Shown piece after piece: positions 1-64,000 of a DNA stretch of 64,000 bases. This DNA comes from Pimelobacter simplex (GTDB lineage Bacteria > Actinomycetota > Actinomycetes > Propionibacteriales > Nocardioidaceae), in NCBI RefSeq assembly GCF_900114845.1, contig NZ_FOUK01000001.1, positions 1,032,479 to 1,096,478 on the forward strand, in the 5' to 3' direction. Within the stretch, counting starts at the first letter, position 1, and each line of letters begins with the position of its first letter. The notes below the pieces were generated by a model. That model was given only the letters and a program-made list of their open reading frames with translations, ran no database searches and had not been told where the DNA came from. The position numbers and the translations under genes were made by a program.

Positions 1-1
1 C

Positions 2-697
2 GCGTCGTTGGCCGTGCGCCTGCCGACCCGCCCGACCGCCCGTCGTACGCCGCACCGGCGGGGTGCCGTCGACGCGTCCCGGACGCTGCGGGCGAGCCTG
101 CGCCAGATGGGCGAGCCGGCCCGGATCCACTACCGCCGGCGCGGCATCCGGCCGCGCCGCGTGGTGCTGCTGATCGACGTGTCCGGCTCGATGAGCGGGT
201 ACGCCGACGCGCTGCTCCGCCTCGCCCACCGGATCGTGGTCGCGGGAGCGGCGAGCGGCGGCAGCCGCGACTCCGTCGAGGTGTTCAGCCTCGGCACCCG
301 GCTCACCCACCTGACCCGCGCGCTCCGCCGCCGCGATCCCGACCGGGCGATCGCCGCGGCCGGCGACACCGTCCCGGACTGGTCCGGGGGCACCCGGCTG
401 GGGGAGACCCTGCAGGCCTTCCTCGACCGGTGGGGGCGGCGCGGGATGGCGCGCGGCGCGGTCGTCGTCGTGTTCAGCGACGGCTGGGAGCGTGGCGACA
501 CCCAGCTGCTCGGCGAGCAGGCCGCCCGGCTGCGGCGGCTCGCGCACAAGGTGATCTGGGTGAACCCCCACCGCGGCAAGGACGGCTACGCACCCGTGCA
601 GCAAGGGGTGGTCGCCGTCCTGCCCCATGTCGACGCGTTCGTCGCCGGCCACTCGCTGGCGACCTTCGCCGAGCTGCTCGAAGAGATCGGGAGATGA
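2..697 (+). CDS. coxE: CoxE-like VWA domain protein (5' end outside window)
   Basis: The reading frame is open from the first bases, so the true start probably lies upstream; a TTG at position 8 is only a fallback. The protein has a von Willebrand A fold. A MIDAS metal site (DVSGSMS) sits about 57 residues in, and VVVFSDGWERGD follows later, as in the CoxE family (PF05762). In CO dehydrogenase loci CoxE acts with the AAA+ ATPase CoxD in maturing the molybdenum enzyme. The xdhC-like gene starts 6 nt downstream, so the two are probably cotranscribed. A CoxD-like ATPase is expected just before the window, but that is inference. Confidence 0.85.
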   Translation, partial: ASLAVRLPTRPTARRTPHRRGAVDASRTLRASLRQMGEPARIHYRRRGIRPRRVVLLIDVSGSMSGYADALLRLAHRIVVAGAASGGSRDSVEVFSLGTRLTHLTRALRRRDPDRAIAAAGDTVPDWSGGTRLGETLQAFLDRWGRRGMARGAVVVVFSDGWERGDTQLLGEQAARLRRLAHKVIWVNPHRGKDGYAPVQQGVVAVLPHVDAFVAGHSLATFAELLEEIGR

Positions 698-703
698 CGC
701 CAG

Positions 704-1822
704 ATGCGTGAGGTGCTGACCCAGCTGCTCCAGTGGTGGGAGGCCGGCGAGACCGTCGGCATGGGGACGGTCGTCGCGACCTTCCGCTCCGCCCCGCGCC
801 CCCCGGGTGCGTCGATGCTGGTCGGGCCGGACGCCTCCGCCGTCGGCTCGGTCTCCGGCGGGTGCGTCGAGGGCGCCGTCTACGACCTCGCCCAGGAGGT
901 CGCCGGCTCGGGCACCCCGCGGCTGCAGCGCTACGGCGTCTCCGACGACGACGCGTTCGCGGTCGGGCTCACCTGCGGCGGCATCCTCGACGTGTACGTC
1001 GAGAAGGTCAGCCGGACGACCTTCCCCGAGCTGGGCGAGATCGCCGCCGACATCGAGGCCGGCCGCCCGGTCGCCGTGGCCACCGTGGTCGACCACCCGG
1101 ACCCGTCGTACGTCGGACGCCGGGTGGTGCTGCGGCCCGACGAGCCGGCGACCGGGTCGCTCGGCAGCCCGCGCATCGACGACGCCGTCCGGGACGACGC
1201 GATGGGCCTCCTCGCCACCGGCCACAACGGCACGCTCTCCTACGGCCCCGACGGCGAGCGCCGCGGCGAGGGGATGCGCGTCTTCGTGTGGGCGTTCGCG
1301 CCGGCGCCGCGGATGCTCGTGTTCGGCGCCATCGACTTCGCCGCCGCGGTGGCCCGGGTCGGCGGCTTCCTCGGCTACCACGTCACCGTGTGCGACGCCC
1401 GGCCCGTGTTCGCCACGACCAGCCGGTTCCCCGGCGCCGACGAGGTCGTCGTCGAGTGGCCGCACCGCTACCTGGCGGCCGAGCAGGAGGCGGGCCGGGT
1501 CGACCGGCGGACGGTGATCACCGTGCTGACGCACGACCCGAAGTTCGACGTCCCGCTGCTCGAGGTGGCCCTGCGCCTGCCCGAGGTCGGCTACGTCGGC
1601 GCGATGGGCTCCCGGCGCACCCACGACGACCGGATGGACCGGCTCCGCGAGGCCGGCCTGACCGAGGCCGAGCTCGCGATGCTGCACAGCCCGATCGGGC
1701 TCGACCTCGGCGCCCGCACGCCGGAGGAGACCGCGATCAGCATCGCCGCCGAGATCGTCGCCGGCCGCTGGGGCGGCTCGGGCGAGCCGCTCGCCACCCG
1801 GTCGGGTCGGATCCACGCCTGA
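704..1822 (+). CDS. XdhC/CoxI family molybdenum cofactor insertion protein
   Basis: This 372-residue protein has both halves of the family. The N-terminal XdhC_CoxI domain carries SVSGGCVEGAVYD and GLTCGGILDVYVE, whose cysteines are the conserved pair. The C-terminal Rossmann-like XdhC_C domain carries GAMGSRRTHDDRM and HSPIGLDLGARTPEETA. XdhC proteins bind and sulfurate molybdenum cofactor and deliver it to xanthine-dehydrogenase-type enzymes. The ATG lies 6 nt after the coxE-like stop. The natural client is the CoxSLM enzyme encoded from 6.3 kb. A role for another molybdenum hydroxylase is possible but less likely. Confidence 0.88.
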   Translation: MREVLTQLLQWWEAGETVGMGTVVATFRSAPRPPGASMLVGPDASAVGSVSGGCVEGAVYDLAQEVAGSGTPRLQRYGVSDDDAFAVGLTCGGILDVYVEKVSRTTFPELGEIAADIEAGRPVAVATVVDHPDPSYVGRRVVLRPDEPATGSLGSPRIDDAVRDDAMGLLATGHNGTLSYGPDGERRGEGMRVFVWAFAPAPRMLVFGAIDFAAAVARVGGFLGYHVTVCDARPVFATTSRFPGADEVVVEWPHRYLAAEQEAGRVDRRTVITVLTHDPKFDVPLLEVALRLPEVGYVGAMGSRRTHDDRMDRLREAGLTEAELAMLHSPIGLDLGARTPEETAISIAAEIVAGRWGGSGEPLATRSGRIHA

Positions 1823-1840
1823 GAGTCACCTCCGTTCGGG

Positions 1841-1870
1841 GGTGATCGGCGTCACAGTGCGCGGTACTGT
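1841..1870 (+). promoter_or_regulatory. Operator-like palindrome and -10 box before the GAF regulator
   Basis: GGTGA-N6-TCACA at 1841-1856 is a near-perfect Crp/GlxR-style palindrome. It is followed by a TACTGT -10 box at 1865-1870. The ATG at 1878 is 7 nt after the -10 box, so the transcript would be leaderless. The palindrome lies where the -35 region should be, which suits repression or autoregulation. A related palindrome precedes coxS. The binding protein (Crp family or the GAF regulator) is unknown. Confidence 0.5.
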
Positions 1871-1877
1871 GCACGCC

Positions 1878-3137
1878 ATGGGCGACCTCGACCAGCGGCG
1901 GCGCGCGGCGCTGCGCGCGTGGACCACCTTCGTCGAGGAGGGTGACCCGGCGACGCCACTGGTCCGGCCCGAGATCCTCGACAGCTGGAACCGCTCCGGC
2001 GCCACCGTCGCCCGCGACGTCGTCGAGGCGCCGCTCGCCGACGAGTCCGAGACCCGCTCGTTCTGGCAGGGCTCGCCGCTCCAGATCGCCGTCGAGCGGG
2101 TCGAGGAGGAGCTGCGCCGCACCGCCGAGGACGGCGACCTCGTCGTCGCCGTCACCGACCCCGACACCCGCGTCCTGTGGACCTACGGCGGCCGGGTGAT
2201 GCGCCGCAAGGCCGAGTCGGTCAACTTCGTGCTCGGCGGCCGCTGGGACGACCGCTCGGTGGGCACCAACGCGCTCGACCTCGCCAACCGCCTCGACCGG
2301 CCCGCGATGGTGTTCAGCGCCGAGCACTACGCCCCCATCGTGCACAACTGGGTCTGCTGGGCCGCGCCCGTGCACGACCCGGTGACCGGCGCCCGGCTCG
2401 GCGTCCTCGACCTCTCCACGACCTGGGACCGCACCCACCCCATCGGCCTGGCCACCGCCCGGGTCCTGGCCCGCCTCGTCGAGCAGGCGCTGCCGCGCTC
2501 CCACCAGCACGCCGACGACGCGGCCGCCGCCGGGGCGGGCGTCCTCGGCGACGAGCTGGCCGAGCCCGGCCTCGTCCTCAGCCTCCTCGGCACCGCCGAG
2601 GCCCGGGTCGACGGCCAGCGCCTGCTGCTCAACCGGCGCCAGAACGAGATCCTCGCGCTGCTCGCGCTGCACCCCGACGGCCTGTCCCTCGACCAGCTCC
2701 ACGCGATGCTCTACGGCGACCACGCGGTCACCTTCTCCACCCTCAAGGCCGAGGTCTCCCACCTGCGCCACGCCCTCGCCGGCCAGCTCGCCTCGCGCCC
2801 CTACCGCCTCCTCATGCCGATCGCCACCGACGTCGACCACGTCCTTGGGCTCCTGCGCCGCGGTCAGGTCGCGGCCGCGGTCGACGCCTACGGCGGCGAC
2901 CTGCTGCCCGGCACCGAGAGCCCGGCCCTGGTCGAGATGGGCGAGTACGTCGCCGTCGCCGTCCGCGAGGCCCTGCTCGCCGACCCCCAGCCCGACGCGG
3001 TCCTGCACTACAGCGAGCTGGCGCCGTACGACACGGCGGTGCTCGAGGCCTGCCTCGTCCAGCTCGACCGCGACGGCCGGGCCAAGCACCCGGCGATCCC
3101 GCTGCTCAAGGCGCGGCTGGCGGTCGCGGACGGCTGA
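1878..3137 (+). CDS. GAF domain-containing transcriptional regulator
   Basis: This 419-residue protein starts with an AcoR-like N-terminus (PEILDSWNRS at about residues 34-43). A GAF sensor domain covers roughly residues 70-200 (SVNFVLGGRWDDRSVGTNAL, PVHDPVTGARLGVLDLS). The C-terminal part looks like a winged-helix DNA-binding segment (RRQNEILALLALHPDGLSL). There is no sigma-54 AAA+ domain, which is usual for actinobacterial members. ATG 1878 was chosen over an upstream GTG at 1842 because a -10 box ends 7 nt before it and GTG 1842 would lie inside the operator palindrome. Its place between xdhC and coxSLM suggests control of the CO dehydrogenase-like operon. The signal it senses cannot be read from the sequence. 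Confidence 0.8.
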   Translation: MGDLDQRRRAALRAWTTFVEEGDPATPLVRPEILDSWNRSGATVARDVVEAPLADESETRSFWQGSPLQIAVERVEEELRRTAEDGDLVVAVTDPDTRVLWTYGGRVMRRKAESVNFVLGGRWDDRSVGTNALDLANRLDRPAMVFSAEHYAPIVHNWVCWAAPVHDPVTGARLGVLDLSTTWDRTHPIGLATARVLARLVEQALPRSHQHADDAAAAGAGVLGDELAEPGLVLSLLGTAEARVDGQRLLLNRRQNEILALLALHPDGLSLDQLHAMLYGDHAVTFSTLKAEVSHLRHALAGQLASRPYRLLMPIATDVDHVLGLLRRGQVAAAVDAYGGDLLPGTESPALVEMGEYVAVAVREALLADPQPDAVLHYSELAPYDTAVLEACLVQLDRDGRAKHPAIPLLKARLAVADG

Positions 3138-3165
3138 AGTCCTGCGGCGCTGCCGTGGTGCCCCT

Positions 3166-3171
3166 TAGCCT
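3166..3171 (+). promoter_or_regulatory. Leaderless -10 box (TAGCCT)
   Basis: TAGCCT ends 6 nt before the ATG at 3178. This spacing places the transcription start at or next to the start codon. No convincing -35 hexamer is visible. Confidence 0.45.
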
Positions 3172-3177
3172 CGCGGC

Positions 3178-4188
3178 ATGGAGTGGAGGAGAGGGACCTA
3201 TCCCGGCCGGGTGACGGCGATGAACGGACCCGTCGTGGCCGGCGTGACCGACGACGGATCCGGATTCATCGCGGGTCTGATCGACGCCGGCGATGCGCTC
3301 GTGCTCGACGAGATCCGGCTCGACGCGGACGGGGTCCTCGCCGTCGGCGGGATCGAGACCACGTTCCTGACCGGGCGCGACCCGGAAGGGACGCTGCGGA
3401 TGTGGTCCGTCGAGGAGTTCTACGTCAACGCGCAGGACCTCGCGGCCGGCGAGCTGGACGACGAGGAGCCGTTGATCGAGGAGATCGAGCTGCCGGAGCA
3501 CTACACCTGGGCCGCGTCGGTGGCGACGGAGCGCGATGACTTCATGCTCGCGATGACCGGTCGCGCCGAGACGACACAGGTCGAGGTCCGGGTGCTCTAC
3601 GCCCTCGACCTGCCGGTCCTCGACCAGCACCGGCACCCCGCGGCGCCCGGCCTGCTCGGTGGCCGGCCCGTGGTCGCGCACCGCGCGAAGCAGCCGGTCT
3701 GGGTCGTCACCGACGCAGGGGTCTGCTGGAGCGATCCGTGGCTGCTCGACGAGATGCAGGATGAGGTCCACTGGAGCGACGTGGACCTGCCGGCGGGCAT
3801 GGTCGCGACGTACGCCGCGGTCGGCATGAAGGGCTGGCTGGGTGGCTGGGCGCCGGGCGCCGACGGCGACCGTCCGGTGCTGGTCCGGCACGGCCGGGGA
3901 ACCGAGCCGGAGGTCGTACCCGCGCCGGTGACGAGGCTGCGCCCGGACGCGGCGGGGCCGCGGGTCCTCCTGCTCGAGCCAGACCGGCTGGACGACATGC
4001 CGGCGATGGTCACCGCGTCTGTCGACGGCAACGCGCTGTGGTTCCCGGACGCCGCCGAGGACGGCGGGTGGGCGCGGGTGGCGGTGCCGGACGGCGACGG
4101 GCCGCTGTGGGCCGCGGGGTCGGGTGCAGGCTGGGTCGGGGTCATCATCGGCACGTCGGTGTGGGTTGCCCATCATCCCAACGGATGA
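3178..4188 (+). CDS. Hypothetical protein
   Basis: The predicted product is 336 residues, acidic and apparently soluble, with no signal peptide or membrane segment. I do not recognise a family. Repeated short stretches ending in WVVTDAGV, GWLGGWAPG and GWVGVIIGTSVWV hint at a beta-rich, possibly propeller-like fold, but that is speculative. The start is supported by a TAGCCT box 6 nt upstream. A later ATG at 3220 (MNGPVVAG) is an alternative. The stop codon overlaps the ATG of the LuxR-type HTH remnant. It is the first gene of the accessory stretch that separates the cox regulator from coxSLM. Confidence 0.6.
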   Translation: MEWRRGTYPGRVTAMNGPVVAGVTDDGSGFIAGLIDAGDALVLDEIRLDADGVLAVGGIETTFLTGRDPEGTLRMWSVEEFYVNAQDLAAGELDDEEPLIEEIELPEHYTWAASVATERDDFMLAMTGRAETTQVEVRVLYALDLPVLDQHRHPAAPGLLGGRPVVAHRAKQPVWVVTDAGVCWSDPWLLDEMQDEVHWSDVDLPAGMVATYAAVGMKGWLGGWAPGADGDRPVLVRHGRGTEPEVVPAPVTRLRPDAAGPRVLLLEPDRLDDMPAMVTASVDGNALWFPDAAEDGGWARVAVPDGDGPLWAAGSGAGWVGVIIGTSVWVAHHPNG

Positions 4189-4346
4189 CGCCCGCGCCGC
4201 CCGCTGCCAACCGGGCGATCGCCCGCGAGCTGTTCGTCAGCGAGGCGACGGTCAAGACACACCTGGCGCACGTCTACGACAAGCTCGGGGTCACCGATCG
4301 CGCGGCCGCGGTCGCGGTGGCGTACGAGCGGGGGATCCTGGGCTGA
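4185..4346 (+). pseudogene. LuxR/NarL-type HTH C-terminal remnant
   Basis: Fifty-three codons encode the second half of a GerE/LuxR DNA-binding domain. NRAIARELFVSEATVKTHL and VYDKLGVTDRAAAVAVA match the recognition helix and last helix of NarL/FixJ response regulators. The first HTH helix and the whole receiver or sensor domain are missing, and the upstream frame shows no similarity. It is most likely the 3' stump of a deleted regulator gene. Translation from the ATG at 4185, which overlaps the upstream stop, is possible, but a functional product is unlikely. Confidence 0.6.
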
Positions 4347-4387
4347 ACTCGCGGGGTTGTGTCGGACCCTTGTGTTGGAATACGGGT

Positions 4388-5695
4388 ATGGCTTCTCGGA
4401 CCGCCTCGACCCGGTTGCTCTCGCGCTTGCGTGCGGGTGTGCAGGTGCGGGAGGAGTCGGTGGTCGAGGAGTGGGCGGGCATTGTCGAGTGGGCCGCCGG
4501 CAACACGGTTGCGGGTTCAGAGGGAGCCGCAACCATCCGGGACGGGTACGTCGACACCGGTGTGCCGATTGCCGGTGAGGGTGCGCCGTTGGTCTCGGAG
4601 TTCGCGCTGATGGAGCTGGTCGCCGTCTTGGGTCGCTCGCCCGACGGCGGGCGGCTGTACGTCGGTAGGGTGCTGAAGTGCGCTTGGCGGCTGCCCCAGG
4701 TCTACGCGTCGGTGGTCGCTGGACGGCTCGCTCCCTGGCGGGCTGAGCGGATCGCCGAAGCGACCCGGCCGCTGTCCGCGGATGCTGCGGCGTTCGTGGA
4801 CCGGTAGCTGTTCAGCGCGACGGGTGTGGGTTGGGCGCAGCTGGAGCGGCTGATCGCGGAGGCGATCATCCGGTTCGACCCCGAGCGCGCCGAGGCCGAG
4901 CGCGCGGCGGCGACCGATGGTCGGTTCGTGGAGATCGACGACCCGGACGGCAACGGCCTGGTCCGCCTCGACGCGGTCCTCGACGCCGCGGACGGCCGAG
5001 ACCTCGACGACGCCCTGAGCCGCCGCGCGACCCTGCTCGGAAAGCTCGGCAACAAGAACTCCCTCGACGTGCGCCGCTCCCAAGCCCTGGGCGACCTCGC
5101 GAGGAACGACCTCACGCTGGACCTCGAGGGCTCGCCGGGCCGCAAAGCCGTCCTCAACCTCCACATCACCGACACCAACCCTCACCGGCGACAACCCAGT
5201 CGGACGCTGGGACCAGAGCCCGGTCAGCAGTGAGCAGATCCGCGAATGGCTCGCCCAGCCCGGCACCAGCGTCACCGTCCGCCCCGTCATCGACCTCGCC
5301 GAGCACATCCCCGTGACGGCGTACGAGATCCCCGACCGCCACCGGCAGCAGGTTGAGATGCGGGACCACACCTGCCGCTTCCCCTACTGCAACCGGCCAG
5401 CAACCCGTTGCGACCTCGACCACGCCCGACCCCACGCCCGAGGCGACCGACCTGCTCGTGCAACCTCGTCCCGTTGTGCCGACGCCACCACCGCGCGAAG
5501 ACCCACGGCGAGTGGCGCTACCAGATCACGCAGATCGGGACCTACTTATGGCGAAGCCCAGCAGGCTTCCACTTCCAGGTGACCCACCGCGGCACCCATC
5601 CCGTCGACCATTCCGGTGAGGACGACGACCCCGAGCCATCCGGCAGTCAACGACTGACGGTGACCTCTGCACACTCCGGACCGCGATCCTCGTAG
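4388..5695 (+). pseudogene. DUF222/HNH endonuclease family protein, degraded
   Basis: Pieces of one DUF222-HNH protein run through this interval. An ATG at 4388 opens a DUF222 N-terminal part that is interrupted by a TAG at 4805-4807. The same frame then resumes (WAQLERLIAEAIIRFDPERA). Near 5160-5181 the homology moves by +1 frame (LTGDNPVGRWDQSPVSS), and near 5441-5450 it moves back. The HNH signature is split across the second shift: CRFPYCNRPATRCDLDHARP in one frame, NLVPLCRRHHRAKTHGEW in the next. These families are multicopy in Nocardioides and often decay. The extreme 3' end overlaps the opposite-strand gene, so the original stop is uncertain. No active product is expected. Confidence 0.85.
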
Positions 5696-6153
5696 ACCGC
5701 GCACGCGAGGTACTGCCCCACGCCTGCGGTCTCCGGAACCACGTGCTCAACGGTCCGGATCGGCGGCTCGACCTCGCGCACCGTGAAGATCTGGGTCTGT
5801 CCCGTGACGTCGATCCAGGTCGGCCCGCTGCCGCCGGCGATCAGCGAGTAGGTGAGACAACCCGACTCCTCGTCGCCGTGGAGCAGGAGGTCGCCGAGGT
5901 CGCTGACCCGTCCGTCGGCCCGTCGTACGTCGAAGTACTGGCCGGGCTCGAGCGCGCCCGGGGTCGCCACGAGCGCGTCAGGGTCGGCGGTCTCGGCGAC
6001 GATGCCGAACCCGCACCTATCACCCTCGCCGTCGTCCGGGTCGGCCGTGCCGAACACGCTCGCCGGCCAGCACCGCCAGGCGAAGAAGCCCACCGCGAGG
6101 GCGATCGCGATGGCGAGCGCCGCGAGGTCCCGGTGGGACGCGAGCCGCTTCAC
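5647..6153 (-). CDS. Hypothetical membrane-anchored protein
   Basis: The product has 168 residues. A short basic N-terminus is followed by one hydrophobic segment (about residues 10-24, LAALAIAIALAVGFFAW), then a soluble extracytoplasmic domain of about 135 residues. Four cysteines in that domain (RCGFG, GCLTY, LACAV, ECAEV) could form disulfides. I do not recognise the family. It is transcribed away from coxS, and its last codons overlap the end of the HNH pseudogene on the opposite strand. The start is the first ATG of the frame and gives a sensible membrane anchor. Confidence 0.6.
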   Translation of the reverse strand: MKRLASHRDLAALAIAIALAVGFFAWRCWPASVFGTADPDDGEGDRCGFGIVAETADPDALVATPGALEPGQYFDVRRADGRVSDLGDLLLHGDEESGCLTYSLIAGGSGPTWIDVTGQTQIFTVREVEPPIRTVEHVVPETAGVGQYLACAVYEDRGPECAEVTVSR

Positions 6154-6254
6154 TGCTCACCTGGCGCACATCAGCCGGCCCCGATCTCCCATGCGCAGTA
6201 GTGGGCAACCCCGGTGTTCCGCGCGCCAACCACTCACCAACCACCCCCTCCTAG

Positions 6255-6270
6255 CGTGAGCCAGGTCACG
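6255..6270 (+). promoter_or_regulatory. Palindromic operator candidate upstream of coxS
   Basis: CGTGA-N6-TCACG is a perfect 5+5 palindrome with Crp-type spacing, 27 nt before the coxS start. It shares the GTGA-N6-TCAC core with the site before the GAF regulator. A TAGCGT hexamer at 6252-6257 overlaps its left arm and could be the -10 box. If so, bound protein would block transcription. The 143-nt gap 6154-6296 holds no gene. Confidence 0.45.
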
Positions 6271-6296
6271 TTCCCGCACGCGCCCTTGGGAGAGTC

Positions 6297-6785
6297 ATGA
6301 CCCGGATCAGTCTCAACGTCGACGGCCAGCAGGTCGCCGACGACGTCGAACCGCGGATGCTGCTGGTGCAGTACCTGCGCGAGAAGCTCGGCAAGACCGG
6401 CACCGTCGTCGGCTGCGACACCAGCAGCTGCGGTGCGTGCACCGTCCACCTCGACGGCAGGAGCGTGAAGTCCTGCAACGTGCTGGCGGTCCAGGCCGAC
6501 GGCAGCGAGGTCACGACGATCGAGGGGCTGGCCGGCGACGACGGTCAGCTGCACCGGGTGCAGGAGGCCTTCCGGGAGTGCCACGGCCTGCAGTGCGGGT
6601 TCTGCACCCCCGGCATGATCATGCAGACCGTCGACCTCCTCAACGAGAACCCCAGCCCGTCCGAGGAGGCGATCCGGCTCGGCCTCGAGGGCAACCTCTG
6701 CCGGTGCACCGGCTACCACAACATCGTGCGGGCCGTGCAGCACGCCGCTGGTACGACGGACGCGACCGAGGGGGCACCGGCATGA
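6297..6785 (+). CDS. coxS: CO dehydrogenase-type small subunit, 2x[2Fe-2S]
   Basis: This 162-residue iron-sulfur subunit belongs to the xanthine oxidase family. The N-terminal plant-ferredoxin-type cluster uses Cys40, 45, 48 and 60 ([16 protein letters not shown]). The C-terminal four-helix cluster uses Cys100, 103, 135 and 137 ([20 protein letters not shown]). It passes electrons from the molybdenum centre to FAD in the medium subunit. Length and motifs are standard. It is first in the S-L-M operon, and its stop overlaps the coxL start by 4 nt (ATGA). Confidence 0.93.
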
Positions 6786-9226
6786 CCGCGACCCAGGAGC
6801 CCACGGCCGGCGCCGAGATCGGTCGCGACCGCCGGCGCAAGGAGGACCAGCGCCTCATCACCGGCCGCACCCGGTGGACCGACAACATCACGCTGCCCGG
6901 GATGCTGCACCTCGCGATGGTGCGCAGCCCGTTCCCGCACGCGCGGATCACCGGCATCGACACCGAGGCCGCCAGGAGCGCGACCAACGTGGTCGCGGTG
7001 CTGACCGGTGCCGACCTCGGCGAGGGCCAGGGGGCCTGCATCAACGCCTGGCCGGTCGTCACCGACCAGGTGACGCCGGCGCACCTGCCGATGCCGACCG
7101 ACCGGGTCGCCTTCGCGGGCGAGACCGTCGCCGTCGTGGTGGCGCGCAGCGCCGCCGAGGCCCGCGACGCCGCCGAGCTGGTCGAGGTCGACTACGAGGA
7201 GCTGCCGGCCGCGCTCGACCTCAAGGAGGCGGCCGAGAACACGGTCCTCGCGCACCCCGACCTCGGCACCAACGTCAGTGCCGTGTGGCGCTTCGACTCC
7301 GCCGAGGCCGGCACCGGCGGGGACGTCGAGCAGGCCATCGCCGAGGCGCGCGAGAACGGCATCGTGATCGAGCGGGAGTACCGCCAGCAGCGGCTGATCC
7401 CGGCGTTCATGGAGCCGCGCAGCGTCGTCGTCGACCCCACCGGCGAGCAGATCACCGTGTGGTCGGCGACCCAGGTGCCCCACATCCTGCGGTTCGCGAT
7501 GGCGGCCACCACCGGCGTGCCCGAGTCCAAGATCCGGGTGATCGCGCCCGACGTGGGCGGCGGCTTCGGCGGCAAGCTGCAGCAGACGCCCGAGGAGATG
7601 ATCGCCTTCGCGGTCGCCCGCAAGCTCGGCAAGCCGGTCAAGTTCACCGAGACCCGGAGCGAGTCGCTCCTCACCGCCCACCACGGCCGCGACCAGTGGC
7701 AGCGGCTGACGCTCGCCGCGACCAAGGACGGTCACGTCACCGGCCTCAAGGTCGACCTGCTCGCCGACCTCGGCGCGTACGTCGCCATCGTCGGCGGTGG
7801 CGTCCCGGTGCTCGGGGCGTTCATGTTCAACGCGATCTACAAGTTCCCCGCCTACCAGTTCCAGACCACTAACGTGCTCACCAACAAGACCTGGACCGAC
7901 GCCTACCGCGGCGCCGGCCGGCCCGAGGCGACGTTCGCGATCGAGCGGCTGATGGACGAGCTCGCCACCGAGCTCGGCAAGGACCCGCTCGAGGTCCGCG
8001 AGATGAACTGGATCAAGCACGAGGAGTTTCCGTTCACCACGGTGGCCGGCCTCGAGTACGACTCCGGCAACTACGAGGCCGCCACCGCGCGCGCCAAGGA
8101 GATGTTCGGGTACGACGAGCTCCGCGCCGAGCAGGCCGAGCGGCGGGCCCGTGGCGACAAGGTGCAGCTCGGGCTCGGCGTCTCGACCTTCACCGAGATG
8201 TGCGGCCTGGCGCCCTCGCGGGTGCTCGGCTCGCTCAACTACGGCGCGGGCGGCTGGGAGCACGCCGAGGTGCGGATGCTCGCGACCGGCAAGGTCGAGA
8301 TCGTCACCGGGGCGTCCGCCCACGGCCAGGGCCACGAGACCGCGTTCAGCCAGATCGCGGCCGACCGGCTCGGCGTCCCGTTCGAGGACATCGAGGTGCT
8401 CCACGGCGACACCCAGATCTCCCACAAGGGCCTCGACACCTACGGCTCCCGCAGCCTGGTCGTCGGCGGAGAGGCCCTGGTGCGGGCTCTCGACAAGGTG
8501 ATCGAGAAGGCGCGGCCGGTCGCGGCCCACCTGCTCGAGGCCTCCGCCGACGACCTGGAGTTCAGCGGCGGCCGGTTCACCGTCAAGGGGACCGACCAGG
8601 GGATGGCGATCACCGAGATCGCCACCGCCGTCTTCGCCGCGCACAACCTGCCCGACGGCATGGAGCCCTCGCTCGACTCCGAGGCGACCTACGACCCGGT
8701 CAACTTCAACTACCCCCACGGCACGCACCTGTGCGCGGTCGAGGTCGACACCGAGACCGGCCAGGTCAAGCTCCGCAAGTACGTCTGCTGCGACGACATC
8801 GGCGTCGTCATCAACCCGCTGATCGTCTCCGGGCAGGTGCACGGCGGCCTGGTCCAGGGCATCGCGCAGGCGCTCTGGGAGGAGGCGGTCTACGACGAGA
8901 ACGGCACCCTCGTCACCGGGTCGTTCGTCGACTACCTGCTGCCCACCGCGGCCGACACGATCAGCTTCGAGATCGACCACACCACCTCGCCGGCGACCAC
9001 CAACTCGCTCGGCACCAAGGGGGTCGGCGAGGCCGGCACCATCGCCTCGACGCCGGCCGTGGTCAACGCGGTCGTCGACGCGGTCCGCCACCTCGGCGTC
9101 TCCGACATCACGATGCCCTGCACCCCCGAGCGGGTCTGGCGCGCGATCGCCGACGGCTCCTCGGGAGGCGCGACCACGGAGGCCGCCATGCCCCACTTCG
9201 ACGAGACGGAAGGAGGGGTCCAGTGA
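6782..9226 (+). CDS. coxL: Form II CO dehydrogenase-type molybdenum large subunit
   Basis: The product is an 814-residue molybdopterin-cytosine-dinucleotide subunit of the xanthine oxidase family, carrying the substrate site. The active-site loop at residues 374-380 reads AYRGAGR, the form II (putative) signature, and not AYXCSFR of proven form I CO dehydrogenases. The cysteine that binds copper in form I is therefore absent. The catalytic glutamate is in GVGEAG near residue 750, and the cofactor-binding GGGFGGK is present. Gene order S-L-M is also typical of form II. CO oxidation cannot be assumed; another small carbonyl or heterocyclic substrate is possible. Confidence 0.9.
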
Positions 9227-10080
9227 TCCCCGCAGCCTTCGAGTACGTCGCCCCGGCCTCGGTCGAGGAGGCGCTGGCAGCGCTCGCCGAGCACGGCGAC
9301 GACGCGAAGATCATCGCCGGCGGCCAGAGCCTGCTGCCGGTGCTCCGGATGCGGCTCAACGCCCCCGAGTGGGTGATCGACCTGGGCCGGATCGACAGCC
9401 TGCGCGGCGTGCGCGACGGCGGCGACCACCTCGCCATCGGCGCGATGACCACCCACCACGACGTCGGCCAGGACCCGCTCGTGCACGAGCACGCGCTGCT
9501 GGTCAGCAAGGCGATCACGCACCTCGCCGACGCCCAGGTCCGGCACCGCGGCACGTTCGGCGGTGCGCTCGCCCACGCCGACCCGGCTGGCGACCTCGGG
9601 GCGCCGGCGCTCGCGCTCGACGCGACGTTCGTCGTCCAGGGGCCTGGGGGGACGCGCGAGGTCGCCGCGGCCGACTTCTTCGTCGACCTCTTCGAGACGG
9701 CGATCTCCGACGACGAGATCCTCGTCGAGGTGTGCCTCCCGAAGCGGGCCGGCTGGGGTGCGTCGTACGAGAAGTTCGTGCGGATCGCCCACCAGTGGCC
9801 GATCGTGGCGGTCGCCGCGACCGTCCGGATGGAGGGCGACACCATCGCCGAGGCCCGGATCGGGCTGACCAACATGGGCTCGACCCCGGTCCGGGCGCGA
9901 GCGACCGAGCAGATGCTGGCCGGGCAGCCGGCGACCGAGGAGGGCGTGGCCGCCGCCGCGGCCCTCGCCGCCGACGGCACCACTCCGCCCAGCGACCTCA
10001 ACGGCGACGCCGACTACCGCCGGCACCTCGCCACCGTCCTCACCCGGCGGGCCGTGCTCGCCGCCGCCGGAAGGAGCTGA
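9223..10080 (+). CDS. coxM: CO dehydrogenase-type FAD-binding medium subunit
   Basis: This 285-residue FAD subunit starts at a GTG that overlaps the coxL stop (GTGA). The FAD-pyrophosphate motif AGGQSLLPVLRMRL is near residues 29-42. RHRGTFGGALAHADPAGDL matches the second flavin motif of the family, and a CO_deh_flav_C domain ends the protein. It accepts electrons from CoxS and passes them to quinone or another acceptor. Tight coupling with coxL and coxS argues for one transcript and a fixed complex. Confidence 0.92.
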   Translation: MIPAAFEYVAPASVEEALAALAEHGDDAKIIAGGQSLLPVLRMRLNAPEWVIDLGRIDSLRGVRDGGDHLAIGAMTTHHDVGQDPLVHEHALLVSKAITHLADAQVRHRGTFGGALAHADPAGDLGAPALALDATFVVQGPGGTREVAAADFFVDLFETAISDDEILVEVCLPKRAGWGASYEKFVRIAHQWPIVAVAATVRMEGDTIAEARIGLTNMGSTPVRARATEQMLAGQPATEEGVAAAAALAADGTTPPSDLNGDADYRRHLATVLTRRAVLAAAGRS

Positions 10081-10089
10081 CGGGCGCCG

Positions 10090-10791
10090 ATGGACCTCTC
10101 CCACTCCTTCACCGTCCCGACCTCGGTCGCGGCCACCTGGGACCACTTCCAGGACATCGGCGCGCTCGCCGAGTGCTTCCCGGGCGCCCAGGTCACCGCG
10201 GTCGGCACCGACGACGACGGCGCGCCGACCTTCGAGGGGACCTGCAAGGTCAAGCTCGGCCCGATCGCCCTCGTCTACGCCGGCTCCGGCAAGTTCGTCG
10301 AGCGCGACGAGGCCGGCCGGCGCTTCGTCGTCGACGCCAAGGGCCGCGACAAGCGCGGCAACGGGACGGCGGGCGCCACGGTCACCGTGACCATGGCGGA
10401 CGCCGGCGACGGCGCGACGCAGGTCGACGTGGTGACCGACCTGGCCATCACCGGCAAGCCGGCGCAGTTCGGCCGCGGAGTGATGCAGGACGTCTCGGAC
10501 AAGCTGCTCGGGCAGTTCGTCGCCTGCCTGGAGCAGCGGCTCGCGGCCGAGAGCGCGCCCGCACCGGAGCCCGGGCCCGAGCCCGCGGCCGATCCGGCCG
10601 CCGCACCGGCACCGGAGCGGGCCCCGGCGCCGGCACCCGCGCCGGCACCCGCGGCCGACGACGGTGCGCTCGACCTCGGCGCGGCGGTGCTGCCGGTGCT
10701 GCTGAAGAGCTACGGGAAGCAGATCGCGGCGGCGCTCGCCGTCCTCGTCGGCCTGGCCGCGCTGCGCCGGCGGCGGAGGCGTCGCCGCTGA
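10090..10791 (+). CDS. coxG: CoxG-like SRPBCC protein with C-terminal membrane tail
   Basis: This 233-residue protein has an SRPBCC/CoxG lipid-binding fold in residues 1-150 (MDLSHSFTVP, VPTSVAATWDHFQDIGALAE). An Ala-Pro-Glu-rich linker of about 40 residues follows, then a hydrophobic helix (IAAALAVLVGLAAL) and a terminal run of arginines. Recent mycobacterial work, from memory, links CoxG to membrane recruitment of Mo-CODH and quinone handling. The tail anchor here fits that role. It lies 9 nt after coxM and closes the operon. The next gene is convergent, 16 nt away, with no clear terminator between them. Confidence 0.85.
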   Translation: MDLSHSFTVPTSVAATWDHFQDIGALAECFPGAQVTAVGTDDDGAPTFEGTCKVKLGPIALVYAGSGKFVERDEAGRRFVVDAKGRDKRGNGTAGATVTVTMADAGDGATQVDVVTDLAITGKPAQFGRGVMQDVSDKLLGQFVACLEQRLAAESAPAPEPGPEPAADPAAAPAPERAPAPAPAPAPAADDGALDLGAAVLPVLLKSYGKQIAAALAVLVGLAALRRRRRRRR

Positions 10792-10807
10792 GCCCGGCTG
10801 AGGAGGG

Positions 10808-11515
10808 CTACCAGGTGTCGGGCTTGGTGACGTCGTCGTCCTGGTAGAGGTCCTGGTCCTCGTGGCGCTGCCCGAGCCCGCGCTGGTTGTTGTCCTCGAG
10901 CCGCTCGCGCTTGGGGTCGGGCTCGTCCTTCGGCTTGTCCTCGGGCTTCTGCTGGGGCTCCGGCTGGGGCTGCTGCTGGTTCTGCTGCTGCTTGGCCTTG
11001 AGCCGCTCGTCGACCGCGCCCGCGTCGGCGCGCTGCTCGGCCCCGCGGCCGGCGTCGGTGGGGCAGTCGCCCGCGGCGAGCGCGTCGATGCCGGCCTGCC
11101 AGGCCTCGTCGGCGCGGGTGGCCGCCCCGGCCTCCTGGGCCTGGTCGCCGATCGCCTCGTAGGCGAGCGCCAGGTTGATCCGGACCGTGCACTCCTCGCG
11201 CTCGGGCACGTGGTCCAGCGCCGCGAGGTACGACGAGACGGCCGCCGGGTAGTTGCCCTCGGCGTGCCAGGAGGCGCCCTCGTCGAAGGGGGCGATCCAG
11301 GGCTCGAACCAGTTGAGCGAGCGGGTCCCCCCGAACTCCGCGGCCGCACCGTCGGTGTCGCCGCGCACGAAGGCGTCGCGCCCGGCGGCGTTGTCGTGGA
11401 GCATCAGGCCCACCTTGACGGCGTACGCCGCGACGAGGAGGGCGGGCAGCAGGCCGGCGAGCAGCAGCACCCGGCGCAGCCGGGCCCGCGGGTGCGGAGG
11501 ACGTCCGGCGCTCAT
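10808..11515 (-). CDS. Membrane-anchored TPR-like (BatC-like) protein
   Basis: This 235-residue product has a basic N-terminus and one membrane segment (about residues 15-36, LLLAGLLPALLVAAYAVKVGLML). A TPR-like helical region follows (YPAAVSSYLAALDHVP, CTVRINLALAYEAIGD). The charged tail is low in complexity, with glutamine and proline runs (QQQNQQQPQPEPQQKPEDK). It is the last gene of the first MoxR cluster and overlaps the preceding VWA gene by 4 nt. Position and TPR content resemble BatC of Bat operons, a likely scaffold for the VWA proteins. The tail sequence is not diagnostic. Confidence 0.72.
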   Translation of the reverse strand: MSAGRPPHPRARLRRVLLLAGLLPALLVAAYAVKVGLMLHDNAAGRDAFVRGDTDGAAAEFGGTRSLNWFEPWIAPFDEGASWHAEGNYPAAVSSYLAALDHVPEREECTVRINLALAYEAIGDQAQEAGAATRADEAWQAGIDALAAGDCPTDAGRGAEQRADAGAVDERLKAKQQQNQQQPQPEPQQKPEDKPKDEPDPKRERLEDNNQRGLGQRHEDQDLYQDDDVTKPDTW

Positions 11516-12447
11516 CGGCGGGCTCCCTTCGGCCGCGCGGGGAGCAGCGCGTCGCGCGAGGTCCACACCGCGCGCCAGCCGGCGCGCAGCTCGAGCAGCA
11601 CCAGGCCGAGCAGCACCAGGGCGGCCAACCAGGTCAGGTCGTGCTTCGCGGGCCGCTCGTGGCCGCCCTGCCCGTCGGAGTACGACGCCGCGAACGACTT
11701 CGCCAGCGGCGCGAGGCCGCCCGGCGCGGTGCGGTGCTCGAACGGGACGTCGAGCTGGTCGGCGATCTTCTCGAGGTTGCCGAGGTCGGCACGGGAGATC
11801 GCGGTCTCGGCGGTCTCGGGGTCGCGCACGTAGCCCAGCGCGCCGTCGAGGTCGTCGGACTCGGGCATCGGGCCGCCCTCGGAGGTGCCGTAGCCGAGCA
11901 CGGCGCCGCCGGCGACGAGGTCGCGGACGTCCTCGAACGACTGCGGGTCCTCGTCGGAGCCGGTGGTGTTCTCGCCGTCGCCGGCGTAGACCACGATCCG
12001 GCGCCGGTCGGGGCTCTGGTCCTCGGCCCGCTCGAGCACCGCGGTCAGCTCGGGCACCGGTCGGTCGGCGGCCGAGCCGGCGCCGTCCTTGGGGCCCTCG
12101 AGGTAGAGCGTCTCGACGGCGGCGTCGAAGGCGGTGGTGTCGGAGCTGAACGGCATCACCAGCCGGGTCTCGGCGCCGAACGCGAGCAGCCCGAAGCGGG
12201 CGCCGGGCAGTGCCTTGGCGAGCGCGGTGAGATCGGCCTGGACGCCGGTGATCCGCGGCGTGCGGCCGTCGTAGTCGAGGGCGGCCATCGAGCGGGTCCG
12301 GTCGACGACGACCAGCACGTCGAGGTCGGAGAGCTGCTCGCTCACCGACGTCTGGCCGACGTCGGGGCGCAGCAGCACGGCGACGAACGCCAGCGCGATC
12401 CCGACCCGCCGCAGGACGACGAGGACGCCGGCGGTCGCGGGGCTCAC
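11512..12447 (-). CDS. VWA domain membrane protein (BatB-like)
   Basis: A GTG start at 12447 overlaps the stop of the upstream VWA gene, giving 311 residues. A membrane helix lies near the N-terminus (VGIALAFVAVLL), a VWA domain fills the middle, and a second helix (LTWLAALVLLGLVLLEL) lies near the C-terminus. The MIDAS loop reads DRTRSMA (D-x-T-x-S) where D-x-S-x-S is usual, so metal binding may be altered. YAGDGENT supplies the later MIDAS aspartate. Two neighbouring VWA proteins plus TPR, DUF58 and MoxR genes match Bat-type operons. Confidence 0.82.
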   Translation of the reverse strand: MSPATAGVLVVLRRVGIALAFVAVLLRPDVGQTSVSEQLSDLDVLVVVDRTRSMAALDYDGRTPRITGVQADLTALAKALPGARFGLLAFGAETRLVMPFSSDTTAFDAAVETLYLEGPKDGAGSAADRPVPELTAVLERAEDQSPDRRRIVVYAGDGENTTGSDEDPQSFEDVRDLVAGGAVLGYGTSEGGPMPESDDLDGALGYVRDPETAETAISRADLGNLEKIADQLDVPFEHRTAPGGLAPLAKSFAASYSDGQGGHERPAKHDLTWLAALVLLGLVLLELRAGWRAVWTSRDALLPARPKGARR

Positions 12448-13493
12448 CGGGCACCTCCGCGCCGGTCGCGCAGGGCGAGCCCGCCCTGGACCGCCCACAC
12501 CAGCGCCAGGCCGGCCAGGCCGATCCCGGCGAGCGTCGTCCCGAGCCGGGGCCGGTCGAAGACCTGCACCACGGGCGGACGGTCGATGGGCGTCGCCTCC
12601 AGGCTGTCGATCGCGCGGACCACGGCGCCGGCGCTGCTGTCGTCGCCGAGCAGCGAGAAGGTGCCCCCGGTTCTGGCCATCGCGGACCGGAACTCCCGGA
12701 CGGCGGGCGGCCGGTCGGCGGTCCGCGGCGCGGCGATGCCGTGCACGACGACGTTCTCGTCGGCGGCGTACTGCGCGGCCTCGGGGACGCTGTAGATGCC
12801 CGTGCCGACCGGCTCGTTGTCGGAGGCGAGCACGATCGCGCGGGTCCGGTCCTCGTCGCGGCGGTCGAACCGCTGGACGCACGAGGCGAGGCCGTCGCCG
12901 AGCTGCGACTGGATGTCCCAGTCGACGACCGTGCCGGCGGTGAACACCGCGTAGTCGTCGCTGATCACGGTGCCGTCGCGGAACGCCTTCTCGGCCTCGT
13001 AGAGCTGGTCGACGACGTACTGGTAGTCGTCGGTGAGGGGGAAGATCGTGATGGCCGCACCGCTCCAGATCGTCAGCCCCACCCGCTCGCCCTGCAGGCC
13101 GTCGACGATCGTGCGGAACTCGCGCAGCACCTGGCGGTCGACCTCCGCCATCGACCCCGAAGCGTCGAGGCACAGCACGATGTCGCGGGTCCGGTCGGAC
13201 TGGACGAGCGTCTGCCGCTCCTGGACCCGGCCGGCGACGACGATCGCCCCGCTCGCCGCGACCAGGGCGGCCAGGGTGAGGCACGCGCCCAGCGCGACCT
13301 GGCGCCGGACGAGCGTGCGGTAGCGGGGCAGGGCGCGCAGCCGGCCGGCATGGGCGACGTACGACGCGCTGCCGGCGGCAGGGCGCCGTCCGCGCCAGAG
13401 GGCCAGCCACACGACGAGCAGCACCACGACCGCGGCGGCGAGCGCCACCACGAGCCAGGGCCACTGGAAGCCGGTGTCCTCACGCGTCCACAT
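12444..13493 (-). CDS. VWA domain membrane protein (BatA-like)
   Basis: The 349-residue product has membrane helices at about residues 12-32 (PWLVVALAAAVVVLLVVWLAL) and 70-90, a VWA domain, and a C-terminal helix (GIGLAGLALVWAVQGGLAL). The MIDAS loop is canonical: LCLDASGSMAEVD. Its ATG overlaps the stop of the small membrane protein upstream. In MoxR-associated loci such proteins are thought to be client-binding partners of the AAA+ ATPase. The intact MIDAS contrasts with the altered one in the next gene. Confidence 0.85.
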   Translation of the reverse strand: MWTREDTGFQWPWLVVALAAAVVVLLVVWLALWRGRRPAAGSASYVAHAGRLRALPRYRTLVRRQVALGACLTLAALVAASGAIVVAGRVQERQTLVQSDRTRDIVLCLDASGSMAEVDRQVLREFRTIVDGLQGERVGLTIWSGAAITIFPLTDDYQYVVDQLYEAEKAFRDGTVISDDYAVFTAGTVVDWDIQSQLGDGLASCVQRFDRRDEDRTRAIVLASDNEPVGTGIYSVPEAAQYAADENVVVHGIAAPRTADRPPAVREFRSAMARTGGTFSLLGDDSSAGAVVRAIDSLEATPIDRPPVVQVFDRPRLGTTLAGIGLAGLALVWAVQGGLALRDRRGGAR

Positions 13494-13981
13494 CAGGCCG
13501 CGCTCCAGTCGGCCACGAGCCCGCGGGCCCGGACCACGGCGGTGTCGAACAGCTCGCGCGCGATCGCGTCGTCGGGGGCGAACTCCGGCGGGTAGACGAG
13601 CTCGATCACCGCGACCAGCTCGTGGGGCGCGCGGGCCCGGAAGTCGGCCAGCGCCATGGTCCGCGCCGGCAGCGTGGTCACCGCGGCGACGTAGGAGCGC
13701 ACCACCTCGCTCAGCTGCTGGTGGCCCGCCCGCGGCTCCAGCTCGCCGGCGCGCACCCGGGCGTCGATCCGGTCGATCAGGTCGAGGTGGGTCCGGCGCA
13801 CGTCAGGCACGTCGGCGGCCACGCGCTCCAGCCGCGGCACCCGCGGGCGTCGGGTGAGCCACCAGACGAGCAGGTAGTAGAGGACCACCGCGGCGCCGAG
13901 CGCGACCGCGATCCAGAGCCAGCGGTCGTCGTACGCGACGGGGCCGGTGAACTCGTCGGGGAGCTCAGCGGCGGCGAGCAT
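13493..13981 (-). CDS. Hypothetical membrane protein in MoxR cluster (DUF4381-like position)
   Basis: This 162-residue protein has a short periplasmic N-terminus (MLAAAELPDEF), one transmembrane helix (WLWIAVALGAAVVLYYLLVWW) and a cytoplasmic helical domain. Its place between DUF58 and the first VWA gene, with overlaps on both sides, is where DUF4381-type proteins sit in Bat operons. I assign that family by position and topology only. It probably helps assemble the VWA/MoxR complex at the membrane. Confidence 0.7.
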   Translation of the reverse strand: MLAAAELPDEFTGPVAYDDRWLWIAVALGAAVVLYYLLVWWLTRRPRVPRLERVAADVPDVRRTHLDLIDRIDARVRAGELEPRAGHQQLSEVVRSYVAAVTTLPARTMALADFRARAPHELVAVIELVYPPEFAPDDAIARELFDTAVVRARGLVADWSAA

Positions 13982-14855
13982 GCCTGTGCCTCTCGAGCAG
14001 CCGGAACACGGCGGTGATCGCGTCGTCGTGGTCGCGGACCATCTCCTGGGCGATGCCGAGCTGGTCGAGCCGGCGCCGCAGCTTCTGGGCCTCGTCGTCG
14101 ACCAGGGCGGCGTACTCGCGGCGCAGCCGCTCGTCGCGACGGAGCCAGCCGGGCACCTCGGAGCCGGCGTCGATGTCGACCAGGCGCCGGTCGGCGACGG
14201 CGGGCAGGGTCGGGTCGAGGTCGCCGAGGGTCACGAAGAGCACCTCGTGCTGGACGGTCAGCCGGCGCAGCAGCGCGATCGCGTCGTCGGCCAGCGCGGT
14301 CTCGTCGGTGACGACGACCAGGATCGTGCGGCGGCGCACGGTCCGCACGACGTGGCGCAGCAGCGTGGCCAGGTCGCCCGGCGGGCCGTCGGGCCGGATC
14401 GCGTCGTACGCCGAGCCGAGCAGCCGCTCGAGGTGGAGGTCGCCACCGCCGGGCCGCTCGGAGTGGCAGGACTCCGCGTTGCCGTGGACGAGCGCGACCA
14501 GGTCGCCGTGCTGGACGGCGAGGTGGCCCATCACGCCGGCCACCGTCACGGCGAGCTCGCGCTTGGCGACCGCGGCGTCGTTCATCGCCGCCATGCTGCG
14601 TCCGGTCGAGACGCAGAGGAGCACGGTGTGCTTGCGCTCGGCGACGTAGCGCTTGACCAGGAGCTGGCGGCTGCGGGCCGAGGCCTTCCAGTCGATGTCC
14701 TTGACGTCGTCGCCGCGCACGTACTCGCGCAGGTCGTTGAAGTCGATGCCGCGCCCGGCGTGGATGGCGGCGTACTCGCCCTCGAGCAGGCCGCGGACCT
14801 TGCGGTGCGCGTGGATCGCGAGCCGGCTGCGGATGCGGGTGAGGTGGGCCGTCAT
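13965..14855 (-). CDS. DUF58 domain-containing protein
   Basis: The 296-residue protein carries the DUF58 signature EYVRGDDVKDIDWKASAR followed by LLVKRYVAERKHTVLL. The fold is VWA-related; the MIDAS-like segment is CVSTGRSM, so the usual first aspartate is missing. No membrane segment is evident, unlike the second DUF58 protein of the window. It follows the MoxR gene closely (7-nt gap) and overlaps the next gene by 17 nt. MoxR-DUF58 pairs are widespread and thought to act in cofactor insertion or complex assembly. Confidence 0.87.
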   Translation of the reverse strand: MTAHLTRIRSRLAIHAHRKVRGLLEGEYAAIHAGRGIDFNDLREYVRGDDVKDIDWKASARSRQLLVKRYVAERKHTVLLCVSTGRSMAAMNDAAVAKRELAVTVAGVMGHLAVQHGDLVALVHGNAESCHSERPGGGDLHLERLLGSAYDAIRPDGPPGDLATLLRHVVRTVRRRTILVVVTDETALADDAIALLRRLTVQHEVLFVTLGDLDPTLPAVADRRLVDIDAGSEVPGWLRRDERLRREYAALVDDEAQKLRRRLDQLGIAQEMVRDHDDAITAVFRLLERHRHARRR

Positions 14856-14862
14856 GCGGGAC

Positions 14863-15897
14863 TCACGGGGTGGGGACCGCCCGGAACACCGCGTCGATGA
14901 CGGTCTCCGGCCGGACCCGGTCGGCGAGCGCCTCGAAGCTGAGGTGGATCCGGTGGCGCAGGACGCTGTGGCGCAGCTCGCGGATGTCCTCGGGGATGAC
15001 GTAGTGACGGCCCTGGACGACGGCCATGGCGCGCGCCGCCTGGAAGAACGCGATCGAGCCGCGCGGGCTCGCCCCGATCTCGACGTAGTTGCCGAGCTCG
15101 GCGCCGAGGACGCCGGTCACGTCGCGGGTCGCGCGGACCAGGGACACGACGTAGCGGCGGATCGCCGGGTCGACGTACACGCGGCGGACGAGCTCCTGGA
15201 GCTCGGCGACCTCGGCGGTGGTGACGACGGGCTCGACGTCGGTCATGTGCTGGCCGAGCGTGCCGTCGTCGATGCGCTCGAGGACCATCAGCTCGTCGTC
15301 CTCGGTGGGGTAGTCGACGACCTCCTTGAGCAGGAAGCGGTCCATCTGGGCGTGGGGGAGGACGTAGGTGCCCTCTTCCTCGATGGGGTTCTGGGTGGCC
15401 ATCACCATGAACGGGTCGGGCAGCGGGTGCACGGTGCCGGCGATCGACGTCTGCCGCTCCTGCATCGCCTCGAGCAGTGCCGACTGGGTCTTGGCGCTGG
15501 CCCGGTTGATCTCGTCGAGGAGCACGATGTTGGCGTGGACCGGGCCGAGCTGGGTCTCGAACTCGTGCCGGCGCGGGTCGTAGACCTGGGTGCCGATGAT
15601 GTCGGCGGGCAGCAGGTCGGGCGTGCACTGGATCCGGGTGAACCGGGCGCTCACCGCGTGGGCGAGCGTCGACGCGGCCAGCGTCTTGGCCAGGCCGGGG
15701 ACGCTCTCGAGCAGGATGTGCCCCTCGGACAGCAGCGTCACCAGCAGCGCCGTGCGGACCCGGCGCTGGCCGACGACCCGGCTGGAGAACGACGCGGAGA
15801 CCTTCTCGATCGCCTCAGAGGCCCGGGTCAGCTCGGCCGCCGTGAGGGGCGTGCTCGGGTCGTCGGGCGTGCGCCGGACGGCGGTCGCAGGGGTCAT
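14863..15897 (-). CDS. MoxR family AAA+ ATPase (first cluster)
   Basis: This 344-residue AAA_3/MoxR ATPase starts at ATG 15897. The Walker A-type loop is ESVPGLAKT, the Walker B is VLLDEINRA, and sensor region ATQNPIEEEGTY is clear. The AAA lid domain follows (GASPRGSIAFFQAARA). MoxR ATPases are chaperone-like and activate or assemble partners that carry VWA domains; three candidates (DUF58, VWA, VWA) follow in the same operon. It lies 29 nt after the RDD gene stop, so the RDD gene may belong to the same transcript. Confidence 0.92.
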   Translation of the reverse strand: MTPATAVRRTPDDPSTPLTAAELTRASEAIEKVSASFSSRVVGQRRVRTALLVTLLSEGHILLESVPGLAKTLAASTLAHAVSARFTRIQCTPDLLPADIIGTQVYDPRRHEFETQLGPVHANIVLLDEINRASAKTQSALLEAMQERQTSIAGTVHPLPDPFMVMATQNPIEEEGTYVLPHAQMDRFLLKEVVDYPTEDDELMVLERIDDGTLGQHMTDVEPVVTTAEVAELQELVRRVYVDPAIRRYVVSLVRATRDVTGVLGAELGNYVEIGASPRGSIAFFQAARAMAVVQGRHYVIPEDIRELRHSVLRHRIHLSFEALADRVRPETVIDAVFRAVPTP

Positions 15898-15926
15898 GCC
15901 GCCGAATCTACCCAGGAGGGCCGCGT

Positions 15927-16739
15927 TCACCCCTCGGTGAGCAGCCGGGCCCTCAGCTCGTCGTCGCGGCGCAGCCGGACCAGGTCGCGCTCGCGCCGCT
16001 CGGCGATGATCGCGCCGAGCACCATCTCGGCGGGCGCGCCCGGCGGCGGGGCGGGCGCGACATAGGGGAGGACGTCGGAGAGCAGCAGGCGGCCGATCCG
16101 CTCGCGCGAGACCGGGTCGAGGGTGCCGAGCCGGCCGAGGTACTGGCGCACCGCCAGCGCGGTGCCGGTGGGCAGCGTGGCGAGGTCGGTGCTGCGCGCC
16201 CACGCCGCGAGCTGCGGCGGCATCGGCGGAGGGGGAGGCAGCCGCAGCGGCACCCGCTCCCGGACGACGTACGTGCCGGCGGCGTAGTCGCCCAGCCGCT
16301 TGCCGCGGGTGCTGAGCATGATCGAGAAGAACGCCGGAACCCCCGAGAACGCGTAGATCTCGACGAACCCGATGAGCGCGCGCACCAGCGCGTGCTGGAA
16401 GCTGATCGGTCCGCCGTCGTCGCGGACGGTGCGCAGGCCCAGCGCGAGCTTGCCGATCGTGCGCCCGCGGGTGAACGTCTCGAGCGCCGTCGGCAGGGCG
16501 AGGAACACGAGCACCGACGTCAGCACGATCGCGAAGCCCACGGCCGCCGCGTCGTTGGTCAGCACCGCGGCGATGACGAGCAGAAGGTAGGCGACGACGA
16601 ACGTCACCATCGTGACCACCACGTCGATCAGCCCGCTCGCCATCCGCAGCCCCAGCGACGCGGCCGGGAGGTCGAGCGCGACGCCCTCGCCGGTGACGAG
16701 GTCATCGGCGGTGACGGTGGCGAAGTCGGCGGCGGGCAT
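15927..16739 (-). CDS. RDD family membrane protein
   Basis: This 270-residue protein has an RDD domain. SLGLRMASGLIDVVVT opens the first membrane helix, and TRGRTIGKLALGLRTVRDDGG is the conserved loop. Four hydrophobic segments are visible, then a proline-rich stretch (LPPPPPMPPQ) and a cytoplasmic helical tail. RDD proteins are often linked to MoxR/DUF58/SpoIIM genes in actinobacteria, and some act in ion exchange. It is divergent from the SpoIIM-like gene with only 45 nt between starts. CAGGCT 7 nt before the ATG is a weak leaderless -10 candidate. Confidence 0.87.
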   Translation of the reverse strand: MPAADFATVTADDLVTGEGVALDLPAASLGLRMASGLIDVVVTMVTFVVAYLLLVIAAVLTNDAAAVGFAIVLTSVLVFLALPTALETFTRGRTIGKLALGLRTVRDDGGPISFQHALVRALIGFVEIYAFSGVPAFFSIMLSTRGKRLGDYAAGTYVVRERVPLRLPPPPPMPPQLAAWARSTDLATLPTGTALAVRQYLGRLGTLDPVSRERIGRLLLSDVLPYVAPAPPPGAPAEMVLGAIIAERRERDLVRLRRDDELRARLLTEG

Positions 16740-16772
16740 CGGTGGCAGCCTGCCACACGGGCGCGCGCCCCG

Positions 16773-16778
16773 TACGCT
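16773..16778 (+). promoter_or_regulatory. Leaderless -10 box (TACGCT)
   Basis: TACGCT ends 6 nt before GTG 16785 and abuts the alternative GTG at 16779. The spacing favours GTG 16785 as the true, leaderless start of the SpoIIM-like gene. Confidence 0.45.
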
Positions 16779-16784
16779 GTGCGC

Positions 16785-17789
16785 GTGCCGCGGATCGATC
16801 TCGACGCCTACGTCGCTGCCAACGCGCGCTCGTGGGTGCGGCTCGAGGAGCTCGTCAAGCAGCGCCGGCGCACCGGGGCCGAGGCGGACGAGCTCGTCGA
16901 CCGCTACCAGCAGGTCGCGACCCACCTGTCCGTCGTACGGACGTCGGCGCCGGACGGCGAGCTCGTCGCGCACCTGTCCTCGCTGCTCGGCCGGGCCCGG
17001 ATCTCGATGCTCGCCGCCCGGGTCCCGAGCTGGCGCGGGGTGGCCCGGTTCTTCACCGAGCAGTTCCCCGCCGCGCTCTACCGCCTGCGCTGGTGGTGGC
17101 TCGGCTGCCTGGCCGGCAACGTCCTCGTCACCGGGATCATGATGATCTGGCTCGCCCAGCACCCGGCCGTCGAGCAGAACCTGCTCTCGCCCGAGCAGGT
17201 CGACCAGCTCGTCAACAACGACTTCGAGAGCTACTACAGCGAGAACGCCGCCGGCGCCTTCGCCGCCCACGTCTGGCTCAACAACGCCTGGGTGAGCGCC
17301 CTGTGCATCGCCCTCGGCATCCTCGGCCTGCCCGTGCTCTGGCTGCTCTTCCAGAACGTCGCCAACCTCGCCATCGTCGGCTCGATCATGGTCCGCCACG
17401 ACCGCGGCGACCTGTTCTGGGGCCTGATCCTCCCGCACGGCCTGCTCGAGCTCACCTGCGTCTTCGTCGCCGGCGGCATCGGTCTGCGGCTGTTCTGGTC
17501 CTGGATCGAGCCCGGCGCCCTCTCCCGCGCCGCCGCCCTGGCCCGCGCCGGCCGGACCGCCGTCACCGTCGCCCTCGGCCTCGCCGTGGTGCTCGCGATC
17601 AGTGGTGTGATCGAGGCCTTCGTGACGCCGTCCCCCCTGCCGACGTGGGCCCGGATCGCGATCGGCGTCCTCGCCGAGGTGGTCTTCCTCGCCTACGTCT
17701 TCGTGGTCGGCCGCGCCGCGGCCTCCCGCGGCGAGACCGGCGACGTCTCCGCCACCCTGCTCGAGGACCGCGCCGCCACGCAGGCCTGA
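16785..17789 (+). CDS. Stage II sporulation protein M (SpoIIM) family membrane protein
   Basis: The 334-residue product has a soluble helical N-terminus (residues 1-90), then six or so hydrophobic segments typical of the SpoIIM/DUF95 family (WWWLGCLAGNVLVTGIMMIW, ILGLPVLWLLFQNVANLAIV, LPHGLLELTCVFVAGGIGL). The organism is not expected to sporulate; actinobacterial members accompany MoxR-RDD-DUF58 genes. The GTG start at 16785 is supported by a TACGCT box 6 nt upstream. It is transcribed opposite to both flanking MoxR clusters, the arrangement I recall for Rv3694c next to Rv3695 in M. tuberculosis. Confidence 0.88.
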   Translation: MPRIDLDAYVAANARSWVRLEELVKQRRRTGAEADELVDRYQQVATHLSVVRTSAPDGELVAHLSSLLGRARISMLAARVPSWRGVARFFTEQFPAALYRLRWWWLGCLAGNVLVTGIMMIWLAQHPAVEQNLLSPEQVDQLVNNDFESYYSENAAGAFAAHVWLNNAWVSALCIALGILGLPVLWLLFQNVANLAIVGSIMVRHDRGDLFWGLILPHGLLELTCVFVAGGIGLRLFWSWIEPGALSRAAALARAGRTAVTVALGLAVVLAISGVIEAFVTPSPLPTWARIAIGVLAEVVFLAYVFVVGRAAASRGETGDVSATLLEDRAATQA

Positions 17790-17797
17790 CCTCCTGC

Positions 17798-17922
17798 CGA
17801 AGTGCGCGGGTTGCGGGCACGAAGTACGCCGCTTGCGGGTCCGAAGTACGCCGGTGCGGCGGCATCCGCCGCACCTCGACCCCGCAACCTCCCCACTTCG
17901 CGCCCGCAACCCGGGCACTTCG
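17798..17922. repeat. Inverted array of 22-nt palindromic repeat units
   Basis: Three direct units on the plus strand (17798-17819, 17820-17841, 17842-17863) share CGAAGT followed by a GC-rich core and TGCGGG. Two further units face the other way (17901-17922 and about 17879-17900). A perfect 10-bp stem with loop CAT (17853-17875) lies at the centre, so the whole can fold as one large hairpin. It fills the 138-nt gap between convergent genes and may terminate both. Two more units lie inside the GH3 gene at 62235. Confidence 0.8.
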
Positions 17923-17927
17923 TGGGG

Positions 17928-19265
17928 TCAGAGCAGTCCCTGTGCCTTGAGGGCGAGGTAGTGGTCGGCGAGGGCCGGGGGGAGGGTGTCGGCGTCGGTG
18001 TCCACGACGTCGACGCCGAGGCGCTGGAGGACCTCGCGCATCCGGTCGCGGCGGTGCAGCTCCTGGGCGGCCGCCGCGGCGTCGTACGCCGTGTCGGCGG
18101 TCGGCACGACGTCCGGGTCGGCGGCGGCCTCGGCGAGGCGGGTGAGCTCGGGGTCGCGGACCGAGGCGAGGACGACGCGGTGGTGCCGGGTGAGGGCGGG
18201 CAACACGGGGAGGAGACCGTCGGCGATGGCGGAGGGCTCCAGCGCCGTCAGCAGGACGACGAGCGCGCGCTGCCGCCCGAAGCCCTGGACCGCGCCGGCC
18301 AGGACGTCCCAGTCGGCCTCGACCAGGGTGGGGTCGAGGTCGGCCATCTGCTCCTGGAGCCGGGCCGCGACGTCGCGGACGCCGTGCAGGCGCTGGCGGG
18401 CGCGGACCCGGCGGTCGCCGGCGGCGAAGTCGATCCGGTCGCCGGCGCGCGAGGCGAGGGCGCCGAGGAGGAGGGCGGCGTCCATGGCGGCGTCGAGGCG
18501 GGGCATGCCGTCGGTCTCGTCCTCGCCGGCCACCCGGGCGACCCGACCGGCCGAGGTGCGCGACGTGTCGAGCACCAGGACGACGCGGCGGTCGCGCTCC
18601 GGCTGCCAGGTCCGGACGACGACGTGCGACTGCCGGGCCGACGCCCGCCAGTCGATCGAGCGGACGTCGTCCCCGCGGACGTACTCGCGCAGCGAGTCGA
18701 ACTCGGTGCCCTGCCCCCGCACCCGGACAGCGGCCCGCCCGTCGAGCTCGCGCAGCCGGGCGAGGCGGGAGGGCAGGTGCTTGCGGGAGTCGAAGGGGGG
18801 CAGCGCCCGCACCGACCCCGGGACGGCGTACGTGCGCTGGCGGGCGACGAGCCCGAGCGGCCCCCAGGAGCGCACCGTGACGCCGGCCGCGCGCAGGTCG
18901 CCGCGGCGACGGGGGAGCAGCGGGGTGGTGACCCGGCGCTGGTCGCCGCCGCGCAGGTGCAGCCGGAACCGGTTGCTGCCGGCGCCGGCCGAGGGCTGCC
19001 AGGCGTCGCGGACCTGGAGGTGGACCCGGCGCGGGCCGGGGTTGGCGACGACGAGCACGGAGGCGGCGGGATCGCCGAGACGCACCGTGCCGGGCGGGCG
19101 CCGGCTCAGCCCGATGGTGCCCGGGGACGGCGTGAGCAGCAGGTCGAGCCCGGCCAGGAGGAGTACGCCCAGCAGCCAGAGCAGCACCGTGCTCCCCGAG
19201 GGGCGCAGCACGACCGCCGCCACCCCGAGGAGGAGCAGCAGCGGTACCCGGCCGGAGATCGTCAT
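17928..19265 (-). CDS. DUF58 domain-containing membrane protein
   Basis: This 445-residue protein starts with two membrane helices (VPLLLLLGVAAVVL and TVLLWLLGVLLLAGLDLLL). A beta-rich stretch follows, then the DUF58 signature (FDSLREYVRGDDVRSIDWR) and a VWA-like domain with VLVLDTSRTS. This membrane form is the usual partner of MoxR with DUF4129/DUF4350 genes. It lies 13 nt after the MoxR stop and ends the operon, facing the repeat array. Its role is inferred: assembly or activation of an envelope complex with MoxR. Confidence 0.87.
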   Translation of the reverse strand: MTISGRVPLLLLLGVAAVVLRPSGSTVLLWLLGVLLLAGLDLLLTPSPGTIGLSRRPPGTVRLGDPAASVLVVANPGPRRVHLQVRDAWQPSAGAGSNRFRLHLRGGDQRRVTTPLLPRRRGDLRAAGVTVRSWGPLGLVARQRTYAVPGSVRALPPFDSRKHLPSRLARLRELDGRAAVRVRGQGTEFDSLREYVRGDDVRSIDWRASARQSHVVVRTWQPERDRRVVLVLDTSRTSAGRVARVAGEDETDGMPRLDAAMDAALLLGALASRAGDRIDFAAGDRRVRARQRLHGVRDVAARLQEQMADLDPTLVEADWDVLAGAVQGFGRQRALVVLLTALEPSAIADGLLPVLPALTRHHRVVLASVRDPELTRLAEAAADPDVVPTADTAYDAAAAAQELHRRDRMREVLQRLGVDVVDTDADTLPPALADHYLALKAQGLL

Positions 19266-19278
19266 CGGTCGTGGCGCC

Positions 19279-20268
19279 TCAGCGGGGGACGGGCACGGAG
19301 GCGACCGCCGACGCGAGCACCTGGGCGACGTCGACGCCCTCGAGCTCGGCCTCCGGGCGGACGCCGAGCCGGTGGGCCAGCGTCGCCTGGGTGAGCGCCT
19401 TGACGTCGTCGGGGGTCACGAAGTCGCGGCCCGAGAGCCAGGCCCAGGCGCGGGCGGCGCGGAGCAGGGCGGTCGCGCCGCGGGGGCTGACGCCCAGCGA
19501 GAGGGACGGCGACTGGCGGGTCGCGCGGGCGATGTCGACGATGTAGCCGGCCACCTCGGGCGACACCTGGACCCCGCGCACGGCGACCTGCCCGGCCTCG
19601 ATGTCCGCCCCGGCCGCGACGGCCCGGACCCCGGCGCCCGCGACGTCGCGGGGGTCGAAGCCGCCGGCGTGCCGGGTCAGGATCGTGATCTCGTCGTCGC
19701 GCGGCGGGACCGGGAGCACGACCTTGAGCAGGAACCGGTCGAGCTGGGCCTCGGGCAGGGGATAGGTGCCCTCGAACTCGACGGGGTTCTGGGTGGCGGC
19801 GACGAGGAACGGGCGGGGGAGCGGGCGGGTCACGCCGTCGGCGGAGACCTGGCCCTCCTCCATCGCCTCGAGCAGCGCGGACTGGGTCTTGGGGGGCGTC
19901 CGGTTGATCTCGTCGGCGAGCAGCAGGTTGGTGAAGATCGGCCCCTCGCGGAAGCTCAGCTCACCGACCCGTCCGGCCGCGGAGTCGATGACGAGCGAGC
20001 CGGTGATGTCGCCGGGCATCAGGTCGGGGGTGAACTGAACCCGCCGGGTCTGCACGTCGAGGCTCGCGGCCAGGGTGCGCACGAGGAGCGTCTTGGCGGT
20101 GCCGGGCACGCCCTCCATGAGCACGTGGCCGCCGCAGAGCAGGGCGACGAGCAGGCCGGAGACGGCAGCCTCCTGGCCGACGACGGCCTTGGCGACCTCG
20201 TCGCGGACGGCGAGCAGCCGCGCGCGAGCCTGGGGGTCGACGGCTCCGTAGTGGGCGGTCTGGGTCAT
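19279..20268 (-). CDS. MoxR family AAA+ ATPase (second cluster)
   Basis: The 329-residue AAA+ ATPase has Walker A-type loop EGVPGTAKT, Walker B LLLADEINRTPPKTQ, sensor ATQNPVEFEGTYPLPEAQLD and the MoxR lid (GVSPRGATALLRAARAW). ATG 20268 overlaps the DUF4350 stop (ATGA), so it is translationally coupled. The gene order membrane protein-DUF4129-DUF4350-MoxR-DUF58 matches the moxR2 region of mycobacteria as I recall it. It is distinct from the first-cluster MoxR, which suggests different client sets. Confidence 0.92.
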   Translation of the reverse strand: MTQTAHYGAVDPQARARLLAVRDEVAKAVVGQEAAVSGLLVALLCGGHVLMEGVPGTAKTLLVRTLAASLDVQTRRVQFTPDLMPGDITGSLVIDSAAGRVGELSFREGPIFTNLLLADEINRTPPKTQSALLEAMEEGQVSADGVTRPLPRPFLVAATQNPVEFEGTYPLPEAQLDRFLLKVVLPVPPRDDEITILTRHAGGFDPRDVAGAGVRAVAAGADIEAGQVAVRGVQVSPEVAGYIVDIARATRQSPSLSLGVSPRGATALLRAARAWAWLSGRDFVTPDDVKALTQATLAHRLGVRPEAELEGVDVAQVLASAVASVPVPR

Positions 20269-21437
20269 GCGCGTCGTACCTCTCTCCTCAGTCGGGCCAG
20301 GTCCTGGGCGAGCCGGACCAGCTCCTGGTCGTTCGCCGGGGGTGGTCGGTCGTCGTCGAGCAGCGCGGCGACGCTCTCGACGGGCGCGCCGAGGTGGCGC
20401 GCGGTGGCCTCGACGACGGCCGCCGGCGCGGCCCGCCGGTCGAGCCGCAGCAGGCCGGCCAGGTCGGTGCGCGCGGCGCGGCGCAGGGCGTGCGCGGCGT
20501 GGGCGCGGTCGCCGCTGCGGCGATACATCCGGCCGCGGCTGCGGGTGGTCTCGACGGCCCGGACGACGACCGGCAGCGGCTCGGTCGACAGCGGGCCGAG
20601 CCGGCGGAAGCGCCACAGGACGAGCCCGATCCCGGCCAGGAGGACGGTCCACAGCGCCGGCACGAGCCAGTCGGGCAGCAGCGAGCCGAGGGTGACCGCG
20701 TCGCCTGGTGCGGCGTCCGCGGGGTCGGGGACGTACCAGACGAGCTGCTGGTCGTGGCCGAGCAGGCGCAGCGCGATGGCGGCGTTGTCGGCCCGGGTGA
20801 TCTGGTCGTTGGTCAGTGCCTGCGCGGCGCCGAGGAGCACGAGCTCGCCGTCGTCGTCACGCACCGTGCGCAGCACCGGGCCGAGCTCGCGGGTGAAGCA
20901 GCCCGTGCCGTTGTAGGCCGTGGCGCCGTCGACCTCGAGCCGCAGACCGGCCAGATCGATCCCGGTGAGCGGTCCGCAGTCGGCCTCGATCGCGTGCCCG
21001 GTGCCGGGCCGGACCGGCAGCGTGGTGAGGTCGGCGTCGATCTCCTGCACCAGCGCGTACGACGGCTCGACCAGCACCACGCGCGCCGGACCCACGTGCC
21101 GGCGCAGCCGCTCGAGCGTGCTTCGGGTGAGCCCGTCGGTCGCGGTGACCACGACCGTGGCCCGGCGCCGGACGTCGGTGTCGTCGAGCGCGTCCGCGGA
21201 GCGCACGATCGTGACCTCGACGCCCTGGTCGGCGAGCACCTTCGCGAGCGCCTGGGCGCCGTCGGGGCTGGGGTTGCGCGGGTCGGCCAGGCCGGGGAAC
21301 TCCTCGCTGTCGCGGGAGAGCCAGGCGCCGACCACGAGCGCGAGGACGACGGCCACGGTGACGGCGACCCAGGCGGGCGGCCGGCGCCGGCGGGCACCCG
21401 CGGCCGGGGGAGCGAGGGTGGGGGCGGGCGCGCTCAT
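20265..21437 (-). CDS. DUF4350 domain-containing membrane protein
   Basis: The product is 390 residues. A membrane helix lies near the N-terminus (WVAVTVAVVLALVVGAWL), followed by an extracytoplasmic DUF4350 domain (RNPSPDGAQALAKVLADQGV, VLVEPSYALVQEI). A second helix (LVPALWTVLLAGIGLVLW) precedes a cytoplasmic tail of about 110 residues. The domain is distantly related to glutamine-amidotransferase-like folds found with MoxR/DUF58. Four-nt overlaps connect it to DUF4129 upstream and MoxR downstream. Confidence 0.85.
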   Translation of the reverse strand: MSAPAPTLAPPAAGARRRRPPAWVAVTVAVVLALVVGAWLSRDSEEFPGLADPRNPSPDGAQALAKVLADQGVEVTIVRSADALDDTDVRRRATVVVTATDGLTRSTLERLRRHVGPARVVLVEPSYALVQEIDADLTTLPVRPGTGHAIEADCGPLTGIDLAGLRLEVDGATAYNGTGCFTRELGPVLRTVRDDDGELVLLGAAQALTNDQITRADNAAIALRLLGHDQQLVWYVPDPADAAPGDAVTLGSLLPDWLVPALWTVLLAGIGLVLWRFRRLGPLSTEPLPVVVRAVETTRSRGRMYRRSGDRAHAAHALRRAARTDLAGLLRLDRRAAPAAVVEATARHLGAPVESVAALLDDDRPPPANDQELVRLAQDLARLRREVRRA

Positions 21438-22081
21438 CGCCGCACCGACCGTCCGCCGAGCGCGTCGTCGAGCGCGAGCAGGTCGCGGGTCTGGTCGGCA
21501 CTCGCCGGCCGCTCGCCGTAGAGCACCTCGTCGAAGAGATCGGCTCCGCGCAGCACTGCTCCGCGGCGCTCGGGGAAGACGCTGCCCAGCGCGGCGGCGA
21601 GCTCGTGGGCGGTGGCCTGGGGGAGGTCGTCGATCCGGCCCCGCTCGACCTGGCGGACCGCGACCGCGCGGAAGGCGTCGACCAGTGCGGCGGCGGTGTC
21701 CCCGGCGGCGAGCGCCGCCTCGGCACGGGCGCGCAGCGCGTCGGCGCTGATCGCCTCGTCGCCCAGCGCGGGGCGGGCCTCGGCCGTGCCCCGGGCGGTC
21801 GCCTTGGCCCGGCTGACCAGGAAGGCGACGGCGCCCGCGATCGCGAGCACCACGACCGTCGCGACGATGACCATCACCGGCGAGGAGCCGGAGGCGGCGC
21901 CGACGGTGTCGTCGACCAACCGCCCGAGCCAGCGGTCGAGCCGGTCGAGCAGGTCGGTGTCGTGGTACTCGGGACGGGCCAGCTCGCGGCGCAGCTCACC
22001 GCGCGCCTCGTCGCCGCTCGGGTCGAGCGGTGGGTCGAGGCGCGACCCGACGAGGGTCAGCGCGGTGGCCGGCAGGATCAT
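21434..22081 (-). CDS. DUF4129 domain-containing protein
   Basis: The 215-residue protein has one membrane helix (VMVIVATVVVLAIAGAVAFLV, about residues 69-89). The C-terminal DUF4129 domain carries DAFRAVAVRQVERGRI and PQATAHELAAAL. DUF4129 also occurs at the C-terminus of transglutaminase-like proteins in MoxR loci; here it stands alone. It overlaps both neighbours by 4 nt. A structural role at the membrane next to MoxR is inferred. Confidence 0.85.
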   Translation of the reverse strand: MILPATALTLVGSRLDPPLDPSGDEARGELRRELARPEYHDTDLLDRLDRWLGRLVDDTVGAASGSSPVMVIVATVVVLAIAGAVAFLVSRAKATARGTAEARPALGDEAISADALRARAEAALAAGDTAAALVDAFRAVAVRQVERGRIDDLPQATAHELAAALGSVFPERRGAVLRGADLFDEVLYGERPASADQTRDLLALDDALGGRSVRR

Positions 22082-23238
22082 GCGGGGACGATCCCCGCCT
22101 CACGCATGAGCTCCACGTCGAAGGCCTCCTTGCGCATGCGCAGGTCGACGTACTGGACGGAGGCGACGGTGGCCTGGAAGGGCGCGGCGAAGGCATTGCT
22201 GACCAGCAGCGCGACCGCCTGGGTGAGGACCAGGAAGAGCGTGGTGTACTCGGGGACCGCCAGCGCGCCGAGGTTGCCGATCAGGCTGAACGGCGTGGAG
22301 AGCAGGCTGCCGGCGAAGTTGGCGATGATCACGGTGAGCAGCGCGATGCCGAACGTGCGCCAGAACTGCCGGGCGGTCAGCGTCCATCCCCGCCCCAGCG
22401 CGCCGAAGACGCCGACCGGCTCGAGCATGAGCGCCGGGACGGGCAGGTAGTAGAGGCGGATCCACAGCCAGGCGCACAGGGCGAGCACGGCCGGGACCGT
22501 GACCAGACCCCAGAGCACGATGGGCAGCGGGTCCTGGGTCACGAGCACCACCACGACCCACAGGCCGACGTAGATGACCAGGAGCGCCGTGAGGGCGCCG
22601 TTGAGCAGCAGGGTCAGCCCGAGCAGCCGCCAGCGCTTGCCGTGGGTCGCGGCCCACGCCTCGCCGAGGCTGAGCCGGCGCCCGACCGCCGCGGCCCGGG
22701 TCACGTGGGCGATCATCCCCGTCACGAACACCACCCCGATCTGGGCGAGGAACATCGAGGCGAGCAGCGAGCCGTACGCCGCGAGCGCGCCCAGGGCGTC
22801 GCCGAGGGTGGCGTCGGCGGGCAGCTCACCGGAGCTGTCGACCGCGAGCCCCGCGGTGAAGGTGAGGACGGTGGTCACCACCACCGGGATCAGCATCGCC
22901 ACGGCGGTCACCATCACCGCCGCGCCGACCGTCGCCTTCGGGTTGAACCGGATGATCCGGAAGGCGCCGTCGTACATGTTGCCGAGGGTGAGCGGCCGCA
23001 GCGGCAGCGCGCCGGGCTTGTGCGCGGCCCCGAGCATGAGGCCCGGTCGCGGTGCCTGTCCCGGCCCCGGGCCAGGACCGTACGCCGCCCAGCCGGGCGG
23101 CGGCAGGGGAGGAGCCCCCGGCGTACCCGGCGTGCCCGGCGGAGGCGGCGCACCGGGCGGCGCGAAGCCTCCTCGCGCGGGTTCCTGCGGGGGCGGGGCG
23201 CCCGGCGGCGGGAACTGCGGGGAGGCGCCGTCGGTCAT
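22078..23238 (-). CDS. Polytopic membrane protein with proline-rich N-terminus
   Basis: This 386-residue protein starts with about 75 residues rich in proline, glycine and alanine (PGAPPPQEPARGG and similar repeats). About six transmembrane helices follow, with PLRPLTLGNMYDGAFRIIR just before the first. Topology resembles the membrane domain seen in glycerophosphodiester phosphodiesterase-like proteins, but no catalytic domain is present. It is the first gene of the second MoxR operon (ATGA overlap with DUF4129). Homologous position in mycobacteria: Rv3689, from memory. Confidence 0.78.
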   Translation of the reverse strand: MTDGASPQFPPPGAPPPQEPARGGFAPPGAPPPPGTPGTPGAPPLPPPGWAAYGPGPGPGQAPRPGLMLGAAHKPGALPLRPLTLGNMYDGAFRIIRFNPKATVGAAVMVTAVAMLIPVVVTTVLTFTAGLAVDSSGELPADATLGDALGALAAYGSLLASMFLAQIGVVFVTGMIAHVTRAAAVGRRLSLGEAWAATHGKRWRLLGLTLLLNGALTALLVIYVGLWVVVVLVTQDPLPIVLWGLVTVPAVLALCAWLWIRLYYLPVPALMLEPVGVFGALGRGWTLTARQFWRTFGIALLTVIIANFAGSLLSTPFSLIGNLGALAVPEYTTLFLVLTQAVALLVSNAFAAPFQATVASVQYVDLRMRKEAFDVELMREAGIVPA

Positions 23239-23666
23239 CGTTCTCCTCGGGTCGGACGGGTCTGGCTCGGGGGTGCGCCCATCCTTGCATCCCGCCCTCG
23301 GGGACGAACCGCGTTGGCAATTTGGTGGCCGCCCGGAACTCTGCCAAGATGTTCCGGTTGCTCCGACGTGTCGTCGGGGTGCGCGCTAGACCTTGACTAC
23401 TGAATCGTGTCTCCCCCGCGGAGCGTTCGGGTTCGCCCGGATCCGCGCCGCGGCGAGCGTGCTCGGTCGTCGATGTTCCAGTCGCACCGCACGCCACCGG
23501 ATCTCTCTCGAGAGGCCGGCGGTGAGACCCGAAGCAGCCGAGAACAACAGCTCCACTTCCCCTCCAGGGAGACGTGTGTGCCCACTACCAAGTGCGACAC
23601 GCCCGACCTCGGGGGTCGGAGCTGAAGGACCCAGAGTCGTACGACGAGTAAGGACGAGAGAGACCT
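23239..23666 (+). promoter_or_regulatory. S10 operon promoter region and long leader
   Basis: This 428-nt gap has no convincing gene. An inverted pair TTGGCA (23314-23319) and TGCCAA (23342-23347) and a CGACG-TGT-CGTCG stem (from 23364) lie in the upstream half. The downstream half, from about 23400, holds short stems, for example CCGACC/GGTCGG at 23603-23619, and a purine-rich stretch before rpsJ. A weak TAGACC box is at 23387. A ribosomal-protein-responsive leader is plausible, but I recognise no known class. Confidence 0.45.
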
Positions 23667-23975
23667 ATGGCGGGACAGAAGATCCGCATCAGGCTCAAGG
23701 CCTATGACCACGAGGTGATCGACACCTCGGCGCGCAAGATCGTTGACACGGTCACCCGTACGGGCGCGAAGGTCGCTGGCCCGGTGCCGCTGCCGACGGA
23801 GAAGAACGTTTTCTGTGTCATTCGCTCGCCGCACAAGTACAAGGACTCGCGCGAGCACTTCGAGATGCGTACGCACAAGCGTCTCATCGACATCATCGAC
23901 CCCACGCCGAAGACGGTCGACAGCCTCATGCGTCTCGACCTGCCGGCCGGTGTCGACATCGAGATCAAGCTCTGA
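23667..23975 (+). CDS. rpsJ: 30S ribosomal protein S10
   Basis: The product has 102 residues and is complete ([38 protein letters not shown]). S10 sits in the 30S head and also pairs with NusB in antitermination. It is the first gene of the S10 operon, preceded by a long leader and a GAGAG-type ribosome-binding stretch. Confidence 0.98.
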
Positions 23976-23985
23976 GGTTCGAGAC

Positions 23986-24636
23986 ATGACTATTGAGCGC
24001 AACGTGAAGGGCCTGCTGGGCACCAAGCTCGGCATGACCCAGCTCTGGGACGAGAACAACCGGGTCATCCCGGTGACCGTGGTCGCCGCGGGCACCAACG
24101 TGGTCACCCAGGTCCGCCAGCCCCAGCCGGACGGCTACAACGCCATCCAGATCGGCTACGGCGAGATCGAGGGCCGCAAGGTCAACAAGCCGCAGGCGGG
24201 CCACTTCGCCAAGGCCGGCACCACGCCGCGCCGGCACGTGGTCGAGATCCGCACCGCGGACGCCTCCGAGTACACCGTCGGCCAGGAGCTGCCCGTCGAC
24301 ACGTTCGAGGCCGGCCAGGCCATCGACGTGACCGGCACCAGCAAGGGCAAGGGCTTCGCCGGTGTCATGAAGCGGCACGGCTTCGCGGGCGTCAGCGCCT
24401 CGCACGGTGCCCACCGCAACCACCGCAAGCCGGGCTCGATCGGCGCCTGCGCCACGCCGGGTCGCGTGTTCAAGGGTCTGCGCATGGCCGGCCGCATGGG
24501 TACCGACACCGTCACCACCCAGAACGTCACCGTCCACGCCGTCGACGTCGAGAAGGGCATCGTCCTGATCAAGGGCGCCGTCCCCGGCCCCAAGGGCGGC
24601 CTCGTCGTTCTCCGCACGGCTGCGAAGAAGGGCTGA
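23986..24636 (+). CDS. rplC: 50S ribosomal protein L3
   Basis: The product has 216 residues from ATG 23986 ([19 protein letters not shown]), 10 nt after rps[21 protein letters not shown] is the conserved loop that reaches towards the peptidyl transferase centre. A longer upstream extension of the frame is a read-through of the rpsJ region and was rejected. Confidence 0.98.
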
Positions 24637-24641
24637 GCACC

Positions 24642-25250
24642 ATGGCCAAGACCGTTTCCGTCGACCTGCCCGCCGAGATCTTCGGCGTCGAGGTCAACAT
24701 CCCGCTGATCCACCAGGTCGTCGTCGCCCAGCAGGCCGCGGCGCGCCAGGGCACCCACGCCACCAAGCGTCGCGGCGAGGTCCGCGGCGGTGGCAAGAAG
24801 CCCTACAAGCAGAAGGGCACCGGCCGCGCCCGCCAGGGCTCGACCCGCGCGCCGCAGTTCGCCGGCGGTGGCATCGTCCACGGCCCGCAGCCGCGTGACT
24901 ACAGCCAGCGCACCCCCAAGAAGATGAAGGCTGCCGCCCTGCGCGCCGCCCTCTCCGACCGGGCGCGCAACGAGCGGATCCACGTCGTCGAGGCCCTCGT
25001 GGCCGGCGACAAGCCCTCGACCAAGGCCGCGCTCGCCTCGCTCTTCGAGCTGACCCCCCGCCGCAAGTTCCTCGTCGTGCTCGAGCGCGCCGACAGCCTC
25101 ACCTGGCTCTCGCTGCGCAACGCGCCCGAGGTCCACATCGTGGCGGTCGACCAGCTCAACACCCGCGACGTCCTCGTGAGCGACGACGTGGTGTTCAGCA
25201 AGGCCGCGTTCGACCGCCTCGTCGGTGGCAACGCCGAGGAGGAGAACTGA
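24642..25250 (+). CDS. rplD: 50S ribosomal protein L4
   Basis: The product has 202 residues. The tunnel-lining loop [20 protein letters not shown] and following [16 protein letters not shown] are intact. In E. coli L4 represses its own operon; whether it does so here is unknown. The start is 5 nt after rplC and the stop overlaps rplW (TGATG). Confidence 0.98.
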
Positions 25251-25555
25251 TGAGCACCCTGCACAAGGACCACCGCGACGTCCTGATCGCGCCGGTGGTG
25301 TCCGAGAAGAGCTACAGCCTTCTCGACAACAACAAGTACACGTTCCTGGTGCGCCCCGACGCCAACAAGACCGAGATCAAGATCGCGGTCGAGAAGGTGT
25401 TCGGCGTCAAGGTCACCTCGGTCAACACCCTCAACCGCCCGGGCAAGGTCCGCCGGACCAAGCACGGCATGGGCAAGCGCAAGGACACCAAGCGCGCCAT
25501 CGTGAGCCTGGCTGAGGGTCACCGCATCGACATCTTCGGAGGTCCGGTCTCCTGA
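25250..25555 (+). CDS. rplW: 50S ribosomal protein L23
   Basis: The product has 101 residues ([40 protein letters not shown]). L23 lies at the exit tunnel and docks trigger factor and SRP. Its ATG shares one base with the rplD stop, so it is translationally coupled. Confidence 0.98.
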
Positions 25556-25579
25556 CCGGGCTAGGTAGAGGAATCTGAC

Positions 25580-26416
<837 letters not shown>

Positions 26417-26428
26417 AGGAACTGAGAG

Positions 26429-26710
26429 ATGCCTCGCAGCCTGAAGAAGGGCCCCTTCGTCGACGGCCACCTTCTCAAGAAGGTGGACGCCGAGAACGAC
26501 AAGGGCAGCCACAACGTCATCAAGACCTGGTCGCGCCGGTCCATGATCATCCCCTCGATGATCGGCCACACGATCGCGGTCCACGACGGGCGCAAGCACG
26601 TGCCGGTCTTCATCTCCGACTCCATGGTCGGCCACAAGCTCGGTGAGTTCGCGCCGACCCGCACCTACCGCGGTCACGTCAAGGAAGACCGGAAGGGACG
26701 CCGTCGATGA
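26429..26710 (+). CDS. rpsS: 30S ribosomal protein S19
   Basis: The product has 93 residues ([39 protein letters not shown]). S19 is a 30S head protein that contacts S13. The stop overlaps the rplV start by 4 nt. Confidence 0.98.
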
Positions 26711-27126
26711 GCACCACTGAGCGCAACCGCGTCAGCGCGCGGCGCGAGTCGGTCCTGGGCGACGAGCCCGGCGCCTTCGCGACCGCCCGCTTCGTGCGGA
26801 TCACCCCGATGAAGGCGCGCCGCGTCATCGACCTGGTCCGCGGCCTGCCCGCCGACGAGGCGCTGACCCTGCTGCAGTTCGCGCCGCAGTCGGCCTCCGA
26901 GACCGTCGCCAAGGTGCTGCAGAGCGCCGTCGCGAACGCCACGACGACCGAGGGCCTGCCCGCGGGCGACCTGGTCGTCTCGGTCGCGCGGGTCGACGAG
27001 GGTCCGACGATGAAGCGTTGGCGTCCCCGTGCGCAGGGCCGGGCCACCCGGATCAACAAGCGCACGAGCCACATCACCATCGCGGTCCAGCCGGCTGAGG
27101 TCGTCGCGAAGAAGGGCAAGAAGTAA
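26707..27126 (+). CDS. rplV: 50S ribosomal protein L22
   Basis: The product has 139 residues. [18 protein letters not shown] is the family core, and the tunnel hairpin ([20 protein letters not shown]) is intact. The N-terminus is extended by about 25 residues compared with E. coli, as is common in actinobacteria. ATGA overlap with rpsS; TAATG overlap with rpsC. Confidence 0.97.
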
Positions 27127-27956
27127 TGGGTCAGAAGATCAACCCGAACGGCTTCCGCCTCGGCATCTCCACCGACCACAAGTCGCGTTGGTACGCCGAC
27201 AAGCTGTACAAGTCCTACGTCGGCGAGGACGTCGCGATCCGCAAGCTGCTCAGCAAGGGCATGGAGCGGGCCGGCATCGCCAAGGTCGAGATCGAGCGCA
27301 CCCGGGACCGGGTCCGCGTCGACATCCACACCGCGCGTCCGGGCATCGTCATCGGCCGCCGTGGCGCCGAGGCCGACCGCATCCGCGGTGAGCTCGAGAA
27401 GCTCACGGGCAAGCAGGTCCAGCTGAACATCCTCGAGGTCAAGAACCCCGAGATCGACGCGCAGCTGGTCGCCCAGGGCGTGGCCGAGCAGCTGTCGGGC
27501 CGGGTGCAGTTCCGCCGCGCGATGCGCAAGGCCATGCAGACCTCGATGCGGTCCGGTGCCAAGGGCATCCGGATCCAGTGCTCCGGCCGCCTCAACGGCG
27601 CCGAGATGTCGCGCACCGAGTTCTACCGCGAGGGTCGCGTCCCGCTGCACACGCTGCGTGCCGACATCGACTACGGCTTCTACGAGGCCCGCACGACCTT
27701 CGGCCGCATCGGCGTGAAGGTCTGGATCTACAAGGGCGAGGTCGCCGGCACCCGTGCCGAGCGCCAGGCCCAGGCTGCTGCCCGCGCCGGTGTCCCCGGC
27801 CGCGGCGGTCGCCCCAGCCGTGGTGGCGACCGGCCGACCCGTGGGTCGCGCGGCGACCGCCCGAACCGCTCGGACCGCAACGCCGACGCCCCCGCCTCGG
27901 CGGAGGCCGTCGAGGCTGCGCCGGCCGCCGAGCCGACCACCGGAACGGAGTCCTGA
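27126..27956 (+). CDS. rpsC: 30S ribosomal protein S3
   Basis: The product has 276 residues. [20 protein letters not shown] and the KH domain ([20 protein letters not shown]) are clear. The last 60 residues form a basic, glycine- and arginine-rich, then alanine- and glutamate-rich tail that E. coli S3 lacks but actinobacterial S3 often has. S3 forms part of the mRNA entry helicase. Confidence 0.98.
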
Positions 27957-27959
27957 CCC

Positions 27960-28379
27960 ATGTTGATGCCGCGTCGCGTCAAGCACCGCAAGCAGCACCA
28001 CCCGAAGCGTCGGGGTGCGGCCAAGGGCGGTACGTCGCTGGCGTTCGGTGACTTCGGTATCCAGGCGGTCGAGGGTCACTACGTGACCAACCGCCAGATC
28101 GAGTCGGCCCGTATCGCCATGACCCGCCACATCAAGCGTGGCGGCAAGGTCTGGATCAACATCTACCCGGACCGTCCCCTCACCAAGAAGCCCGCCGAGA
28201 CCCGCATGGGTTCCGGTAAGGGCTCCCCGGAGTGGTGGGTCGCCAACGTCAAGCCCGGCCGCGTCATGTTCGAGCTGTCCGGTGTGCCGGAGGACGTCGC
28301 CCGCGAGGCGATGCGCCGCGCCATCCACAAGCTCCCCATGAAGTGCCGTTTCATCACGCGAGAGGCTGGTGAGTTCTGA
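27960..28379 (+). CDS. rplP: 50S ribosomal protein L16
   Basis: The product has 139 residues. [19 protein letters not shown] is the canonical N-terminus, and [20 protein letters not shown] contains the arginine loop near the A-site tRNA. It follows rpsC by 3 nt and shares its stop with the rpmC start (TGATG). Confidence 0.98.
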
Positions 28380-28615
28380 TGGCGAACCTGATCCACGCCC
28401 ACGAGCTGGACGAGCTCAACGACACCGACCTCGAGGCCAAGCTGCGCGAGGCCAAGGAGGAGCTGTTCAACCTGCGCTTCCAGGCGGCCACCGGCCAGCT
28501 GGAGAGCCACGGTCGGCTCCGCACGGTCAAGAAGGACATCGCCCGGATCTACACCGTGGTGCGTGAGCGCGAGCTCGGCATCCGGACCGCCCCGGGTACC
28601 GAGGAGGAGAACTGA
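28379..28615 (+). CDS. rpmC: 50S ribosomal protein L29
   Basis: The product has 78 residues ([38 protein letters not shown]). The all-helical L29 lies next to L23 at the tunnel exit. It is coupled to both neighbours by one-base overlaps. Confidence 0.97.
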
Positions 28616-28890
28616 TGAGCGAGTCCGCCGAGACGACTCAGCGCAACGCCCGCAAGACCCGCGAGGGCCTCGTGGTCAGCGACAAGATGGACAAGACCGT
28701 GGTCGTGTCCGTCGAGGACCGCGTCAAGCACGCTCTGTACGGCAAGGTCCTGCGCCGCAACACGCGGCTCAAGGCCCACGACGAGCAGAACGACTGCGGC
28801 GTCGGCGACCGTGTCCTCATCATGGAGACCCGCCCGCTGTCGGCGACCAAGCGCTGGCGCGTGGTCGAGATCCTCGAGCGCGCGAAGTAA
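28615..28890 (+). CDS. rpsQ: 30S ribosomal protein S17
   Basis: The product has 91 residues with the OB-fold core ([35 protein letters not shown]). A 67-nt gap follows before rplN; that gap shows no hairpin with a T-run, so transcription probably continues from S10 into spc. Confidence 0.97.
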
Positions 28891-28957
28891 ATCCGTTCGG
28901 CCAGGCTCAGGTCCCTGTTGAGGGTCTGAGAACCGGCACGACAACCAGGAGAAATCG

Positions 28958-29326
28958 ATGATTCAGCAGGAGTCGCGACTCAAGGTCGCCGACAACACCG
29001 GTGCCAAGGAGATCCTTTGCATCCGGGTGCTCGGCGGCTCCGGTCGTCGCTACGCCGGCATCGGCGACGTCATCGTCGCCACCGTCAAGGACGCCATCCC
29101 CGGCGGCAACGTCAAGAAGGGCGACGTCGTCAAGGCGGTCGTCGTGCGCACCGTCAAGGAGCGCCGCCGGCCCGACGGCTCGTACATCCGCTTCGACGAG
29201 AACGCGGCGGTGATCCTCAAGAACGACGGCGAGCCCCGTGGCACCCGCATCTTCGGCCCCGTGGGTCGCGAGCTGCGGGAGAAGAAGTTCATGAAGATCA
29301 TCTCGCTCGCGCCGGAGGTGCTGTGA
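28958..29326 (+). CDS. rplN: 50S ribosomal protein L14
   Basis: The product has 122 residues ([40 protein letters not shown]). First gene of the spc group. AGGAGAAAT before the start is a good ribosome-binding site, and the stop overlaps rplX. Confidence 0.98.
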
Positions 29327-29721
29327 TGGCTACCCGCAAGAAGTCCGAGCAGGTGCGCAAGAAGCCCAACCTGCGCGTCAAGAAGGGCGACACCGTCAAG
29401 GTCATCGCCGGCAAGGACAAGGGCGCCGAGGGCAAGATCATCAAGGTCCTCCGTGAGGAGGAGCGCGTGATCGTCGAGGGTGTCAACCGGATCAAGAAGC
29501 ACACCAAGGTCGTCGACCAGGGTGGGCGCTCCGGCAACACCGGCGGCATCATCACCACCGAGGCCCCGATCCACGTGTCCAACGTGATGCTGGTCGAGGG
29601 CGACGGCGTGACCAAGATCGGCTACAAGCGGGTCGACGTCACCAAGCGCCGCCCCGACGGCTCGGAGTACCCGTCGACGCGCAGCGTCCGTATCTCCCGC
29701 AAGACCGGGAAGGAGATCTGA
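29326..29721 (+). CDS. rplX: 50S ribosomal protein L24
   Basis: The product has 131 residues from ATG 29326, which overlaps the L14 stop. The KOW motif [20 protein letters not shown] is intact. The N-terminal 15 residues and C-terminal tail are longer than in E. coli. L24 initiates 50S assembly. Confidence 0.97.
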
Positions 29722-29722
29722 G

Positions 29723-30292
29723 ATGAGCGAGACCACCATCGAGAAGGTCACCCCTCGGCTCAAGACCAAGTACCGCGAGGAGATCCTCCCGGCGCTCAAG
29801 TCCGAGTTCGAGATCGCCAACGTCATGCAGGTCCCCGGTCTGACCAAGATCGTGGTCAACATGGGTGTCGGCGAGGCTGCCCGCGACTCGAAGCTGATCG
29901 AGGGCGCGATCCGCGACCTCACCGCGATCACCGGCCAGAAGCCGGCCGTGACCAAGGCCCGCAAGTCGATCGCCCAGTTCAAGCTCCGTGAGGGCATGCC
30001 GATCGGCACGCACGTCACGCTGCGCGGCGACCGCATGTGGGAGTTCCTCGACCGTCTGCTGTCGCTGGCGCTCCCGCGCATCCGCGACTTCCGGGGCCTC
30101 TCGCCCAAGCAGTTCGACGGCCGCGGCAACTACACCTTCGGTCTGACCGAGCAGGTCATGTTCCACGAGATCGACCAGGACAAGGTCGACCGCCAGCGGG
30201 GCATGGACATCACCATCGTCACCACGGCGACCAACGACGAGCAGGGGCGCGCGCTGCTGAAGCAGCTCGGCTTCCCGTTCAAGGAGAACTGA
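29723..30292 (+). CDS. rplE: 50S ribosomal protein L5
   Basis: The product has 189 residues ([56 protein letters not shown]). L5 binds 5S rRNA. Start 1 nt after the rplX stop. Confidence 0.98.
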
Positions 30293-30293
30293 C

Positions 30294-30479
30294 ATGGCGA
30301 AGACTGCGCTCAAGGTCAAGGCCGCCCGCAAGCCGAAGTTCGCGGTGCGCGGCTACACCCGCTGCCAGCGCTGCGGCCGCCCCAAGGCCGTCTACCGCAA
30401 GTTCGGCCTGTGCCGGATCTGCCTGCGGGAGATGGCCCACCGTGGTGAGCTGCCCGGCGTCACCAAGTCGAGCTGGTAA
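30294..30479 (+). CDS. rpsN: 30S ribosomal protein S14, zinc-binding short form
   Basis: The product has 61 residues, the short (type Z) S14. Two CxxC pairs (RCQRCGRP and LCRICLRE) bind zinc. Organisms with this form often keep a second, zinc-free S14 under Zur control elsewhere; none is visible here. It starts 1 nt after rplE. Confidence 0.97.
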
Positions 30480-30546
30480 CCCCAACACGTAGAAGGTCGC
30501 ACCGCCGACGCGCGGCGCGAAACCACTTCGAGAAAGAACACACATC

Positions 30547-30951
30547 ATGACGATGACTGACCCGATCGCAGACATGCTCACGCGTCTGCGCAACGCCAAC
30601 CAGGCGTACCACGACGCGGTGACCATGCCGTACAGCAAGCTCAAGGAAGGCGTCGCGGAGATCCTCAAGCAGGAGGGGTACATCACCTCCTTCGGGGTCG
30701 CCGACAACGAGAACGGCGTCGGCCAGCTGCTGACGATCACGCTCAAGTACGGCCGCAACCGCGAGCGCTCGATCGCCGGCGTCCGCCGCATCAGCAAGCC
30801 CGGTCTGCGGGTGTACGCCAAGCACACCGGCCTGCCCAAGGTCCTCGGTGGCCTGGGCGTCGCGATCATCTCGACGAGCCAGGGTCTGCTGACCGACCGC
30901 CAGGCCAACCAGAAGGGCGTGGGTGGGGAAGTCCTCGCCTACGTCTGGTGA
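30547..30951 (+). CDS. rpsH: 30S ribosomal protein S8
   Basis: The product has 134 residues ([39 protein letters not shown]). S8 represses the spc operon in E. coli. A 67-nt gap separates it from rpsN; I saw no clear S8-type helix there. Confidence 0.98.
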
Positions 30952-30973
30952 CAAGGGAAGGAGAGAGAAGAAC

Positions 30974-31513
30974 ATGTCGCGCATCGGCAAGCTCCCCGTC
31001 CCGGTCCCGGCTGGGGTAGACATCCAGATCAACGGCGCCGACGTCACGGTGAAGGGTCCCAAGGGCACCCTGAGCCACACCGTCGCTGCTCCGATCACCG
31101 TCGAGAAGGGCGAGGGCGTCCTGGACGTCAAGCGCCCCGACGACGAGCGCCAGTCCAAGGCGCTTCACGGCCTGTCCCGCACCCTGATCAACAACATGGT
31201 CGTGGGCGTGACCGAGGGCTACGAGAAGAAGCTCGAGATCGTGGGCGTGGGCTACCGCGTCCTGTCCAAGGGCCCGACCCAGCTGGAGTTCCAGCTCGGC
31301 TACTCGCACCCGATCATCTTCGACGCCCCCGAGGGCATCACCTTCGCGGTGGAGGGCCCGACCAAGCTCGGCGTCGTCGGCATCGACAAGCAGCTGGTCG
31401 GCGAGGTCGCCGCCAACATCCGCAAGCTCCGCAAGCCCGAGCCGTACAAGGGCAAGGGCGTCCGGTACTCCGGCGAGCACGTCCGTCGCAAGGTCGGAAA
31501 GGCTGGTAAGTGA
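30974..31513 (+). CDS. rplF: 50S ribosomal protein L6
   Basis: The product has 179 residues from ATG 30974 ([19 protein letters not shown]). The C-terminal [20 protein letters not shown] is the conserved rRNA contact. An in-frame extension to 30923 overlaps rpsH and was rejected. The ribosome-binding stretch is GGAAGGAGAG. Confidence 0.98.
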
Positions 31514-31514
31514 C

Positions 31515-31898
31515 ATGGCGATCACCCTGAAGTACCAGCGGAAGCTGTCCGCTCGCGCGTCCTCGCGCCTGCGCCGTCAGGTCCGCGGTCGCAAGAAGAT
31601 CTCCGGGACGGCCGAGCGTCCGCGCCTGGTCATCACCCGGTCGAGCAAGCACATCACCGCCCAGGTCGTCGACGACCTGGTCGGCAAGACCCTGGTGTCG
31701 GCCTCGACGCTCGAAGGCGACCTGCGCGCCCTCGACGGCGACAAGACGGCCAAGGCCAAGAAGGTCGGCGAGCTCGTCGCCGCCCGTGCCAAGGAGCAGG
31801 GCGTGGAGTCGGTCGTCTTCGACCGCGCCGGCAACAAGTATCACGGTCGCATCGCGGCCCTGGCAGATGGCGCCCGCGAGGGCGGCCTGACCTTCTGA
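31515..31898 (+). CDS. rplR: 50S ribosomal protein L18
   Basis: The product has 127 residues ([24 protein letters not shown] end). L18 binds 5S rRNA with L5. It starts 1 nt after the rplF stop. Confidence 0.98.
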
Positions 31899-31923
31899 CC
31901 GCGAACAGGACTGAGGAGAGATC

Positions 31924-32568
31924 ATGAGCGGAGCCCAGCGCGGACAGCGTTCGGGTGGCGACCGTGGCGGCCGTGGTGGCCGTGACGATCGCCGCGGCGG
32001 CGCCGACAAGAACCAGTACGTCGAGCGGGTCGTTGCCATCAACCGCGTCGCCAAGGTCGTGAAGGGTGGACGTCGCTTCAGCTTCACCGCCCTCGTGATC
32101 GTGGGCGACGGCGACGGTCTGGTGGGCGTCGGCTACGGCAAGGCCAAGGAAGTTCCCGCGGCGATCGCCAAGGGTGTCGAGGAGGCGAAGAAGAACTTCT
32201 TCCGCGTCCCCCGCATCCAGGGCACGATCCCGCACCCGGTCCAGGGTGAGAAGGCTGCCGGCGTGGTGTTCCTGCGCCCGGCCGCCCCCGGTACCGGTGT
32301 CATCGCCGGTGGTCCGGTGCGCGCCGTCCTGGAGTGCGCCGGCATCCACGACGTCCTCAGCAAGTCGCTGGGCTCGTCGAACCAGATCAACATCGTGCAC
32401 GCGACCGTCGAGGCCCTCCGCATGCTGGAGATGCCCGAGACGGTGGCCGCGCGTCGTGGCCTGCCGGTCGAGCACGTCGCCCCGGCGGCGCTGCTCAAGG
32501 CCAAGGCCGAGGGCGAGGCCGCTGCGGTGGCCGCGAAGTCCTCGTCGAACCAGGCGGTGTCGGTCTGA
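31924..32568 (+). CDS. rpsE: 30S ribosomal protein S5
   Basis: The product has 214 residues. A basic, glycine-rich N-terminus ([19 protein letters not shown]) precedes the dsRNA-binding fold ([19 protein letters not shown]) and the C-terminal domain. S5 affects decoding fidelity. The stop overlaps rpmD (TGATG). Confidence 0.98.
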
Positions 32569-32756
32569 TGGCACAGCTCAAGGTTCAGCAGACCAAGTCG
32601 AAGATCGGCACCAAGGCCAACCAGCGCGAGACCCTGCGCACCCTCGGCCTCAAGCGGATCGGCGACGTCGTGATCAAGGAGGACCGTCCCGAGATCCGGG
32701 GCATGGTCCAGACCGTCCGTCACCTGGTGACGGTCGAGGTTGTCGGAGGCGAGTGA
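32568..32756 (+). CDS. rpmD: 50S ribosomal protein L30
   Basis: The product has 62 residues ([38 protein letters not shown]). ATG 32568 shares one base with the rpsE stop. The longer frame upstream is antisense-style read-through of rpsE and was ignored. Confidence 0.96.
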
Positions 32757-32758
32757 CG

Positions 32759-33199
32759 ATGACGCTCAAGCTGCACCACCTGCGCCCGGCCCCGGGCGCC
32801 AAGACCGCCAAGACCCGCGTGGGTCGTGGTGAGGGCTCCAAGGGCAAGACCGCCGGTCGTGGTACGAAGGGCACCAAGGCCCGCTACCAGGTCCCGGTCG
32901 CGTTCGAGGGTGGCCAGATGCCGCTGCACATGCGGCTCCCGAAGCTCAAGGGCTTCCGGAACCCCTTCAAGGTGACCTTCCAGGTCGTCAACCTCGACAA
33001 GATCAGCGCGCTGTTCCCCGAGGGTGGCGACGTCACCCCGGAGACGCTGGTCGCCAAGGGCGCGGTCCGCAAGGGCCACCCCGTCAAGGTGCTCGGCCAG
33101 GGTGACCTGACGGTCAAGGTCGCGGTGAGCGCCGAGGCGTTCTCGTCCTCGGCCAAGGAGAAGATCGAGAGCGCCGGCGGGACCATCACGGTCCTGTGA
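32759..33199 (+). CDS. rplO: 50S ribosomal protein L15
   Basis: The product has 146 residues from ATG 32759 ([19 protein letters not shown]). The glycine-rich [19 protein letters not shown] is the L15 signature. It is the last gene before a strong hairpin, so the S10-spc transcript probably ends after it in part. Confidence 0.97.
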
Positions 33200-33211
33200 G
33201 GCACTCGCGAG

Positions 33212-33248
33212 GGGCGCGGTGGCTGGCTTCGGTCAGCAGACCGCGCCC
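33212..33248 (+). terminator. Hairpin with TTCG tetraloop after rplO
   Basis: GGGCGCGGT pairs with ACCGCGCCC (9 bp). Nested inside is GCTGGC-TTCG-GTCAGC, a stem capped by a stable C(TTCG)G loop. Only a weak T-rich stretch follows, so it may be an attenuator or RNA-stability element as much as a full terminator. It separates rplO from secY. Confidence 0.75.
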
Positions 33249-33312
33249 TTCGTGTGTCTCGGGCCGGTCGGTGCGTCGCGTCCCCGCGACCACCTCCCGG
33301 CTCGCAGCACGG

Positions 33313-33336
33313 TTGCAACACCCCGCCTGTTAGGCT
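33313..33336 (+). promoter_or_regulatory. Candidate secY promoter
   Basis: TAGGCT at 33331-33336 is a good -10 box. A TTGCAA at 33313-33318 is only 12 nt upstream, too close for a standard -35, so the -35 is uncertain. The 230-nt gap 33200-33429 otherwise holds only the upstream hairpin and an AAAGAGGA ribosome-binding site at the secY start. Confidence 0.35.
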
Positions 33337-33429
33337 TCCCGCGGCCGCTCGCCCGTCATCGTCAGGTGGTCACCCCCGCCGGATCGACGGCCTGCCGAGA
33401 CGGCAGCCTGGAGTAGAAAGAGGACCCGA

Positions 33430-34740
33430 GTGCTCAGCGCGTTCGTGAACGCCTTCCGGACCCCGGACCTGCGGCGCAAGCTGCTGTTCGTCCTGGTGAT
33501 CATCGTGATCTTCCGGGCCGGTTCGCAGATCCCCGCCCCCGGTGTGCACGTCTCCAACGTGGAGTTCTGCATCGGCGAGGCCCAGAAGGGTGAGAACGCC
33601 AGTCTCTACAGCCTGGTGAATCTCTTCTCCGGCGGCGCCCTGCTCCAGCTGACGATCTTCGCGCTCGGCATCATGCCGTACATCACCGCGAGCATCATCC
33701 TGCAGCTGCTCGTCGTGGTGATCCCGCGCCTCGAGGCCCTCAAGAAGGAGGGTCAGTCCGGGCAGACCAAGATCACGCAGTACACGCGCTACCTCACGCT
33801 CGGCCTCGCCGTCCTCCAGGCCACCGGCATCGTGGCGCTGGCCCGGTCGCGCAACCTGCTCCAGGGCTGTGATCGCGACCTGCTGCACAGCAACGACACC
33901 AAGACCTTCCTCGTCATGGTCGTGACCATGACCGCGGGCACCGCCGTCATCATGTGGCTCGGTGAGCTCATCACCGAGCGCGGCGTCGGCAACGGCATGT
34001 CGATCCTCATCTTCACCCAGGTCGTCGCGACCTTCCCGGCCGCGCTGTGGCAGGTGAAGATCACCGAGGGCTGGTGGACGTTCGGCATCGTGGTGGTGAT
34101 CGGGTTGGTCCTGGTCGCGGCCGTCATCTTCATCGAGCAGGCGCAGCGCCGGATCCCGGTGCAGTACGCCCGCCGGATGGTGGGCCGCAAGATGTTCGGC
34201 GGCAGCTCGACGTACATCCCGCTCAAGGTCAACCAGGCCGGCATCATCCCGGTCATCTTCGCCAGCTCGCTGCTCTACCTGCCGGCGATGGCGGTCCAGT
34301 TCAACCAGAACTCCGAGAACCCGAGCAAGGTGATCCGCTGGGTGAACGAGTACCTCGTCGACCAGGGCAACCCGGTCCACATGGCGGCGTACTTCCTCCT
34401 GATCATCTTCTTCACCTACTTCTACGTGTCGATCACCTTCAACCCGCAAGAGGTGGCCGACAACATGAAGAAGTACGGCGGCTTCATCCCCGGGATCCGG
34501 GCGGGCAAGCCGACCCAGGACTACCTGTCCTACGTCCTGTCCCGCATCACGCTGCCGGGCGCTCTCTACCTGGGTCTGATCTCGCTCGTGCCGCTGATCG
34601 CGTTCGTGCTGATCAATGCCTCCCAGAACTTCCCCTTCGGTGGAACCTCCATCCTGATCATGGTGGGTGTCGCCCTCGACACGGTGAAGCAGATCGAGAG
34701 CCAGCTCCAGCAGCGCAACTACGAAGGATTCCTCCGTTGA
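33430..34740 (+). CDS. secY: Preprotein translocase subunit SecY
   Basis: The 436-residue channel protein has about ten membrane helices. Conserved parts include RKLLFVLVIIVIFRAGSQIP at helix 1, FALGIMPYITASIILQLL at helix 2 and the cytoplasmic loop ending NMKKYGGFIPGIRAGKPT. It forms the Sec channel with SecE and SecG. The GTG start follows AAAGAGGA by a normal distance. Its stop overlaps the adk TTG start (TTGA). A preceding hairpin and -10 box suggest partly independent transcription from the spc operon. Confidence 0.98.
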   Translation: MLSAFVNAFRTPDLRRKLLFVLVIIVIFRAGSQIPAPGVHVSNVEFCIGEAQKGENASLYSLVNLFSGGALLQLTIFALGIMPYITASIILQLLVVVIPRLEALKKEGQSGQTKITQYTRYLTLGLAVLQATGIVALARSRNLLQGCDRDLLHSNDTKTFLVMVVTMTAGTAVIMWLGELITERGVGNGMSILIFTQVVATFPAALWQVKITEGWWTFGIVVVIGLVLVAAVIFIEQAQRRIPVQYARRMVGRKMFGGSSTYIPLKVNQAGIIPVIFASSLLYLPAMAVQFNQNSENPSKVIRWVNEYLVDQGNPVHMAAYFLLIIFFTYFYVSITFNPQEVADNMKKYGGFIPGIRAGKPTQDYLSYVLSRITLPGALYLGLISLVPLIAFVLINASQNFPFGGTSILIMVGVALDTVKQIESQLQQRNYEGFLR

Positions 34741-35312
34741 GGCTTCTGATCATGGGCCCCCCTGGGGCCGGCAAGGGCACCCAGGCGAAGGCGGTCGCCG
34801 GCCACTTCGAGGTCCCCGCGATCTCGACCGGCGACATCTTCCGGGCCAACGTCAGCGGGGGCACCCCGCTCGGCGTCGAGGCGCAGAAGTACATGGACCG
34901 GGGCGAGTACGTCCCCGACGAGATCACCAACAACATGGTCCGCGGACGCATCGCCGAGCCGGACGCCGAGAAGGGCTTCCTCCTCGACGGCTACCCGCGC
35001 ACGCTGTCCCAGGTCACCGAGCTCGACGCGATGATCGACGCCACCGGCCACCGCCTCGACGCGGTGCTCGTGCTCACCGTCGACCAGGAGGCCCTCCTCG
35101 GCCGCCTGCTCAAGCGGGCCGAGACCGAGGGTCGCGCCGACGACACCGAGGACGTCATCCGGCGTCGCCTCGAGGTCTACACGGCCGAGACCGAGCCGCT
35201 CATCGCGGTGTACGCCGAGCGCGGCCTGGTCGTCTCGGTCGACGGCATGGGCGAGATCGACGAGGTCCAGCAGCGGATCTTCGACGCGCTCGACGACATT
35301 CCGCAGAGCTGA
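34737..35312 (+). CDS. adk: Adenylate kinase
   Basis: The 191-residue enzyme (AMP + ATP to 2 ADP) has P-loop MGPPGAGKGTQAK and DGYPRTLSQ. The LID is the short type, without zinc cysteines, as in other actinobacteria. The start is TTG 34737, which overlaps the secY stop by 4 nt; the next in-frame methionine (MGPPGAG) would cut the first beta strand. Coupling to secY is standard for this cluster. Confidence 0.96.
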   Translation: MRLLIMGPPGAGKGTQAKAVAGHFEVPAISTGDIFRANVSGGTPLGVEAQKYMDRGEYVPDEITNNMVRGRIAEPDAEKGFLLDGYPRTLSQVTELDAMIDATGHRLDAVLVLTVDQEALLGRLLKRAETEGRADDTEDVIRRRLEVYTAETEPLIAVYAERGLVVSVDGMGEIDEVQQRIFDALDDIPQS

Positions 35313-35403
35313 ATGGCCCGAGCGTGTCGCAGACGGACCTTGCCGCCCGGGCCTCGCAGGCTCGGCTGAACAGCCCGGCGGGCTCGGCCCGGGCGGTCTG
35401 ACC

Positions 35404-36228
35404 GTGTTCTTCGACCAGCACCGGATCGAGATCAAGACCCCCGAGCAGGTCCGCGCCATGCGGACGGCGGGGCTCGTGGTCGGGCGCACGCTCGAGCGGC
35501 TCCGTGCCGCGGTGCGCCCGGGGGTCAGCACCGCCGAGCTCGACGCGCTGGCCGAGGCGAGCATCCGCGAGCAGGGCGGCACGCCGTCCTTCCTCGGGTA
35601 CGGCGTCCCGCCGTTCCCGGCGAGCATCTGCGCGTCGGTCAACGAGCAGGTCGTGCACGGCGTCCCGGGTGCGCAGGTGCTCGCGGAGGGCGACGTCATC
35701 TCGATCGACTGCGGCGCCATCGTCGAGGGCTGGCACGGCGACGCGGCGATCACCGTGGCGGTCGGTCCGGTCCGGCCCGACGTGGCCGCGCTGGTGCGGG
35801 TCACCGAGGAGGCGCTGTGGCGTGGCCTGGCCGCCGCGCGGATCGGTGGCCGGGTCAGCGACATCTCGCACGCCGTCGAGAGCCACGTCCGGGCCGCGGG
35901 CGACTACGGCATCGTCGACGGCTACACCGGCCACGGCATCGGCACGTCGATGCACATGGAGCCCGACGTGCCCAACGAGGGCCGGCCGGGGCGCGGGCCG
36001 CGGCTCAAGCGCGGCATCGCGCTGGCGGTGGAGCCGATGATCACGCTCGGCACCCACGACACCGACGTCCTCGACGACGAGTGGACCGTGGTGACCGCCG
36101 ACGGCACCTGGGCCGCGCACTTCGAGCACACGTTCGCGCTGACCGAGGCGGGTGTCTGGGTCCTCACCGCCGAGGACGGCGGCCGCGCGCGGCTCGAGGA
36201 GCTCGGCGTCCCCTACGGCGGCGAGTGA
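35404..36228 (+). CDS. map: Type I methionine aminopeptidase
   Basis: The 274-residue enzyme removes N-terminal methionine. The metal ligands of the pita-bread fold are all visible: SIDCGAIVEGWHGDAA (two aspartates), YTGHGIGTSMHMEPDV (histidine), LAVEPMIT and EHTFALTE (glutamates). There is no N-terminal zinc finger. GTG 35404 is the first start in frame. In relatives map is followed closely by infA; here 13 kb lies between them. Confidence 0.96.
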   Translation: MFFDQHRIEIKTPEQVRAMRTAGLVVGRTLERLRAAVRPGVSTAELDALAEASIREQGGTPSFLGYGVPPFPASICASVNEQVVHGVPGAQVLAEGDVISIDCGAIVEGWHGDAAITVAVGPVRPDVAALVRVTEEALWRGLAAARIGGRVSDISHAVESHVRAAGDYGIVDGYTGHGIGTSMHMEPDVPNEGRPGRGPRLKRGIALAVEPMITLGTHDTDVLDDEWTVVTADGTWAAHFEHTFALTEAGVWVLTAEDGGRARLEELGVPYGGE

Positions 36229-36408
36229 GCCGACCGGCTCCGTGCCGCGCGACCCCCGATCGGGTTCCGTGCCTAGCCCATCCTGACCCCCTCCAGGGCG
36301 GCATCGGGGCGATTTTGGTGAGACCTACGTAACATTTGTGCCGTTCGGGCCAGAAGTCCCGGTTCCTCCCCGTACCGTCCTTGGCGGAGAGGGAGGGACA
36401 AACAAAAT

Positions 36409-39400
36409 ATGGGACACGTACGCCCGAATGAGGGTGGAAGCGTGCGTCGCTGGGCCGTGGGGGCCCTGACGCTGCTCGTTGCAATCATCAGTGTGCTGGC
36501 GGCGGTGCCGTCGGCCCAGGCCGCAGCCGATTCGCTGCAGATCGACAAGTCGGTGGACAACGCGACCCCGAAGCCGGGGGAGTCGTTCACCTACCAGATC
36601 CAGGTCCGCTGCTCGGAGGACGACTGCCTCGACGCCCGCGTGGTGGACGAGCTGCCGGACGAGCTGGTCGGGTTCCCGATCCAGAACGTCACGTACAGCC
36701 CGAACGCCACCGCGGTGCCGCGGACGGTCACCTGGCAGCCGGGCAGCTCGGCGACCCCGCCGGCGAAGGTCGTGGCGGGCACGTCGCTGACCGTCGACCT
36801 GGCGCAGGTCACCGACGGTCCGGTGGGCGTCGGCCTGCAGGCCGGTACGACGTACACGATCTCGATCTCGCTGAAGGTGCCGGACGACTACCCGCCGGGC
36901 ACCAGCCCGGAGATCGTCAACACCGCGACCGTCAGCGCGTCGAACGCCAACTCCAAGGACAGCAGCGCCTCGATCACCATCGAGTCGCCGATCCGGATGG
37001 GCGTCGACGTCACCAAGGGCTGGACGCCCGGCAGCCAGGCCTACAACCCCGGCGCCGACTCCGCGATCGCCCTCGGCGTGCGCAACGACAGCAACGTCGC
37101 GGTCGACAAGCTGACCGTCCAGGAGCCGAAGAACGCTCCGGACGGCGCGAGCGCGCTCGACGCCAGCAACCCCTTCACCATCACCGACTTCACCGGCTTC
37201 TCGGGCGTCAGCCTGCCCGCCGGCTGCGACACCGTCCGGGGGGGACGCCTACGTCCGCAGCGGCGGCACGTGGTCGTGGGTCCAGGGTGCCGACCGTCCG
37301 GCGGCCGACCCGCTGGCCCTCCCGGCCGGCGTGACGAACGCCGACGTCGGCGGCATCCGGCTGACCTGCACCGGGCCGATCGCGCCCGGGCAGCGGGCCA
37401 CGCTGACCCTCGACCTCGAGCAGCGCGCCACCCACCGCACCACGGGTGCCGACCTGTCGACGACCGAGCACCGGGTCGACAACACCGCGACCGGCAGCGC
37501 GCAGCTCGCCGGCCAGCCGAACGCGACCAAGGACGCCACGGCGTCGTACGTCGTGCGCCCGGCCATCCCGTCGGTCGAGGCCGCCAAGGACATCTCGCCC
37601 GGCACGATCACCGCCGGCCAGCAGGCCACCGCGACGATCAGCGGCACCAACGGCGGCGTCCCGGTCGACCGGCTGAAGATCGCCGACCTCGACTTCTTCG
37701 ACGACGAGGTCACCTTCGGCGGCTTCACCGCGCCGCTCAGCTGGCCCGCGGACGCCACCAGCGCCGAGCTGGTCTACCACCTGCTCGGCGGCGGCACGCA
37801 GAGCCAGACGCTGAGCAGCGGCCAGACCCCGGCAGGGCCGACCCAGAAGATCTCGGGCTTCGAGATCACCTGGACCGGACCGATCGAGGCCGACGAGACC
37901 GGCGGCGCGGCGTTCACCATCAAGACGACCGAGGACGCCACCGGCGGCCAGCCCCAGGTGACGCTCACCAACGAGGTCGACGTCGACGTGCAGGCCCCGA
38001 ACGGCCTCACCGACAGCGACGAGGCCCGCGACACCCTGCGCATCGTCGACCCGGCGATCACCACGAGCCTGATCAAGACCGTGCGGCCCTCGGTCGCCGT
38101 CGAGCCGGGCGAGTCGGTCATCTCCTCGCTGCGGGCCAACGCCATCGCCCACGGTGACGGCGCCCTGGTCCACGACATCGTGGTCGAGGACGTCGTCGGC
38201 AACGGCCCGGCCGAGTTCTGGGACGCGTTCGACCTCGTCTCGATCGCGCCGACCCAGGTGCCGGCCGGCACCCGGCTCACGGTCGAGGTGCAGGACACCG
38301 GCGGCGCCTGGCACAGCCTCGTCGTGCACGGTCCGCTGGGCGCCGCGAGCGTGCTGCGGCTCAACGCCGCCGACACCCAGGACGCGCTGAGCGACGCCGG
38401 CCTGAGCGCCGACGACGTCCAGGGCATCCGGTTCTCGTTCCACAACGCGGCCGGCTTCCCCGCCGACACCACCGTCACGCCGAACATCGAGTTCGGCGCG
38501 CGCAACGACCTGCGCGGCGGTGGCGCGATCACGCCCGGCCACGACACGGCGACGCCGTACGTCAACTCGGCCACGGTCACCGCGGACGGCGAGTCCGCCG
38601 GCGGCAACCAGCTCACCCACGCCGACGGCGCCCAGGGCACCGGCAGCGTGATCACCGACGCCGGCGGCCCCGGCCCCGGCGTCGACATCCGCAAGCAGTG
38701 GGTCGAGGCGGCGGTCGACGCGCAGTCGGGTGACCAGGCGACGACCCACCTGGACTGGAACCTCAGCAAGGGCTTCTCGCCGGTGAGCATCACCGACGGC
38801 GCCGCTCCGGCGACGACGCCGGTGGCCCAGACGGTCTACGACGCCTTCGACCTGGTCCGCATCGAGCCGATCGCCGGCTCGGGCACGCCGTACACCACGG
38901 GCTGGTACCTGCAGTACGACACCGTCACCGAGGTCGCGCTGTACAACGGCACCGCGTGGGTCGTCGTCCCGGCGCCCGGCGGTTCGTGGCGCGCGGCCGA
39001 CGGCGGCTTCAAGGGCTACACGCTGAGCACCGCGGAGCGTGGCTCCACGGTGGGCGTGCGGATCGTGGTCGCCGAGACCGCGGCCGACACGACCCGGCGC
39101 CAGGCCGCCCAGCAGGCGGGCAGCACGCTCGACCCGTTCGCGCCCGACCCGGGCAGCGGCGTGGGCGCCGGCAGCACCGACCGCCGGTTCTCGCTGCTGT
39201 GGCAGGTGCGCGACAAGGCCCGCTCCGACGGCCGCTTCGTCGTCGAGGACGAGGACTACAACACCGCCGACCAGGGCCTGGTCGAGAACGACGTCGCCCT
39301 GAGCGGCACGCCGGCCGGCGGCGGTTCCCCGGTGAGCGCCACCGACTCCGACACCATCCAGGTGCTGGACCCGGAGCCGGTCGTGGCCGTCGCCAAGTCG

Positions 39401-42400
39401 GTCGCGCCGACCGATCCCGTCTTCGTGCCGCCCGTCGGCACCGACGCGGGGGACTACCCGACGGCGACCTGGACCCTGGTGGGTCACAACGGCTCGACCG
39501 CGCGGGCGTCGTACGTCCGGCTGACGGACCCGGCCGCGTGCACCGACACGACGCTGACGGGCTGCCAGAGCAGCGCGGACGCGGCGGGTGCCACGGCGGA
39601 CCCGTTCGACGTGGACGCCGACCTGCTCACCGACCCGTCGCGCCCGAACCCGTTCGAGCGCTTCGACCTGACCGGGGTGACCATCAGCGCGTCGCGTCCG
39701 GCCCAGGTGGACCTCGCGGCCAGCACCGTCTGGCTGCTGCGGTACGACGCGGCGACGGGCGACTACTCCACGGAGCAGACCACGGCGGCCGCGGTCAACG
39801 CGGGCGTCACCGCCCCGGGCACGGTCGTCGGCATCAGCGTGACCTTCCAGGCCGCCGACCCGGCGACCAGCGGCGGCACGATCACGCAGGACAACAACCT
39901 CAGCATCGCGCTGAGCACGCGCCTGCGGCCGACCCTGCGGAGCACCGGTGCGAACCAGGTGCTGCGTGCGGGCGAGAACCTCGACGTCGTGAACCGCGTG
40001 TTCGCGCAGTCGTACGACCCCATCGCCGGGGTCGGGGTCAAGACCGGTGACGTCGCGGACGCGACGCTGCGGCTGACCGGCGGCCTGGTGAACGTGGCGC
40101 CGAGCAAGACGATCACGCCGGCCCGGATCAACCAGCCGAAGCCGGACGTCCCGGTCACGGTGACGATCGGGGCGAACCAGGGCTCGTCCCCGCGCAGCAC
40201 GCTGTCCCCGCAGCGGGTGACGATCGAGGACCAGGCCGACTCCGCGGACTTCTGGAACACCTTCCGGTTCACCGGCTTCACGAGCTTCCTGCGGCCCGCG
40301 AACGTCGACCGGATCCAGATCGACGCCTGGGACGGCACGCAGTGGCTGATCGGCACGCCGGCCGACCAGCCGGCCCTGCCCGTCGGCATCACGGCGGCCG
40401 ACGTCCAGGGGCTCCGGCTCACCTACAGCCGCGCCGACGACAAGCTGTTCTCGGCGACCGTCCCGGCGCCGAACTGGGCGGTCTCCGCGACGTTCGGGGT
40501 CCGGCTGCGGGAGACGTACCGCGACTCGGGCGACCCCGTCCGCTTCGACGGCACGATCACCAACACGCAGTCGTCGTCCACCTCGCGGCCCGACGGCAAC
40601 GACGCCGGTCCGGTCGACGCCGACGCGTCGATCGAGCTGTCGCCCGGCACCCGGGAGATCGCGGTCCGCAAGCTGACCAACGACGGCAACCGGCTCGCGT
40701 CGGTCGGCGAGGCGGTCCCGTTCGACCTGACGGTCGAGAACACGGGCACCGGCTGGCTGACGCTCAGCGAGCTGCGCGACGTCCTGCCGCCGCAGCTGCT
40801 CTACACGGGCACGCCGGCGCCGGAGTTCAGCACGTCGACCGGCGGCACGCTCTCGGACCAGGTGACGGTGACCCCGGGGACGGGTGAGCTGACGTTCACC
40901 TGGCCCCAGGGCGGCCGGCAGATGCAGCCCGGCGAGGTCTTCAAGATCCGGCTGCACCTCGAGCTGCAGCCCGGTCTGGGCACGGGCCAGACGGCGCTCA
41001 ACACCATCACGGCCCGTACCGAGGAGACGCTCACCAGCTGCCGCAACCGGGTCGCCAACGGTCCGCTCACCGACGACTGGAACCAGGACGCGCGCACCTG
41101 CGGCACGACCGACTACGTCGGCACCGTCGCCGGGCCGAACCTGTACACGGTCAAGGGTGTGCGCGGCTCGCTGCCCGGTGCGTCCGCGCCGGACAACCCG
41201 GCCGTGGTGTGCACGCCGTCGCTGCAGGTCACCGGTGGCGCGTACTACCGCTCGCCCTGCGTCGCCAACAGCGAGGTCGACGGCACCGACGACTGGGTCC
41301 TGCACAGCATGAACGTGGGCACGGTCAACATCGACGAGATGACGGTCTTCGACCAGCTCCCGGTCCGCGGCGACCGGCAGCTCGTCTCCGGCAGCGCGCG
41401 CGGCTCGGCGTTCCGGCCGCAGCTGGTGGGGGCACCGCTCGTCACGGCACCGGCCGGGACGACGACGCGGGTCGAGGTCACCACCGGTGCCGGCGTCTGC
41501 GTCGGCACCTGGACCAACCTGGCCACCCAGCCGGTCTGCGAGCAGAACGGCGAGGTGTGGACGCAGGCCGATGCCGGCACGAACTGGTCGCAGGTGACCG
41601 GTCTGCGGGTCAAGCTCGACTTCCGCAGCACCCCGGACCAGTCGCTGCGCGCGGGCCAGGCGGTGGACGTCACCTTCTCGACGACCAACGTCCTCGCCTC
41701 CGACGCCGACGCCAGCGGCGTGCGCCGCACGGTGCCGGCCGACGACCTGATCGCCTGGAACCAGCACGGCATCAAGTTCAAGTACAGCGGTGTCGCCATG
41801 TTCCGCCAGATCGCCCCCAACCGGGTCGGCGTGCACCTGCACACCGGCAAGGCGGGCATCCTCAAGGCGATCACCGGTCCGGCGGCGGCCTACGCCCCGG
41901 ACGAGGTCAAGGTCGAGGTGGCCTGCGAGGCGGGCGGCGTGCCGCTCGACATCCAGCCCACCCCGGTGCTCACGCTGCGCCGGGCGACGGACTGGAAGGC
42001 CGTGGTGAACGCGGTCCCGATCAGTGCCAACGGCAGCAGCTGCACGTTCACCGAGCAGGGTCCGGTCGGGGAGTACGGCGAGACGTCGCGCTCCGGTACG
42101 CCGGTCACGGTCGACGTCGAGGACGTCGCGGACCCGGCCGACGTGCCGACCGGGACGATCACGAACGACTACCAGTTCACCGGTCTGTCGGTGACCAAGC
42201 GGGTCGACACGCAGGCGAGCGGCACCACCTTCGGTCCGTTCACCTTCACCCTGGCCTGCACGGCGGCCGGCTCGGGCAAGGACGTCACCTTCGACGGTGC
42301 CGGCACCACCGAGCTGTCGTTCACGCTGCGCGCCGACGAGACCTTCACCGCCCCGGCGGACCGGATCCCGGTGGGTGCCACCTGCACCCTCACCGAGACC

Positions 42401-43372
42401 GACCGCTGGTTCGCCGACCAGGTCGTCGTCACCGGTGACGGGGTCGTCGACAACGGCGACGGCTCGGCGGTCGTGACGCCCGGGGTGGACCCGGCCGAGG
42501 TCGAGGTGACCAACGCCTACGACGCCGGCACGGTGCGGCTCGAGAAGACCGTCGACGGCGACGGCGCCGCCGCCTGGGGCACGGGCACGTTCGAGTTCGG
42601 CGTGCGCTGCACCTACCGCGGCCAGACGGCGTACGACGACACGGTGCGCCTGCGCGCCGGCGGGACGAGCACGCTCGGCCCGTTCGCCGTCGGCACGTCC
42701 TGCACGGTCGAGGAGACCGGCACCGCCGGTGCGACGACCAGCGTGCTCGACCCGGCCGACGGCGTCGTCGAGGTGCCGGCGCCCGACCAGCAGGGCGGCC
42801 TGAGCGAGGTCACGCTCCACGCGACGAACACGTTCGCGCTGACCTCGCTGGACGTGACCAAGGAGGTCGTCGGCGACACCACCGTCGCCGGCGCCAAGGG
42901 TCCGTTCCGGGTGCGCCTCGTGTGCACCTGGCTCGTCGCCGGCCAGCGCGTCGGCTTCGACGTGCCGGGCGGTGCCGAGCGGGTCCTCTCGCGCGGCAAC
43001 GGCTACCGGGCGTCGTACCAGGGCCTGCCGTCGAGCGCGGCCTGCGAGCTCACCGAGTTCGACCACGGCGGCGCATCCCGCACCACGATGCACGCCGACG
43101 TGGCCGGCCGGAAGGTGAGCGAGCGCAGCCGCAGCACGTCGGTCGACCTCGGGACGACGAGCGGCCCCGGCCAGGCGTCGGTGCGGGTCGTCAACCGGTT
43201 CGACGCCGTCGGCGGCGAGGGCGACGGCCAGGGCGGCAAGGACGGCAAGGGCGGCGACCTGCCGGCCACCGGTGCGCCGTACCAGCCGTGGCACGTGTTC
43301 CTCGGCCTCGCCCTGCTCCTCGCGGGCGCGGGCGCCGTGGTCGCGGGTCGCCGTCGTAGGACGGTGTCCTAG
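36409..43372 (+). CDS. Giant LPXTG-anchored surface protein, interrupted by a one-base frameshift
   Basis: Read through one frameshift, this encodes about 2,320 residues. A signal peptide is present (RRWAVGALTLLVAIISVLAA, cleavage near AQAAA). A series of DUF11/isopeptide-type Ig-like domains follows, each opening with a similar strand (VDVTKGWTPG, TSLIKTVRPS, VAVAKSVAPT, VAPSKTITPA, IAVRKLTNDG). About four DUF5979-like domains lie near the end (GLSVTKRVD, GTVRLEKTVDG, SLDVTKEVVGD). It ends with a glycine/lysine linker, LPATG at about residues 2284-2288, a membrane helix and RRRR: a sortase signal. The first frame runs from ATG 36409 (SD GGAGGG) to about 37238. A G7 run shifts the homology to the next frame up to 43372. 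No sortase gene is in the window. As assembled, only about 278 correct residues would be made. Confidence 0.85.
37238..37244 (+). other. G7 homopolymer at frameshift
   Basis: Seven consecutive G residues sit exactly where the giant protein changes frame. With six Gs the reading continues smoothly as CDTVRGDAYVRSGG. With seven, translation runs out of frame to a stop at 38157. The tract could be a phase-variable switch, a slippage site, a true mutation or a sequencing error. Confidence 0.9.
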
Positions 43373-43375
43373 GCT
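43370..43375 (+). promoter_or_regulatory. Leaderless -10 box (TAGGCT)
   Basis: TAGGCT overlaps the TAG stop of the giant surface protein and ends 7 nt before the isochorismate synthase ATG. The spacing suits a leaderless transcript, so this gene need not depend on the surface-protein promoter. Confidence 0.5.
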
Positions 43376-43382
43376 AGGAGCC

Positions 43383-44525
43383 ATGGCGCGGGACCCGATC
43401 ACCCCCGCCGCACTCGCGACGCGGCCGATGCTCTTCGCCTCCGGCGAAGAGGCCTACGTCGCGAGTGCGGTGCGGCGCACCGTCGAGACGCCCGACGGCG
43501 CCGACCCGGCCTGGGCCGACGGCGTCGTCGCGGCGCTCGAGCCGGGGGAGCGGGCCCTGTGCGCGCTCTCCTTCGCCGCGGGCGCGCCCGCGCTGGCCCA
43601 CCTCGTGGTCGGCTCGGAGCACGCGCTGCAGCGGCCTCCGCACGACGCGAGCGTGCAGCGCACCTACGAGGTGACCGAGTTCCCGACCGCCGACGCCTAC
43701 GCCGGCATGGTCGAGGCCGCGCTGGCCAAGATCGCCACCGGCGCGCTCCACAAGGTCGTCCTCGGCCGCTGCCTCGACGTCGTGAGCACGCCGCCGCTGG
43801 TGCCGGCCGAGATCATCGACCGGCTGCTCACCACGCGCCCGGGGCGCTACGTGTTCAGCGTGCCGCTCGTGCCGGGCACCGACGCCGGCCCGCCGAGCGA
43901 CGGACCGATCCTGGTCGGCGCCAGCCCCGAGCTCCTGGTGCGTCGCGAGGGCCTGAGCATCTCGTGCACGCCGCTGGCCGGCTCGGTGCCGCGCTCGGCC
44001 GATCCCGACGAGGACGCCCGCCGGGCCGAGGGCCTGCGCCAGTCGGCCAAGGACCTGGCCGAGCACGCCTTCGTCGTCGAGGCGATCGTGCACGCCCTCA
44101 AGGAGGTGTGCGTCGAGATCGAGTACCCGGCCACGCCCGAGCTCCTCTCCACCGACACGGTCTGGCACCTCGCCACCCCCATCCGGGCCCGTCTCGCCGA
44201 CGGGGTCGACGGGCCGAGCGCGCTGCGCCTGGCCCAGCTGCTGCACCCCACGCCGGCGGTGGGCGGCGTGCCGACGGCGGCGGCCAACGCCGTCATCGCC
44301 GACCTCGAGGGCGACCTGCGCGACTGGTTCGCGGGCTGCGTCGGCTGGGTCGACGGCCGCGGCGACGGCGAGTTCGCCGTCACCATCCGGGCCGCCGTCA
44401 TGGACGGCCCGCGCCTGCGGCTCTTCGCCGGCGCCGGCATCGTGGCCGGCTCCGAGCCCGCCTCCGAGGTGCGCGAGACGGGCGCGAAGCTCGCCACGAT
44501 GGCCCGGGTCACCGGCCTGCCCTGA
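43383..44525 (+). CDS. Isochorismate synthase
   Basis: The 380-residue chorismate-binding enzyme converts chorismate to isochorismate. Family motifs are LHKVVLGRCLDV, SCTPLAGSVPR, WHLATPIRARL and LLHPTPAVGGVPTAA, with the usual C-terminal FAGAGIVAGSEPASE. This pattern fits the EntC/DhbC/MenF group rather than anthranilate synthase. Products feed menaquinone or catecholate siderophores, but neither pathway has other genes in this window. Neighbours are unrelated, so it is probably monocistronic. ATG 43383 was chosen over an upstream in-frame start inside the surface-protein gene. Confidence 0.88.
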   Translation: MARDPITPAALATRPMLFASGEEAYVASAVRRTVETPDGADPAWADGVVAALEPGERALCALSFAAGAPALAHLVVGSEHALQRPPHDASVQRTYEVTEFPTADAYAGMVEAALAKIATGALHKVVLGRCLDVVSTPPLVPAEIIDRLLTTRPGRYVFSVPLVPGTDAGPPSDGPILVGASPELLVRREGLSISCTPLAGSVPRSADPDEDARRAEGLRQSAKDLAEHAFVVEAIVHALKEVCVEIEYPATPELLSTDTVWHLATPIRARLADGVDGPSALRLAQLLHPTPAVGGVPTAAANAVIADLEGDLRDWFAGCVGWVDGRGDGEFAVTIRAAVMDGPRLRLFAGAGIVAGSEPASEVRETGAKLATMARVTGLP

Positions 44526-44539
44526 GGTCGTGATTGGAC

Positions 44540-44562
44540 CCTCGCGCGCCGGGCGTGCGAGG
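44540..44562 (+). terminator. Hairpin after isochorismate synthase
   Basis: CCTCGCGCGC pairs with GCGTGCGAGG around a CGG loop, a 10-bp stem with one G-U pair. It starts 15 nt after the stop codon and precedes the riboswitch. There is no T-run, so terminator strength is uncertain. Confidence 0.6.
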
Positions 44563-44573
44563 ATTCCGCGCAC

Positions 44574-44687
44574 CAGGGGGGAGTACTCCTTCGCTGCGGG
44601 CTCGTCATCACGAGCGGTCGAAGTCGCCCGCTCCGGTCCCGTAGGCTGCACACGGCGCCTCACGCGTCGGCAGCGGAAGAGACCTCG
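44574..44687 (+). promoter_or_regulatory. yybP-ykoY-type manganese riboswitch upstream of terC
   Basis: The leader contains GGGGGGAGTA at the 5' side (44576-44585), a central CTCGTCA-TCACGAG element (44601-44616) and a 3' GCGGAAGAGACCTC (44672-44685). These match the order of conserved boxes in yybP-ykoY RNAs (GGGGAGUAG, GUCGUCA, AGCAAGACC). This class binds Mn2+ and often controls TerC-family exporters. It ends about 40 nt before the terC ATG, so control may act on translation or by a downstream fold. I matched by eye, without a covariance model. Confidence 0.75.
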
Positions 44688-44727
44688 GGCGATCTGTCGA
44701 CGCATCCGCCCCTGAAGGGACACCTCT

Positions 44728-45783
44728 ATGGACGTGACCACCCTGGAATGGACGATCACCATCTTGGTGACCGTCGGAGTCCTCCTGTTCGACGTGTTCG
44801 TGATCGCTCGCGATCCGCACGAGCCCTCGATGAAGGAGTGCGCGATCGCGCTCTCCGTCTACGTCGGCGCAGCCGTGGCCTTCGGCGTGTTCATCCTCGT
44901 CCACCACGGGCACGACTACGGCATCCAGTTCTACACGGGCTGGCTGACCGAGTACTCGCTCTCGATCGACAACCTCTTCGTCTTCATCATCCTGATGTCG
45001 GCGCTCAAGGTGCCCCGCAAGTACCAGCAGGAGGCGCTGCTCGTCGGCATCGTGCTCGCGCTCGTCTTCCGCGGCATCTTCATCGCCCTCGGCTACGCGC
45101 TGATCGAGAACTTCAGCTGGATCTTCTACGCCTTCGGCGCCTTCCTGGTCTACACCGCCGTCAAGCTGGTCAAGTCCTACGGCGCCCACGAGGACGAGCA
45201 CCCCGAGGACAACGCGATCGTCGCCTTCACCCGGCGCCGGATGCGGGTCGGCGAGAGCTGGCACGGCCTCAAGCTCTGGTACCACGAGAACGGCGTCCGC
45301 TTCGTCTCGCCGATGCTCATCGTGATCATCGCGCTCGGCGTCACCGACATCCTGTTCGCGCTCGACTCGATCCCGGCGATCTTCGGCATCACCCAGGAGC
45401 CCTACCTGGTCTTCACCGCGAACGTCTTCGCGCTGATGGGCCTGCGCCAGCTGTACTTCCTGCTCGGCGGCCTCCTGCAGAAGCTCGTCTACCTCTCGCT
45501 CGGCCTGGCCTTCATCCTCGCCTTCATCGGCGTCAAGCTGGTCCTGCACGCCCTGCACGAGAACGAGTTGCCGTTCATCAACGGCGGTGAGCACGTCGCC
45601 GTCTGGGACATCCCGTCGCTGTTCAGCCTCGGCGTGATCATCGTGACGCTGGTCGTCACCGCCGTCGCCAGCCTCTGGAAGACCTCGCGCGACAGCGCCG
45701 GCGACGACCACGTCCCGGACCACGCGGTCGCGCCGCGCGACCCCGCGGACGTCGACGACACCGCCGGTCCCGACTGGCGCTGA
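44728..45783 (+). CDS. TerC family integral membrane protein
   Basis: The 351-residue protein has about nine membrane helices. TEYSLSIDNLFVFIILMSA and GVTDILFALDSIPAIFGIT are the two TerC signatures with the metal-binding aspartates. The charged tail is cytoplasmic. TerC/Alx/MeeF proteins export manganese, probably to metallate secreted enzymes, and the yybP-ykoY-like leader upstream supports that role over tellurite resistance. ATG 44728 was chosen as the first methionine before helix 1. Confidence 0.93.
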   Translation: MDVTTLEWTITILVTVGVLLFDVFVIARDPHEPSMKECAIALSVYVGAAVAFGVFILVHHGHDYGIQFYTGWLTEYSLSIDNLFVFIILMSALKVPRKYQQEALLVGIVLALVFRGIFIALGYALIENFSWIFYAFGAFLVYTAVKLVKSYGAHEDEHPEDNAIVAFTRRRMRVGESWHGLKLWYHENGVRFVSPMLIVIIALGVTDILFALDSIPAIFGITQEPYLVFTANVFALMGLRQLYFLLGGLLQKLVYLSLGLAFILAFIGVKLVLHALHENELPFINGGEHVAVWDIPSLFSLGVIIVTLVVTAVASLWKTSRDSAGDDHVPDHAVAPRDPADVDDTAGPDWR

Positions 45784-45850
45784 CCGGTTGCTGGCGGGGC
45801 GCGGATCCCGCGGGTTCGGCGGGCGTTCTTCCCGGGTAGGGAGCGGGGGC

Positions 45851-45876
45851 GTCACGATGCCTTAGGGTTTCGTGAC
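45851..45876 (+). promoter_or_regulatory. Inverted repeat flanking the -10 box of the FHA-ABC gene
   Basis: GTCACG (45851-45856) and CGTGAC (45871-45876) flank a TAGGGT box at 45863-45868. The arms extend with one mismatch to nine bases. A dimeric regulator bound here would occlude the promoter. The transcription start would be near 45875, which argues for the downstream GTG 45911 as the start codon. Confidence 0.45.
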
Positions 45877-45910
45877 GTCATCCGCTCCCGACCGACCGAG
45901 GACTCAACGC

Positions 45911-48337
45911 GTGGACCGACTCCAGGTGCAGTGGGCCGGACAGACCCGGACCTTCGACGGACCGCGGGTCGTGATCGGGCGCGAGCTCGACTGCGACGTC
46001 CCGGTCAGCGACGCCCGCGCCTCCCGCCACCACGCCTTCCTCCAGATCGAGGACGGCGGCTGGGTGGTCGTCGACGCCAGCAGCAACGGGACCTTCGTCT
46101 CCGGGCAGCGGATCACCCGGCTCCCGCTGGGCGGTGCCCCGGTCAGCCTGCACCTCGGCGGCCCGGTCGGCGAGCCGGTCGTGGTCAGCGTGCTGATGAC
46201 GGCGGCACCACCGCCCGCCCCGGTCCCGCCCGCGCCGGTCCCGCCCGCGCCGTCCTCGCGCCCGGTGCCGGCCCCGACCGGCGAGTTCTGGAAGAACCTC
46301 CCGCCGCCGCAGGTCCCCGCCAGCGGCGCCCCGGTCGACGCGTGGCGCCCGGCCGGCGTGGTGCCGCCGGGACAGCTGCCGCACGGGCACTCCATCGTGC
46401 TGCCCCAGCAGCTGCAGGCCGGCCGCTCGCTCACCATCGGGCGCGAGCACTCCAACGACGTCGTCCTCGACGACGCGCTCGTCAGCCGGCACCACGCCCG
46501 GCTCGACCCGGCGACGACGTCCTCGCTCGCGGTGCTGCACGACCTCGGCTCGTTCAACGGCACCTTCGTCAACGGCGCGCGGGTCCAGGGCGCCGTCCCG
46601 CTGCAGGTCGGCTCCGAGGTCATCTTCGGCAACCAGACCTTCCGCTGGGACGGCCTGCAGCTCATCGCCTCGGCCACCGCCCACGAGTTCACGCTCTACG
46701 CCGACGGGCTCACCCAGGTCGTGGGCGGCGGCAAGCGGCTGATCGAGAACATCTCGTTCAAGCTCGAGCCGCGCAGCCTCACCGCTGTCATCGGACCCTC
46801 GGGCGCCGGCAAGTCGACGCTGCTCGGCGCGCTCACCGGCCTCAAGCCGGCCAGCCACGGACGGGTGATCTGGCAGGGCCACGACCTCTACCAGCACTAC
46901 GACCAGCTGCGCTTCCAGATCGGGCTCGTCCCGCAGCAGGACATCCTGCACCCCCAGCTCAAGGTCAAGCAGGGCCTGCGCTTCGCGGCCCAGCTCCGGC
47001 TGCCGCCCGACACCACCGCGCAGGAGTGGGACGCGCGCGTCGACCACGTCGCCAACCAGCTCCAGCTCCAGCAGCGGATGGACAACCGGATCGGCACCCA
47101 GCTCTCCGGCGGGCAGCGCAAGCGCGTCTCGATCGCCACCGAGCTGCTCACCGCGCCGCCGCTGCTCTTCCTCGACGAGCCGACGTCCGGCCTCGACCCG
47201 GGCCTCGACCTCGAGGTGATGCGCCAGCTCCGCAGCCTCGCCGACGACGGTCGCGTCGTCATGGTGGTCACCCACTCGGTGCTCGCCCTCGACGTCTGCG
47301 ACAACGTGCTCGTGCTCGCGCCCGGCGGCCGGATCGCGTACTTCGGCCCGCCCGACGGCGTCCTCACCCACTTCGGCAAGTCCAACTACCCCGAGGTCTT
47401 CGACCTGCTCGACGAGCCGGACCTCTGGCAGCGCATCCCGGTCCCGCGGCACGCGGTCGACACGTCGGCGATCGCCGGGCAGTCCTACGGCGGCGCCGTC
47501 CCGGCCCCGCCGCGGCAGTCGGTCTCGCGGCAGCTCTCGACGCTGATCAAGCGCAACCTCGCCGTCGTCCTCGCCGACAAGCTGCTGCTCGGGATGCTCG
47601 TCCTGCTGCCCCTCATCCTCGGCGGCCTCAGCCGCCTCGTCGGTGGCGGCGGCGGGCTCTCGCTCGACGAGGCCTTCGCCAACGGCGACGGCATCAAGGA
47701 GGCCCAGCAGCGCCTCACCGTGCTCATCGTCGCCGCCTGCCTGATGGGCACCGCGCTCGCGATCCGCGAGCTCGTGGGGGAGCGACCGATCTTCAAGCGT
47801 GAGTACGCCGTCGGCCTCTCGCCCGGCGTCTACTTCACGAGCAAGGTGCTCGTCCTCGGCACGGCCGCCTTCGTCCAGGGCCTGGTCGTCACCCTCATCG
47901 CCACCGTCGGCCTGCCCGGCGCCGACGGCACCCTCGGCACCTTCCGCGTCGGCCTCGCCATCGCCGGCCTCTCGTTCACCATGGCCGTCATCGGCCTGGC
48001 CCTCTCGGCCGTCGTCACCAGCACCGAGCAGACCATGCCCGCCCTCGTCGGCATGGTCATGCTCCAGCTCGTCCTCTCCGGTGCCCTCCTCGAGGTCGCC
48101 GGCCGCCCGATCCTCGAGCAGATCGCCTGGCTCTCGCCGTCCCGGTGGGGCTATGCGGCCTCCGCCTCCGCGATGGACCTCCTCCGCAACAGCGCCGGCA
48201 CCGACGACGAGGACTGGATCGCCCTCGGCGGCGGCGGCCACTACTTCATGGACCTGTTCATGATGGGCGTGCTGTGCCTGGCGGCGTACGGTGCGGGGCT
48301 CCTGCTGGTGCGCCGCAGCGCGACGTCCGACGACTGA
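45911..48337 (+). CDS. FHA-FHA-ABC transporter (ABCG-type half transporter, Rv1747-like)
   Basis: The product is 808 residues. FHA1 is near residues 5-85 (VVIGREL, SRHHAF, SSNGTF), followed by a proline-rich linker. FHA2 is near 170-255 (LTIGREHSNDV, SRHHARL, FNGTFVNG). The ABC ATPase has Walker A GPSGAGKST at 295-303, LSGGQ at 398-402 and Walker B LLFLDEP from 418. Six C-terminal helices form an ABC2 membrane domain. Domain order matches M. tuberculosis Rv1747, whose FHA domains bind phosphothreonine from Ser/Thr kinases. Start: GTG 45911 has GAGGA 8 nt upstream; GTG 45872 is an alternative but lies in the promoter. The kinase is not in the window. Confidence 0.92.
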   Translation: MDRLQVQWAGQTRTFDGPRVVIGRELDCDVPVSDARASRHHAFLQIEDGGWVVVDASSNGTFVSGQRITRLPLGGAPVSLHLGGPVGEPVVVSVLMTAAPPPAPVPPAPVPPAPSSRPVPAPTGEFWKNLPPPQVPASGAPVDAWRPAGVVPPGQLPHGHSIVLPQQLQAGRSLTIGREHSNDVVLDDALVSRHHARLDPATTSSLAVLHDLGSFNGTFVNGARVQGAVPLQVGSEVIFGNQTFRWDGLQLIASATAHEFTLYADGLTQVVGGGKRLIENISFKLEPRSLTAVIGPSGAGKSTLLGALTGLKPASHGRVIWQGHDLYQHYDQLRFQIGLVPQQDILHPQLKVKQGLRFAAQLRLPPDTTAQEWDARVDHVANQLQLQQRMDNRIGTQLSGGQRKRVSIATELLTAPPLLFLDEPTSGLDPGLDLEVMRQLRSLADDGRVVMVVTHSVLALDVCDNVLVLAPGGRIAYFGPPDGVLTHFGKSNYPEVFDLLDEPDLWQRIPVPRHAVDTSAIAGQSYGGAVPAPPRQSVSRQLSTLIKRNLAVVLADKLLLGMLVLLPLILGGLSRLVGGGGGLSLDEAFANGDGIKEAQQRLTVLIVAACLMGTALAIRELVGERPIFKREYAVGLSPGVYFTSKVLVLGTAAFVQGLVVTLIATVGLPGADGTLGTFRVGLAIAGLSFTMAVIGLALSAVVTSTEQTMPALVGMVMLQLVLSGALLEVAGRPILEQIAWLSPSRWGYAASASAMDLLRNSAGTDDEDWIALGGGGHYFMDLFMMGVLCLAAYGAGLLLVRRSATSDD

Positions 48338-48408
48338 GCGGTCCTTCGCCCGCCGGAACGTGCCCCTTCGCGGGAATGCCGGGGCCCTCGGGAGCCTTGG
48401 AACTGGCG

Positions 48409-49455
48409 ATGTCTCTCACGCTCTCCGTCCTCGACCTCGTCCCCGTCCGCAGCGACCAGACCACCGGCGACGCGGTGGCGGCGACGCTCGACCTGGCCCG
48501 CGCCGCGGACGGCCTCGGCTACCGGCGCTTCTGGCTGGCCGAGCACCACAACATGCCGGCCGTCGCGGCGACCAACCCGCCGGTGCTGATCGGGCTGGTG
48601 GCGTCGGCGACGGAGCGGATCCGGGTCGGGTCCGGGGGAGTGATGCTGCCCAACCACGCGCCGCTGGTCGTCGCGGAGCAGTTCGCGCTGCTCGAGGCGG
48701 CCTTCCCCGGGCGCATCGACCTCGGCATCGGCCGCGCACCCGGCAGCGACCCGGTGACCAGCTGGGCGCTGCGCCACGGTGCGGGTGGGGTCAGCGACGA
48801 GGCGGTCACCCGCTTCCCCGAGTACGTCGACAACGTGCTCGCCATGATGGAGCCGGACGGCGTGGGCCTGGCCCTGCGCGGCGGCCAGCACGTCCTCAAG
48901 GCGACGCCCGTGGCCGGCTCGGTCCCGCAGATCTGGCTGCTCGGCTCCTCCGACTACTCGGCCCGGCTCGCGGCGGCCAAGGGCATGCCGTACGTCTTCG
49001 CGCACCACTTCTCCGGCTCCGGCACGGCCGAGGCGCTCGAGCTCTACCGCACGACCTTCCAGCCCTCGCCCGAGCTTGCCGAGCCGCGCACCTTCCTCAC
49101 CGTCAACGCCTCCGTCGCCGAGACCGCCGACGAGGCGCACCGCCTCGCCCTCCCGCAGCTGCTCCAGATGCTCGCGCTCCGCACCGGCCAGCCGCTCATC
49201 GCCCAGCGCACGGTCGAGGACGCCGAGACCATCGTCGACGCCGGATTGCCCGAGGCCCACGAGGGCGTCGTCGAGGCGATGCGCTCGCGCTGGGTGATCG
49301 GGGACGCCGCCACGGCCCGCGCCGAGATCGAGCGCCTCGCGACGACGTACGGCGTCGACGAGGTGATGGTCAACCCGGTCGGCGGCGCCTTCCGCGGCAC
49401 CGACGCCCGGACCGCCCCCGCGCGCCTGCGGACCCTGGAGCTCCTCGCCCGCTGA
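48409..49455 (+). CDS. LLM class flavin-dependent oxidoreductase
   Basis: The 348-residue luciferase-like monooxygenase is of the MsnO8 type (LSVLDLVPVRSDQTTGDAV, FWLAEHHNMPAVAATNPP, RIDLGIGRAPGSDP). It would use FMNH2 and O2, but the substrate is unknown. It is preceded by a 71-nt gap after the FHA-ABC gene, and no partner gene is nearby. ATG 48409 begins the first beta strand; a longer frame upstream is out-of-frame overlap with the ABC gene. Confidence 0.9.
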   Translation: MSLTLSVLDLVPVRSDQTTGDAVAATLDLARAADGLGYRRFWLAEHHNMPAVAATNPPVLIGLVASATERIRVGSGGVMLPNHAPLVVAEQFALLEAAFPGRIDLGIGRAPGSDPVTSWALRHGAGGVSDEAVTRFPEYVDNVLAMMEPDGVGLALRGGQHVLKATPVAGSVPQIWLLGSSDYSARLAAAKGMPYVFAHHFSGSGTAEALELYRTTFQPSPELAEPRTFLTVNASVAETADEAHRLALPQLLQMLALRTGQPLIAQRTVEDAETIVDAGLPEAHEGVVEAMRSRWVIGDAATARAEIERLATTYGVDEVMVNPVGGAFRGTDARTAPARLRTLELLAR

Positions 49456-49472
49456 GCCCCCGTCGTCGCCGA

Positions 49473-49502
49473 TTGGGCGTTGTCAACCCCTGTGGATAGA
49501 CT
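49473..49502 (+). promoter_or_regulatory. Candidate infA promoter
   Basis: TTGGGC (49473-49478) and TAGACT (49497-49502) are spaced by 18 nt. The resulting leader to infA would be about 120 nt. This may be the main promoter of the alpha-operon part. The 172-nt gap 49456-49627 holds no gene. Confidence 0.5.
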
Positions 49503-49627
49503 GGCGTGTCGGTCCAACGTGGGTTCTGTGTGTGGTGCACGGACGTACGAGGTCCACTCGGTTACCTGCGGGTAGCCGGGAGGTTCCCGGGCCACCGGTA
49601 GACACATCCCCGAGCAGATTGTGAGAC

Positions 49628-49849
49628 ATGGCGAAGAAAGAAGGCGTCATCGAGATGGAGGGCTCCGTCGTGGAGGCCCTTCCCAACGCCATGTTCCGCG
49701 TCGAGCTGAGCAACGGCCACAAGGTCCTGGCTCACATCAGCGGCAAGATGCGGCAGCACTACATCCGGATCCTCCCCGAGGACCGCGTGGTGGTGGAGCT
49801 CTCGCCGTACGACCTGTCCCGCGGACGGATCGTCTACCGCTACAAGTGA
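49628..49849 (+). CDS. infA: Translation initiation factor IF-1
   Basis: The product has 73 residues, complete ([36 protein letters not shown]). This OB-fold protein occupies the ribosomal A site during initiation. It heads the infA-rpmJ-rpsM group and has its own promoter, which suits its separation from map. Confidence 0.98.
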
Positions 49850-49891
49850 GCCGCCGGCTCGCTTCTCCGCCACTAGCTAGAAAGGGCTGAC

Positions 49892-50005
49892 ATGAAGGTC
49901 AACCCGAGCGTGAAGAAGATCTGTGACAAGTGCAAGGTGATCCGTCGCCACGGCCGCGTCATGGTGATCTGCGAGAACCCGCGCCACAAGCAGCGCCAGG
50001 GCTGA
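49892..50005 (+). CDS. rpmJ: 50S ribosomal protein L36
   Basis: The product has 37 residues: [20 protein letters not shown], then [17 protein letters not shown]. The Cys-x-x-Cys, Cys and His residues form the zinc-binding version. AAAGGG precedes the ATG. A 170-nt gap follows (50006-50175); it is GC-rich with a GGCCCGAC/GGGCC-type stem and no visible gene. Confidence 0.96.
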
Positions 50006-50175
50006 GTTCCTCTCGCCACAACTGAATACGACAACTACGTGATCGCTTAGGTCGGCCCGACGGGCCACGACCGAATCACCTCCGGAGCGGATGGCCGGAG
50101 CTGGGCGCTACCAAGCACGACATGCCCGGACGCATCACGACCACACCACCGTGACTGTTCGAAAGGGAAGCCACC

Positions 50176-50550
50176 ATGGCACGCCTCGTCGGAGTCGACC
50201 TGCCGCGCGACAAGCGCATCGAGGTCGCACTCACCTACATCTACGGCATCGGCCGTACCCGCGCCCAGCAGCTGCTGGAGGCCACGGGCGTCAGCCCCGA
50301 CCTCCGCGTCCACGAGCTGGGTGACGAGGAGCTGGTCAAGCTTCGCGACGAGATCGAGGCGAACTTCAAGATCGAGGGTGACCTCCGTCGCGAAGTTCAG
50401 GCCGACATCCGCCGCAAGATCGAGATCGGCAGCTACCAGGGTCGCCGTCACCGCATGGGCCTTCCGGTCCGCGGTCAGCGCACCAAGACCAACGCTCGTA
50501 CCCGCAAGGGCCCGAAGCGCACGGTTGCCGGCAAGAAGAAGGCCAAGTGA
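50176..50550 (+). CDS. rpsM: 30S ribosomal protein S13
   Basis: The product has 124 residues ([40 protein letters not shown]). S13 is a head protein that contacts the P-site tRNA and S19. GAAAGGGAAG lies before the start. Confidence 0.98.
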
Positions 50551-50609
50551 TCGATCGCCTCGTGCGATCTCACTTCCTTCACGACCAGCTCATCTAGAGG
50601 AGATAGCGA

Positions 50610-51011
50610 ATGCCTCCCAAGGCTCGCGCGGGCGCCAAGAAGGTGCGCCGCAAGGAGAAGAAGAACGTTGCTCAGGGCGAGGCCCACATCAAGAGCACGT
50701 TCAACAACACGATCGTCACGATCACCGACCCCACTGGTGCGGTGATCTCGTGGGCCTCTGCCGGCACCGTCGGCTTCAAGGGCTCCCGCAAGTCCACCCC
50801 GTACGCCGCTCAGATGGCCGCCGAGGCCGCTGGTCGCCGCGCGATGGAGCACGGCATGAAGAAGATCGACGTCTTCGTCAAGGGTCCGGGTTCGGGCCGC
50901 GAGACGGCGATCCGCTCGCTGGGTGCGATCGGCCTCGAGGTCGGCACCATCCAGGACGTGACCCCCGCCCCGCACAACGGCTGCCGCCCGCCGAAGCGCC
51001 GGCGCGTCTGA
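50610..51011 (+). CDS. rpsK: 30S ribosomal protein S11
   Basis: The product has 133 residues ([37 protein letters not shown] end). S11 is on the 30S platform. AGAGGAGAT is a strong ribosome-binding site. Confidence 0.98.
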
Positions 51012-51042
51012 GCGTCTGACCAGGACTTAGAGGAGAACTTCA

Positions 51043-51651
51043 ATGGCCCGTTACACCGGACCCCTGACCAAGAAGTCGCGCCGTCTCGGCGTCGACCTCG
51101 TCGGCGGCGACGCCGCCTTCGAGAAGCGCCCCTACCCGCCGGGCCAGCACGGCCGCGCGCGGATCAAGGAGAGCGAGTACCGCAACCAGCTGCAGGAGAA
51201 GCAGAAGGCGCGCTACACCTACGGCGTCCTCGAGAAGCAGTTCCACAAGTACTACGTGGAGGCCGCCCGTCGCCAGGGCAAGACCGGCGACAACCTGGTC
51301 CAGCTGCTCGAGTGCCGTCTCGACAACGTCGTCTACCGCGCCGGCTTCGCCCGGACGCGGCGCCACGCCCGCCAGCTGGTGACCCACGGTCACTTCCTGG
51401 TCAACGGCAAGAAGGTCAACATCCCGTCCTTCCAGGTGACCCAGTACGACATCATCGACGTGCGCGAGAAGTCGCTCGAGATGACGCCGTTCATCGTCGC
51501 CCGGGAGACCCACGGCGAGCGGATCGTGCCGGCCTGGCTCGAGGCGCTCCCCAACCGCATGCGGATCCTGGTGCACTCGGTGCCCGTGCGCGAGCAGATC
51601 GACCTGCCCATCCAGGAGCAGCTCATCGTGGAGTACTACTCCAAGAAGTGA
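51043..51651 (+). CDS. rpsD: 30S ribosomal protein S4
   Basis: The product has 202 residues (MARYTGPLTKKSRRLGVDLV; S4 domain with RLDNVVYRAGFARTRRHARQ). It lacks N-terminal zinc cysteines. S4 starts 30S assembly and represses the alpha operon in E. coli. A stable hairpin follows. Confidence 0.98.
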   Translation: MARYTGPLTKKSRRLGVDLVGGDAAFEKRPYPPGQHGRARIKESEYRNQLQEKQKARYTYGVLEKQFHKYYVEAARRQGKTGDNLVQLLECRLDNVVYRAGFARTRRHARQLVTHGHFLVNGKKVNIPSFQVTQYDIIDVREKSLEMTPFIVARETHGERIVPAWLEALPNRMRILVHSVPVREQIDLPIQEQLIVEYYSKK

Positions 51652-51657
51652 TCGTCG

Positions 51658-51702
51658 GCCCGTCCCGGTCCCCCTCCGCAACGCGAGGAGACCGGGGCGG
51701 GC
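51658..51702 (+). terminator. Hairpin between rpsD and rpoA
   Basis: GCCCG and CCCGGTC pair with GACCGGG and CGGGC, with single-base bulges; a small inner stem, CCTC/GAGG, caps it. There is no T-run. It could attenuate read-through from the ribosomal genes into rpoA, or protect the 3' end of the rpsD mRNA. Confidence 0.6.
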
Positions 51703-51788
51703 ACCGGCATCTCCGCAGTACCTCTTCTCCAATTCCGCACCACGTCTGGGTCCTCATATAGCGGTCGATCCGGAAAGGAACGAAACAA

Positions 51789-52811
51789 GTGCTCATCGCA
51801 CAGCGCCCCACCCTGTCGGAGGAGACCGTCGACCAGTTCCGGTCGCGCTTCGTCATCGAGCCCCTCGAGCCCGGCTTCGGCTACACGCTCGGCAACTCGC
51901 TGCGTCGCACCCTCCTCTCCTCGATCCCCGGTGCCTCGGTCACGAGCATCAAGATCGACGGCGTCCTCCACGAGTTCTCGACCATCGAGGGCGTCAAGGA
52001 AGACGTCACGGAGATCATCCTCAACCTCAAGGGCCTCGTCGTCTCCTCCGAGCACGACGAGCCGGTCACCATGTACCTCCGCAAGTCCGGTGCCGGTGAC
52101 GTCACCGGTGCCGACATCGCGCCCCCGGCCGGTGTCGAGGTGCACAACCCCGACCTGAAGATCGCCACCCTCTCGGACAACGGCAAGCTCGAGCTCGAGC
52201 TCGTCGTCGAGCGGGGCCGCGGCTACGTGTCGGCCGTCCAGAACAAGGGCGCCGACAACGAGATCGGCCGGATCCCGGTCGACTCGATCTACAGCCCGGT
52301 CCTCAAGGTGACCTACAAGGTCGAGGCCACCCGAGTCGAGCAGCGCACCGACTTCGACAAGCTCGTCATCGACGTCGAGACCAAGCCGTCCATCCTGCCC
52401 CGCGACGCCATCGCGTCGGCCGGAAAGACGCTGGTCGAGCTCTTCGGCCTGGCCCGTGAGCTCAACGTCGAGGCCGAGGGCATCGACATCGGCCCGTCGC
52501 CCGTCGACGAGCAGCTCGCCGCCGACCTCGCCCTCCCGGTCGAGGACCTGCAGCTGACCGTCCGGTCCTACAACTGCCTCAAGCGCGAGGGCATCCACAC
52601 CGTGGGTGAGCTCATCAGCCGCTCGGAGCAGGACCTGCTGGACATCCGCAACTTCGGCGCGAAGTCCATCGACGAGGTCAAGGCCAAGCTGCACGAGATG
52701 GGTCTGTCCCTCAAGGACAGCGCCCCGGGCTTCGACCCGTCGGCCGCCCTGGCCAACTACTCGGACGACGACGAGGACGACACCGCCTTCGTCGAGGACG
52801 AGCAGTTCTGA
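51789..52811 (+). CDS. rpoA: DNA-directed RNA polymerase subunit alpha
   Basis: The product has 340 residues. The alpha-NTD is complete ([20 protein letters not shown]), and the alpha-CTD has [19 protein letters not shown] and [14 protein letters not shown]. The acidic tail ends [15 protein letters not shown]. The GTG start has AAAGGAA nearby. It follows the rpsD hairpin and precedes a repeat-rich 209-nt gap. Confidence 0.98.
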
Positions 52812-52820
52812 GTTAGTCGG

Positions 52821-52889
52821 GCCGAGCGTGTCTCCGGCGTCTGGAAGAGGCAGCAAGCTGCCATCGGACGCCTCCCGACACGCTGCCGG
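52821..52889 (+). repeat. Interspersed palindromic repeat, copy A
   Basis: The element after rpoA begins GCCGAGCGTGTCTCCGGC and contains the 14-nt palindrome GGCAGCAAGCTGCC, then CGG-GCCTCCCG and CGCTGCCGG. The same order of blocks occurs after the YciO gene (copy B at 55324). The variable bases lie between the blocks. It starts about 10 nt after the rpoA stop and may shape its 3' end. Confidence 0.7.
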
Positions 52890-52951
52890 CCTCGCGGTCG
52901 AGGTCCGCTGAGCGAGAGATCGCTCGGCGGCCAGACCACCCACCCAATGGA

Positions 52952-53003
52952 CCCGGTACCTCGTACGGCCGGGACGACTGCCCCGGTACCTGACACGGCC
53001 GGG
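52952..53003 (+). repeat. Tandem direct repeat before rplQ
   Basis: Two 22-nt copies of CCCGGTACCT-N3-ACGGCCGGG lie at 52952-52973 and 52982-53003, with a 30-nt period. Each copy can also fold, because CCCGG pairs with CCGGG. The second copy ends 17 nt before the rplQ ATG. A regulatory or RNA-processing role is possible; I do not know this element. Confidence 0.7.
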
Positions 53004-53020
53004 GAAGAAACGAGAGAGAC

Positions 53021-53590
53021 ATGCCGAAGCCCAAGAAGGGCCCCCGCCACGGCGGTAGCGCCGCGCACCAGCGCCTCATCCTGTCGAACCTGGCCACCGC
53101 GCTCTTCGAGCACGGCCGGATCACGACGACCGAGGCGAAGGCCCGCACGCTGCGTCCGTACGCGGAGAAGCTCATCACCAAGGCGAAGAAGGCCCACGCC
53201 GGCGAGAACCCGCTGCACCAGCGCCGCGAGGTCCTCAAGGTCATCCGGGACAAGGGTGTCGTGCACACGCTCTTCACCGAGATCGCGCCGACGTTCTCCG
53301 AGCGCCCGGGCGGCTACACCCGGATCACCAAGATCGGTCCGCGCCAGGGCGACAACGCCCCCATGGCCGTGATCGAGCTGGTGACCGGCGCGTTCACGCC
53401 CTCCGCGCCGAAGGCCGCCAAGGCCGAGGCGGCGCCCGCGCCGGCTCCGGCCGACGAGGTCGAGGAGACCGAGGTCGAGGAGACCGAGGCCACCGAGGAG
53501 ACCGAGGCCCCCGAGGCGACCGAGGCGACCGAGGCTGCCGAGGAGGAGGCTCCCGCCGAGGAGTCCACCGAGGACGCCGAGAAGGCCTGA
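53021..53590 (+). CDS. rplQ: 50S ribosomal protein L17 with long acidic tail
   Basis: The product has 189 residues. Residues 1-125 are normal L17 ([40 protein letters not shown]). The last 60 or so form a repetitive alanine/glutamate/threonine tail with units like ETE, EATE and EETE. E. coli L17 ends before this point. Such tails are found in some actinobacterial L17 proteins, but their role is not known to me. It closes the ribosomal supercluster. Confidence 0.97.
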
Positions 53591-53605
53591 AGCACCCGCT
53601 TCGTC

Positions 53606-53641
53606 CGACGGCCCGTCACCCGCGAGGGTGGCGGGCCGTCG
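53606..53641 (+). terminator. Intrinsic-type terminator after rplQ
   Basis: CGACGGCCCG-T-CACCC pairs with GGGTG-G-CGGGCCGTCG around a GCGA tetraloop (GNRA). The 15-bp stem with one mismatch is followed by CGCTTTCGG. It ends the ribosomal cluster just before the ispH promoter. Confidence 0.85.
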
Positions 53642-53669
53642 CGCTTTCGGCCGGGCCCGCCGCCGTCCG

Positions 53670-53675
53670 TAGACT
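53670..53675 (+). promoter_or_regulatory. Leaderless -10 box (TAGACT) of ispH
   Basis: TAGACT ends 6 nt before ATG 53682, so ispH is predicted to be leaderless. The hairpin of the rplQ terminator ends 28 nt upstream. Confidence 0.55.
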
Positions 53676-53681
53676 GGAGCC

Positions 53682-54698
53682 ATGACGATCGACCTCGGTA
53701 CTCCGCGCCTGCTCGACGACGGCGAGCGCGAGGTCCTGCTCGCCGCCCCGCGCGGCTACTGCGCGGGGGTCGACCGGGCGGTCGTGACGGTCGAGCAGGC
53801 GCTCGACCTCTACGGCGCGCCGGTCTACGTCCGCAAGCAGATCGTCCACAACAAGCACGTCGTCGCCAACCTCGAGTCGCGGGGCGCGATCTTCGTCGAG
53901 GAGCTCGACGAGGTGCCGGTCGGCGCCACCGTCGTCTTCTCCGCCCACGGGGTCTCCCCGGCGGTCGTCAACGAGGCCGCCGAGCGTGAGCTTAAGACGA
54001 TCGACGCGACGTGTCCGCTGGTCACGAAGGTGCACCGCGAGGCGGTCCGCTTCGCGGCCGACGGCTACACCATCCTGCTGATCGGCCACGCCGGTCACGA
54101 GGAGGTCGAGGGGACGGCGGGCGAGGCGCCCGAGCAGACCGTCCTGGTCGAGCACCCCGACGACGTCGCCACGCTCGAGTTCCCGCCCGACGCCAAGCTG
54201 GCCTGGCTGTCCCAGACCACGCTGAGCGTCGACGAGACCATGGAGACGGTGCGTCGCCTGCGTGCGAAGTTCCCGCAGCTCGAGGACCCGCCCAGCGACG
54301 ACATCTGCTACGCCACCCAGAACCGCCAGGTCGCGGTCAAGGAGATCGGCGCGGCCGCCGACCTGGTGATCGTCGTCGGCTCGGCCAACTCGTCCAACTC
54401 GGTGCGCCTGGTCGAGGTGGCCCTCGAGGCCGGCGCCAAGGCGTCCTATCGCATCGACGACGTGTCCGAGCTCGACGAGTCCTGGCTCGACGACGCCGCG
54501 ACCGTCAGCGTGACCTCGGGCGCCTCGGTCCCCGACCACCTCGTCACCGAGGTGCTGGCCTACCTCGCCGAGCGCAACTACCCCGACGCCCGGGCCGTCC
54601 AGACGGCTGAGGAGACGCTCGCCTTCTCCCTGCCCAAGGAGCTGCACCGCGACCTCAAGGCCGCCGGGCGCAGCACCAAGACCGCCGTGCGCCTCTGA
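53682..54698 (+). CDS. ispH: 4-hydroxy-3-methylbut-2-enyl diphosphate reductase
   Basis: The 338-residue [4Fe-4S] enzyme performs the last step of the MEP pathway, giving IPP and DMAPP. Cluster cysteines are Cys27 ([13 protein letters not shown]), Cys111 ([12 protein letters not shown]) and Cys209 ([12 protein letters not shown]). The catalytic glutamate is in [11 protein letters not shown], and [13 protein letters not shown] is also conserved. Its stop shares one base with the YciO-family gene. Confidence 0.97.
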
Positions 54699-55315
54699 TG
54701 GCCCGCTACCTCGACGTCCACCCGGACAACCCCCAGCCGCGCCTGCTCCAGCAGATCGTCGACGCGCTCAACGACGACGCGCTGATCGCCTACCCCACCG
54801 ACTCGGGCTACGCGCTCGGCTGCCGGATCGGCAACCGGGCCGGCCGCGACCGGATCCTCAAGATCCGCGGCCTCGACGACAAGCACCACTTCACGCTGGT
54901 GTGCCGCGACTTCTCCCAGCTGGGCCAGATGGTGCACGTCGACAACTCGGCGTTCCGCGCGATCCGCGCCGCGACCCCGGGGCCCTACACGTTCATCCTG
55001 CCGGCCATGCCCGACGTCCCGCGCCGGCTGCTGCACCCGAAGAAGAAGACGGTCGGCGTCCGGATCCCCGACCACGTGTTCGTGCAGGCGCTCCTCGAGC
55101 AGCTCGGCGAGCCGCTGCTGACCTCGACGCTGATCCTCCCCGGTGAGACCGAGCCGCGCACGATGGGCTGGGAGATCAAGGAGGACCTCGACCACGAGGT
55201 CGACATCGTCGTCGAGGCGGGCGAGACACCGGCCGAGCCGACCACCGTCGTCGACTGGTCCGACGGTGCGCCCGAGGTGCTCCGCCGCGGCGCGGGAGAC
55301 CCCGACCGCTTCTGA
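54698..55315 (+). CDS. L-threonylcarbamoyladenylate synthase family protein (YciO/Sua5/YrdC)
   Basis: The 205-residue protein has the YrdC fold (LIAYPTDSGYALGCRIGN, KIRGLDDKHHFTLVCRDFSQ, TPGPYTFILPAM, VGVRIPDHVFVQALLEQLGE). These details fit the YciO subgroup better than TsaC/Sua5, so a direct role in tRNA t6A synthesis is uncertain. One-base overlap with ispH suggests cotranscription. Copy B of the interspersed repeat begins 8 nt after its stop. Confidence 0.88.
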   Translation: MARYLDVHPDNPQPRLLQQIVDALNDDALIAYPTDSGYALGCRIGNRAGRDRILKIRGLDDKHHFTLVCRDFSQLGQMVHVDNSAFRAIRAATPGPYTFILPAMPDVPRRLLHPKKKTVGVRIPDHVFVQALLEQLGEPLLTSTLILPGETEPRTMGWEIKEDLDHEVDIVVEAGETPAEPTTVVDWSDGAPEVLRRGAGDPDRF

Positions 55316-55323
55316 CCTGGTTG

Positions 55324-55393
55324 GCGCGAGCGCGTCTCCGGCCCCACGAATCGGCAGCAAGCTGCCCGCCGGGTGCCTCCCGCCGCGCTGCCG
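55324..55393. repeat. Interspersed palindromic repeat, copy B
   Basis: GCGCGAGCGCGTCTCCGGC, GGCAGCAAGCTGCC, TGCCTCCCG and CGCTGCC occur in the same order as in copy A after rpoA. It lies between the convergent YciO and DUF6542-like genes, where it may also act as a terminator. Confidence 0.7.
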
Positions 55394-55400
55394 CGCGCGG

Positions 55401-55832
55401 CTAGTGGTCGGTCTCGTGGTGCCGCTGCAGGTACGAGCGCCGGGCGGCGAGCAGCCCCAGGCAGGCGCCGTAGCCCAGCACCAGCGCGACCGCGTGCCGC
55501 GAGAGCCCCGACACCGTGGCCTGGACGGCGTTGTCGTCGGCGCGGGCGACCGAGCCCGGGTCGGTGAGGGCGAGGAGCAGCACGATCGCGAACATCGCCA
55601 GCGGCGGCAGCACGCCGACGGCGAAGAAGTCGCTCGGCCGGACGGCGAGCGCGGCGCCGACGCAGACGGTGACGAAGGCCAGGTCGAAGAGCAGGCCGAG
55701 GCCGTCGGAGAGCAGCAGGTCGAGCACGGTCGCGGTGAGCAGGAGCGCGACGGCGAGCGAGACCACGTCCCGTCCGGGACGTCGCCCCTCTTCCCACAGG
55801 GTGCGGGGACGCGGCTGCGCCGTGCTGCTCAC
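55401..55832 (-). CDS. Small membrane protein (DUF6542-like)
   Basis: The 143-residue protein has a basic N-terminus (RPRTLWEEGRRPGRD) and four hydrophobic segments, for example VVSLAVALLLTATVLDLLL and LPPLAMFAIVLLLALT. Topology and the short basic start recall actinobacterial DUF6542 proteins, which are often near ispH-like housekeeping genes. No enzymatic motif is visible. Confidence 0.7.
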   Translation of the reverse strand: MSSTAQPRPRTLWEEGRRPGRDVVSLAVALLLTATVLDLLLSDGLGLLFDLAFVTVCVGAALAVRPSDFFAVGVLPPLAMFAIVLLLALTDPGSVARADDNAVQATVSGLSRHAVALVLGYGACLGLLAARRSYLQRHHETDH

Positions 55833-55851
55833 CCCTCCACGCTAGACCAGG

Positions 55852-56931
<1,080 letters not shown>

Positions 56932-57025
56932 CGCTGCTCCTGCCTCGCTGTCTCGGTGACCCAGTGTGACCTGGATCGCATTCGGGTCTTGCGAGGGTAT
57001 ATGTAAGTGTGCTGAACTAACAAAC
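56932..57025. promoter_or_regulatory. Divergent promoter region with Crp-like site
   Basis: TGTGA-CCTGGA-TCGCA at 56965-56980 matches the Crp/GlxR palindrome in nine of ten arm bases. On the plus strand, TTGCGA (56989-56994) and TGAACT (57013-57018) are spaced by 18 nt, the latter 7 nt before the ROK start. On the minus strand, TTGTTA and TATACC are spaced by 16 nt. The promoters overlap, so one repressor could control both directions. Confidence 0.5.
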
Positions 57026-58150
57026 ATGTCCTGGCGCAGCCCGACCGACCGGTCGCCCCGAGAGCGGATCAAGCTCGCCCGGGCCGACTCCCGTCGCCAC
57101 CACCGGTCGATGGTGCTCCAGGAGCTCTTCGCGACCGGTCCCGCGAGCCGCGCCGACCTGGCCCGCAGCAGCGGGCTGACCCGGGTCACCGTGTCCGACC
57201 TGGTCGCCGAGCTGCTCGCCGAGGGACTGGTCGAGGAGCTGGGCACCCCGTCGGAGAGCCGGGTCGGCAAGCCGCCCACGCTGATCGGGCTGGTCCCCGA
57301 CGCCAAGCACGTCGTGGCCATCGACCTGTCCGTCGACGACCAGGTCACCGGCGCGGTCCTCGACCTCGCGGGCCAGGTCGTGCTCCGCGACGCCCGCCCG
57401 CTCGAGGGCCGCCGCGGCGACGACGCCGTGGCCGCCGTCCGCGCCTTCGCGGCCGACCTCACCGCCCGCAGCAGCCGCCCGCTGCTCGGCGTCGGCGTCG
57501 CCACGCCCGGCGTGGTCAGCCCGGACGGCGTCGTCCGCGACGCTCCGAACCTGGGCTGGCACGACCTCCCGCTCGCCGACGTCCTCACCGAGGCCCTCCA
57601 GCAGCCCGTGTACGTCGCCAACGACGCCAACACCGCGGTGATGGGGGAGTTCGTCTTCGGCAGCCGGGGCGACGGCGGCCTCATGCTGCTCCGGCTCAGC
57701 ACCGGTCTCGGTGCCGGGCTCGTCATCGGCGGCGCCCTCCTGCACGGCCAGGGCGGGGCCGCCGGCGAGATCGGCCACGTGCAGGTCGACCCCGACGGCC
57801 CGCGCTGCGGCTGCGGTCGCCCTGGCTGCCTGGAGACCTATCTCGCCGTGCCGCGGCTGCGTCGCGAGCTGGCCGCGGGCGACCCCGCCGCCGTCCTCGC
57901 CGACGCCGGTGCCCGGCTCGGCCAGGTGCTCGCCCCCGTCGTCGCCACGCTCAACCTGGGCGAGGTGGTGCTCAGCGGACCGGCCGACCTGGTCGAACCG
58001 CTGGCCGAGGTGGCCGAGCGGGTGGTGCGCGAGCGCGTGCTCCCCGTCTCGGCCCAGCAGTTCGTCGTCCGTCCGTCGCCCCTCGGCGACGACGGCGTGC
58101 TCGTCGGTGCGACCGGTGTCGTGCTCGCGGGCGAGCTCGGAGTGTCCTGA
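57026..58150 (+). CDS. ROK family transcriptional repressor
   Basis: The 374-residue protein has an N-terminal winged helix-turn-helix (GPASRADLARSSGLTRVTVS) and a ROK domain. The zinc motif is CGCGRPGCLETY, preceded by GEIGHVQVDP. The ATP-binding motif of ROK kinases (DxGxTK) is replaced by DLSVDDQ, so it should sense a sugar without kinase activity. It is likely the repressor of the amino-sugar locus, with a GlcNAc-type effector. ATG 57026 gives a complete DNA-binding domain. Confidence 0.9.
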   Translation: MSWRSPTDRSPRERIKLARADSRRHHRSMVLQELFATGPASRADLARSSGLTRVTVSDLVAELLAEGLVEELGTPSESRVGKPPTLIGLVPDAKHVVAIDLSVDDQVTGAVLDLAGQVVLRDARPLEGRRGDDAVAAVRAFAADLTARSSRPLLGVGVATPGVVSPDGVVRDAPNLGWHDLPLADVLTEALQQPVYVANDANTAVMGEFVFGSRGDGGLMLLRLSTGLGAGLVIGGALLHGQGGAAGEIGHVQVDPDGPRCGCGRPGCLETYLAVPRLRRELAAGDPAAVLADAGARLGQVLAPVVATLNLGEVVLSGPADLVEPLAEVAERVVRERVLPVSAQQFVVRPSPLGDDGVLVGATGVVLAGELGVS

Positions 58151-58197
58151 ACGCAGGGGACCCCCGCGTCCGGTTGGTAGATCGAAGGGAAATAGCG

Positions 58198-59472
58198 GTG
58201 CGTATCAAGAAGACCCTGGCCGTTGCGGCCGTCACCGCCCTGCTGGGCGTGACCAGTGCATGCGGATCCGACAACGACAAGCCGTCCGGTGGCGGCCCCG
58301 AGAAGGCCGACCTGGTCGTGTGGCTCAACGGCGCCGACACCCCCCAGGCGGCGCGCGACTGGCTCAAGACGACCTTCGAGAAGGACCACCCCGGGTCGAC
58401 CCTGACCATCGAGCAGCAGGAGTGGGAGGGCCTGGTCGAGCGGCTGACCACGGCGCTCACCTCCGCCGACCAGACGCCCGACGTCGTCGAGGTCGGCAAC
58501 ACCCAGGCCCCGACCTTCACCACCGTCGGCGCGTTCAGCGACCTCACCGACGACCTCGACGGCTTCGGTGGCGACGACCTGCTGAGCGGCTTCGTCGACG
58601 GCGCCACGATCGACGGCAAGACCTTCGCGGTGCCCTACTACGCGGGCTCGACGTACGTCTTCTACCGCAAGGACCTCTTCGAGAAGGCCGGCATCACCGA
58701 GGTCCCCGCGACCATGGACGACTTCGTCGCGGCGGCCGGCAAGCTCAAGGCCGACAGCGGCAAGGCCGACTTCTCCGGCTACTGGCTGCCCGGCAAGGAC
58801 TGGCGCGACGGTGCCGCCTTCCTCTGGGACGCCGGGGGCGACTTCGCCGCCGCCGACGGCGACACCTGGAAGGCCACGCTCTCGACCCCCGAGTCGATCG
58901 AGGGCCTGACCGCCTTCCAGGACCTCTACGCCTCCGCCTCCGGCGCGCCGGCCGACGCCAACGAGTCGGACCCGGTCACGCCCTTCTGCGCCGGCAAGAT
59001 CGGCATGATGTCGCGCCCCGGCTGGGTCTACGGCATGCTCACCGACCCCAAGAGCGGCTGCCCGAAGCTCGCCGAGAAGGTCGGCGTCTTCGCCCTGCCC
59101 GGCAGCGACGGCGGACCCGCGCCCGTGCTCCTCGGCGGCTCCGACATCGCGATCTCCGCGAAGTCGCCCAACCAGGACCTCTCGCGCGACGTGGTCGAGC
59201 TGATGCTCAGCGAGGAGTACCAGACGATCCTCGCCGAGGCCGGCCTGACGCCTGCCAAGGAGTCGCTGGCGAGCAAGCTCGGCGACGACGAGTTCGCGAA
59301 GGCGACCATCGAGGCGGCGTCCAACGCCAAGCTGACGCCGGCCGCGGCCACGTGGGCGACCATCGAGGGCAAGTTCATCCTCGAGGACCTCTACAGCCGG
59401 CTCGCGCAGGGTGGCGACGTCGCCGAGCTCGCGAAGGCGGCCGACGACAAGATCAACGCCGAGCTCGGCTAG
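58198..59472 (+). CDS. Extracellular solute-binding lipoprotein (carbohydrate ABC)
   Basis: The 424-residue family 1 binding protein has a lipoprotein signal with lipobox TSAC and Cys22 as the lipid site. The mature domain has the usual pattern (DLVVWLNGADTPQAARDWLK, PDVVEVGNTQAP, PYYAGSTYVFYRKDLF, PGWVYGML). The GTG start is preceded by GAAGGGA, 7 nt away. Neighbouring permeases, NagZ-type GH3 and NagA suggest N-acetylglucosamine oligosaccharides or chitobiose as ligand; that is inferred from context only. Confidence 0.92.
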   Translation: MRIKKTLAVAAVTALLGVTSACGSDNDKPSGGGPEKADLVVWLNGADTPQAARDWLKTTFEKDHPGSTLTIEQQEWEGLVERLTTALTSADQTPDVVEVGNTQAPTFTTVGAFSDLTDDLDGFGGDDLLSGFVDGATIDGKTFAVPYYAGSTYVFYRKDLFEKAGITEVPATMDDFVAAAGKLKADSGKADFSGYWLPGKDWRDGAAFLWDAGGDFAAADGDTWKATLSTPESIEGLTAFQDLYASASGAPADANESDPVTPFCAGKIGMMSRPGWVYGMLTDPKSGCPKLAEKVGVFALPGSDGGPAPVLLGGSDIAISAKSPNQDLSRDVVELMLSEEYQTILAEAGLTPAKESLASKLGDDEFAKATIEAASNAKLTPAAATWATIEGKFILEDLYSRLAQGGDVAELAKAADDKINAELG

Positions 59473-59515
59473 GCCCACCGACCCGTCGGCCGCACCCCCA
59501 GAAAGGAACCGCCCC

Positions 59516-60415
59516 GTGACGCGACGTGCGGTACGACGTCCCAGCCTGCCGCTGGGCCTCGTGCTCCCGGCGACCGCGCTGCTCGCGCTGGCGCTCGGCT
59601 ACCCGCTGCTGCGCCAGGTCGTGCTCTCCCTCCAGGAGTTCGGCCTGGCCCAGCAGTTCGGGCAGGCGCCGGAGTGGGTGGGTCTCGGCAACTACCGCGA
59701 CCTGGTCACCGACAGCGCGCTGTGGGTGGTGGTGCTGCGGACGATCGCGTTCTGCTTCGTCAACGCGGGGCTGACGTTCGGGATCGGGCTCGGGGTGGCG
59801 CTGCTGATGGCGCGGATGAGCCGGACCGTGCGGATCCTCGCGCAGTGCGGGCTGCTGCTCGCGTGGGCGATGCCGGTGGTCGCCGCGATGACCGTGTGGC
59901 AGTTCCTCTTCGACACCGAGTACGGCGTCGTGAACTGGCTGCTCACCCGGGCCGGCGGCGACTTCGAGGGACACGGCTGGCTGCTCGACCCCTGGTCGTT
60001 CTTCTTCGTCGCGACGATCATCGTGGTGTGGATGAGCGTCCCGTTCGTGGCCTTCACGCTCTACGCCGCGCTGACCCAGGTCCCCGAGGACGTCGTGGAG
60101 GCCGCGGCGATCGACGGCGCCGGGCCGTGGCAGCGGTTCGTGCACGTGGTGCTGCCGGCGATCCGGCCGGTGCTCCTGGTGGTGGTGCTCCTGCAGATCA
60201 TCTGGGACCTGCGGGTGTTCACGCAGATCTACACGCTGCAGAAGGCCGGCGGGGTCAGCGACGACACCAACCTGCTCGGCACCTACATCTACACGCTCGG
60301 CATCAAGGGCGGTGACTTCGGCACCGCCGCGGCAGCGGCGATGTTCATGCTCGTGCTGACCGTGGTGCTCACCGCGCCGTACGTCCGGCTGATGCTCAAG
60401 CAGGAGGAGGACTGA
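59516..60415 (+). CDS. Carbohydrate ABC transporter permease (MalF-like)
   Basis: The 299-residue permease has six helices. The EAA loop is EDVVEAAAIDGAGPWQRFVH, where it contacts the ATPase. The GTG start follows AAAGGAA by 7 nt. It pairs with the next permease, whose ATG overlaps its stop (TGATG). Confidence 0.92.
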   Translation: MTRRAVRRPSLPLGLVLPATALLALALGYPLLRQVVLSLQEFGLAQQFGQAPEWVGLGNYRDLVTDSALWVVVLRTIAFCFVNAGLTFGIGLGVALLMARMSRTVRILAQCGLLLAWAMPVVAAMTVWQFLFDTEYGVVNWLLTRAGGDFEGHGWLLDPWSFFFVATIIVVWMSVPFVAFTLYAALTQVPEDVVEAAAIDGAGPWQRFVHVVLPAIRPVLLVVVLLQIIWDLRVFTQIYTLQKAGGVSDDTNLLGTYIYTLGIKGGDFGTAAAAAMFMLVLTVVLTAPYVRLMLKQEED

Positions 60416-61257
60416 TGGCGCGGCGCACCCCGACCGCCGTACGGCTCGGTGCGGACGTGGTGGGGCTCGTCGTCCTGCTGGTCTGCATCTTCCCGGTCTA
60501 CTGGATGGTCAGCCGCTCCTTCCTGCCGCGCAACCGGATCAAGGGGGAGGACCCCGTCCTCGTCCCGTGGCACGGCACGCTCGACAACTACCGCAAGGTG
60601 CTCACCGACGGCGGGTTCAGCGACGCGCTCATGACGAGCCTCAGCGTGACGCTGCTGACCGTGGTGGTGGCGATCCTGTTCGCGTTCCTCGCGGCGGTGG
60701 CGGTGAGCCGGTTCCGGTTCCGGGGACGGCGCTCGTTCATCCTGGCGCTGCTGGTGATCCAGATGATCCCGGCCGAGGCGCTGTTCATCAGCCAGTACAA
60801 GATGCTCGACGGCATGGGGCTGCTCAACTCGGTGCTCGGCCTCACCATCGTTTACGTCGCCGGCGTGCTGCCGTTCACCGTGTGGACCCTGCGCGGGTTC
60901 GTCGACGGCGTCCCGCGCGAGCTCGAGGAGGCCGCGATGATGGACGGCTGCTCGCGCACCCAGGCGTTCTTCCGGGTGACCCTGCCACTGCTCGCGCCGG
61001 GGCTGGTGGCGACGGGCGTCTTCGGGTTCATCCAGGCCTGGAACGAGTTCACGCTCGCGGTGGTCGTGATGACCGACCCGGCCAAGGAGACGCTCCCGGT
61101 GTGGCTGGTCGCGTTCACCGACTCGCGCAGCCGGGGGGTCGACTGGGGGGCGATCATGGCGTCGTCCACGCTGATCACGATCCCGGTGGTCATCTTCTTC
61201 CTGATCGTGCAGCGCCGGATGGTCTCCGGGCTCACCGCGGGCGCGGTGAAGGGATGA
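60415..61257 (+). CDS. Carbohydrate ABC transporter permease (MalG-like)
   Basis: The 280-residue permease has six helices. The EAA loop is ELEEAAMMDGCSRTQAFFRV, typical of MalG-type subunits. Its stop overlaps the GH3 start (ATGA). With the upstream permease, lipoprotein and divergent ATPase it completes one CUT1 importer. Confidence 0.92.
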   Translation: MARRTPTAVRLGADVVGLVVLLVCIFPVYWMVSRSFLPRNRIKGEDPVLVPWHGTLDNYRKVLTDGGFSDALMTSLSVTLLTVVVAILFAFLAAVAVSRFRFRGRRSFILALLVIQMIPAEALFISQYKMLDGMGLLNSVLGLTIVYVAGVLPFTVWTLRGFVDGVPRELEEAAMMDGCSRTQAFFRVTLPLLAPGLVATGVFGFIQAWNEFTLAVVVMTDPAKETLPVWLVAFTDSRSRGVDWGAIMASSTLITIPVVIFFLIVQRRMVSGLTAGAVKG

Positions 61258-62684
61258 GCGCGACCCCGGACGTCGCCGCGCTGGCGCTGCGGGTGCAGCT
61301 CGCGTCCTTCGCCGGGCCGTCGCTGCCACCGGACTGGGCGGCGCTGCTCGCCGACGGCCTCGGCGGGATCTGCCTCTTCGGCTCCAACCTGACCGGCACC
61401 GCCGAGGACGTCGCGGTGCTGGTGGCCGCCGTCCGGGCGGCCGGCCCGCGGGCGCTCGTCGCGCTCGACGAGGAGGGCGGCGACGTCACCCGCCTGCACA
61501 CCCGCGAGGCCAGCCCGGTGCCGGGCGCCGCGGTGCTCGGCGCGGTCGACGACCTCGACCTGACCCGGGCCGTCGGCGCCGCGGTCGGTGCCGAGCTCGC
61601 GTCGCTGGGGATCGACCTCGACCTCGGCCCGGTCGCCGACGTCAACAGCAACCCGGACAACCCCGTCATCGGCACCCGCAGCTTCGGTGCCGACCCCGCC
61701 CGGGTGGGACGCCACGTCGCCGCCTGGGTCGAGGGGCTGCAGGCGGAGGGCGTCGCGGCGTGCGTGAAGCACTTCCCCGGGCACGGCGACACCGCTCAGG
61801 ACAGCCACCTGACGCTGCCCGTCCTGGCAGCGCCGGCGGACGTCGTCCGGGCGCGCGAGCTGCGGCCCTTCGCTGCCGCCGTCGCGGGGGGAGCGGCCGC
61901 CGTGATGACCTCGCACCTGCTGGTCCCGGCCCTCGACCCGGACCACCCCGCCACCCTGTCCGCGCCGGTGCTGGGCCTGCTGCGCGACGAGCTCGGCTTC
62001 GACGGCGCGATCGTCAGCGACGCGCTCGACATGGCGGGCGCCTCCGCGTCCCGCGGCATCCCGGAGGCCGCCGTCCTCGCGCTCGCCGCCGGCTGCGACC
62101 TGCTCTGCATCGGCCCCGACAAGGACGCCGGCCTCGTCCGCGAGGTCCAGGCCGCGATCGTCACCGCCGTCGACGCCGGCCGGCTGCCCCTCGCCCGGCT
62201 CACCGACGCCGCCACCCGGATCGCCGACCTCCCGCGAAGTGGGGGGCTTGCGGGCACGAAGTCGCCCGGTTGCGGGGTCGAGGTGGGCCGGTTGGCCGCC
62301 GCGGCCCGCGCGGCGTGCCTGGTCGAAGGGCCGCTGCCCGACCTGACGGGGGCCGGCGCGCGCGTCGTCAGCGTCGCGACCGAGGCGAACATCGCGGTCG
62401 GTCCCGGACGGTGGGGGCTGGTCGCGGATCTCGAGGTGGCCGCCGGCGAGCCGCTGCCGGACGGCGCGCTCGTCGTCCAGGTGCGCGACGCGCACCGGCG
62501 CCCCGAGGTGGCGGCCGCGCTGGCGGCCCATCCCGGGCCACTGGTCGTCGTCGAGTGGGGCTGGCCCGGCCCCCGCACCGGGTGGGCGCACGCGCCCCAC
62601 GCGCGCATCTGCACGCAGGGCAACGGACAGCCGTCGATCGCGGCGGTGACGGAGATTCTTCGGGAAGCGGGGCTCGACAGGTGA
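61254..62684 (+). CDS. NagZ-type glycoside hydrolase family 3 protein with repeat insertion
   Basis: The 476-residue protein has a GH3 barrel in residues 1-320. KHFPGHGDTAQDSHLTLP contains the NagZ loop with the Asp-His general acid pair, and IVSDALDM carries the nucleophile aspartate. No signal peptide is present, so it acts in the cytoplasm on imported disaccharides or muropeptides (beta-N-acetylglucosaminidase). Residues about 328-343 (RSGGLAGTKSPGCGVE) are encoded by two 22-nt repeat units, in the linker to a C-terminal domain of about 130 residues. The stop overlaps the ROK kinase. Confidence 0.88.
   Translation: MSATPDVAALALRVQLASFAGPSLPPDWAALLADGLGGICLFGSNLTGTAEDVAVLVAAVRAAGPRALVALDEEGGDVTRLHTREASPVPGAAVLGAVDDLDLTRAVGAAVGAELASLGIDLDLGPVADVNSNPDNPVIGTRSFGADPARVGRHVAAWVEGLQAEGVAACVKHFPGHGDTAQDSHLTLPVLAAPADVVRARELRPFAAAVAGGAAAVMTSHLLVPALDPDHPATLSAPVLGLLRDELGFDGAIVSDALDMAGASASRGIPEAAVLALAAGCDLLCIGPDKDAGLVREVQAAIVTAVDAGRLPLARLTDAATRIADLPRSGGLAGTKSPGCGVEVGRLAAAARAACLVEGPLPDLTGAGARVVSVATEANIAVGPGRWGLVADLEVAAGEPLPDGALVVQVRDAHRRPEVAAALAAHPGPLVVVEWGWPGPRTGWAHAPHARICTQGNGQPSIAAVTEILREAGLDR
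62235..62279 (+). repeat. 22-nt repeat units inside the GH3 coding sequence
   Basis: CGAAGT-GGGGGGC-TTGCGGGCA (62235-62256) and a second unit from 62257 (CGAAGTCGCCCGGTTGCGGG) match the array at 17798-17922. The frame stays open across them, so the element was tolerated as a linker insertion. Confidence 0.8.
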
Positions 62685-63586
62685 GCGGCGTGCTCATGGG
62701 ACTGGACATCGGTGCGACCAAGATCCTCGGGGTCGTGGCGTCGGCACAGGGAGAGGTGCTCGGGTCCGTGCGGGTGGCGAGCCCGAGCGGCGGCGACCAG
62801 GTGGTCGCCGCGGCGGCGGACGTCGTCGCGGAGCTGCGCGCGGCCGCCGGAGACCGTACGACGGGCGTGATCGGCGTCGGCATCCCCGGCCTGGTCGACG
62901 TCGCCCACGGCACCGTGCGGCACGCCGTGAACCTCGGCGTGGCCGACGGCTACCCGTTCAGCGCCCGGCTCGGCGCGGCCGTCGGTACGGCGGTCGTCCT
63001 CGACAACGACGCCAACGCCGCCGCGCTCGGGGCCGCCGCGCTGCTGGGGCTGGACGACCTCGGCTACCTCAGTCTCGGGACCGGGCTGGCTGCGGCGCTC
63101 GTCCTCGAGGGACGGCTGCGGCGCGGTGCGCAGAACGCGGCCGGCGAGATCGGGCACATCCCGGTCGACCCGGCAGGCCCGCGCTGCGAGTGCGGCCAGG
63201 TCGGGTGCCTCGAGACGATGGCGTCCGGGTCGGCCCTCGCGGCGCTGTGGCCGAGCGGCTCGGGCCAGCCCGCGGGGCAGGCGCTGTTCGACGCGGCCGC
63301 CGCAGGCGACGCCGACGCGGTCGCGGTCCGGGACCGGTTCGCCGCCCGGGTCGCGGACGCCGTCCGGCTGGTCGCGCTGACGGTCGACCCGGCCGTCGTC
63401 GTCCTCGGCGGTGGCGTCGCCCAGGTCGGGGACCGGCTCCGGGTGGCGGTCGCGCACGCCCTGGCGGAGCAGGCCGCGGCCTCGCCGTTCCTCCGCTCGC
63501 TCGACCTGCCGGGCCGGCTGCGGCTCGCGCCCCTCGACGTACCGGTCGCCGCGCTGGGCGCAGCCCTGCTGGGGAAGCCGTCGTGA
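62681..63586 (+). CDS. ROK family sugar kinase
   Basis: The 301-residue protein has the ATP motif LDIGATKILG, the catalytic DNDANAAALG and the zinc motif CECGQVGCLET. In this setting it is probably N-acetylglucosamine or glucosamine kinase; glucokinase activity cannot be excluded. The GTG start overlaps the GH3 stop (GTGA), and its stop overlaps nagA. Confidence 0.9.
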   Translation: MSGVLMGLDIGATKILGVVASAQGEVLGSVRVASPSGGDQVVAAAADVVAELRAAAGDRTTGVIGVGIPGLVDVAHGTVRHAVNLGVADGYPFSARLGAAVGTAVVLDNDANAAALGAAALLGLDDLGYLSLGTGLAAALVLEGRLRRGAQNAAGEIGHIPVDPAGPRCECGQVGCLETMASGSALAALWPSGSGQPAGQALFDAAAAGDADAVAVRDRFAARVADAVRLVALTVDPAVVVLGGGVAQVGDRLRVAVAHALAEQAAASPFLRSLDLPGRLRLAPLDVPVAALGAALLGKPS

Positions 63587-64000
63587 GCGGCGGCAGCCTC
63601 CGGGTCACCGGCGGCTCGGTCGACGTCACGATCGCCGAGGGCCACGTGGCACCCACCGCCACCGGCGGCGACGTGCTCGACGCGCGCGGCCTGCACGTGC
63701 TCCCCGGGCTGCTGGACCTCCAGGTCAACGGTGCTGCGGGCATCGACCTCACGCACGAGCCGGAGCGGCTGTGGGAGGTCGCCGCCGCCCTCCCGCGGTA
63801 CGGCGTCACCGCCTTCCTGCCGACGATCATCACCTCGGCGCCGCAGGCGCGGGAGCGCGCCCTCGCGGTCCTCGCGGCGGGACCGCCGGCGGGATGGACC
63901 GGGGCGGTCCCGCTCGGCGTGCACCTCGAGGGCCCGATGATCGCGCCCGCCCGCAAGGGCGCGCACCCGCCGCGGTGGCTCGCCGAGCCCTCCGCGGACC
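63583..64000 (+). CDS. nagA: N-acetylglucosamine-6-phosphate deacetylase (3' end outside window)
   Basis: A GTG at 63583 overlaps the kinase stop and opens a frame that runs to the window edge (139 codons). LPGLLDLQVNGAAGIDLT and GVHLEGPMIAPARKGAH are NagA motifs; the usual histidine of the first metal motif is replaced by glutamine (DLQVNG), as in some family members. It would deacetylate GlcNAc-6-phosphate made by the upstream kinase. Completing the pathway (nagB) is expected further on. Confidence 0.88.
   Translation, partial: MSGGSLRVTGGSVDVTIAEGHVAPTATGGDVLDARGLHVLPGLLDLQVNGAAGIDLTHEPERLWEVAAALPRYGVTAFLPTIITSAPQARERALAVLAAGPPAGWTGAVPLGVHLEGPMIAPARKGAHPPRWLAEPSAD

Follow-up and report, generated by a model that had tools for sequence, protein, structure and literature searches.

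The stretch of DNA analysed here (64,000 nucleotides of Pimelobacter simplex, hereafter the window) encodes a GH3 (NagZ-like) glycosidase of 476 amino acids (protein P0001). The gene was identified by its open frame, by a match to PF00933 above the gathering score (E 1.3e-71; 242 bits versus a cut-off of 27) and by its relatives of solved structure, the top ones including GH3 N-acetylglucosaminidases and hexosaminidases. The protein contains the loop KHFPGHGDTAQDSH, which corresponds to KHFPGHGxxxxDSH, presumably the NagZ-like GH3 motif. The start of the gene overlaps the stop codon of an upstream frame, read as permease-like, and GC content is 78 % across the final 2 kb of the window. The following features were identified:

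61254..62684, + strand: GH3 (NagZ-like) glycosidase gene, 476 aa
61344..62228, + strand: GH3 N-terminal (barrel) domain, residues 31-325 (Pfam stretch)
62235..62256, + strand: 22-bp repeat unit 1 (dialect A), CGAAGTGGGGGGCTTGCGGGCA, residues 328 to 335
62257..62278, + strand: 22-bp repeat unit 2, CGAAGTCGCCCGGTTGCGGGGT, residues 335 to 342
62279..62300, + strand: degenerate third unit, CGAGGTGGGCCGGTTG, in the 22-bp register (by reading)
17798..17841, + strand: two forward units of the same repeat family, in a convergent intergenic region
17842..17863, + strand: degenerate third forward unit, CGAAGTACGCCGGTGCGG, in register (by reading)
17879..17922, - strand: two inverted units closing the 17798-17922 intergenic element

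The GH3 reading frame runs uninterrupted from 61254 to 62684 and contains the two 22-bp units described by the first-pass annotation. They are arranged head to tail and encode the peptide RSGGLAGTKSPGCGV (residues 328-342). That description stood as regards these two units; it omitted the degenerate third unit, which was also missed by the unit scan. The array lies directly behind the barrel domain, the Pfam Glyco_hydro_3 match ending at residue 325, and the stretches matched by solved GH3 relatives stop at residues 284 to 333 in the first 25 rows. The segment between the domains is variable, with lengths of 81 to 135 nt in the 56 orthologues compared, so the linker tolerates an array, in agreement with the earlier suggestion of a tolerated insertion at a domain boundary. 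When the window was scanned with the 28-mer, allowing up to three mismatches, 2 matches were found versus 0.00 expected. Across the window, Rfam yielded a single match that reached the gathering score, an L17-Actino-Proteobacteria ribosomal protein leader (52952-53007, + strand).

The repeat family in the P. simplex genome

The unit can be written as CGAAGTN7TTGCGGGNN; by reading, it lacks a GTAG head and shows no obvious internal palindrome. The loose form of the unit, GAAGTN7TTGCGGG (19-mer), was found 124 times in the genome and the strict 28-mer (dialect A) 58 times, with no match for the reversed control in either case. These counts bear out the earlier view of a dispersed, mostly non-coding repeat lying in frame within the gene. 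The strict 28-mer was absent from the 97 other genomes among the 98 sampled from the genus.

Overall, 45 array clusters were distinguished in the 42 dialect-A loci read. Forward units faced inverted units over a short gap in 25 of them, as at 17798-17922; 13 were one-sided, including the GH3 array; six were paired across gaps of at least about 450 bp, giving three pairs (L001, L085, L086); and one (L063) showed the reverse arrangement. According to a codon-usage test, three out of the 45 clusters lie inside coding sequence, namely those of the GH3 gene, L062, and L064. The L062 cluster is a single unit in a gene read as oxidoreductase-like, through which the orthologue of genome G056 aligns without a gap, so the unit replaced an equal length of coding sequence. 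The L064 cluster consists of one weak unit and may be due to chance. A mosaic array, in which units of different dialects follow one another, was also observed in L062 near position 2000.

Where forward units face inverted ones, the gap separating the two facing units fell into classes of 3-6, 13-16, 25-29, and 35-37 bp. Its best period was 10.6 bp (R 0.71, n = 25), a value reached by 0 out of 2000 uniform random sets, for which the grid of periods was half as fine as for the data. Inner gaps in G056 gave R 0.73 at 10.75 bp (n = 11), and those in G042 gave R 0.68, with only n = 7. Those in G051 (n = 20) gave R 0.77, yet R was still 0.72 at 12 bp; this genome thus discriminates phasing poorly. 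Phasing of this kind suggests that proteins occupy one face of the DNA. The gap classes are compatible with two basic spacings, about 4-5 and 15-16 bp, that differ by one helical turn and that both also occur with one unit lost (plus 22 bp).

Inner units start with CGAGGT and outer units with CGAAGT in arrays such as L028, L061, L065, L068, L072, L077, and L078; this order is reversed in L087. Such an order may indicate a renewal of arrays starting at their outer end. An RNA hairpin or terminator was rejected as the sole driver of the family: by reading, forward and inverted units of one element did not look complementary at their variable positions.

The GH3 site in related species

Among 147 sampled genomes of the genus, 114 contained some match to the GH3 protein. 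We retained 56 full-length orthologues, including that of P. simplex; this set includes 27 hits initially without a locus (down to E 3.5e-135) and excludes L252 of G047, which matched up to residue 329 only. The lag-22 score of the linker, out of a maximum of 22, was 17 in P. simplex, 17 in G014, 22 in G056, and 18 in G042. It was 15 in G083 and at most 13 in the other 51 orthologues.

The four arrays of P. simplex, G014, G056, and G042 start at the same codon, have the same orientation and lie in linkers that measure 105 nt from anchor to anchor. Three of these four bearers (P. simplex, G056, and G042) carry the array in the dialect of their own species; for G042, this is also the dialect found around its own nuclease-like gene, L147. 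The G014 array is degenerate and unlike the units read beside the nuclease genes of that genome (L143, L152). Residues 328-343 had been put forward as an insertion unique to one lineage, a view contradicted by these four species, which share the array site and the linker length with different sequences. Nor does the array add length to the linker: the array-poor linker of G083 also measures 105 nt, and those of G123 and G139 are 15 nt shorter. The term "domesticated" was not supported either, since nothing shows a use for the peptide, which differs in each species. No repeat-free orthologue was seen to encode the same peptide: the closest of the 56 other rows agreed at 5 out of 15 aligned residues.

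In a tree calculated without the linker, the seven closest species formed one clade (support 0.76), ordered ((G014,((G139,G123),G083)),own),(G042,G056), where own is P. simplex; its two halves were supported at 0.99 and 1.00. Array bearers are therefore found on both sides of the first split, which argues that an old GH3 array was probably rewritten in place. The most economical reading is a single old array that was lost or has decayed in G083, G123, and G139 and has been rewritten in the other species. Selection on the length of the linker could also account for the constant length of the site.

Two further orthologues, from G064 and G105 (L042, L043), have linkers of 135 and 126 nt, respectively, which contain a different dispersed repeat, GGTCGAGTAG...CGTATCGAGAC. 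Among eight genomes searched, this repeat was present in 34 copies in G064 and 39 in G105 (one inside the GH3 gene in each), 44 in G025, 13 in G042, 1 in G014, and 0 in three others. With its GTAG motif and palindromic appearance, it resembles GTAG-tagged REPs. The presence of an unrelated repeat indicates that the linker is also simply tolerant.

Dialects and shared array sites

We searched 12 chosen genomes for the generic pattern CGAAGT-N16-CGAAGT. It was found 79 times in P. simplex (two dialects), 54 in G051, 28 in G056, 10 in G042, and 4 in G025, with no hit in the remaining seven of the 12 genomes; controls gave 0 hits except for one reverse hit in G056. Among the 28 hits in G056, one of which lies in the GH3 gene, the unit body CGAAGTGTGAGGGTTTCTCCG is found repeatedly. 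The G042 unit, CACGAAN9GTGGCAC, was present in 39 copies in that genome, two of them in the GH3 gene, and in 0-2 copies in the 11 other genomes, with one control hit (in G139).

Some array loci are shared between species. Four out of the 14 array loci of G056 match one of 51 array loci of P. simplex. In G051, 2 out of the 22 array loci match P. simplex loci, and a third shares only the nuclease-like gene; the weak pair L091/L102 was left out of this count. The G051 site orthologous to 17798..17841 also carries an array, which is written in the dialect of G051.

Two intergenic sites of P. simplex (L029 and L076) were compared across species, and neither showed a clean empty site, because the place was filled by other sequences. 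At L029, a different sequence separates the same two genes in six relatives. The dialect-A element of P. simplex (L029, 1486-1621) is replaced at the orthologous sites (L267-L276) by inverted repeats of another kind, identified by reading at least in G056, G042, G123, and G083 (for example, AATCCCCGG stems). This gap appears as if refilled by whichever repeat is active. At L076, six relatives were tried, and both anchors were found in G056, G042, and G123, not in G083, G014, and G139; no dialect-A unit was detected in the first 400 of 453 bases in G056, the first 400 of 538 in G042, or all 98 bases in G123.

A nuclease-like gene framed by inverted units

Six long-gap stretches were read, two of which (L086 of P. 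simplex and L100 of G056) contain a nuclease-like gene; the other four hold other genes, named by reading. Because of these four, we rejected the hypothesis that long-gap pairs are plain cargo transposons. By reading, no DDE transposase was noticed in the six stretches. A homologue of the nuclease-like gene is also present in an array locus of G051 (L127). The L086 product, P0002, has 352 amino acids. Its N-terminal part matches the AbiEi profiles of PADLOC (E 9.7e-9), and its C-terminal part gave hits to MTES_1575 (27.9 versus 38.2 bits) and DUF559 (18.2 versus 20.6 bits), both below the curated cut-off. Residues E226, E269-Y-D271-G, and H276 were invariant in 17 homologues; E226, E269, D271, and H276 are putative active-site residues. 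No transposase profile was found for P0002 among the Pfam, NCBIfam, and PADLOC hits, NCBIfam gave no hit near a cut-off for this gene, and a search of the P. simplex genome with Pfam DUF559 gave 0 matches at E 0.001. The only named relative comes from one Nocardioidaceae MAG (41 % identity). Homologues were present in all 12 chosen genomes and in 122 out of 296 sampled genomes of the phylum (E 0.001).

The flanks of the gene were compared at 28 of 30 genus loci (37 matches listed), leaving out L162 (truncated, with overlapping windows) and L159 (the second half of the gene of L154). Loci from other genera were taken at one per genome from 29 of the 121 other matching genomes, one of which gave no value, and 27 of 29 GH3 loci served as controls, two being too short. 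Inverted flanking 22-mers matching at 19 or more out of 22 positions were found at 23 of the 28 genus loci, 14 of the 28 loci from other genera, and none of the 27 controls, five of which reached 18/22. Among the five genus loci without such a match, L151 and L154 have tandem arrays. Tandem repeats (at least 18/22; periods 18-40) were observed on at least one side of the gene at 21 genus loci, 7 loci from other genera, and 0 control loci, and on both sides at 14, 2, and 0 loci, respectively.

The flanking units vary from locus to locus. At loci with orthologous flanks (L135/L136; L142/L143/L151/L154), the gene is kept and the units are different. Across 18 loci, no correlation was detected between unit similarity and protein similarity (Mantel r 0.06; 1453 out of 5000 permutations as high), which means that overall protein identity does not predict the unit sequence.

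Several individual loci presented particular features. A second gene of the family in P. simplex (L148; G000:C2:933060-934019) is framed by a second dialect, GCGAAGGAGCACGGTCCGGCGG. The downstream flank of the G042 gene L137 matches the upstream flank of L148 at 87 % over 1257 nt and in opposite orientation; this resembles the outcome of an inversion or relocation of the gene between its inverted arrays. The G139 gene (L154/L159; G139:C1:2842004-2842905) is split over two frames with its flanking arrays still in place, and L149 and L150 each contain an in-frame TGA.

Discussion

The weak profile hits of P0002 suggest a Vsr/DUF559-like fold, and hence a likeness to Vsr-like and EDxHD homing endonucleases. 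The break-induced copying proposed below, by analogy, would be another common point. Homing genes copy themselves into empty sites; here, in contrast, several genes stay put and the repeats change. The ends of Tn7/Mu-like transposons carry transposase sites of about 22 bp, and these ends, like MITEs, resemble the present arrays in their tandem units of about 22 bp, placed in inverted ends with short internal spacers. They differ in that, in the present case, four out of the six long-gap stretches hold other genes, and two the nuclease-like gene.

The nearest system in behaviour is REPIN/RAYT. REPINs and RAYTs are described in PMC8049555, and REPs within genes and GTAG tags in PMC3733652. Both the repeats studied here and REPINs are short, dispersed, mostly non-coding, and often arranged as inverted pairs. 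In both systems, a gene framed by species-specific repeats is stable at orthologous loci in several cases, which in our data are limited to L135/L136 and L142/L143/L151/L154. In contrast to the tyrosine transposase of REPIN/RAYT, the protein found here is AbiEi-like with a DUF559/REase-like part; the unit has no evident hairpin or GTAG head, and units form helically phased tandem arrays. As neither the defining enzyme nor an evident hairpin unit was found, we do not consider this system a member of REPIN/RAYT.

The N-terminal region of P0002 also relates it to the AbiE type IV toxin-antitoxin system, whose operators are inverted repeats of nearly equal size and spacing. According to PMC7319586, AbiEi binds inverted repeats of 23 bp separated by 3 bp, and Rv2827c binds such repeats with a separation of 13 bp; these spacings are close to the 3-6 and 13-16 bp gap classes. 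Unlike AbiE, the protein described here has a C-terminal nuclease-like domain, and its repeats occur genome-wide and on both sides of the gene.

We compared several explanations for the GH3 array. The one we favour, and hold to be fairly probable, is a two-part system in which an old GH3 array would be rewritten in place through nuclease-driven homogenising, the array itself being a passenger. The first part would be a gene for a fusion of an AbiEi-like and a PD-(D/E)XK/DUF559-like domain, framed by inverted units; the second part would be the gene-less copies of the array across the genome, mostly non-coding. The GH3 stretch would be a one-sided array of this 22-bp dispersed repeat. It would have been present in the linker since the ancestor of the seven-species clade and would have been rewritten there, without a change in length, into the dialect now used by each of at least three species; it would not be a domesticated part of the protein. 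Judging from the sequences, the AbiEi-like protein most likely attaches to the units and causes them to spread. That the AbiEi region would bind the units as operator-like sites is suggested by homology, by the size of the unit and by helical phasing; the conserved acidic residues suggest that the nuclease-like domain may nick or cut at them. Repair copied from other arrays would then spread and homogenise the units, as the in-place turnover of dialects suggests. Several results weigh against this explanation, namely the null Mantel test, the unlikeness of the G014 array to the units read beside nuclease genes of that genome, the five genus loci and half of the loci from other genera without an inverted flanking match at 19/22, the poorer phasing in G051 and the small number of gaps in G042, and the nuclease profile hits below the curated cut-offs.

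A separate landing in each species, at a tolerant hot spot in the GH3 linker, appears unlikely to us. Such independent insertions would agree with the quite different dispersed repeat held by the G064 and G105 linkers, and with the restriction of the strict dialect-A pattern to one species among the 98 genomes searched. However, the four array bearers share the same codon, orientation, and 105-nt linker, the G064 and G105 linkers being longer (135 and 126 nt), and a single old array is a more economical explanation than four independent hits at one base. A resemblance arising by chance from GC-rich coding sequence could be imagined in view of the base composition of the last 2 kb of the window (GC 78 %); this explanation is refuted by the counts and has a negligible probability, with 0.00 matches expected in the window, 0 control matches in the P. 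simplex genome, and species-specific dialects at one GH3 site.

Selection alone, with no copying by a nuclease, might also keep drifting units matched to a changing regulatory protein. The 23-bp inverted repeats bound by AbiEi-like autoregulators (PMC7319586) speak for such operators, as do the helical phasing, which fits operators, and the orthologous placement of some arrays (4 out of the 14 G056 loci match one of 51 of P. simplex). Nevertheless, about 100 dispersed units would each need to track every change in specificity, arrays also occur inside coding sequence (the GH3 gene and one unit in L062), and 17 homologues show no variation at the acidic residues of the nuclease-like domain. We judge this explanation improbable.

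More tentatively, and with slightly less than even confidence, the two-part system may represent an undescribed class of repeat system in Actinobacteria, combining an AbiEi-nuclease fusion, its recognition of a private and fast-changing unit of about 22 bp, copying and homogenising of arrays across the genome by cut and repair, and rewriting in place, even of coding sequence, upon a change of dialect. No description of a repeat and AbiEi-nuclease system was found in the literature searched, which covered titles and the openings of abstracts, with few subscription papers. If the protein drives the spread of the units, it would be a second, unrelated solution to the job of REPIN/RAYT, based on a nuclease with a restriction-enzyme-like fold. 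If this holds true, each gene would be accompanied by its own recognition sequence, making a catalogue of protein/site pairs readable from genomes, and the GH3 gene would be a case of repeated rewriting of a protein linker at unchanged length.
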